From: a virus
IMG/VR virus record: IMGVR_UViG_3300036770_007848
Coordinates: 1 to 27,028 of that record
Direction: 5' to 3' (one strand)
Length of the DNA: 27,028 bases
Shown here: positions 1-27,028 of the stretch, piece by piece
Position numbering within the stretch: the stretch's first letter is position 1
Layout: each line of letters opens with the position of its first letter
The notes under the pieces: generated by a model
The model's database searches: none
The model's input: the letters and a program-made list of their open reading frames with translations, nothing else
What the model was told of the DNA's origin: nothing
Program-made: the position numbers and the translations under genes

Positions 1-1730
1 GGGTCGTTTTTCTTGGAGGCGAACTGGGTGAGGACCTGACGGGCCGCGAACTTACGCGGCTTCTGCGGGAGCATCACGGCGGCTCGATGACTGCCGTCGG
101 GCGGCAGCACGATGACGCGCCCCGCGCGCCCCGCGGCCTTGAACTTCTGGGCCATCGCCTGCTTGCCCGCGAGCACTGCCCGCTTCCCGGCGCGGTGCTG
201 AAGCGCGAGCCCCGCCGCACCCGCGACCGTAGTGCCGATCGCGACGTTGCGCACGAGGCGGATGTTGTCGGTCTTCTCGTTCCAGGTTTTCTCGCGGCGC
301 TCCCGGCGACGGGAACCCGGAGCGTAGACGCGGGCCGAACGACCGCGGGCATCGCGCAAATCCCAACCGCGCTCGACGGGGTCGTTGAACTGGCGCAGGT
401 GCTCGACGACGGCGTGGAGCATGATCGGCTTCAGCTTCGCAGCCGAAAAACCGAGGCGGCTTTCGACGGCGGCTTTGCCCCGGGCGAGTTTGCGCGAGAG
501 CTTGTCGATCCGACCGCGGACGGGATCGCCGTCCGCAGTCCGGCGGGCGCCGCCAGCGGCGAGACCCGCGGCGTAGATCGGCAGACCGATCGCGGCCGTG
601 GTGGCGGCCCGCTTGAACCACGGCTTTTTGTAGAACGGCTCCTTCACCTTGCGGCCCGCGGCGATGTCGCCGATGTCGCCCGCGGCCTGGCCGGCGCGGT
701 TCACCCACGGGGTAATGCGGCTCGCCTTGCGATAATACGTGAGGGGGTTGTTGCTGACGGCGAACGTGCCGTCGCGGTATTTCTCCTGCTGGAACTGGGT
801 GAGCGAGACCCGGGCGCCGAGGCTGCGGGTGCGGATCTGGGCGAGGACTTTTTTCACGGCGGGTTTGGTGACGTCGACCGGGGTGAGCACTTTGCGCCGC
901 AGCACGTTCGCGCCAGCCTTCAGTTTCGAAGGGGCGTTTTTGACCGAGGCGGTCTGCTTGGGCGCCGCAGGGCGCGGGGCGGGCACGGCCGGTTTCACCC
1001 CATAGTCGAAGCTGTCGCCGCCCGTGTAACGGGTCGCCGGAACGGGGGCCGACGACGTCCGCAGATCGGAGACGTATTGCCGCTGGCGCAGATCCTGCCG
1101 GCGTTTGACGGCGCCCGGCCGCGTGTAGTGGTAGCGGTAGAAACCGGCCAGCGTGGCCGCCGCTCCGAGCCCGGCCCCGACCTTGCGGGCGAGCGAGGGC
1201 TTGTCTTTCTCGGCGGCGGGTTGACGGGCACGAAACTCCACGGTCTTCATACCGTGGGCAGGAACCGTCAACTCGGCGGCAAAATCGAACCGGGAGCTGG
1301 TCCGGCGTTGCCGGAGCCACTCTTTGAGTCGTTGGACCGTGGTCGCAACAAACTCCGCGCGCGGAACATTCCGACCCCGGTAGCCCTGACGGTAGGCGGC
1401 TTTCGCTTGCTCCAAACCGAGGTAGCCGAGCCCCACCTTGATCTCATCGAATCTGCCCGTTTGTTGGTCATATTGGTTCACGACGGCGACGAACTGCGAC
1501 GCGCGGTTCGGACCGAGAAAAACATCCACCTGATCGCCGTCGGCCCCGAGGGTGCGGCGGATGTAGCCGTAGTGATAGGGCATCACGACCGACCACGGCC
1601 GGCCTTCCCTATCCTTCCCGCTTCGGACCGTGCCGCGGCGATTCTCGATCGAGATCGTGAGCCCGTGGAGCGCGATGCGCTCTTTCGGGTAGTTGCCGGC
1701 CTGCTTCTGGGCCTCAGTCGGACGGGCCAT
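1..1730 (-). CDS. Partial phage protein with N-terminal inorganic-pyrophosphatase-like domain
   Basis: Starts at ATG 1730 and stays open to the left edge (576 codons, C-terminus missing). Residues 10-140 match the inorganic-pyrophosphatase-like domain found in phage polyvalent and Mu F-like proteins: AGNYPK at 11-16, SIENRRGT at 27-34, WSVVMPYHYGYIR at 46-58, GADGDQVDVFLGP at 62-74, TGRFDEIKVGLGY at 91-103. After it come a Pro/Ala/Lys-rich linker near 245-275 and two Ala/Gly-rich hydrophobic stretches (about 376-394 and 490-505) in an otherwise basic protein. The last visible residues (FAARQVLTQFASKK) may begin a further domain. It sits 5 bases after the DUF6321-like gene in the packaging/head operon, which suggests a virion or injected protein, by inference only. 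Whether the domain hydrolyses pyrophosphate cannot be told from sequence. The long plus-strand frame across this region is its shadow. Confidence 0.85.
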   Translation of the reverse strand, partial: MARPTEAQKQAGNYPKERIALHGLTISIENRRGTVRSGKDREGRPWSVVMPYHYGYIRRTLGADGDQVDVFLGPNRASQFVAVVNQYDQQTGRFDEIKVGLGYLGLEQAKAAYRQGYRGRNVPRAEFVATTVQRLKEWLRQRRTSSRFDFAAELTVPAHGMKTVEFRARQPAAEKDKPSLARKVGAGLGAAATLAGFYRYHYTRPGAVKRRQDLRQRQYVSDLRTSSAPVPATRYTGGDSFDYGVKPAVPAPRPAAPKQTASVKNAPSKLKAGANVLRRKVLTPVDVTKPAVKKVLAQIRTRSLGARVSLTQFQQEKYRDGTFAVSNNPLTYYRKASRITPWVNRAGQAAGDIGDIAAGRKVKEPFYKKPWFKRAATTAAIGLPIYAAGLAAGGARRTADGDPVRGRIDKLSRKLARGKAAVESRLGFSAAKLKPIMLHAVVEHLRQFNDPVERGWDLRDARGRSARVYAPGSRRRERREKTWNEKTDNIRLVRNVAIGTTVAGAAGLALQHRAGKRAVLAGKQAMAQKFKAAGRAGRVIVLPPDGSHRAAVMLPQKPRKFAARQVLTQFASKKND

Positions 1731-1735
1731 AGACT

Positions 1736-2023
1736 TCAACAGCCCCAACGGCTACGGGCGGCCTTGCCTCGCTCCCCGGTCCACCCGCGGCTGCGGGCGC
1801 AGAAACTTTTCTTGCGGGCCGCATCGGCGTCGGTCTTGGGGTTCGGGGCCGGGGCCTTGAGATTGCTGCCGGTGGCGCGGTTGTATTTCGCGCGGCCTTT
1901 GGCGGTGAGTCCGGCGCCGCGGGAGACGGGCAATTTCTCGCCGCGGCCCACGCTGAGGTTGGCCCGGCTGGAGAATTCCTGCACCCGGTAAGCCAACGCC
2001 GCCAATCGAGTGAACGAGCTCAT
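1736..2023 (-). CDS. DUF6321-like small basic protein
   Basis: A 95-residue basic protein. Its C-terminal half matches a short conserved phage/bacterial domain (DUF6321-like): GLTAKGRAKYNRATGSNLK, then APNPKT, RKKSFCARSRGW and a terminal RWGC. Two invariant-looking cysteines lie in SFCAR and at the C-terminus. No function is known to me. ATG 2023 overlaps the portal stop (ATGA), so it is translationally coupled to the portal, and the family is commonly met beside phage head genes. Start choice is supported by this overlap; the longer upstream frame is portal shadow. Confidence 0.85.
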   Translation of the reverse strand: MSSFTRLAALAYRVQEFSSRANLSVGRGEKLPVSRGAGLTAKGRAKYNRATGSNLKAPAPNPKTDADAARKKSFCARSRGWTGERGKAARSRWGC

Positions 2024-3783
2024 GTTTCCTTGGCGGGCTTCGCTTCGGTCTTGGGCTTGCCGCCCGGGGCCGCCGGTGCGGCGGGCATGTTCGCCTTCAC
2101 CGCCAGGGCTTGCACGGTCGGCACCACGGCCTCCGCCACTTCCGGAGCGAATTCGTAGACGGTGATGAGCACGTTGATCGCCTCCTCGCGCGGCAGCGTG
2201 CCGTTGGCGACGCTCTCGAGCAGGGTCACGAGATTCTTGACGCCACCGTCGCCGAGATCGGCGGCCGTGGGATTGACCTGCGGCGTGAGTGCCTGGGCCA
2301 CCGCGGCGAGCTGGTCGGTCGCCCCCGGGAACCGGGCCGAGGCCACCATCTCCATCGGCACGCTCTGCTCGGCTGCCGCATCGCGCGTCATCGCGATCTC
2401 CTTGACGGTCTGCGTGAGCACCTCGTTGAAGTCGCGGCCGTTCTTGCCGGCGATTTCGCTGGCCGTCTTCAGGCCGTAGCTGAGCAACTGCAAATCCGCA
2501 TCGGTATCGTAGCCGGTATCGGCCGTGAGCTGCGGGCCGAACTGCCAACGCCGGCCGCGCCAGTTCTTCGACGGCGGAATGAGCTTCGTCGCGATGCCGA
2601 GGTTGAGCACGTCGTCGATCGACGGGTCGAGCAACTTGTGGGTGAGAATCTCCTGGAAGCGCCCGAACGTGCGGTCGAGTTGCTGGGCCTCCAACCGCAC
2701 CGTGGCGCCACCGAACTGCGCCATGTTGAAAAAGCCGTAGGGCACGTTGAGGCCCATCGCGATGTCGCGCAGCGCGGACTCGATGTATTGGATGAACGCG
2801 CCGCTGGGCCGGCTGCCCGTGTTGAACGGGGTGACGTCCTCATTCGGTTTCAGCCGGAGCAATTTGTTGGCCTCGACGGCCGACGTCGGGGTGCCGTTCG
2901 TGGCGACACCGTCGAACACGCCGGCACTGCCGTTGGCGCCGCGGCCCATCGGATCGGTCACGCGAATGACGCCCGCGATCGAGGCCGCCCACTTGGCGGC
3001 ACCGCGCTCGAACGCGAACATCTCGTAGAGGTCGCGGGCTTGGGCGGTGATCGGGGCCAGCCAGGAAACGCTGCGATATTCGTCCGTGCGGAGCGGCTTG
3101 TGCAGGAACAGGAAATCGGCCGCGGGGATGGTATCCTCGAACACGTAGCGCGTGGATTTGCGCTCGAGCCGGTAGATGTCGTAGGCCGCGGGGGCACCCG
3201 TCACGGGGTCGACGTGGATGCCCTGCACCATTGTCTCGTCGGTCTGCGACGAGACTTTGTTCGGGTCGCCGATGCGGTCGGCTTCGATGGCCTGGAGCCG
3301 GAGCACCGCGCCCTGGCGCACCTTGCGGAAGCCGAAATCGCCGTCGCGCAGCATCGAGCGGAACGCCAGCTCGACCAGCATGCGGAAATTGTGCCGGCCC
3401 GTGAGGTCGGCCTGCGAGCGCATCCACTCGGCCACGTAGGCCTCGTATTCGGCGTCGACCTCGTCGTCGCCGGTCTGGGCCTGGTAGCGGATCTGGCCGC
3501 ACACGTATTGCGAGACCCGGTCGAGGGCGCAGCGGATAACGGGCATGTTGCGCTCCAGGTCGCGCGCCTCCCAAATCATCTTCAGGCGATCCTGCGCCAT
3601 GCGCGGAGTCTCGCTGCCGGCATTCTTCGCCATGCCGCCGCTGCTGCCGCGCTTCCCGTCGGGGTTGGCCGAATCGTAGCCGAAGAGGGCGAGCCGCTCG
3701 CGGGCGAGCGCCCGCTCCAGCGCGAGAGACGGCGCGACCGAAGCCAGGGCGCGCTCGACGAAATTGGGGCGGCGCGGGTTCAC
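2020..3783 (-). CDS. Phage portal protein, lambda gpB family
   Basis: 587 residues, GTG start at 3783 overlapping the stop of the upstream gene (GTGA). The portal dodecamer sits at the capsid vertex, serves as DNA channel and docks the terminase. The lambda-family layout is visible: FGYDSANPDGKR near 53-64, an ARDLERNMPVIRCALDR helix, the LVELAFRSMLRDGDFGF block, QAIEADRIGDPN, GIHVDPVTGAPAAYDIY, LHKPLRTDEYRSVSWLAP, and the channel-region block ALRDIAMGLNVPYGFF followed by ATVRLEAQQLDRTF. The C-terminal tail is Ala/Pro/Lys-rich. Length is normal for the family. It lies downstream of the gpW-like gene, as in lambda (A-W-B). Confidence 0.97.
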   Translation of the reverse strand: MNPRRPNFVERALASVAPSLALERALARERLALFGYDSANPDGKRGSSGGMAKNAGSETPRMAQDRLKMIWEARDLERNMPVIRCALDRVSQYVCGQIRYQAQTGDDEVDAEYEAYVAEWMRSQADLTGRHNFRMLVELAFRSMLRDGDFGFRKVRQGAVLRLQAIEADRIGDPNKVSSQTDETMVQGIHVDPVTGAPAAYDIYRLERKSTRYVFEDTIPAADFLFLHKPLRTDEYRSVSWLAPITAQARDLYEMFAFERGAAKWAASIAGVIRVTDPMGRGANGSAGVFDGVATNGTPTSAVEANKLLRLKPNEDVTPFNTGSRPSGAFIQYIESALRDIAMGLNVPYGFFNMAQFGGATVRLEAQQLDRTFGRFQEILTHKLLDPSIDDVLNLGIATKLIPPSKNWRGRRWQFGPQLTADTGYDTDADLQLLSYGLKTASEIAGKNGRDFNEVLTQTVKEIAMTRDAAAEQSVPMEMVASARFPGATDQLAAVAQALTPQVNPTAADLGDGGVKNLVTLLESVANGTLPREEAINVLITVYEFAPEVAEAVVPTVQALAVKANMPAAPAAPGGKPKTEAKPAKET

Positions 3784-4022
3784 GGTTGCACCCCGCTGAA
3801 GTCGGCCCGGCCGTGGCGGACGAACGACGAGTTGGACCGGCCCTGCTGGATCTGCGTGGCGGCGGCAAGACGGGTCCGCATCTCGGCCGTGCTGCGGGCA
3901 TACGAGCGCGCACCCTCCGTCTGAGCGTTGAACGGATTGCGCACCTGGGTCTTCAGCCAGGTGACTTCCTCGGTCAACTCCTCGTCGGTGTAGCTATCGT
4001 AGATTTGCAGCCACTCGTCCAT
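3780..4022 (-). CDS. gpW-like head-tail joining protein (by position)
   Basis: 80 residues from ATG 4022: MDEWLQIYDSYTDEELTEEV..., an acidic amphipathic N-terminal helix followed by a basic C-terminus (SSFVRHGRADFSGV). Between large terminase and portal lambda carries gpW (68 residues), a head-completion protein, and the helix followed by a short polar tail is compatible with that fold; sequence similarity is too weak to settle it. The stop overlaps the portal GTG. A TTG at 4043, overlapping the upstream stop as TTGA, would add seven residues and fits the coupling pattern of this operon, so the start is uncertain. Confidence 0.75.
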   Translation of the reverse strand: MDEWLQIYDSYTDEELTEEVTWLKTQVRNPFNAQTEGARSYARSTAEMRTRLAAATQIQQGRSNSSFVRHGRADFSGVQP

Positions 4023-4039
4023 TGCGAGGGCGCGAAGCG

Positions 4040-4705
4040 TCAACCCACGACATCGGCCAACACGGGCTCCAGGATGCGGCGGACCTCGGCACGCAGGGCG
4101 GGCGTGAACTTCTCCGCCGCGGCCAAATAGTCGCGGGCATACTGGCGGGTCTGCTCCAGAATCGTAGCCCGACCGGTGTCAGCCGGCTCGGCCCGATACT
4201 TGGCGGCGGACTTGCGCAGCTCCTCGCGCAACGCGCGGGTCGACAGATCGCTCTCGACGGCCTTGGCGATCCAGTAATCGTGCTGGGCCTCCGGGGCGCG
4301 ACCGACGATTTCGGCCGCGTTCGAGAAGGTCAACTTCTCCCGACGTCGGGAGAGCGGCAGCTTCATGCAGACGTATTTCGCATTGGTGAGCGTCTGCACC
4401 GAGAGCCCGGTCTGCGCGGCGAACTTCTCGTAGAGCCCGTCGGGCACCCGCTTGCCCCAGACCGAGTCGTGGTAGTTGTCGAGGCCGTAGGCGAGGAAGT
4501 CGCCGATGATCCAGGTGGCCGACCCCACCAGCTCGGCGACTTGCCGGCCGATCGCCGCCCACTCCTCGACCTTCAACCCCGCCGGCAGCTCAAGCCCGTT
4601 GCGGTGAAGTTTGCACCCGGCGGGGAGCAGATTTGTCGAGCCGGAGGACAGAGCGGTTGGTCTGACGATAGCGCGCGATGGCGTGCGCAGATTTGTTGTT
4701 GGCAT
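4040..4705 (-). CDS. LmbU-like DNA-binding regulator
   Basis: 221 residues. From about residue 36 it follows the LmbU family pattern: GLELPAGLKVEEWAAIG, TWIIGDFLAYGLDNYHD, a TGLSVQTLTNAKYVC helix-turn-helix, the family signature LPLSRRREKLTFSNAAEIVGR, then a DYWIAKAVE...LSTRALREELR module. LmbU proteins are transcriptional regulators first known from lincomycin clusters; phage homologues are uncharacterised. A C-terminal helix (ARDYLAAAEKFTPALRAEVRRI) may mediate oligomerisation. The ATG at 4705 makes a 116-base overlap with the upstream gene, unusual for this operon; no better in-frame start precedes the domain. It could regulate late genes or assist terminase. Confidence 0.8.
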   Translation of the reverse strand: MPTTNLRTPSRAIVRPTALSSGSTNLLPAGCKLHRNGLELPAGLKVEEWAAIGRQVAELVGSATWIIGDFLAYGLDNYHDSVWGKRVPDGLYEKFAAQTGLSVQTLTNAKYVCMKLPLSRRREKLTFSNAAEIVGRAPEAQHDYWIAKAVESDLSTRALREELRKSAAKYRAEPADTGRATILEQTRQYARDYLAAAEKFTPALRAEVRRILEPVLADVVG

Positions 4706-5000
4706 TGGAGGGTAGATGCAGGTCGAGCCGGACCTTTTTCACGCGCTTGGAGACCGCGGCTTTTGTCAGCCCATGCTTGGCCGCGATGTCGGTCATGGTG
4801 ATGCCCTCGAGATCGGCGTCGCCGAGGGCGAGGTAGAGCGCCTCGACGGTGAGGCGGCAGCGATCCTGCGCGGCGATGTAGGACACGAGGCGACGGGCGA
4901 ACTCAAAGAGCTGGATTCGCGAATCGGGCTCGGGGGCCTTGGGGTCGAGGTCGTCGAACGGGAACGGCGACGAACACTCGAGGGCGTTTTCGTGCAGCAC
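4590..5000 (-). CDS. Phage helix-turn-helix protein, sigma-70 region 4-like
   Basis: 136 residues, GTG start at 5000 (no ATG in frame after the large-terminase stop). Residues about 68-98 (TMTDIAAKHGLTKAAVSKRV plus KKVRLDL) form a clear helix-turn-helix of the kind found in sigma-70 region 4 and similar phage regulators. The N-terminus is acidic and proline-rich, the C-terminus strongly basic (RRVQTSPQRA). It lies directly downstream of the large terminase, in a slot where lambda-like phages of this type often carry a DNA-binding protein. A DNA-binding role is likely; the target is unknown. The C-terminal 38 codons overlap the next gene in another frame. Confidence 0.75.
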   Translation of the reverse strand: MLHENALECSSPFPFDDLDPKAPEPDSRIQLFEFARRLVSYIAAQDRCRLTVEALYLALGDADLEGITMTDIAAKHGLTKAAVSKRVKKVRLDLHLPSNANNKSAHAIARYRQTNRSVLRLDKSAPRRVQTSPQRA

Positions 5001-5011
5001 GCGCAGACGAA

Positions 5012-5028
5012 AACTGTTGAAACCTGTT
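5012..5028 (-). repeat. 17-bp repeat AACAGGTTTCAACAGTT, copy 1
   Basis: Read on the minus strand, the 17 bases AACAGGTTTCAACAGTT lie just after the large-terminase stop, in the short gap before the helix-turn-helix gene. The identical 17-mer occurs on the plus strand at 22940-22956, also immediately after a gene stop. It has an internal AACAG direct repeat 10 bases apart. Confidence 0.7.
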
Positions 5029-5031
5029 GCG

Positions 5032-6861
5032 TCAACTTTTCTTCGGGGCGCCGTCGGTCAATTCCACCAGCCCGGTCGCGTAGGCGCCGACCAACGCCTG
5101 CCGGAAAGTGCTGCCCCAGTGGTCGTCGGCGCGCTTCTGGCGCCACTCGGTTTTGATCTCGCCGTTGGTGCCCTCTTTGTCGATCCGCTCATAGGCGGAA
5201 ATCTGCATTTTGTAGTCGTGCAGCATATCGGCGTCGGCCGGGATTTCGAGGCGCGGCCCGGTGCCGCGCATGATCGCCTCGGCGCGGTCGAGCATCGCCG
5301 ACTTGCTGAACAAAATCTGCCGGATCGGCCGCGCCTGCCCCTGCTGCTTCAACCCCAGGTAGGGATCGACGAACGACCACGTGAACGGCATGCGGACGTT
5401 GTTGACCAGGTAGTGCGGGGCCTTGTCGCCCTTCATCGCCTTCCACGCGTAGTTGCCGTCGGGCAGCACGCCGCTCTCCATGACGTAGGTGTAGACCTCG
5501 GCGGCCCAGTGGCCGGCGTCGATCAGCACGTTGGTGGCCTCGACTTTGTGGTCGGTGGCGATGCTGCGGAGTTCCTCGATCGACCAGGCTTTGCCGAACG
5601 CGACGATCCGCTGGGCGCCGCCCTTGGCGAAGGCGTGGACGCTCCAGTAAAAATGCCGGCCGCCCTTGCCCTGGACGTCGATCGACAGGAACCGCCGGGC
5701 CTCGACGAACGGGCCGGTGAAATCCGTGACCAGCTCGTCGACATACCGATCGGCCTTCGCGAAGCGAAACCGATCTTCCCACGGTTGGCCGAGCGACTCG
5801 GTGATGAACGCCTTCAGCGGCTCGTGATTGCCGAATTCGAGCGCGTGCTGCGCTTTGATGAACTCTTCCACGAGGCTGCGCCACTTGACCCACGTCGGCA
5901 GCATGGCGGACCACGTGTAGCTGACGAGGTGCGGCGGGGCCTTGGGGTTGTGGCTCACCCACTCGCCGTTGATCGCCATCGCCCGGCGGATGCGCGGCGT
6001 GTCGGGGTGCAGATGCCCGCAGGTCGGGCACACGTAGCGGAGGTGCGGGGCCAGGGTCTCGAGATCCCACCGGCCCTCGGCGTCGCGGGCGCCGGGCACC
6101 TCGGACCACTTCACGCAACGGTGCGTGACCGGGTGCTCGGCCTTCAGAAACTCGAACTGCAACTCGGCCTTCACGCCGCAAGCCGGGTTCTGGCAGGGCA
6201 CGTGATACCGGCTCTGCGACCCCTCCAAAAACTGCATGTGGACCGTGTCGTGATCCTTCTCCGGTGTAGTGAGAATTACGATACGGCTGTTCCACCAGGT
6301 GCGCGTGCGCTTCATCACCATCGGCAGCGCCCAATCGGGCCAGTTGCGCACCTCGTCGAGGAGCAGGAACCGGCGGCTGCGGGACTGGAGCTTGGCCTTC
6401 GAATTCGCCCCGACGCATTCCAGCATCATCGTGGGGAAGAGAATCTCCATCGACTTCGCGAGGGTGCGCTCGTCGGGGATCTGCTTCGCCACGGGCGGGC
6501 ACAGCCGCAGCGCGGGCATGAGACGTTCGTTGCAGAACTTGAGCGCCTCCTCGTCGGAGCTCGTGACCCACATCGTCGGGCTCGGGTCCTCGGCCACGAT
6601 CCAACAGAGCAAAGCCAACATCGTCTCAGTTTTGGCTGCCTGGGCGGCGCACAAGACAGTGATCTGGCGAATCGCGTTGTTGGCGAGATCCTCCATCGGC
6701 CGCTTGACCCACGGGGAGTTGGCACTCTTCCAAAGCCCCGGAATCGAGCTGACCGGGACCATGTAGTTGTCCTCCGCCCACTGCCACGGGGGGCGCATGT
6801 CCGCCGGCTTCCACGCAAGCTGCGCGGCGCGGAGGACGGGGTTGGCGACAGGCGCGCTCAC
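5032..6861 (-). CDS. Terminase large subunit, GpA family
   Basis: 609 residues, GTG start at 6861 overlapping the stop of the DUF6378 gene. This is the packaging motor ATPase and genome-cutting nuclease. N-terminal features of the GpA family are visible: PPWQWAEDNYMVP at 24-36, SPWVKRPMEDL at 49-59, a Walker A-like CAAQAAKTET at 71-80, SSDEEALKF at 101-109, and Walker B FLLLDE at 165-170. A zinc-binding insertion has paired cysteines (CQNPAC and later CPTCGHLH). The C-terminal nuclease region carries acidic residues in FLSIDVQGKGG and VLIDAGHWAAE. GpA-type terminases usually cut at cos sites, though no cos site can be assigned here. Confidence 0.97.
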   Translation of the reverse strand: MSAPVANPVLRAAQLAWKPADMRPPWQWAEDNYMVPVSSIPGLWKSANSPWVKRPMEDLANNAIRQITVLCAAQAAKTETMLALLCWIVAEDPSPTMWVTSSDEEALKFCNERLMPALRLCPPVAKQIPDERTLAKSMEILFPTMMLECVGANSKAKLQSRSRRFLLLDEVRNWPDWALPMVMKRTRTWWNSRIVILTTPEKDHDTVHMQFLEGSQSRYHVPCQNPACGVKAELQFEFLKAEHPVTHRCVKWSEVPGARDAEGRWDLETLAPHLRYVCPTCGHLHPDTPRIRRAMAINGEWVSHNPKAPPHLVSYTWSAMLPTWVKWRSLVEEFIKAQHALEFGNHEPLKAFITESLGQPWEDRFRFAKADRYVDELVTDFTGPFVEARRFLSIDVQGKGGRHFYWSVHAFAKGGAQRIVAFGKAWSIEELRSIATDHKVEATNVLIDAGHWAAEVYTYVMESGVLPDGNYAWKAMKGDKAPHYLVNNVRMPFTWSFVDPYLGLKQQGQARPIRQILFSKSAMLDRAEAIMRGTGPRLEIPADADMLHDYKMQISAYERIDKEGTNGEIKTEWRQKRADDHWGSTFRQALVGAYATGLVELTDGAPKKS

Positions 6862-7316
6862 ACCGGGTCTTCGCAGATCATCGAGGCCGTCTTCGCGTAG
6901 CCGGCAATATCGACGACGGAGTCTCGCTTATATTTGTGCGTGAGGCGCGAGAGCTTGAGCGCGATCATGCAGTAGGCGACCTGCTCCGGACTGATCGCGC
7001 CCGGGGGCAGACCGAGCAGGGCCTCCCACATCGCGGCGGTGCGGGAGAAATCTTCCGACGGGTGCCCGTATTGGGCCTGGCGATCGTGACTCACGAGCCG
7101 ATCGGCCTCGGCGCAGATCGTCTCCGGTGGAGTCGCCGACGCCGCGGCCGGCGACGGACGCGCGACGAGTTGCTCGAGCGCGGCGATCCGATCGTCCTTG
7201 TGCTTCAGTTGGGCGAGCAGCCACTCCTGCTGCTCCGGCGAGAGCGGGAACGGCTCCCGGGAGACGGAGCATTCACGGAGGGCGGCGAGCAGGGCTTTGG
7301 GATTGAGGGTGCTCAT
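6858..7316 (-). CDS. DUF6378 domain protein (MazG-like fold suspected)
   Basis: 152 residues from ATG 7316, which overlaps the small-terminase stop (ATGA); its own stop overlaps the large-terminase GTG. The C-terminal half shows the DUF6378 pattern: ICAEADRLVSHDRQAQYGHP, FSRTAAMWEALLG, SPEQVAYCMIALKLSRL, YKRDSVVDIAGYAKTASMI. The family resembles all-alpha MazG/NTP pyrophosphatases in its conserved acidic and helical layout, but no activity is proven. A short coiled coil (LLAQLKHKDDRIAALEQLV) precedes it. Placement between the two terminase genes is notable, since most phages put such genes among early nucleotide metabolism genes. Confidence 0.88.
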   Translation of the reverse strand: MSTLNPKALLAALRECSVSREPFPLSPEQQEWLLAQLKHKDDRIAALEQLVARPSPAAASATPPETICAEADRLVSHDRQAQYGHPSEDFSRTAAMWEALLGLPPGAISPEQVAYCMIALKLSRLTHKYKRDSVVDIAGYAKTASMICEDPV

Positions 7317-7885
7317 GTCGCAGAAGGGGTGTCGGTCAACTCGGCGGTGCTCACGGTGACGCCGTGCAGCGGCCGGGCGGAGAGCTGGGCCAGCGCGCCG
7401 TTGATCTCGGTCTTCAGGGTGGCCTCGATCTCGACCTCGGTCATGCCGGCGAGCTGCGGGGCGAGCTTGCTGGGCAGACCGAGCAGGACGCGCTTGGCCT
7501 GCATGACCATGTCGCCGACCCAGATCTCGATGTCGGTGTTGGCGGTGAAGTCGCGTTTCTTGACCGAGAGCTCGAACTGCAACTTTTCGTTGGTCAGCCG
7601 GAGCTTCTCCATCTCGAGCTTCAGCTTGTCGGGCTGGGCGGAGTCGTCGGTCAACGCCCGCGACGCGAACTTCGCGCTGATGAACGTCTGCCACTCCGCG
7701 ATCGGGTATTTGCCCTCGGGGCTGCGGCCGGGGCAGCCCTCGAGCTTCATCGCGCGTTGGATGATCTTCCGGTCGCGGGGCGGCATTAGGTAGCGGCCCA
7801 GCTCGGTCTGGTTGCGCGCGTGCTTCGGGATGGGGCCGCCTTTGCGGCCGACGGGCGCGGGCGGGGACGACGCTTCAAGGGACAT
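7313..7885 (-). CDS. Terminase small subunit, Nu1-like
   Basis: 190 residues from ATG 7885. First gene of the leftward packaging operon. The centre has the long charged helix typical of lambda Nu1-like small terminases (DKLKLEMEKLRLTNEKLQFE), which mediates oligomerisation, followed by KKRDFTANTDIEIWVGDMVM and LLGLPSKLAPQLAGM, a block shared with Nu1/DUF1441-type proteins. The N-terminal 70 residues (RDRKIIQRAMKLEGCPGRS) probably carry a winged-helix DNA-recognition domain that reads cos. A TTG at 7906 would add seven residues. The stop overlaps the next ATG by four bases. Confidence 0.88.
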   Translation of the reverse strand: MSLEASSPPAPVGRKGGPIPKHARNQTELGRYLMPPRDRKIIQRAMKLEGCPGRSPEGKYPIAEWQTFISAKFASRALTDDSAQPDKLKLEMEKLRLTNEKLQFELSVKKRDFTANTDIEIWVGDMVMQAKRVLLGLPSKLAPQLAGMTEVEIEATLKTEINGALAQLSARPLHGVTVSTAELTDTPSAT

Positions 7886-7920
7886 GCGCAAGCCCAGGCT
7901 CGTCAACCGCTCCGTTTCAT

Positions 7921-7945
7921 GTAGGGTTGCAGGTTTGAACCCTAC
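7921..7945. promoter_or_regulatory. 8-bp perfect inverted repeat (operator candidate)
   Basis: GTAGGGTT (7921-7928) and AACCCTAC (7938-7945) form a perfect 8-bp inverted repeat with a 9-base spacer, 36 bases upstream of the small-terminase ATG. It uses the same octamer that recurs further right in the region. No T-run follows on either side, so it looks like an operator rather than a terminator. Confidence 0.55.
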
Positions 7946-7990
7946 GTGTTTCTACTAAGGTTACATAGCTAACTCATTGACTACCATTGC

Positions 7991-8112
7991 CGCTTGCAGG
8001 GTTGTAACCTTTACCATACCTTTTGAATGAATGAATGAATTTTATATAAGAGGAGGAGGTGAGTTAGGGAGAGAAAATGAAAAAGGTCGCAAACCCTACA
8101 ACCCTGCAAGCG
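7991..8112. repeat. 16-bp long-range inverted repeat
   Basis: CGCTTGCAGGGTTGTA at 7991-8006 is repeated exactly in inverted orientation at 8097-8112, ninety bases apart. The arms flank the rightward promoter candidate and the GAAT tract. Paired operator half-sites for DNA looping, or the arms of a large stem, are both possible. Confidence 0.6.
8023..8050 (+). promoter_or_regulatory. Rightward sigma-70-type promoter candidate
   Basis: TTGAAT (8023-8028), 16 bases, then TATAAG (8045-8050; overlapping TATATA at 8043). This is the best sigma-70-like match in the control region, lies between the arms of the 16-bp inverted repeat, and would start transcription near 8057 towards the rightward genes. 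Confidence 0.4.
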
Positions 8113-8142
8113 CCCTTGAGGATGAAGGACTTGCGAGTGTAA
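8077..8142 (+). CDS. Possible 21-residue leader peptide
   Basis: ATG 8077 follows GGGAGAG (8067-8073), a fair Shine-Dalgarno match in a genome where few genes have one, about 20 bases after the predicted transcription start. It encodes MKKVANPTTLQAPLRMKDLR plus V. The right arm of the 16-bp inverted repeat lies within it. It may be a leader peptide or a chance frame. Confidence 0.25.
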   Translation: MKKVANPTTLQAPLRMKDLRV

Positions 8143-8189
8143 CCTAACTTTCAGGCCTATTTCAGACCTACTACCTTACCTAGTGTTTT

Positions 8190-8504
8190 ATGCTCAGCGA
8201 CATTGAAAAAGCCACCGTCGCCCTCGCGGCCGGTGCCTGGTTGGTGAAGCGGAAACGCTTCCCGAGTGCGTGGGACGTCGCCACCGAGGGCTGGCCCGAT
8301 CCCGCGGTCTGCCCGGTTTACGCGGCGGTGATCCCGCCGGATCTGCTCCGGGTGCCGATGGGGGCCGAAGCCTGGTCGCGGGCGCTGCGGAACCGGCACG
8401 ACCCCGAGGAGAAGCAGCCGTGGGTCTTTGTGGCGGCGCCCGATCCCGACGACCGCGCCGTGTGGCTGGTCTGGACAAAGCAGATCGCGGCTGCTGGGAA
8501 TTGA
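8190..8504 (+). CDS. Hypothetical protein, first rightward gene
   Basis: 104 residues, no recognisable domain. It contains a WLVKRKRFPSAWDV segment, a DLLRVPMGAEAWSRAL segment and ends in DDRAVWLVWTKQ; it is compact, Trp-rich and near neutral, with no signal peptide or membrane helix. Codon use matches the phage. No Shine-Dalgarno sequence precedes ATG 8190. The next gene starts two bases after its stop, so the two form a small operon. Confidence 0.7.
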   Translation: MLSDIEKATVALAAGAWLVKRKRFPSAWDVATEGWPDPAVCPVYAAVIPPDLLRVPMGAEAWSRALRNRHDPEEKQPWVFVAAPDPDDRAVWLVWTKQIAAAGN

Positions 8505-8506
8505 GC

Positions 8507-8800
8507 ATGACCGAGAAACAACGCGAGATCTGGATGGGGGTGGCGGTGCTCGTCGGCACGTGCGTGATCGCCGGGTTCTACGTGAGCGGCCAAGTGCGGA
8601 GCATCCGCTCCGGCGTGCCGGCCAAGGAGGCGGTGTCGCCGGAGGTCGCGACGCAGAACTTTTACTACCTGAAGGGGCAGGAGGACGGCCGCGCCGGGCG
8701 CCAGTTGAGCGACCGGCAGCTCCGCGACTTGAGCATCTCGCCGGCCGCCCGCGACGCCTACCGCTCCGGGCTCGACAACGGGCGCTACGGCGCCCGTTAG
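8507..8800 (+). CDS. Small N-terminally anchored membrane protein
   Basis: 97 residues. After a short polar N-terminus, residues about 9-27 (WMGVAVLVGTCVIAGFYVS) form one transmembrane helix; the remainder is soluble and charged, with YLKGQEDGRAGRQLS and AYRSGLDNGRYGAR. The topology (short cytoplasmic end, long exported domain) is shared by inner-membrane spanins and by many superinfection or lysis accessory proteins, but no lysis cassette is adjacent and no lipobox gene follows, so no role is assigned. It is followed by tandem hairpins and a terminator. Confidence 0.75.
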   Translation: MTEKQREIWMGVAVLVGTCVIAGFYVSGQVRSIRSGVPAKEAVSPEVATQNFYYLKGQEDGRAGRQLSDRQLRDLSISPAARDAYRSGLDNGRYGAR

Positions 8801-8864
8801 GTTTGGGCTTGCGCGGACCGCCGCCACCGCCACGGTCGTCGGTGGCCCGGTCGTGCTTTTCTGT

Positions 8865-8886
8865 CTGCACTGCTTCGTGCAGTTTT
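8865..8886 (+). terminator. Hairpin with short T-run
   Basis: CTGCAC (8865-8870) pairs with GTGCAG (8877-8882) over a 6-base loop, followed by TTTT. A second hairpin, GAACGGC/GCCGTTC (8891-8907, 3-base loop), follows at once. Together with the next entry they end the 8190-8800 operon. Confidence 0.5.
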
Positions 8887-8911
8887 GGTTGAACGGCCGG
8901 GCCGTTCTAGG

Positions 8912-8950
8912 AAACCCGTCGCCCGCAACGGCGGCGGGTTTTCTGTTTTT
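8912..8950 (+). terminator. Strong intrinsic terminator
   Basis: A 12-bp stem (8912-8923 with 8930-8941, one G-T pair) closes a 6-base loop and runs into TTCTGTTTTT. The A-run at the 5' foot of the stem is only three bases, so it acts chiefly rightward. It isolates the next transcription unit from upstream readthrough. Confidence 0.85.
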
Positions 8951-9023
8951 GCCCGGTCCCGCCACCACCACGGCGCGTTCAAAAATAGTCGTTTGCGGGC
9001 GCTTTTAGTAGCTTCGTAACTCG

Positions 9024-9053
9024 TTGGTTAGTATAGTTATGCATAACTATACT
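9024..9053 (+). promoter_or_regulatory. Promoter candidate overlapped by a palindrome
   Basis: TTGGTT (9024-9029), 18-base spacer, TATACT (9048-9053). It lies about 100 bases before ATG 9150 in an AT-rich pocket and is almost wholly covered by the 28-bp palindrome, so a bound protein would block it. Confidence 0.5.
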
Positions 9054-9055
9054 AA
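9028..9055. promoter_or_regulatory. 28-bp perfect palindrome (operator candidate)
   Basis: TTAGTATAGTTATG (9028-9041) is followed directly by its exact reverse complement (9042-9055), with no spacer. No T-run follows, and the sequence is AT-rich in GC-rich surroundings. A dimeric repressor or a site-specific recombinase/resolvase site are the natural readings; promoter overlap favours an operator. Confidence 0.7.
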
Positions 9056-9149
9056 GTGGACGACGCGCGGGTGTCCGTGCTATTGTTTGGGTTCATCGGG
9101 CCGCTTTAGAACGGCGGCCCACTAACCAAAAACCAAAACAGGAAAGCAT

Positions 9150-10220
9150 ATGACAACAGCACTAGCTAGTTACCGTCTCGCGTCGTCTCAATGGCGCGCG
9201 GCCCTTCGCAATGGGACATTGCATGGTCCGTTTCTCCCTCAATCCGCTACGCGTCCGGCCGGACATTTTCGCGAGTTGGCGCTTCGCAATATTGCGAAGC
9301 GCGCCGCGTTCCAGGCCTACGGAATCGGCGCGCGAATCGGTTGCCGGTTCACGCTGACGGAATCCAACGCTGACGGAATCCAACCCATTGCAGGGACTAG
9401 GGCCGGCCCGAATCCCCTGCACGACGCGGCACAGCGCACGTTCGAGCGAAAGGATACCGGGCGCGCGCCGTCCTATCGCGAGACGGTTCGCGCGTTCGCG
9501 TCTAGCGTATCGGAAAAGCACATACGGCAAGCGAAGATGCAATGCGCGCACCTGCGGAACGAATTCGTTTGCGAGGTGGAAAGCGCGGTCGGTGAATTTA
9601 TCGGCGCCCGCATGCACCGTTTTCCGAAACTCGCGGCGGATTTGCTCGCGCGTTTCGCGTGCGGCGCATTGCCGGCGTCCACGTCTCGCGCATTGCATCG
9701 GGCCGCACGTCGCGCATGCGACGCGCGCATGCGGCGCATGAGCGGGACGACGGCCCTAGTTTCGCCTTCGTTCTTTGCCGTGTTCGCGAGCGAACCGGAC
9801 CAGAGCGCAGAACTGAACGCGGTGCTCGTTAACGCGCGAGTAGACGCGTTACTTGCAACGGTGCGCGAGCGCGCGAGCAAATCCGGCAACGCGGCGCGAG
9901 CGGCGCGCACACATGCGCAACTGTTGGAAGCGGCACGCGAGTATTTTATCGCGAGTATTGCAGGGACGGCAACGGAATTGCCTTCGTCCGGAATCGTTCG
10001 CGAGTCGGCTCCAGTCGGGTTTAACGTGTGTCAGACGTTTCGCGGGAAACGTCTGATTGCGTCGCGCCGCGAGGTAGTTCGTGAGACGCGAGGCGAACGG
10101 CTCGGTTCGCGCGCCCTATATCACCGGATGCGCCGTTTGGCGGATTTCACGCGAGACGCAGAGTTGCAGGATGCGCTCGCGAGGGTTGGCGCGATTGCCC
10201 AACAACGCGCGGCTCGGTAA
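9150..10220 (+). CDS. Atypical-codon hypothetical protein, moron candidate
   Basis: 356 residues, not recognised. ATG 9150 has the window's clearest Shine-Dalgarno sequence (AGGAAA, 9140-9145). The 5' leader carries a 7-bp hairpin (9098-9120). The protein is rich in Ala and Arg, largely helical, with scattered Cys (MQCAHLRNEFVCEVE, FACGALP, RRACDARM, NVCQTF) and no membrane segment. Codon use differs from all neighbours: many GCG, CGT, TTG, GAT and AAT codons, few GAC, CTC and GCC. Own promoter/operator upstream and a triple terminator downstream make a self-contained unit typical of a phage moron. A 16-bp tandem duplication (9351-9382), not a multiple of three, lies inside it, so the N-terminal 70 residues may have been reframed. 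A repressor, exclusion or defence role is only a guess. Confidence 0.7.
   Translation: MTTALASYRLASSQWRAALRNGTLHGPFLPQSATRPAGHFRELALRNIAKRAAFQAYGIGARIGCRFTLTESNADGIQPIAGTRAGPNPLHDAAQRTFERKDTGRAPSYRETVRAFASSVSEKHIRQAKMQCAHLRNEFVCEVESAVGEFIGARMHRFPKLAADLLARFACGALPASTSRALHRAARRACDARMRRMSGTTALVSPSFFAVFASEPDQSAELNAVLVNARVDALLATVRERASKSGNAARAARTHAQLLEAAREYFIASIAGTATELPSSGIVRESAPVGFNVCQTFRGKRLIASRREVVRETRGERLGSRALYHRMRRLADFTRDAELQDALARVGAIAQQRAAR
9351..9382 (+). repeat. 16-bp tandem duplication inside a gene
   Basis: ACGCTGACGGAATCCA occurs twice head to tail (9351-9366 and 9367-9382). Sixteen bases shift the reading frame, so either the gene has absorbed a frame change or the duplication is an assembly artefact. 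Confidence 0.85.
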
Positions 10221-10255
10221 CTCGCAAACAAGCGAAAGCATAGAATAGCGAAGGG

Positions 10256-10290
10256 AGCGCGCTCCGGTTTATCCGGTGCGCGCTTTTCGT
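10256..10290 (+). terminator. Intrinsic terminator, repeat copy 1
   Basis: AGCGCGCTCCGG pairs with CCGGTGCGCGCT (7 bp, one T-T mismatch, 4 bp) around the loop TTTAT, followed by TTTTCGTTT. It closes the 9150-10220 unit. Confidence 0.75.
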
Positions 10291-10334
10291 TTTCCGAAAC
10301 TCGCGAACAAGCGAAAGCATAGAATAGCGAAGGG

Positions 10335-10369
10335 AGCGCGCTCCGGTTTATCCGGTGCGCGCTTTTCGT
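10335..10369 (+). terminator. Intrinsic terminator, repeat copy 2
   Basis: Identical to copy 1 in stem, loop and T-runs, 79 bases further on. Confidence 0.75.
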
Positions 10370-10413
10370 TTTCCGAAACTCGCAAACAAGCGAAAGCATA
10401 GAATAGCGAAGGG

Positions 10414-10452
10414 AGCGCGCTCCGGTTAATCCGGTGCGCGCTCTTTTGTTTT
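10414..10452 (+). terminator. Intrinsic terminator, repeat copy 3
   Basis: Same stem as copies 1 and 2 with loop TTAAT and tail CTCTTTTGTTTT. A further 7-bp hairpin, GCATCCC/GGGATGC with loop CAA, follows at 10453-10469. Confidence 0.75.
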
Positions 10453-10718
10453 GCATCCCCAAGGGATGCGGTGAGCGCGATCAGGTCACCGGCGGTCCGC
10501 CGCGGTGACCGCGCGATTTGGTTAAATCGAAAATTTTCCGCGCAAGCGGCGAACGGTCCCATCCGTGACCGATATGACGGCATGACGCCGAGTGCGTCGC
10601 AAAGTTAGCGCGTTGGCTATAAACAACGCGGGTCTCGGCGAACCTTACCGTTGTAATGCCATGCCACGCTACTAAGGCGGCGGTCTTACGGTGTCAGCCT
10701 TAACACCGTGCAATTTCC
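10453..10718. other. Structured non-coding stretch before the second rightward operon
   Basis: No credible gene. Successive inverted repeats: GCATCCC/GGGATGC (10453-10469); GGTCACC/GGTGACC (10484-10510) with an inner GGCG/CGCC; CGATTT/AAATCG with loop GGTT (10514-10529) followed by AAAATTTT, the short form of the boundary element seen at 15578 and 15871; and ACGGTGT/ACACCGT (10688-10709) just before ATG 10719. TATAAA at 10618-10623 is a possible -10 box without a clear -35. It may hold a promoter, a small RNA or an origin. Confidence 0.5.
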
Positions 10719-10940
10719 ATGAACCGCTACGTCACCACGCTCATTAACACGGAGCCGTCTCGACAGCAATCGAAGGCCGCGGCGATCCGTCGGGCCGCCC
10801 ACGCCGTCGCGATGAACTCCCATCTGTCGCATTATTTCAGCGTCGGCGATCAATGGACGATCGACGACGTGAACGAAATTCGCGACCGGGCCGCGGAGGC
10901 TCTCGGGCCGGGTCCGGCGCCGAAGGTCTTCGCCAACTGA
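10719..10940 (+). CDS. Hypothetical small protein
   Basis: 73 residues, no known domain: MNRYVTTLINTEPSRQQSKA, then a basic helix AAIRRAAHAVAMNSH and an acidic half with WTIDDVNEIRDRAAEAL. Helical, soluble. It starts the long run of small rightward genes. There is no Shine-Dalgarno sequence, but a 7-bp leader hairpin ends ten bases before ATG 10719. Codon use returns to the normal GC-rich phage pattern, unlike the preceding gene. Confidence 0.65.
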   Translation: MNRYVTTLINTEPSRQQSKAAAIRRAAHAVAMNSHLSHYFSVGDQWTIDDVNEIRDRAAEALGPGPAPKVFAN

Positions 10941-10990
10941 TTTCCTACGTCCGCGCCCGTGCCACCCGTGCCGGCGGACTCACCCTTCCA

Positions 10991-11020
10991 GCGACCGGCG
11001 GCAATTCCGCCGACGGTCGC
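10991..11020 (+). promoter_or_regulatory. Leader hairpin before the 11033 gene
   Basis: GCGACCG (10991-10997) pairs with CGGTCGC (11014-11020), with inner GCGG/CCGC and a CAATT loop. It ends 12 bases before ATG 11033, inside the 92-base gap, where it could mask or position the ribosome start. Confidence 0.45.
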
Positions 11021-11032
11021 TTCCAGTGCAAT

Positions 11033-11818
11033 ATGATCCCAACCGTAGCGTCCCTCCTCAAGCAGTCCGTCGCGGACTTGCTTGAATTCATCACCGTCAA
11101 CGCGGAGCTCCAAAAGAGCGCCGCCGTCAAGACCGCCAAGGGCATCATCGCCCTGGTCGACGTCACCGGCAGCGAATCCGCTGCCCGCGAGGCCCTGAAG
11201 AAGGCCCGCGTCTCCGACTGCACGGTCAAGAATGCCATGCAGCTCGTCTGGGCCTACGACGCCGTCGTGCGGCCCGGCCATGCCGACGAGAAATGGTTCG
11301 ACGAGCTGCTCTACGCGCACGCCGTCGCGGTCCGGCAGGCCATCGCCAAGGTCGGCATCGTCAAGGTGTGCGAAGCGAAACTCTTCGCCAAGTCCGCGAA
11401 GGCGAACCTGATCGAGTTCGAGCTCCTCGCCGAGACCGGCCTGACCCGCGCCGAGCGGGTCGCCAAGGACGAGGCCGACGCGCTCGCCAAGATCGAGGCG
11501 GACAAGAAGGCCGCCGACGCGGCGAAGAAAAAGGCCGCGGAAACGCCGGCCGCGCCCGCCAAGTCGGGCGATGCGCCGCCCGCGAGCGAAGCCGACGTGG
11601 CCGGGCTCGTCGTCGCCAAGGGTGGCGACAAGGGCAAAAAGACCGTGGTCGAGCAGTTCGACGCGGTGATCGGCGCCGCCGAGAAGTTCCTCGCGGCCGT
11701 CGTGCCGGAAGCGGACGACGTCACGCTGGAGGCGCTCAAGACGCGCGCCGCGGCCATGCTCGTGAAGCTCGACGCGGCCGTGAAGGCCCGCGACGTGTCG
11801 GCCAAAAAGTCGGCCTGA
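11033..11818 (+). CDS. Hypothetical phage protein with Lys/Ala-rich linker
   Basis: 261 residues from ATG 11033. The N-terminal part (about 1-145) is helical with SLLKQSVADLLEFITVNAEL, KGIIALVDVTGSESAAREAL and LIEFELLAETGLTRAERVAK. A Lys/Ala/Glu-rich low-complexity linker at about 150-185 (KIEADKKAADAAKKKAAETP) leads to a small helical C-terminal domain (VVEQFDAVIGAAEKFLAAVV). No family recognised. Length and two-domain layout would fit a nucleic-acid or protein scaffold. It stands alone, with a leader hairpin before and a 180-base gap after. Starting at the more upstream in-frame positions would give low-complexity sequence typical of a shadow. Confidence 0.8.
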   Translation: MIPTVASLLKQSVADLLEFITVNAELQKSAAVKTAKGIIALVDVTGSESAAREALKKARVSDCTVKNAMQLVWAYDAVVRPGHADEKWFDELLYAHAVAVRQAIAKVGIVKVCEAKLFAKSAKANLIEFELLAETGLTRAERVAKDEADALAKIEADKKAADAAKKKAAETPAAPAKSGDAPPASEADVAGLVVAKGGDKGKKTVVEQFDAVIGAAEKFLAAVVPEADDVTLEALKTRAAAMLVKLDAAVKARDVSAKKSA

Positions 11819-11999
11819 TCGGTCGACTCCATGACACGGCCCGCCGGATCGGCGCAGCCGTGTTCTTCCTTTCCGACTAAGCCTCGGCGCTCTGCCACGG
11901 AGCGCGGCAACAGAATCCGTGTTGGTCCGACCTGAACCCTTCGGACACGCCAAGTGGGTTCTCCCTTTCCCCGTCAGTCTCAACCCAACCGTCATCACC

Positions 12000-12263
12000 A
12001 TGAGCATCGCCTCCCGTCAGCGTAACCCGAAACGTCCCACGACTTCCTCCCGCGACCCGATCGTCGAGGGCAAGCCGGCCCGCATCCCCGGCCCCGACAA
12101 GGGCCTGATCCCCTTCAAGGCGGTCGGCCTCATCAACGCGCGCACCGTGAAGACCCGCGGCGCGTTCGGCGACAACAAAGCGGTGCGCGAGGCGAAGATC
12201 GCCGCGAAGGCCGCCACGGCCGCCACGGGCGTGACCGCGATCCACGAGTCCACTTTCGTCTGA
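12000..12263 (+). CDS. Hypothetical small basic protein
   Basis: 87 residues from ATG 12000. Very basic and polar: MSIASRQRNPKRPTTSSRDP, then KGLIPFKAVGLINARTVKTR, ending with an Ala/Lys helix (VREAKIAAKAATAATGV). No domain known; such proteins often bind nucleic acid, but nothing proves it. An earlier in-frame TTG (11919) is less likely because the added residues look non-coding. The 180 bases upstream (11819-11999) hold no other gene or clear signal that I can see. Confidence 0.65.
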   Translation: MSIASRQRNPKRPTTSSRDPIVEGKPARIPGPDKGLIPFKAVGLINARTVKTRGAFGDNKAVREAKIAAKAATAATGVTAIHESTFV

Positions 12264-12271
12264 GGTGGCCC

Positions 12272-12601
12272 ATGCCCGCTCCCCGACTCCCGGACGTCAG
12301 TTCGCCCCGCGGCGCTCCGATGGGACGCCCGGCGACTCGCCCGCTCAACTTCAACGAGCCGCTCAAGTTCTACCTGCGCCGTGTTCCGTTGAACCGGGGC
12401 GGGTATGACTCGGGCGGCGCGTATTGGGGAGTCGGCAACGATCTCTATCATGCGGTCTCCACTGAGGAGGTCCGCACCACCGCGCCGGCTTGGGTTTCCT
12501 CCGCGCCGCGCACCGTGGAGCTGTTCCTGCGGGCCGAGGACCGCGACGACGCGAAGGCGATCGTCCGGCAGACGTGCCCGCACGCTACGTTTTTCCGCTG
12601 A
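12272..12601 (+). CDS. Hypothetical phage protein
   Basis: 109 residues. N-terminal 30 residues are proline/arginine-rich and probably disordered. The folded part runs NEPLKFYLRRVPLNRGGYDS, GGAYWGVGNDLYHAVSTE and RTVELFLRAEDRDDAKAIVR, an alternating beta/alpha pattern, ending HATFFR. The block YLRRVPLNRGGYDSGGAYWG followed by RAEDRDDAKA recurs in many uncharacterised phage and plasmid proteins. No function can be given. Confidence 0.8.
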   Translation: MPAPRLPDVSSPRGAPMGRPATRPLNFNEPLKFYLRRVPLNRGGYDSGGAYWGVGNDLYHAVSTEEVRTTAPAWVSSAPRTVELFLRAEDRDDAKAIVRQTCPHATFFR

Positions 12602-12604
12602 AAC

Positions 12605-12793
12605 GTGAATTCCTGCTACGCATGTTCAATCGCCGTCGTCTCGAACGGCTGGTCCTCGTGCGCCGTTCACGGAACAACGAGCCGTCAGTGGCCCCGCGAC
12701 TATCTATGCGCACCGCTGAACGCGGAACGCGACGCCCGAGGTGTCGCGCCCGAACCGGGCGGTTTCGCTAAATCGAAATTTTTCAAAGCATGA
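12605..12793 (+). CDS. Small Cys-rich, possibly zinc-binding protein
   Basis: 62 residues, GTG start three bases after the previous stop. Cysteines in CYACSIAVV, SSCAVHG and DYLCAPL follow the C-x2-C...C...C spacing common in small phage zinc-binding proteins. Its stop overlaps the next ATG (ATGA). The last 20 codons run through a copy of the boundary element (12731-12783), so the C-terminal tail may be an element-derived extension. Confidence 0.6.
   Translation: MNSCYACSIAVVSNGWSSCAVHGTTSRQWPRDYLCAPLNAERDARGVAPEPGGFAKSKFFKA
12731..12783 (+). repeat. Boundary element, divergent copy
   Basis: GACGCCCGAGGTGTCG (12731-12746), then exactly 29 bases from its start the hairpin CGGTTT-CGCT-AAATCG (12760-12775, one G-T pair) and AAATTTTT, six bases before ATG 12790. 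Same spacing as the copies at 15549 and 15842. Confidence 0.75.
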
Positions 12794-13092
12794 ACGCTAC
12801 AACGCATGTCTACACGACGATCGTGCCGCACCCGACGATGGGCGACACGTCGATCGACCCGGAGGCGCTCGCCGCGATGCGGCAACGCTCCCTCGACTGG
12901 CCCGATTGCCGCTGGGCCGCGGCGCAGTGCGTCGATCTCAGTTCGCCCAATCTCGGCCACCTCAAGTTCGCGGCCGTGGGGCCGGGCCGCGGCATCCCGT
13001 GCGTGACGGCGAAGTGCCTGTTCCACTGGAGCTATTACTTCGTGGGCTGGGTCAACCTGGAGACCGGCAAAATCCAGCCGGAGGTGCCGTGA
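12790..13092 (+). CDS. Hypothetical phage protein
   Basis: 100 residues. Pattern: SLDWPDCRWAAAQCVDLSSP, GHLKFAAVGPGRGIPCVTAK, FHWSYYFVGWVNLETGKI. Four cysteines and many aromatics suggest a compact beta-rich fold. The order of a DCRW-like motif, a central GPGR loop and a C-terminal YYFVGWVNLETG strand is one I associate with uncharacterised phage proteins. It starts just after the boundary element and its stop overlaps the next GTG. Confidence 0.78.
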   Translation: MNATTHVYTTIVPHPTMGDTSIDPEALAAMRQRSLDWPDCRWAAAQCVDLSSPNLGHLKFAAVGPGRGIPCVTAKCLFHWSYYFVGWVNLETGKIQPEVP

Positions 13093-13271
13093 ACATCCAC
13101 GACAAAGCCCGCGCGCTCGTCGCGCAATCCCGAACGCCGCTGGACCTCTCGACCGCCTACTCGCGGCTCGCCAAACGGCGCCGCGTCTACGGACGCACGA
13201 CCGTGAAGCCCGGCGAATTCCACGCCATCGAAACGCCCCGCAACGTCCGACTCCCTTACCGCGATGACTGA
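13089..13271 (+). CDS. Hypothetical small basic protein
   Basis: 60 residues, GTG start overlapping the preceding stop (GTGA). Sequence NIHDKARALVAQSRTPLDLS, then YSRLAKRRRVYGRTTVKPGE. Basic, helical N-terminus; no family known. The stop lies eight bases into the following gene. Coding is supported by coupling and codon pattern only. Confidence 0.65.
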   Translation: MNIHDKARALVAQSRTPLDLSTAYSRLAKRRRVYGRTTVKPGEFHAIETPRNVRLPYRDD

Positions 13272-13611
13272 CACCACGCCCACCCGACCCGTCGGCTACG
13301 ACGTCGATTACTTCCTGAAAAAGTTCGAGGCCATCCCGGAGGCGCGGTGGACCGTCGACGTCTACGAAAAACCGGACACCGGGCAGTTCTGTGCGCTCGG
13401 CCACTGCGGCATCAACTATAACGGCGTCTCCAACACCCCGGAGGCGCAGGCCTTTCGGGACTTGGTGGAGGCCTATTCCCAACGCCACCTCCCGCGGGAC
13501 CGCTGCGCGCGGATCGCCAGCGTCAACGACGGCGAGGACGACCGCTACGACCAACCCACGCCGCGGCAGCGCATCCTGGCGCTGCTGAGGGACATCAAGG
13601 CCGCGTCGTGA
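13264..13611 (+). CDS. Conserved phage protein with CALGHCG motif
   Basis: 115 residues. DVDYFLKKFEAIPEARWTVD, then FCALGHCGINYNGVS, RIASVNDGEDDRYDQPTPRQ and RILALLRDI. The set of aromatic start, Cys-x3-His-Cys, an Asn-Asp turn and a PTPRQRIL helix is a recurring uncharacterised phage and bacterial family, possibly related to DUF6197. The Cys and His residues may bind metal or form a catalytic site; neither is shown. The stop overlaps the next GTG. Confidence 0.82.
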   Translation: MTDTTPTRPVGYDVDYFLKKFEAIPEARWTVDVYEKPDTGQFCALGHCGINYNGVSNTPEAQAFRDLVEAYSQRHLPRDRCARIASVNDGEDDRYDQPTPRQRILALLRDIKAAS

Positions 13612-14000
13612 GCACGCCCATCAAACTCGACCCGGACGCCGTCGCGGCCCTCTTCCGGCGCGACAATTCCTCCAGCCGGGCGATCAACGATCTCTATACT
13701 CTCGTGGTGCCCGAGCTGGCCGACCCGCGGCTGCTCCGCATCGAGGGTTACCCGACGTGCAGCCCGGACACGTGGACCGCGATCTGCCATCTCGCGATGG
13801 CGACTGACGGGCGCCGCAACGCCGAGCTGCCGTTCGACAAGCAATTCCTCTGCGGCGGCGCGTGGATGAACTGCGGCTTCAGCACCAACGACCGGCTCGG
13901 GCTCGCGCTCTGGGAAGTGCTCCCGGTGCCGGCGGACAAACTCATTTGGCGAGACGCCGACGCCACCCTTCTTCCGGCAGAGACCAGCGTCGCGGGATGA
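13608..14000 (+). CDS. Conserved phage protein with WMNCGF motif
   Basis: 130 residues, GTG start overlapping the previous stop (GTGA). Motifs: GYPTCSPDTWTAICHLAMAT, then GGAWMNCGFSTNDRLGLALW, then VLPVPADKLIW. Helical centre with four conserved-looking cysteines. Similar small proteins occur in other phages, without known function. Ends the local coupled run; 51 non-coding bases follow. Confidence 0.75.
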   Translation: MSTPIKLDPDAVAALFRRDNSSSRAINDLYTLVVPELADPRLLRIEGYPTCSPDTWTAICHLAMATDGRRNAELPFDKQFLCGGAWMNCGFSTNDRLGLALWEVLPVPADKLIWRDADATLLPAETSVAG

Positions 14001-14051
14001 TAGCCCCGCCGCGGATCGACACCGCGTTCTGCCACCACCTTTCCCGATCCC

Positions 14052-14912
14052 ATGAATATCGCCAACAAAGTCCTGTGCGCAGGACTCAAAACGTCGTGTT
14101 TAGGCACGACCCTGACCGACGAGGCTGTGACCACGGAAGTCCTCGCCCGCCACGGCGCCCAAAAAGGCGCCATGCGCGTTACCAAGACTCGCCTCAAAGA
14201 CGCGATGGAGAGCTTCAAAAAGCTCCGCAGCGAGGCCCGCCGCTACTTTAATGGAGAAACTCTACCCGGCATCAGCGACGACCTGCGGATCATCCCGTCG
14301 GCGCGGCTGGGCAAGCTCCAGGACAAGATCGCCGAATTCCGGAGCCGCGACGCTGAACTTCTCGGCAAGCTGCTCACGAATTACGCCGCGGAGATCGAGA
14401 AGGACCGCGCCGTGCTCGGCGACCGGTTCGACATTTCGCTCTACCCGGCGCCCGACGCGCTCGGCCAGCACTTCGACCTCCGCCTGATCGTGTGCGACCT
14501 GCCGAGCGGCGACTACGCCCGCGTGGCCGGGCTCGACGAGGCGGCCCGTGCCCAGATGCAGAAAGAGCACGACGCGATGCTCACGCAAGTGAGCGTGGCG
14601 GCGCGCAACGAGGTCATGCACAAGCTGACCGACCTGATCCAGAACGTCGCCGACAAGCTCAGCAACCCGGACGCCAAGGTCTACCGTGAGTCGACGTTCG
14701 AGAACCTGAAGGAGTATCTGGACAAGGTCCAGGAGCTCAACATCACCAACGACCCCGTGATCGAGGCCATGCGGGCTGAGGCCGCGACGAAGCTGAACCT
14801 GTCGATGAAGGTCGTCCGCGACAGCGAGGTGCTAAAGGAGCAGGCCGCGGCGGACGCGAAGGCGATCCTCGGCCGGTTCGGCGCGCTGGGCAACCGGAAG
14901 CTCGTCGCATGA
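14052..14912 (+). CDS. Conserved phage protein, DUF3150-like (tentative)
   Basis: 286 residues. Motifs: AMESFKKLRSEARRYFNGET, DLRIIPSARLGKLQDKIAEF, LTNYAAEIEKDRAVLGDRF, ISLYPAPDALGQHFDLRLIV, then long helices to the end (SMKVVRDSEVLKEQAAADAK). The order of a coiled N-terminal half, a YP-x-F turn and a helical C-terminal half matches widely distributed phage proteins of the DUF3150 type, which often travel with AAA+ ATPases; one lies at 20732 here. A link between the two is inference. The next gene overlaps by ATGA. Confidence 0.8.
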   Translation: MNIANKVLCAGLKTSCLGTTLTDEAVTTEVLARHGAQKGAMRVTKTRLKDAMESFKKLRSEARRYFNGETLPGISDDLRIIPSARLGKLQDKIAEFRSRDAELLGKLLTNYAAEIEKDRAVLGDRFDISLYPAPDALGQHFDLRLIVCDLPSGDYARVAGLDEAARAQMQKEHDAMLTQVSVAARNEVMHKLTDLIQNVADKLSNPDAKVYRESTFENLKEYLDKVQELNITNDPVIEAMRAEAATKLNLSMKVVRDSEVLKEQAAADAKAILGRFGALGNRKLVA

Positions 14913-15220
14913 AGGCCGCCGACCGTCGGAGATTCGCGGCCGTGTATCGGAGGGCCGCCGCTCTCGTCGACTGCGGCAAGCAGCATTACTCTTGTCTCGC
15001 TATCGACCACGCGGCCGGGTCCGCCACCCTGCTTGCGGACGACCTGATCGACGAATTTTGCGGTCTCTACGGCTGCCGAGGCTGCACGTTCGACCGCCTG
15101 TTTTTCGACCTGACGAATTACTGGCCTGACCGAGTCGAGATCCGCGAGATCCGCGTCCTGGCCCTGTGCTTGGCCGCGGCGATCGCGGAAGCGGGCGACC
15201 TGCCCGAGGTGTCGGAATGA
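14909..15220 (+). CDS. Hypothetical Cys-rich phage protein
   Basis: 103 residues. DCGKQHYSCLAIDHAAG, EFCGLYGCRGCTFDRLFFD, and a C-terminal EIRVLALCLAAAIAEAGDLP helix. The ending LALC-x3-IAEAGD recurs in uncharacterised phage proteins. It ends in PEVSE, encoded by the first half of the boundary element; the same tail ends the next two genes. ATGA overlaps at both ends. Confidence 0.75.
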   Translation: MKAADRRRFAAVYRRAAALVDCGKQHYSCLAIDHAAGSATLLADDLIDEFCGLYGCRGCTFDRLFFDLTNYWPDRVEIREIRVLALCLAAAIAEAGDLPEVSE

Positions 15221-15570
15221 GCACAACCGTCGCCGAGTTCATTTCGACTCTCCGACCGGAAGACCCGGCGGAGATGCCCCGCCTGAATTCGCTCGCGTCG
15301 TTCTGGCTTTGCCCGTCGGGGGAACTCCACGACGCGGGATACACCCATCACGAATTCGCACGGCGGCTCGGCGAAGACACCGACGGGTTGATCGCTAAGT
15401 CCTGGCTCCGACTCAACATTTCGCCGGGCGACGGACACATCCTAGTGCAGGGCCGGCGCCCCAATACCGCGCAGCGTCGGTGCCTCGACGATCTGCGATT
15501 CAGTCAACGGCTCTCCGTCGTCAACGACGACGGCATCGAGATCATGCCGACGCCCGAGGTATCGGAATAG
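15217..15570 (+). CDS. Hypothetical protein
   Basis: 117 residues from ATG 15217 (ATGA overlap). Sequence includes LASFWLCPSGELHDAGYTHH, LGEDTDGLIAKSWLRLNISP and RRPNTAQRRCLDDLRFSQRL. The arrangement (a short residue block called out with an H-x-FA helix, then a strand-rich W-x-R-x-N-I region) is found in other small phage proteins of unknown role. Ends in PEVSE from the boundary element. Confidence 0.75.
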   Translation: MSTTVAEFISTLRPEDPAEMPRLNSLASFWLCPSGELHDAGYTHHEFARRLGEDTDGLIAKSWLRLNISPGDGHILVQGRRPNTAQRRCLDDLRFSQRLSVVNDDGIEIMPTPEVSE

Positions 15571-15596
15571 ATACCGGCGATTTGGTTAAATCGAAA
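15549..15596 (+). repeat. Boundary element between genes
   Basis: GACGCCCGAGGTATCG (15549-15564) encodes the upstream gene's TPEVSE ending. The hairpin CGATTT-GGTT-AAATCG (15578-15593) then leads, after AAA, into ATG 15597. The start of the first block and of the hairpin are 29 bases apart, as in the other full copies. Confidence 0.85.
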
Positions 15597-15863
15597 ATGA
15601 AGAACGTGCGCTGCTACGACAACGGCCTCACCTTCGACCGCTACACCGCGGTCTACCTCGACACCGAGGACCTGCGTGGACGCCGCGGCATCCTCTACGA
15701 CTGCCGTGCGATGTCTTCCCAGCCCTTCCACCCGCAGGGCTTCGGTCAAATGTCCCAGTGCCACCTCGGGCCGCACCTCGGCAAGCGCATCGCCTTCGCG
15801 AAGCTCCCGCCGGATTGCCGCAGGCTGGTGAAACGGGATCGGACGCCCGAGGTGTCGGCGTAG
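15597..15863 (+). CDS. Conserved phage/plasmid protein with FDRYTAVYLD motif
   Basis: 88 residues. KNVRCYDNGLTFDRYTAVYL, RGILYDCRAMSSQPFHPQGF, GQMSQCHLGPHLGKRIAFAK, LPPDCRRLV. This is a well-spread small protein of phages and conjugative elements; the DRYT, FHPQGFG and GKRI..LP blocks are its signature. Function unknown. ATG 15597 comes directly after the boundary element hairpin, and its own C-terminus (TPEVSA) lies in the next copy. Confidence 0.88.
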   Translation: MKNVRCYDNGLTFDRYTAVYLDTEDLRGRRGILYDCRAMSSQPFHPQGFGQMSQCHLGPHLGKRIAFAKLPPDCRRLVKRDRTPEVSA

Positions 15864-15893
15864 ATAGCCGCGATTTGGTTAAATCGAAAATTT
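15842..15893 (+). repeat. Boundary element between genes
   Basis: GACGCCCGAGGTGTCG (15842-15857), the upstream stop TAG, and CGATTT-GGTT-AAATCG (15871-15886) followed by AAAATTT and ATG 15894. Nearly identical to the copy 293 bases upstream. Confidence 0.85.
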
Positions 15894-16643
15894 ATGAGCT
15901 ACGAGTTTCATACGGAAGACTACAAGGGCTGCACCATTCGCATCGTAGCCGACGACGACCCCGAATCGCCCCGCGAGTGGAGTAACGTCGGCACGATGGT
16001 GTGCTGGCACCGCCGCTATACGCTCGGCGACGAGCAGCCCAAGTGCGACGCGGACGCGTATCTGCGGCAACTGGCGCGGGAAAGCACCCCGTTCAAACAC
16101 CCGCTGCGGGGCTGGCTCGACCTTCAGGAAACCGCCGACAACCGCTACTGCTCGGATGCGGCCCGGCAGCGCATCGACCGGATCGTGAAGCTGAATCTCG
16201 ATAAAGTCCTCGCGAACTTCATCATCCTCCCCCTCTACCTTTACGACCACAGCGGGATCACGATTAGCACGGGCCGATTCTCCTGCCCGTGGGACAGCGG
16301 CCAAGTCGGCTTCATCTACTGCACGATGGAGAAGGCCCGCACGGAGTGGAACGGCACCGACGAGGAAATCCGCAAGCAGGCCGAGGACTACCTCAAGCTG
16401 GAGGTCGAGACCTACGACAATTTCCTCACCGGGACCGTGGCCGGCTTCATCGCAGAGGACCCCGACGGCGAGGAAATCGACTCGTGCTGGGGTTTCTATC
16501 CCGACCGCGGCGAGTATTCCAAGCGGTGGGACTACCCGATCAGCGAAGCCCGTGCGGCGATCGACCACTGGTGCGAGAAGCAAGACCGCGAACGCGACGA
16601 GGCCGCCTACTGGGCCGCCCGCGGCGTCATGACCGCCCGATAG
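15894..16643 (+). CDS. Conserved phage protein (SCPWDSGQVGFIY family)
   Basis: 249 residues. Signature blocks: WSNVGTMVCWHRRYTLGDEQ, NFIILPLYLYDHSGITISTG, SCPWDSGQVGFIYCTMEKAR, LKLEVETYDNFLTGTVAGFI, SCWGFYPDR. This family is widely distributed in phages of Gram-positive and Gram-negative hosts. No function is established; the fold is probably alpha/beta with a C-terminal helix (WCEKQDRERDEAAYWA). It starts eight bases after the boundary-element hairpin. The following 166 bases (16644-16809) contain only an inverted repeat CCGGGA/TCCCGG (16729-16746) and no gene that I can support. Confidence 0.9.
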   Translation: MSYEFHTEDYKGCTIRIVADDDPESPREWSNVGTMVCWHRRYTLGDEQPKCDADAYLRQLARESTPFKHPLRGWLDLQETADNRYCSDAARQRIDRIVKLNLDKVLANFIILPLYLYDHSGITISTGRFSCPWDSGQVGFIYCTMEKARTEWNGTDEEIRKQAEDYLKLEVETYDNFLTGTVAGFIAEDPDGEEIDSCWGFYPDRGEYSKRWDYPISEARAAIDHWCEKQDRERDEAAYWAARGVMTAR

Positions 16644-16809
16644 ATTTCCCCATTGGCCGCTCCTACATCGGCCTACCTGGGTTTGCCCGCGTGAACGGAC
16701 TGTTCGGGGACGAAGCGTGTCACCCGGACCGGGATGGTAGTCCCGGCACATCATACCCGTGTGTCGGGCCGAGCACGGGCGCCATTCGTCCCATCGGCCC
16801 AGCCTTTCC

Positions 16810-17259
16810 ATGTCTACACGATCCGCCATCATCCTCAAAGTCGCACCCGGACAATATGCGGGTATCTATTGCCACAACGACGGCTATGTCAAAGAACCCG
16901 GCGTGGGGCATCTGCTCCACACGCACTACCGCGACCCACTGAAAATCGCAGGCCTGATCGCGCTCGGCTTCCTCAGCGAACTCGGTTCCGAGATCGGGGA
17001 GGAACACGACTTCAACGAGCGCCGCGCCCACGGCCCCACTCCCACGACGCGCAACTGGTGCCTCGCCTACCACCGCGACCGCGGCGAGTGGCTCGAACGG
17101 GTGCCCGGGCCGACGTGGCTGCACGTGGCCTACGACATCGCCCACGACGGCTACGTCTACGTCTACGAGGACGGCACGTGGAGCGTGGCCCGGGGCGGTT
17201 CGGAATTTCTCGAACCCCTCGCCGACGTGCTTGCCGTGCTCAGCGGCGAGACCGCCTGA
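16810..17259 (+). CDS. Conserved phage protein (CHNDGYV family)
   Basis: 149 residues from ATG 16810. The core GQYAGIYCHNDGYVKEPGVG followed by LLHTHYRDPLKIAGLIALGF and LSELG matches a common phage family whose typical form is HWDGYP...LL..HY....LI.LGDLS. The C-terminal part (LHVAYDIAHDGYVYVYEDGT, WSVARG) is strand-rich. Function unknown. Twenty bases separate it from the Ycf35-like gene. Confidence 0.88.
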   Translation: MSTRSAIILKVAPGQYAGIYCHNDGYVKEPGVGHLLHTHYRDPLKIAGLIALGFLSELGSEIGEEHDFNERRAHGPTPTTRNWCLAYHRDRGEWLERVPGPTWLHVAYDIAHDGYVYVYEDGTWSVARGGSEFLEPLADVLAVLSGETA

Positions 17260-17279
17260 ACCCTTCAACTCACTCCACC

Positions 17280-17741
17280 ATGTCCCACATCGAGTCCGTC
17301 AACGTCACGATCACCGATCTCGCCGCCCTGAAAGACGCCTGCACGGCGCTGGGCGTCGACTTCGTCGAGCACAAGAAAACCTACAACTGGTTCGGTCAAT
17401 CCGTCGGCGACTACCCGCTGCCGAAAGGCTTCAAAAAAGAGGACCTCGGCCAGTGCGACCACGTCATCCGCGTGCCGGGCGTCAACTACGAGGTCGGCGT
17501 CGTGCCCGCCCGCAACGCCGACGGCACGGCCGCGAAGGGCTACACGCTCCTCTACGATTTCTGGGGGCACAGCGGCATGCACGACGGCCAAAAGCTGAAG
17601 GCCAAATTCAGCACGGGCCTCACGAAGCTCGTCGACGCCTACTCGCTGGCGGCGCTCAAGCGCAAGGCCTCCGCGAAGGGCCTGCTCACGACGACCAAAG
17701 TCGTCGACGGCAAAGTGCATCTCACGGTGCGGGGTTTTTGA
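17280..17741 (+). CDS. Ycf35/DUF1257 family protein
   Basis: 153 residues. MSHIESVNVTITDLAALKDA is the standard Ycf35/DUF1257 opening (MSH...T.I.D..AL..A). GQCDHVIRVPGVNYEVGVVP, GYTLLYDFWG, VDAYSLAALKRKASAKGLL and the final GKVHLTVRGF strand complete the family's beta/alpha layout. Ycf35 is a plastid and cyanobacterial protein of unknown function. In cyanobacteria and several phages it co-occurs with DUF2997 and the AAA+ ATPase Ycf46, both present downstream (18707 and 20732). A joint role is therefore likely, but its nature is not known. Confidence 0.85.
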   Translation: MSHIESVNVTITDLAALKDACTALGVDFVEHKKTYNWFGQSVGDYPLPKGFKKEDLGQCDHVIRVPGVNYEVGVVPARNADGTAAKGYTLLYDFWGHSGMHDGQKLKAKFSTGLTKLVDAYSLAALKRKASAKGLLTTTKVVDGKVHLTVRGF

Positions 17742-17789
17742 CGACGATGGACCACGACCACCGCACACTCCCGTGAAACCCTGACCGTC

Positions 17790-18158
17790 ATGCTCTGGCT
17801 CTACACCAACTACTCGGGCGACCGCGTCGTGTTCCGGGATCTGTTGCCGGCCTCGCGACCGTATGGGTCGAATGAGAGCGAGGAGCATATTTCCGAAGAC
17901 CCGGCGGAACTTCGCGACGCGAAGGAGCGGTGCGAGACCGGGTGCATCGAGGCCACGGCTTTCCTGTCCGGCGGCCATCGCTTCTACTACCCGAAGCCTC
18001 GCACGAATCCTTTCGGCGACCCGGAGCGCGACTGGACCGAAGATTTCTCGCACGAAAACGGCAACTACTCCTGTCGGTGCTTCCAGTGCGGGCTGACCTT
18101 CGTCGGCCACAAGCGCCGGGTGCAGTGCCGCAAGTGCGCCAACCCGTCCGCCCAATGA
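17790..18158 (+). CDS. Zinc-ribbon phage protein
   Basis: 122 residues. The C-terminus has a clear four-cysteine zinc ribbon: NYSCRCFQCGLTFVGHKRRV followed by QCRKC. The preceding EDFSHENGNYSCRC segment is typical of small phage proteins with this ribbon. The N-terminal 80 residues (MLWLYTNYSGDRVVFRDLLP) are not recognised and may be a lineage-specific domain. The stop overlaps the next ATG. Confidence 0.82.
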   Translation: MLWLYTNYSGDRVVFRDLLPASRPYGSNESEEHISEDPAELRDAKERCETGCIEATAFLSGGHRFYYPKPRTNPFGDPERDWTEDFSHENGNYSCRCFQCGLTFVGHKRRVQCRKCANPSAQ

Positions 18159-18564
18159 AACCCTGCCGCGGCTGCCCCTTCGCCCCGCCACGGCCCCGGG
18201 CGATCTCGGCGGCTCCCCGATCGAGGTCTACCTCGGACAGGCGGCCGGCCCGTTCCTCCTCAACTGTCACAGTGCGCCCGGCTATACGCCGGAACGTGCC
18301 CGGGAGAACCCGACGGCGATCCGGCAATGCGCCGGGGCCGCGATCTACCGGGCCAACTCCGGCGTGGCGCCGTTTCTCCCGAAGGCGCTGCTCCAACTGC
18401 CCGCGAGCGACGAGGCCTTCGCCGGCCCGGCCGAAATGCTCGCACACCACGCGGCGTGCGGGCGCGACGACGCGGAGGCGGCGCTGGAACGCACGCCCGT
18501 CGCGGAACTCGTGCTCCGGCAAATGCACCGGACGACCAACCGCTACCACGCGGTCCCGACATGA
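18155..18564 (+). pseudogene. DCPFR-type phage gene with apparent 1-base deletion
   Basis: ATG 18155 (ATGA overlap) opens MKPCRGCPF, after which that frame turns to low-complexity Arg/Pro. From about 18170 the next frame reads RPATAPGDLGGSPIEVYLGQ, AAGPFLLNCHSAPGYTP, NPTAIRQCAGAAIYRANSGV, LLQLPASDEAFAGPAEMLAH, and stops at 18564 overlapping the next ATG. Start and body belong to one known phage family (CRDCPFRRD...LGGSP.EVYIGQ..GPF...CH....QCAGAA). Restoring one C in CCCCTTCGCCCC (around 18169) joins them. Either a sequencing or assembly indel, or a true lesion. Confidence 0.8.
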
Positions 18565-18710
18565 AAATCACCCTCGACATCCCGATCGGTCTGGCGCTCC
18601 GGCTCCGCAATCTCGCGGCGCTGCTCCGGACCGACAACCCGGACGTGGCCGGCCTCAAGGCCGAACTCCACAAGCACGGCATCGACCTCACCCAAATCAA
18701 ATTCCCATGA
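18561..18710 (+). CDS. Hypothetical 49-residue protein
   Basis: MKITLDIPIGLALRLRNLAA, then LLRTDNPDVAGLKAELHKHG and IDLTQIKFP. A strand, a basic amphipathic helix and a second helix. No known family. It is coupled at both ends by ATGA overlaps between the frameshifted gene and the DUF2997 gene, which supports its being real despite its length. Confidence 0.7.
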   Translation: MKITLDIPIGLALRLRNLAALLRTDNPDVAGLKAELHKHGIDLTQIKFP

Positions 18711-18898
18711 GCAAAGAAGTCACCTTCATCATCGCCGACGGCAAAGTCGAAATCGAGGCCACCGGCTTCACGGGCGGCGCCTGCGACGCCGCGACCAAAG
18801 CGTTCGAGGAAGTCCTCGGCGGCAACGTCACGGGCAAGACCCGCAAACAGGAGTTCTACAAGACGGCATCCGTGACTCTCAAACAGGGGGCGAAATGA
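18707..18898 (+). CDS. DUF2997 family protein
   Basis: 63 residues. VTFIIADGKVEIEATGFTGG, ACDAATKAFEEVLGG, then RKQEFYKTASV is the DUF2997 pattern (I...G.I.IE..GF.G..C..AT..LE..LG....R...PE.Y). DUF2997 proteins are usually encoded beside Ycf35/DUF1257; here four small genes separate them from the Ycf35-like gene. Function unknown. ATGA coupling at both ends. Confidence 0.87.
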   Translation: MSKEVTFIIADGKVEIEATGFTGGACDAATKAFEEVLGGNVTGKTRKQEFYKTASVTLKQGAK

Positions 18899-19308
18899 AC
18901 GAGCGCGAACTTGCGACCGTGCTCGCGGCGCTGCGGTTCTGGCAGGACCGGGGCGCCTACGAGCGCGGGTTCTTCCGGGGGATCGCCTCCGACCAAGGCA
19001 CGCTGGTCCCCCTCGACGAGGAGGAAATCGACGCCCTCTGCGAGAAACTCAACTTTCCCGCGACTTTCACCGTGCCGGACCAAGCCGCAGCCTGCCGAGA
19101 AGGCTGGGGATTGTTTCTCGCGGACGACCGCTTGGAGATCCAACGCGACGAGGGGGCCGCAATTTTCGAGACCAACGAAGCCGCGCTCGAGCACGTCCGG
19201 AGAAAGGCTGAACTGGGCGAGGACCTCCACCGACGCGCCCTCCACTTGCACTCCGCCGTGGGCGACAGACTCCCGTCATGCGCTTTGCGCCTACTCAACC
19301 CGTCATGA
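18895..19308 (+). CDS. Conserved phage protein with C-terminal EGWGLF domain
   Basis: 137 residues. N-terminal ELATVLAALRFWQDRGAYER helix and LDEEEIDALCEKLN form one small domain often seen as VLAALRYWQ in phages. The C-terminal REGWGLFLADDRLEIQRDEG followed by AAIFETNEAALEHVRRKAEL is a second common phage module. A fusion of the two is frequent. No function known. ATGA overlaps at both ends. Confidence 0.82.
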   Translation: MNERELATVLAALRFWQDRGAYERGFFRGIASDQGTLVPLDEEEIDALCEKLNFPATFTVPDQAAACREGWGLFLADDRLEIQRDEGAAIFETNEAALEHVRRKAELGEDLHRRALHLHSAVGDRLPSCALRLLNPS

Positions 19309-19508
19309 GTAAACCGCTCCGACCCGCCACGCTCAGGGATGCCGAGGTCCTCGTCGACTGCGAGGAATACCTCCGGAACGCCCGCATCCACGCCCGCAAT
19401 GCCGGCGCCCCGCGACTCGTCGCGAAAATATCCTCCACCCTCAAATCCTGCGAGGGCGCCCGCCGCCACCTCGAACGCTGCCTCGCCCATGCCCGGAAAA
19501 CCCATTGA
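19305..19508 (+). CDS. Small helical protein
   Basis: 67 residues from ATG 19305 (ATGA overlap). Two helices: AEVLVDCEEYLRNARIHARN and VAKISSTLKSCEGARRHLER, ending CLAHARKTH. The pattern of two basic amphipathic helices with a connecting GAPRLVAK turn recurs in small phage proteins. Its end overlaps the following gene by 20 bases. No function assigned. Confidence 0.72.
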   Translation: MSKPLRPATLRDAEVLVDCEEYLRNARIHARNAGAPRLVAKISSTLKSCEGARRHLERCLAHARKTH

Positions 19509-19809
19509 CCCAGCCCAAGCCGCCGTCGTCGCGCTGATGAGCGCCTCCATCGGCGTGCGCGCCGCGCAACTGAGCCTGATGACGCTCGACCTCGCCAAAG
19601 TCGGCGGGACCTTCGCCTTCCTCGATGGCAACACCAGCGAGGACGGCAAGCAAAGCTCCGTCGTCATGGTGATCGCCGGGCCGATTCCGAAGGACCTGCT
19701 CGACGGGCTCGGCAACTACTGCAAGGGCCTGCTCCAGGACCTCAAGAGCGGCGGCAACTTCACCGAAATCTTCGACAGCACGCGGGAAGAACCGCCCCAA
19801 CCCGAATGA
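19489..19809 (+). CDS. Hypothetical protein
   Basis: 106 residues. Hydrophobic helix AAVVALMSASIGVRAAQLSL, then KQSSVVMVIAGPIPKDLLDG and LGNYCKGLLQDLKSG. The first helix is long enough to sit in a membrane but contains Arg and Gln, so a soluble helical bundle is more likely. No family known. ATG 19489 is inside the previous gene; the stop overlaps the next ATG. Confidence 0.7.
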   Translation: MPGKPIDPAQAAVVALMSASIGVRAAQLSLMTLDLAKVGGTFAFLDGNTSEDGKQSSVVMVIAGPIPKDLLDGLGNYCKGLLQDLKSGGNFTEIFDSTREEPPQPE

Positions 19810-20057
19810 GCACCGACGCCACCTACGTGATCGAAAACGGCACCGTTGTCGGCCTGGCCGGCGGACCGTTGAGCCTGGCCGACATGGGCGAGCGCCGAAC
19901 GCGGCGCGCGTCGCATCTGATCTTCGAGCCGTCCACAAACCTGTGGCTCGTGCGCGACGCGGCGAGCGACGAAATCATCTATAGCAACGCCGACTACGAT
20001 GTGGCGTTGCAGTGGGAAGCGACCCACTACAACCGCCTGCTGGCGGGAGAGATTTAG
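19806..20057 (+). CDS. Conserved small phage protein
   Basis: 83 residues: TYVIENGTVVGLAGGPLSLA, RRTRRASHLIFEPSTNLWLV, then ASDEIIYSNADYDVALQWEA and THYNRLL. The RRASH(V/L) motif with a following W-x-VRD strand and a closing AL.WE...Y helix is frequent in phages; function unknown. Last gene of this coupled run, followed by the tRNA-like gene 6 bases on. Confidence 0.8.
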   Translation: MSTDATYVIENGTVVGLAGGPLSLADMGERRTRRASHLIFEPSTNLWLVRDAASDEIIYSNADYDVALQWEATHYNRLLAGEI

Positions 20058-20063
20058 CGAAAT

Positions 20064-20179
20064 CGGCCCGTGGCGTAACGGGGAATGAATACCCGGCAAC
20101 CCTTGGAAACGAGGGTTTGCGGGCAGCGTCCGGCCGCACGTCGGCCGGGGTGCAGGTTCGAATCCTGCCGGGCCGGCCA
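20064..20179 (+). tRNA. Atypical tRNA-like gene with long variable arm and encoded CCA
   Basis: Acceptor CGGCCCG (20064-20070) pairs 7/7 with CGGGCCG (20169-20175); G20176 is the discriminator and CCA (20177-20179) is encoded. The T arm is perfect: GCAGG, TTCGAAT, CCTGC (20152-20168). T and G fill positions 8-9. A D-arm reading GCGT-AACGGGGA-ATGA (20073-20088) keeps the AA...GG loop but has only three pairs. A 7-bp variable stem CCGGCCG/CGGCCGG (20130-20148) marks a class II tRNA. The anticodon region is abnormal: instead of 5 bp plus 7 bases, an extended hairpin of bulged pairs spans about 20092-20123, closed by AACCCT/AGGGTT with the 8-base loop TGGAAACG. The loop contains TTGGAAA as in Ser(GGA) tRNAs. 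It may be a divergent serine tRNA, a degenerate gene or a tRNA mimic. Overall length is 116 bases. Confidence 0.6.
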
Positions 20180-20189
20180 CCTTTAGACT

Positions 20190-20735
20190 ATGAAACCTGT
20201 TCCTTTGTCGCACCTGCGCCAGCGCATCGAGCTAATGCCTCGCATGCTCTTGGAGTCGCTCGCGTTTAATGTCGTGTATCTGCTCTACCACGTGCCGGCC
20301 GATCTCGACACGGGCGAGCCGGGTGGTCTCGACCAAGACAAGGAGTGGTCGGGCGACACGCTCGAGCTGGTCGCAGACCACGTAGAGGCTGCGGGGCTGC
20401 ACCCCAGTCAACTCCCAACACCGCCGGCTCCGAGTCCGTCCGCGACCGAGGTCTCCAAACCGATCCCCAAGGCCCTGTATGATTTCGGCGAGGCCGTCGC
20501 CGACCTCACCCACAACTTCTCCTTCGCCGAATTCCTGCCGGAGGACTCCCGCGAGTTTACCCGGCTCTGCGTCGAGTGGGCGTCCGAATTCGAGGTCAAG
20601 CACGCCGGCCGCGTCTGGGACGGCGAGTATATCGAGGAGATCGACGCTTTTTTCACCGCCAAATACGCCGAATGGTTCGCCACCCCCGGCCAACCCAGGC
20701 GGCGCAACCACAAGCTGCCCACCAAATCCAAATGA
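20190..20735 (+). CDS. Hypothetical protein upstream of the AAA+ ATPase
   Basis: 181 residues. N-terminal helical half (MLLESLAFNVVYLLYHVPAD and TLELVADHVEAAGL), a proline-rich linker (TPPAPSPSATEVSKP), and a C-terminal acidic helical half (NFSFAEFLPEDSREFTRLCV, YIEEIDAFFTAKYAEWF) ending in a basic tail. No family recognised. Its stop overlaps the ATPase ATG (ATGA), so it is a candidate partner or adaptor of the ATPase. It begins 10 bases after the tRNA-like gene. Confidence 0.78.
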   Translation: MKPVPLSHLRQRIELMPRMLLESLAFNVVYLLYHVPADLDTGEPGGLDQDKEWSGDTLELVADHVEAAGLHPSQLPTPPAPSPSATEVSKPIPKALYDFGEAVADLTHNFSFAEFLPEDSREFTRLCVEWASEFEVKHAGRVWDGEYIEEIDAFFTAKYAEWFATPGQPRRRNHKLPTKSK

Positions 20736-22309
20736 AAGATCGCATCGCCAACTACATCCGAGCCGGTTACCCCGGTCTCTATATCACTTCCCACGAGGAG
20801 CAACGCGTCGAGGCCGTGATGCGTGAGGCCGTCGTCGAGGTGAACAAGAAGCACAACGACCGCCCGTTCGTCCTCCATCTGTGGAGCTGCACCGAGGGCC
20901 TGATCGAGGTCGGCCCCGACGCCGAGCACGACCGTTCCGGCCCCAAGCTCCAGGAGCCGATGGAAATGCTCGAGGCCTTCTACAAGGCCCCGCAGAAGAC
21001 GATCTACCTGATCCGCGATTTCCATCTCTTCCTCGAGGACCGGAACGCGATGGTCTGGCGGAAATTCAAGGACGCCCTGTTGCAGGGCAAGGCCAACAAC
21101 AAGGCGCTCGTGATCCTCGGCTGCCGCTTCACCGTGCCGCCCGAGCTGGAACGCGAAATCGCCGTGATCGAGTTCAGTCTGCCCGACCGCGAGCAACTGC
21201 GCGAGGTGCTGCATGGCCTGCTCCAGGCCAACGGCAAGGACGTCTCTAGTCTCGACGGCGACGAGGTCGGAATCCTCTCCGCGGCCGGCGGGCTGACGAC
21301 GACCGAGGCCGAGAATGCGTTCGCCCTCTCCGTGGTGGAGCGCGGCAAGATCTGCCGCGAGATCGTGTTTCGCGAAAAGTGCCAGGCCGTGAAGAAAAAC
21401 GGCCTCCTCGAGGTCGTCGACTCCCACGTGACGCTCGCCGACATCGGCGGCCTCGATGCCCTGAAGAAATGGCTCCTGGAGCGGCGCGACGCCTTCAGCG
21501 ACGAGGCCAAATCCTACGGCCTGCCCACGCCCCGCGGCTTCCTCGCGGTCGGCAATCCGGGCACCGGCAAGACGCTCACCGCGAAAGCCTGCCGCAGCGT
21601 GTTCGACGTGCCGCTGCTGCGGCTCGATGCCGCGAAACTCTTCGGCTCGCTCGTCGGCCAGACCGAGAGCAACTGGCGCAGCGTGCATGCGACCGCGAAG
21701 GCGATGGCGCCCTGCATTCTGCACATCGACGAGGTCGACGGCGCGATGAGCGGCGGATCCTCGTCCGGGTCCACGGATGGCGGCACCACGAGCCGCGTCA
21801 TCAAGAGCATCCTCCAGGACATGCAGGACAACAGCGAGGGGATCTTCTACGTGCTCACGGCGAACGACGTGGACAACCTGCCCTCGCCCCTCCTGCGGCG
21901 CATGGACGAGGTCTGGAACGTGGAGCTGCCGAACGAGAACGAGCGGCTGGCCGTCTGGACGATCCAGATCCGCAAAGCCCGCCGCGATCCGCGTAAGTTC
22001 GACCTGCCGAAGCTCGTCAAGGCCTCGGAGGGCTACAGCGGCGCCGAGATCGAGAAGCTCGTGGCGCAGTCGCTCTACACGGCGTTTGCCGACAGCCATC
22101 GCGAGCCCACGACGGGGGACATGCTCGGGCTCATGGAGACGTTCATGCCGATGTCGAAGACGATGGCCGCCGACATCGCCCGCCGCACCGAGCGCCTGAA
22201 GGGCGTGGCGAAACTCGCGAGCGGCGTCGCCGCCGCGGGCAACCCGGACAACCGGGCGCCGATGGCCCCGAAGGGCACCCGCAAAATTAGCTTCACCAAG
22301 GCGGCGTGA
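20732..22309 (+). CDS. Ycf46-like AAA+ ATPase
   Basis: 525 residues. The N-terminal part (about 1-215) is a degenerate RecA-like domain: AGYPGLYITSHEEQRVEAVM, TIYLIRDFHLFLED, ALVILGCRFTVPPELEREIA. The C-terminal part is an active AAA+ module: DIGGLDALKKWL at 237-248, Walker A GNPGTGKT at 274-281, GQTESNWR at 309-316, Walker B CILHIDEVD at 328-336, sensor 1 TAND at 376-379, arginine-finger region LLRRMDEVW at 387-395, and the helical lid EGYSGAEIEKLV. This two-part layout is that of plastid and cyanobacterial Ycf46. The protein probably forms a hexamer and remodels an unknown partner using ATP. Ycf35 and DUF2997 genes lie upstream. Confidence 0.92.
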   Translation: MKDRIANYIRAGYPGLYITSHEEQRVEAVMREAVVEVNKKHNDRPFVLHLWSCTEGLIEVGPDAEHDRSGPKLQEPMEMLEAFYKAPQKTIYLIRDFHLFLEDRNAMVWRKFKDALLQGKANNKALVILGCRFTVPPELEREIAVIEFSLPDREQLREVLHGLLQANGKDVSSLDGDEVGILSAAGGLTTTEAENAFALSVVERGKICREIVFREKCQAVKKNGLLEVVDSHVTLADIGGLDALKKWLLERRDAFSDEAKSYGLPTPRGFLAVGNPGTGKTLTAKACRSVFDVPLLRLDAAKLFGSLVGQTESNWRSVHATAKAMAPCILHIDEVDGAMSGGSSSGSTDGGTTSRVIKSILQDMQDNSEGIFYVLTANDVDNLPSPLLRRMDEVWNVELPNENERLAVWTIQIRKARRDPRKFDLPKLVKASEGYSGAEIEKLVAQSLYTAFADSHREPTTGDMLGLMETFMPMSKTMAADIARRTERLKGVAKLASGVAAAGNPDNRAPMAPKGTRKISFTKAA

Positions 22310-22312
22310 TTT

Positions 22313-22591
22313 ATGAGTGACATCCTCGACACCCCGCAAGGGAAACGGGCGTGGAAGCAGATCGTCCGATGTTTCCAAAAAGCGCCGCACGCCTTGGAAC
22401 GAGGATGTGGCCGGGACACGCTGACCCATTGGATCGCCTGGGCTACGCCCAGGAGCCGTGGCAGCTTCGCGTATCGCCTGTATCCTTCCAAGCACTACCG
22501 ACAAACCCTCCTAGCGGCAGCCGCTCGCGGGTGGGTCGAGGTGCTGCCGCCGTCCCCTTCCGGGCACTCCCGGTTCAAACTCCTCCGATAG
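22313..22591 (+). CDS. Hypothetical small basic protein
   Basis: 92 residues, four bases after the ATPase stop. Strongly basic: QGKRAWKQIVRCFQKAPHAL, then HWIAWATPRSRGSFAYRLYP, then WVEVLPPSPSGHSRFKLLR. A winged-helix-like layout (helices followed by a beta hairpin) is possible. No family known. Its place in the ATPase operon suggests co-expression only. Confidence 0.68.
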   Translation: MSDILDTPQGKRAWKQIVRCFQKAPHALERGCGRDTLTHWIAWATPRSRGSFAYRLYPSKHYRQTLLAAAARGWVEVLPPSPSGHSRFKLLR

Positions 22592-22656
22592 CCGTCTGAA
22601 CATGGACCACGAAATCGACAACCCAACCCCCGACGACGCGGGTCACCCAATTCGCC

Positions 22657-22941
22657 TTGAGCGACGGGCTGGTGAGGCGGGTCGGCGAGCAACTCACGGC
22701 CGGTGCGCTCCGCTACCTCAGCCTGTTTGCGCTGGTCATAACGCTCCTACTGATCGTCTTCGCACTCGCTCGCGACCTCCTCGAGATCGGCGTCGACGAC
22801 AGCGACACCTCGGCCCGCGAGCGCAGCGGCCTCGCTATACACACCGACGCCAAGACGGGCGTCCAATACGTCAGCACCCCGGGTGGCGGCCTGCATGTGC
22901 GGGTCGATGCCGACGGGAAACCAATAACCTCGCCAAAATAA
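22657..22941 (+). CDS. Single-pass membrane protein, probably frameshifted at its 5' end
   Basis: The open frame lacks an ATG and begins at TTG 22657 (94 residues): a cytoplasmic segment DGLVRRVGEQLTAGALRY, one transmembrane helix LSLFALVITLLLIVFALA (about 20-38), and a polar exported domain (GVQYVSTPGGGLHVRVDADG). ATG 22602 in another frame reads MDHEIDNPTPDDA; removing one G from the GGG at 22640-22642 would fuse it to VTQFALSDGLVRRVGEQL and give a natural 112-residue protein starting 10 bases after the previous stop. Either an indel error or a mutated start. Function unknown; a holin is possible but unsupported. Confidence 0.65.
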   Translation: MSDGLVRRVGEQLTAGALRYLSLFALVITLLLIVFALARDLLEIGVDDSDTSARERSGLAIHTDAKTGVQYVSTPGGGLHVRVDADGKPITSPK

Positions 22942-22956
22942 CAGGTTTCAACAGTT
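22940..22956 (+). repeat. 17-bp repeat AACAGGTTTCAACAGTT, copy 2
   Basis: Same 17-mer as at 5012-5028 on the opposite strand. It begins within the stop of the membrane-protein gene and precedes the HNH endonuclease gene. TTGACGC adjoins both copies, after the repeat here and before it at the terminase copy. Confidence 0.7.
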
Positions 22957-22990
22957 GACGCGGAACCCGTGCCGAAGATGCACTAGTCGG

Positions 22991-23479
22991 ATGTCCATTT
23001 CCCTACACCGTTACGCGCCACGCGGATCTTCCGCGGAAACTCGTCTGTCGTTTCGGACTCGCAAAACAGACTCTTGCTGGTTTTGGGAAGGCCACCGAAA
23101 TACGCTCGGCTACGGCGTTATCCGCCACCAGCGGAAAACTTGGTTGGCGCACCGCCTATCCTACGCCGTCCGGGTCGGCCCAATCCCGCATGGATTGCTG
23201 GTGTGTCACAACTGTGACAACCCCTCGTGCGTCCGTCCCGATCACCTCGTTCTGGGCACCGATCGCGACAACACGGCGGATTCCGTGTGGCGAGGCCGGG
23301 CGCGAAAAGCGAGAGGGGAGATCCACCTGAGTGCCAAACTAACCGAACAGGACGTCCGAAAAATCCGACAAGAAGAACAGGGATACGGTTACGCCGTGAA
23401 ACTCGCCAATGAGTTTGGCGTATCCGTAAGCGCAATACAAAAAATTCGCCAAAATATAACCTGGCGCCATCTCCTATGA
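22991..23479 (+). CDS. HNH homing endonuclease
   Basis: 162 residues from ATG 22991 (a TTG at 22955 is possible). Residues about 29-95 carry the HNH_3-type nuclease: CWFWEGHRNTLGYGVIR, LAHRLSYAVRVGPIPHGLLV, CHNCDNPSCVRPDHLVLGT, with the HR-x-SY, CHNCDNPSCVRP and DHL motifs that form the beta-beta-alpha-metal site. The C-terminus (KLTEQDVRKIRQ, VKLANEFGVSVSAIQKIRQN) is a helix-turn-helix DNA-binding segment usual for free-standing phage homing enzymes. It is lower in GC than its neighbours, consistent with recent arrival. The stop overlaps the ligase ATG. Confidence 0.93.
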   Translation: MSISLHRYAPRGSSAETRLSFRTRKTDSCWFWEGHRNTLGYGVIRHQRKTWLAHRLSYAVRVGPIPHGLLVCHNCDNPSCVRPDHLVLGTDRDNTADSVWRGRARKARGEIHLSAKLTEQDVRKIRQEEQGYGYAVKLANEFGVSVSAIQKIRQNITWRHLL

Positions 23480-24348
23480 AGTTCAAGCCACTGCTCGCCG
23501 AGGCCGTCGAAGACGTCGCCTCCCTCAACTACCCCGTTATGGTGAGTTGCAAACTGGACGGCATCCGTTGCCTCATCATCGACGGCGTCGCCACGTCCCG
23601 GTCGCTGAAGCCGATCCCGAACCGGTTCATCCAGTCCGTGATAGGCAAGCCCGAGTTCAACGGCCTCGACGGCGAATTGCTCGTCGGCGACACGTTTCAA
23701 CAGTCTACGTCGGGCATCATGTCGGAGGACGGCGAGCCGGATTTTCACTTCGCCGTGTTCGACAATATCACGAACCCGAACGCCCCATTCGTGGACCGGC
23801 TGGCCTCACTGCAAGACTTCCCTCTACACCCGAGGATTCGGATCGTCCCTCACCACACGGTCAACAGTGCGGAGCGTCTGCGCTCGCTGTATGAGGGGTT
23901 CCTCGAGGGCGGCCACGAGGGGGCGATGATCCGTCGACCGGACGGGCACTATAAATTCAACCGCTCAACGCTCCGTGAGGCCCTGCTCCTAAAGTGGAAA
24001 CCCTTCGCCGACGCCGAGGCCACGATCGTCGGTTTCGAGGAGCGCATGCACAACGCCAACGAGGCGAAGACGAACGCCCTCGGCCGCACGGAGCGGTCGT
24101 CGCACAAGGACAACCTCGTGCCGATGGGCACACTCGGGGCGCTCGTGTGCATCAACTCGGACAAGTGGCCGGGGCAGACCTTCAACCTCGGGACCGGCTT
24201 CGACGACTTCACCCGGGCGAATATCTGGGCGAAGCAGCACGAGTTCCTGGGCAAGACCGTGAAGTTCAAGTATCAGGCGATCGGCACCGTCGACAAGCCG
24301 CGCATCCCGGTGTTTTTGGGGTTCCGGGATGGGAGGGATGTGTCGTGA
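23476..24348 (+). CDS. ATP-dependent DNA ligase, T7-like
   Basis: 290 residues. Seals nicks with ATP, serving phage replication and repair. Motif I KLDGIR has the adenylated lysine K26; LDGELL at 64-69, motif III FAVFDN at 92-97, motif IV EGAMIR at 148-153 and motif V LLKWKPF at 170-176 are all present. The C-terminal third (FNLGTGFDDFTRANIW, KFKYQAIG) is the OB-fold. The length and absence of an N-terminal DNA-binding domain match compact phage ligases such as T7. The next gene starts at an overlapping GTG. Confidence 0.95.
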   Translation: MKFKPLLAEAVEDVASLNYPVMVSCKLDGIRCLIIDGVATSRSLKPIPNRFIQSVIGKPEFNGLDGELLVGDTFQQSTSGIMSEDGEPDFHFAVFDNITNPNAPFVDRLASLQDFPLHPRIRIVPHHTVNSAERLRSLYEGFLEGGHEGAMIRRPDGHYKFNRSTLREALLLKWKPFADAEATIVGFEERMHNANEAKTNALGRTERSSHKDNLVPMGTLGALVCINSDKWPGQTFNLGTGFDDFTRANIWAKQHEFLGKTVKFKYQAIGTVDKPRIPVFLGFRDGRDVS

Positions 24349-24638
24349 GCGCCGCGCATACGCCGGGACCCCTCGAAGCAGGAGAGCTGGCCGCACCGGC
24401 CTACGCACCGCAGTTCGGCATCTACGCCCGGGGCACGATCCACCCCCTGGCGATCGTGATGGGCGACCGCGCCGAGGCGGATGTCGTCTTGTTCGCCGCC
24501 GCGCCGGAGCTGCTGCGCGAATTGAAGATCGCGGAAAGGTTCATGCGCGGCTTCGAGGGTGACGAGGTGCAGAAGGGCGTTGACGCCCGGCTAGCCGGCA
24601 TGCGCGCCGCGATCGCCAAGGCGGAGGGCCGGTCGTGA
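24345..24638 (+). CDS. Conserved phage protein (AAAPELL family)
   Basis: 97 residues, GTG start overlapping the ligase stop (GTGA). SAAHTPGPLEAGELAAPAYA, then GDRAEADVVLFAAAPELLRE, then an amphipathic C-terminal helix. The opening HTPGPW-like segment, an (A/D)A..L.AAAPELL helix and a short tail define a family common in phages, thought by some to be linked to replication or recombination genes but not characterised. Confidence 0.85.
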   Translation: MSAAHTPGPLEAGELAAPAYAPQFGIYARGTIHPLAIVMGDRAEADVVLFAAAPELLRELKIAERFMRGFEGDEVQKGVDARLAGMRAAIAKAEGRS

Positions 24639-24880
24639 GCGCCGCACCCTTCGGCGATTTCCGAATGGGCGGGCACTCCACGCCCGAAGCCCGGAGATTT
24701 CTCGGCCTGAAGTGGATCCGCCCCGCCGTCGCCGACTCGATCGTGGCGCGACGAGGCGACCACTTTATCCAGACCACGCACGATGCGGCCGGGTTCATCG
24801 TGTGCCACCCGAACGGCATCAGCCGAATCTACTACGATGTCGATGAGGCCTTCGAACACATGAAATGGAAGGTCCCGTGA
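24635..24880 (+). CDS. Hypothetical protein
   Basis: 81 residues, GTG start overlapping the previous stop. RRFLGLKWIRPAVADSIVAR, HFIQTTHDAAGFIVCHPNGI, SRIYYDVDEAFEHM. A strand-rich compact protein with a closing helix; no family known. The GTGA coupling at both ends supports it. Confidence 0.72.
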   Translation: MSAAPFGDFRMGGHSTPEARRFLGLKWIRPAVADSIVARRGDHFIQTTHDAAGFIVCHPNGISRIYYDVDEAFEHMKWKVP

Positions 24881-25194
24881 AATACACCCGCCTCGCCCGC
24901 TCCTGGGAGAAACAGACTTGGTATCGGCTCGAGAACGGGTGGACGGCCGTCGTCGAATATAACCCGAGCTACGGCGAGTTCGTCAAAGCCCTGCTCGGGC
25001 CTGGCGTAGACGACCCGTGCGGTAAAGACGGTCCGGTGTGGCTGGCCTGCAACGGGCGGCCGCCGTCCCTGGGCGCCGCTCACTACAACGCTATACTCAA
25101 GACGACACGTTACGTGGACCTGCCGGCGTTCGCCGCGCCGTGGCGATCGCCCGACTGGCACGGATTGGTCTGGCCTGACTTTCTACGACAATGA
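24877..25194 (+). CDS. Hypothetical protein
   Basis: 105 residues from GTG 24877, which overlaps the previous stop (GTGA) and follows GGAAGG at 24867-24872, a good ribosome binding site. An ATG at 24865 would add four residues. Sequence: KYTRLARSWEKQTWYRLENG, EYNPSYGEFVKALLGPG, WLACNGRPPSLGAAHYNAIL, then SPDWHGLVWPDFLRQ. Trp/Tyr-rich, probably alpha/beta. No family recognised. Confidence 0.75.
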   Translation: MKYTRLARSWEKQTWYRLENGWTAVVEYNPSYGEFVKALLGPGVDDPCGKDGPVWLACNGRPPSLGAAHYNAILKTTRYVDLPAFAAPWRSPDWHGLVWPDFLRQ

Positions 25195-25439
25195 CCATCT
25201 ACAAATTCCCGATCCCGATCCAAGACACGTTCACCGTCCCGCTGCCGGATGACGCCGTAGTCGTCCATGCGGGACTCGATCCGCAGGGCGTGCCGTGCCT
25301 CTGGGCGCGGCTCGACCCGAACGCACCGCGGACGGATCGCGTGTTCCACCTCCGCGGCACGGGCCATCCGGTCCCCGACGACCTACACCATATAGCGTCG
25401 TTCGTGAACGGCCCGTTCGTCTGGCACCTCTTCGAATGA
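25191..25439 (+). CDS. Conserved phage protein, DUF7352-like
   Basis: 82 residues. TIYKFPIPIQDTFTVPLPDD, AVVVHAGLDPQGVPCLWARL, FHLRGTGHPVPDDLHHIASF, GPFVWHLFE. The strand-only pattern with CLWA, GTGHP and a terminal FVWH(V/L)FE is a common phage family (DUF7352 as I know it). Function unknown. Coupled by ATGA at both ends. Confidence 0.87.
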   Translation: MTIYKFPIPIQDTFTVPLPDDAVVVHAGLDPQGVPCLWARLDPNAPRTDRVFHLRGTGHPVPDDLHHIASFVNGPFVWHLFE

Positions 25440-25705
25440 GCGCCACCGCCCACCCGCCGATCGGCCAGCGCACCTACGTGCTCGGGATCATCGACTCCCA
25501 CGGCGCGGTCCACTCAGTCCTGGCCCGGCATCCCGGGCAGATCCACGAGGACTTCTGGCCGGTGGCGTATCGGAAATGGCGATACGCGACATGGTGCAAA
25601 CAGCTCTGCGTCCTCGGGGACAAAACCGAGAGCGTGGAGCACCGGCTCACCGTTGAGGAAGTCGATGCGATCGAGCGCCACCTCGAAAAGAAAGGCCTGC
25701 GATGA
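25436..25705 (+). CDS. Hypothetical protein
   Basis: 89 residues from ATG 25436 (ATGA). RTYVLGIIDSHGAVHSVLAR, IHEDFWPVAYRKWRYATWCK, VEHRLTVEEVDAIERHLEKK. The strand-turn-strand with a W-rich middle and a C-terminal helix is compact; no family is assigned. Confidence 0.75.
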   Translation: MSATAHPPIGQRTYVLGIIDSHGAVHSVLARHPGQIHEDFWPVAYRKWRYATWCKQLCVLGDKTESVEHRLTVEEVDAIERHLEKKGLR

Positions 25706-25914
25706 ACGAAATCGAAATCACCACCACGCCCACCAAAACGCCGCTCCTGAACCGGGCCAAGGTCAAGGCGCTCGCCCTGGCCTGTGCCCAGCGCCGGGCG
25801 CGCAAATTCACCCGCGTCAGCAACGAGTTCTACGTCGGCGCCGAGGCTGCGTTGCGGAACTACATCCACCGCCACGTGGAGAACCATCCCTCGGTCGGGG
25901 TGACGATCCGATGA
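25702..25914 (+). CDS. Small helical phage protein, possibly DNA-binding
   Basis: 70 residues, ATGA coupled at both ends. After a Thr/Pro-rich start: RAKVKALALACAQRRARKFT, RVSNEFYVGAEAALRNYIHR, HVENHPSVGVTIR. The ARKFTRVS-x-EF...E.A.RN(Y/F)I...V..HPS pattern recurs in uncharacterised phage proteins. The short helix-loop-long helix-loop-helix order faintly recalls a histone fold; this is a resemblance only. Confidence 0.78.
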   Translation: MNEIEITTTPTKTPLLNRAKVKALALACAQRRARKFTRVSNEFYVGAEAALRNYIHRHVENHPSVGVTIR

Positions 25915-26825
25915 AGCCGAAGCGGAAGCGACCGAAGTGGGTGCCGCTCATGCCGCTGAACGAGGCCCGCGATCAAGCGACGTTCCAGGCATTCCTCCTC
26001 GCAGAGATAGGGCGCAACCTGGGGCTGCCGCGAGACTTCGTCGACGAACCCAACACGCAGGTCTGGGCGCCGTGGTCGACGTCGGCGCCCGCTCCGATTC
26101 CGCGCCAGCCTGTCTCGCTGACCTACCCCGGGATCAGGCAAAGCCGCCGGGTCGTGCTCGAGCTCGGGTTCCGCGGTTACGGTCTGGGGGCCGAAATGGT
26201 GGACCCGACCGGGGACCTGCTCGGGCTCATCGAGCCGGGAACGCGGCGCTTCGATCCGGTCCCGGGCGCGTGGGAGGAGACGATGACCCTGGGGCTGGCT
26301 CTGTCGCGGCTTCAGGCCGTCGGGGCAAAGTTCGATCTGATCGTCGCCGACCTGACGGAGATGCCGGATCGGCTGCCGGCCGTCGGCGCATTCGCACCCA
26401 AGCAGGAAGCGCCGTCCGGGATCGGGCGCCGGCTCCTGGCTGACAGCGCCCCGAGTCGCAAACCGGAAGCGCCGACGATCAATTCGGTCGAGGCAGTGTC
26501 CCGGGCTCTCGACCTCTTGCTGTCGCCGGAAGGCGAGGCCTTGCTCATGCGACCGTGGACTGCGGGACGGGAGCGCCATCCTCGAACCTGGCGGATTCAC
26601 CTGGACGACATGGGGCGCTGGGAAACGCACTACATCCGGATGTGGGGTGCCGGAAACGTCATCCCGATCATCAACCACGTCGCGCCCCATGTCTCCGGGG
26701 TGGACGGCCACTTACGTTGCTGGACGCGCGGGCAAACCGCCGCGTTCAAGAACGCACTTCGGGCCAGCGGGACGAAAGGGACAAAAACCGTCCCGCTGCC
26801 CACGATCGGTCGGCGCCTCGCGTAG
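25911..26825 (+). CDS. Hypothetical protein, last gene of the rightward run
   Basis: 304 residues from ATG 25911 (ATGA). Very basic start (KPKRKRPKWVPLMPLNEARD), then ARVLEL-like strands: RVVLELGFRGYGLGAEMVDP, ALSRLQAVGAKFDLIVADLT, a Pro/Ala-rich linker near 165-190, and a C-terminal helical part with EAVSRALDLLLSPEGEALLM, WRIHLDDMGRWETHYIRMWG, and HLRCWTRGQTAAFKNALRAS. No family recognised. Two domains joined by a flexible linker. Followed by a hairpin and an AT-richer region. Confidence 0.78.
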   Translation: MKPKRKRPKWVPLMPLNEARDQATFQAFLLAEIGRNLGLPRDFVDEPNTQVWAPWSTSAPAPIPRQPVSLTYPGIRQSRRVVLELGFRGYGLGAEMVDPTGDLLGLIEPGTRRFDPVPGAWEETMTLGLALSRLQAVGAKFDLIVADLTEMPDRLPAVGAFAPKQEAPSGIGRRLLADSAPSRKPEAPTINSVEAVSRALDLLLSPEGEALLMRPWTAGRERHPRTWRIHLDDMGRWETHYIRMWGAGNVIPIINHVAPHVSGVDGHLRCWTRGQTAAFKNALRASGTKGTKTVPLPTIGRRLA

Positions 26826-26848
26826 CGGGCGCACTTCCTCGAAAAAGC

Positions 26849-26868
26849 CGGTTTTCAGGTCAAAACCG
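26849..26868. terminator. Hairpin, terminator-like on the minus strand
   Basis: CGGTTTT (26849-26855) pairs with AAAACCG (26862-26868) across a 6-base loop. Read leftward, GGCTTTTT follows within three bases, so it could stop leftward transcription; read rightward there is no T-run. It lies 24 bases after the last gene. Confidence 0.4.
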
Positions 26869-26929
26869 ACTGAGACTTGCTCGCAAAAAGTTATCACAGA
26901 GTATTGATGCGTTGCGTAACCTGCGAGCG

Positions 26930-26989
26930 ATGAACACATTACAAAGAGATTCCTTCCTCCACGGTGGATCAATTTTCAATGACTTATGA
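26930..26989 (+). CDS. Possible 19-residue peptide
   Basis: ATG 26930 to TGA 26989 encodes MNTLQRDSFLHGGSIFNDL in an AT-richer stretch, and its stop overlaps ATG 26986 (ATGA), the coupling style of this genome. There is no Shine-Dalgarno sequence. A leader peptide or chance. Confidence 0.2.
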   Translation: MNTLQRDSFLHGGSIFNDL

Positions 26990-27028
26990 AAGCACTTAAC
27001 ATAATGCCGGCACGCGTAAGCATCGCGA
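26986..27028 (+). CDS. Possible start of a gene cut by the right edge
   Basis: ATG 26986 opens MKALNIMPARVSIA and is still open at the last base. Codon choice is mixed and the fragment is too short to identify. The AT-richer upstream region (26870-26985) would suit a promoter, with TTGCTC (26877) and TATTGA (26902) 19 bases apart, weakly. Confidence 0.25.
   Translation, partial: MKALNIMPARVSIA

Follow-up and report, generated by a model that had tools for sequence, protein, structure and literature searches.

A putative non-decoding tRNA-like RNA encoded by a phage, and enlarged tRNA-like genes in other phages

The DNA analyzed here (the window) comprises the 27,028 bases of IMG/VR virus record IMGVR_UViG_3300036770_007848 and carries a 116-nucleotide (nt) tRNA-like gene. 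We put at about 0.5 the probability that this gene encodes a non-decoding phage RNA, i.e., a natural tRNA scaffold that likely occupies a host tRNA-binding protein or presents hairpins. Such an RNA would be a tRNA body that keeps the features seen by maturation enzymes while decoding is abandoned. The anatomy of the element, its non-chance nature, the lack of a canonical tRNA product on excision, and the recurrence of its architecture are established; its function is not. The wider comparison, with RNA rnaC of phage T4 as an expressed member and two recurrent enlarged forms in other phages, is of higher interest than the single element.

The gene occupies positions 20064 to 20179 on the plus strand (as do all window features below), including the encoded CCA, as indicated by the Rfam tRNA model RF00005, the predicted fold, and a scan for tRNA shells. 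The acceptor stem is formed by CGGCCCG (20064 to 20070) and CGGGCCG (20169 to 20175) through 7/7 Watson-Crick pairs and is followed by the discriminator G73 (20176) and CCA (20177 to 20179). The T arm, GCAGG-TTCGAAT-CCTGC (20152 to 20168), has a 5/5 stem, evident from the sequence and the Rfam alignment. A long variable-arm hairpin, UCCGGCCG-CACGU-CGGCCGGG (20129 to 20149), has six strict pairs (CCGGCC/GGCCGG), seven if a flanking U-G is counted, and eight in the minimum-energy fold. Sequence, Rfam, and fold thus confirm the acceptor, CCA, consensus T arm, and variable stem described in an earlier note on this DNA, including, with the U-G pair, the seven base pairs claimed for the variable stem. 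The RNA exceeds a class II tRNA by about 20 to 25 nt.

The D-arm region, TGGCGTAACGGGGAATGAATACCCG (20071 to 20095), has U8, A14, A15, and GG in place. Two pairings compete for it: a CGGG/CCCG hairpin within the region (20079 to 20095) in the minimum-energy fold and, in the Rfam alignment, a stem of GCGU with a later GCGU, which encloses a large D loop with 44 inserted nt. The D arm, first described as having a G-A mismatch, is weak, and the pairing of this region is ambiguous between these alternatives.

In place of the anticodon arm there is a rod (20096 to 20120), GCAACCCUUG-GAAA-CGAGGGUUUGC, of 10 bp with one bulged U and a GAAA cap at 20106 to 20109. The apical pairing in the ensemble is CCCUUG-GAAA-CGAGGG, a GNRA-capped helix whose six pairs have probabilities of 0.996 to 1.0. 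The extended, bulged hairpin previously reported is accordingly present, but the 8-base loop said to hold TTGGAAA is not: six pairs, AACCCT/AGGGTT, leave TGGAAACG, which pairs on up to the GAAA cap. The Ser-like letters UUGGAAA are thus part paired and part tetraloop.

The resemblance of TTGGAAA to a Ser(GGA) loop might suggest a working tRNA, one that decodes with an unusual arm or from which an internal piece is removed to yield a normal tRNA-Ser, -Pro, or -Arg. The Rfam alignment also lends itself to this reading, since it takes the variable hairpin as an anticodon arm of 6 bp and a 7-nt loop with ACG at the anticodon position, and class I phage tRNAs with removable-looking inserts do exist (see below). 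However, the GGA lies inside the GAAA-capped helix, and the alternative loop, GCACGUC, has C33 and U37 and is hence without U33 and a purine at 37. Neither of the two modeled readings holds a usable anticodon. The 5-bp anticodon stem and 7-nt loop with U33 and purine 37 of an elongator tRNA are missing; of the tRNA-Ser features, the long variable arm and G73 are present and a serine anticodon in an open loop is absent, so that the noncanonical serine tRNA proposed earlier finds no support as a decoding molecule. An exhaustive search for single internal excisions gave no canonical tRNA (0 solutions, with a strict or a relaxed D stem), making a decoding or intron-bearing tRNA unlikely and giving no support to the proposal of a tRNA in need of processing. 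Inspection by eye revealed no bulge-helix-bulge motif, and a group I intron would require a longer insert. Taken together, a working tRNA appears very improbable, and the best fit among the three options of the earlier note is a tRNA mimic with a T arm and CCA end.

RF00005 matched 20064 to 20176 with 31.6 bits (gathering threshold, 29), the E-value being 0.0048 against all Rfam and 1.1e-6 with the record searched for tRNA alone. The Rfam check suggested earlier was therefore positive for tRNA and negative for tmRNA; neither Rfam nor ARAGORN gave a tmRNA match, and the element has no tag reading frame. ARAGORN reported no tRNA at this site, indicating that tRNA gene finders miss such genes; they could otherwise report them as odd tRNAs. 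The folding energy was mildly below that of shuffled sequences (z −1.75, 12/200) and, taken alone, is unremarkable given the G+C content of the RNA.

A simplified shell scan, defined by a 5/5 T stem, a TTCRANY loop, a 7/7 acceptor, U8, and CCA, matched once in the window but never in simulated windows from a second-order Markov model (0/300). This excludes chance for practical purposes and bears out the earlier view that the shell is hard to explain as a coincidence. It is common for a phage attachment (att) site to contain the 3′ half of a tRNA, as in Mycobacterium phage Dori beside its integrase, and an att remnant would be the other trivial origin for a tRNA-like end. Against this, and in line with the argument made at the outset, the complementary 5′ acceptor strand is complete and the scanned proteins encoded nearby included no recognized integrase, in place of the 3′ half beside an integrase that characterizes such remnants. 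An origin by chance similarity or from an att site is thus extremely doubtful.

The proteins recognized in the window include a lambda-type portal protein, terminase gpA, an AAA ATPase, an HNH nuclease, and an ATP-dependent DNA ligase. The tRNA-like gene fills 116 of the 132 nt separating two co-directional genes. The upstream gene (19806 to 20057; 83 amino acids [aa]) is conserved in L003 and L004 (tblastn, 56% and 52% identity) and stops 6 nt 5′ of the RNA, and the downstream gene (20190 to 20735; 181 aa), with a relative at the corresponding place in L004 (tblastn, 42% over 90 aa), starts 11 nt past the CCA. Next comes the AAA ATPase gene (20732 to 22309; Pfam AAA, 1.2e-24), which marks the RNA slot in relatives. 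Its product is about 63% identical in both L003 and L004, the nearest relatives of the window; a genome scan with this protein returned no relative. L003 and L004 both retain the upstream gene, and the RNA in their gap differs from that of the window. The L004 gap contains a three-hairpin RNA ending in CUCC-ACCA (L004:5129-5214; z −2.6), a 13-bp hairpin (L004:5478-5532; z −3.2), and a tRNA-Cys-like gene, and the L003 gap contains a 13-bp hairpin (L003:5917-5988; z −4.0). In both relatives, then, strongly folded RNAs, each of them different, occupy the stretch that precedes the AAA ATPase gene, and this gap is a slot for structured RNA.

Such a location would also suit a cis-acting processing signal, i.e., a tRNA-like fold that punctuates the operon, with RNase P and 3′ processing separating the 19806-20057 mRNA from the 20190-22309 mRNA or protecting the new ends. 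Consistent with this, the element takes up the space between the genes, no promoter or terminator match was found at or near it, and the corresponding gap in L003 and L004 has strong RNA structures of other kinds. However, the other enlarged shells described below sit in tRNA arrays or elsewhere rather than at one conserved gene junction, and a rod, a variable arm, and a CCA would be superfluous for simple punctuation. We consider a mere processing signal unlikely.

No homologue of the window RNA was found, including in the gap of L003 and L004, and the rod gave no match in an exact-pattern search of IMG/VR; there is consequently no covariation that tests the rod. A further possibility is therefore to be weighed, namely, a Ser-, Pro-, or Arg-like tRNA of the phage that recent insertions into its D and anticodon regions have disrupted and that is now decaying. 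The weak D arm and the lack of a homologue to show selection would be in keeping with such a pseudogene, as would the best matches of the T-arm/acceptor portion, which are phage tRNA-Pro and tRNA-Arg. The identity signals are also mixed: C1-G72 is a feature of bacterial tRNA-Pro, and the long variable arm with G73, one of tRNA-Ser. Because there is no RNA relative to show compensatory change and the folding energy is unremarkable (z −1.75), a recent pseudogene has to be kept in mind, if as a rather unlikely case. It is at odds with an acceptor stem (7/7) and a T stem (5/5) free of mismatches, with added parts that are perfect hairpins, one of them GNRA capped, and with the recurrence of enlarged shells in many phages, some of them without ordinary tRNA genes.

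That recurrence was documented by pattern scans of IMG/VR. The Leu-type pattern (a Leu-type D arm, a 62- to 122-nt gap, and a T arm) returned at least 120 stretches (L065-L184). Among the matches listed, the acceptor was paired 7/7 in 91 of 123 and 6/7 in 9 more, giving at least 96 distinct sequences after removal of one tandem pair, with the window element counted among them. The acceptor AGTCAGG is common to 53 of 99 of the matches listed, most of which share TGGCGGAATTGGTAGACGC and ACAGGTTCGAATCCTGT, while the middles, of 51 to 109 nt, form 80 sequence clusters from 95 sequences, again among the matches listed. To judge from these sequences, the Leu-type class is a near-constant shell around a hypervariable cargo. 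The window RNA stands apart from this constant shell, having CGGCCCG/TGGCGTAACGGGG/GCAGGTTCGAATCCTGC and not AGTCAGG/TGGCGGAATTGGTAGACGC/ACAGGTTCGAATCCTGT.

Single excision yielded a canonical tRNA from none of the 93 Leu-type elements evaluated among the matches listed. There was no signal of an anticodon-stem helix at the start of the cargo (53/95 versus 51.7 in shuffled sequences), and cargo antisense to its own locus was about as frequent as expected by chance (5/70). Rfam recognized the enlarged Leu-type elements as tRNA only. In 3 of 25 records searched there was no tRNA match whatsoever at an E-value of 0.01, indicating that the elements are more than tRNA-array members that have been spoiled. 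Within cargo clusters the changes look compensatory by eye, as in L111/L176 (TTTTACAA..TTGTAAAA versus CCCTATG..CATAGGG) and L116/L134 (GTGT/ACAC versus GCGT/ACGC). Some of the cargo clusters look pseudoknotted. The AGTCAGG shell was found on contigs of Sediminibacterium, Flavobacterium, and Chitinophagaceae metagenome bins and of one Neisseriaceae bin; the phages with such elements (L065-L184; L185-L188) are apparently those of Bacteroidota.

Ser-type shells were likewise in excess, with 21 found versus 2.9 expected from permuted acceptor pairing, and none of 22 elements gave a canonical tRNA by single excision. Several of them (L384, L389, L394, L406, L411, and L414) have the shell GGAAGGT-TGGCCGAGTGG and variable middles of about 50 nt, with little sequence in common between subgroups; this shell would, on present sequences, be another constant-shell family. 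An unrelated phage, G001, reached via a weak protein match, has four enlarged tRNA-like genes, of 85, 106, 143, and 177 nt, besides normal tRNAs in its one record (L062 [G001:60300-61200] and L061). L158 is a GC-rich enlarged shell with an encoded CCA and a hairpin insert in the D loop, and is the nearest look-alike of the window D region. A scan with the closest shell type (TGGCGTAA..., encoded CCA) gave 75 stretches that were nearly all tandem pairs of ordinary tRNAs with 1 to 5 of 7 acceptor pairs, the only non-tandem 7/7 shells being L104, L197, L205, and L247.

A different kind of enlargement emerged from a scan with a generic class I D-arm pattern, from which tandem pairs were excluded. 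It gave 63 distinct non-tandem 7/7 shells versus 1.1 expected from permuted acceptors, and removal of one insert from the anticodon stem restored a canonical tRNA in 26 of 65 sequences (shuffled mean, 0.5; maximum, 3). The inserts are mostly 40 to 60 nt long and lie in the 5′ strand of the anticodon stem, and many share a hairpin followed by ACWGCAA (ACAGCAA or ACTGCAA). None of the known intron and ribozyme families gave a match to them, and phage tRNA-Asn genes match one insert-bearing gene in its 3′ half. By their sequence features, the class I inserts look intron-like. Insert-bearing genes for tRNA-Asn, -Ile, -Thr, -Gly, and others were seen in L333, L301, L257, L264, L271, L288, L295, L321, L330, L343, L350, L351, and L363, and likewise, with a GTTACT-type end, in L259, L282, L292, and L375. 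The window RNA falls with the anticodon-less kind of enlargement and not with the insert-bearing kind.

An expressed counterpart is provided by T4 rnaC (species 1 RNA), a 139-nt RNA of unknown function (PMC3014915) that is made late and has been validated by Northern blotting (PMC9697503). Its gene lies at L417:1409-1547 on the minus strand, with relatives in L418, L419, and L420, and rnaC matches 718 phage records. When folded, T4 rnaC shows the T arm of a tRNA and a variable hairpin of 9 bp, and its acceptor, CGAUUCG/CGUUUCG, contains two U-U mismatches. Yersinia phage TG1 has a fully paired acceptor (CGGUCCG/CGGACUG), and A-U is replaced by G-C in the acceptor of both Enterobacter phage myPSH1140 and Citrobacter phage NM4.3; in the NM4.3 copy the shell is retained and the center is largely different. 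Over the acceptor, variable, and T stems of four phages, 90.5% of cells were paired, and eight pairs had changed on both sides versus a shuffled mean of 3.0 (0/500), with every slid control failing.

Like the window RNA, T4 rnaC is phage encoded and combines an acceptor and T arm with a long variable hairpin and a long hairpin replacing the anticodon arm, with no usable anticodon. Unlike the window RNA, it sits in a tRNA cluster, has no encoded CCA, carries the acceptor U-U mismatches, and has a different center, and an nhmmer search with rnaC gave no window match at an E-value of 1 or better. The two RNAs have a common plan, which is not to say that they have been shown to be one family. The comparison places species 1 RNA in a recurrent phage architecture of constant shell plus variable cargo that can be tested in a laboratory phage. 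It also opens a comparative approach to function, as many phages, apparently including T4, carry RNAs of such a build. In the literature searched, enlarged tRNA-like genes of phages are nowhere described as a class; the early T4 RNA sequencing work, which lies outside that literature, may already have remarked on the tRNA likeness of rnaC.

Several known systems share parts of this build. With class II elongator tRNAs (RF00005, Ser/Leu) the window RNA has in common the acceptor, T arm, long variable arm, CCA, and elbow nucleotides, but it differs in lacking an anticodon arm and anticodon, in its 116-nt length, in its weak D arm, and in being missed by ARAGORN. The tRNA-like domain of tmRNA likewise gives a longer RNA the end of a tRNA but no anticodon; in contrast to tmRNA, the window RNA is far shorter, retains the D-arm letters, and has neither a tag frame nor an Rfam tmRNA match. 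Engineered tRNA scaffolds similarly display RNA hairpins on a tRNA body, and proteins can sequester such aptamer-tagged tRNAs, but these are man-made, carry the aptamer on the variable arm, and still decode (PMC7590224). Phage tRNA genes can act against tRNA-cutting defenses by escaping anticodon nucleases; those tRNAs, however, keep a working anticodon with point changes, whereas the window RNA has none (PMC10264068, PMC11555353).

For the non-decoding scaffold that we favor, we infer expression, maturation, and target as follows. Because it fills the gap between co-directional genes without a promoter match of its own, the RNA is probably released from a longer transcript. Here RNase P would cut at C1 and host 3′-end nucleases would trim to the encoded CCA, as the intact acceptor/T half suggests. 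As the ends of a tRNA and its elbow nucleotides (U8, A14, A15, GG, and the UUCRA loop) are retained, the body should be stable and should be recognized by proteins that grip the acceptor, elbow, or variable arm of tRNAs. With a GNRA-capped rod for an anticodon arm, the sequence and fold predict that it would read no codon and offer no target to anticodon nucleases. Its most likely action would be that of a decoy or competitor at a host tRNA-binding protein, against a tRNA-directed defense or a synthetase; alternatively, the rod and variable hairpin may be displayed on a nuclease-resistant body. More speculatively, and with low confidence, phages as a group may keep tRNA-scaffold RNAs in which host maturation enzymes recognize a conserved shell and a fast-evolving hairpin or pseudoknot cargo blocks tRNA-targeting defenses or other host RNA-binding factors, the window RNA, T4 rnaC, and the constant-shell class then being one functional kind.

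Separately, an unannotated ordinary tRNA-Arg(TCT) gene was observed in Bordetella phage IFTN6 (L416:206-282).
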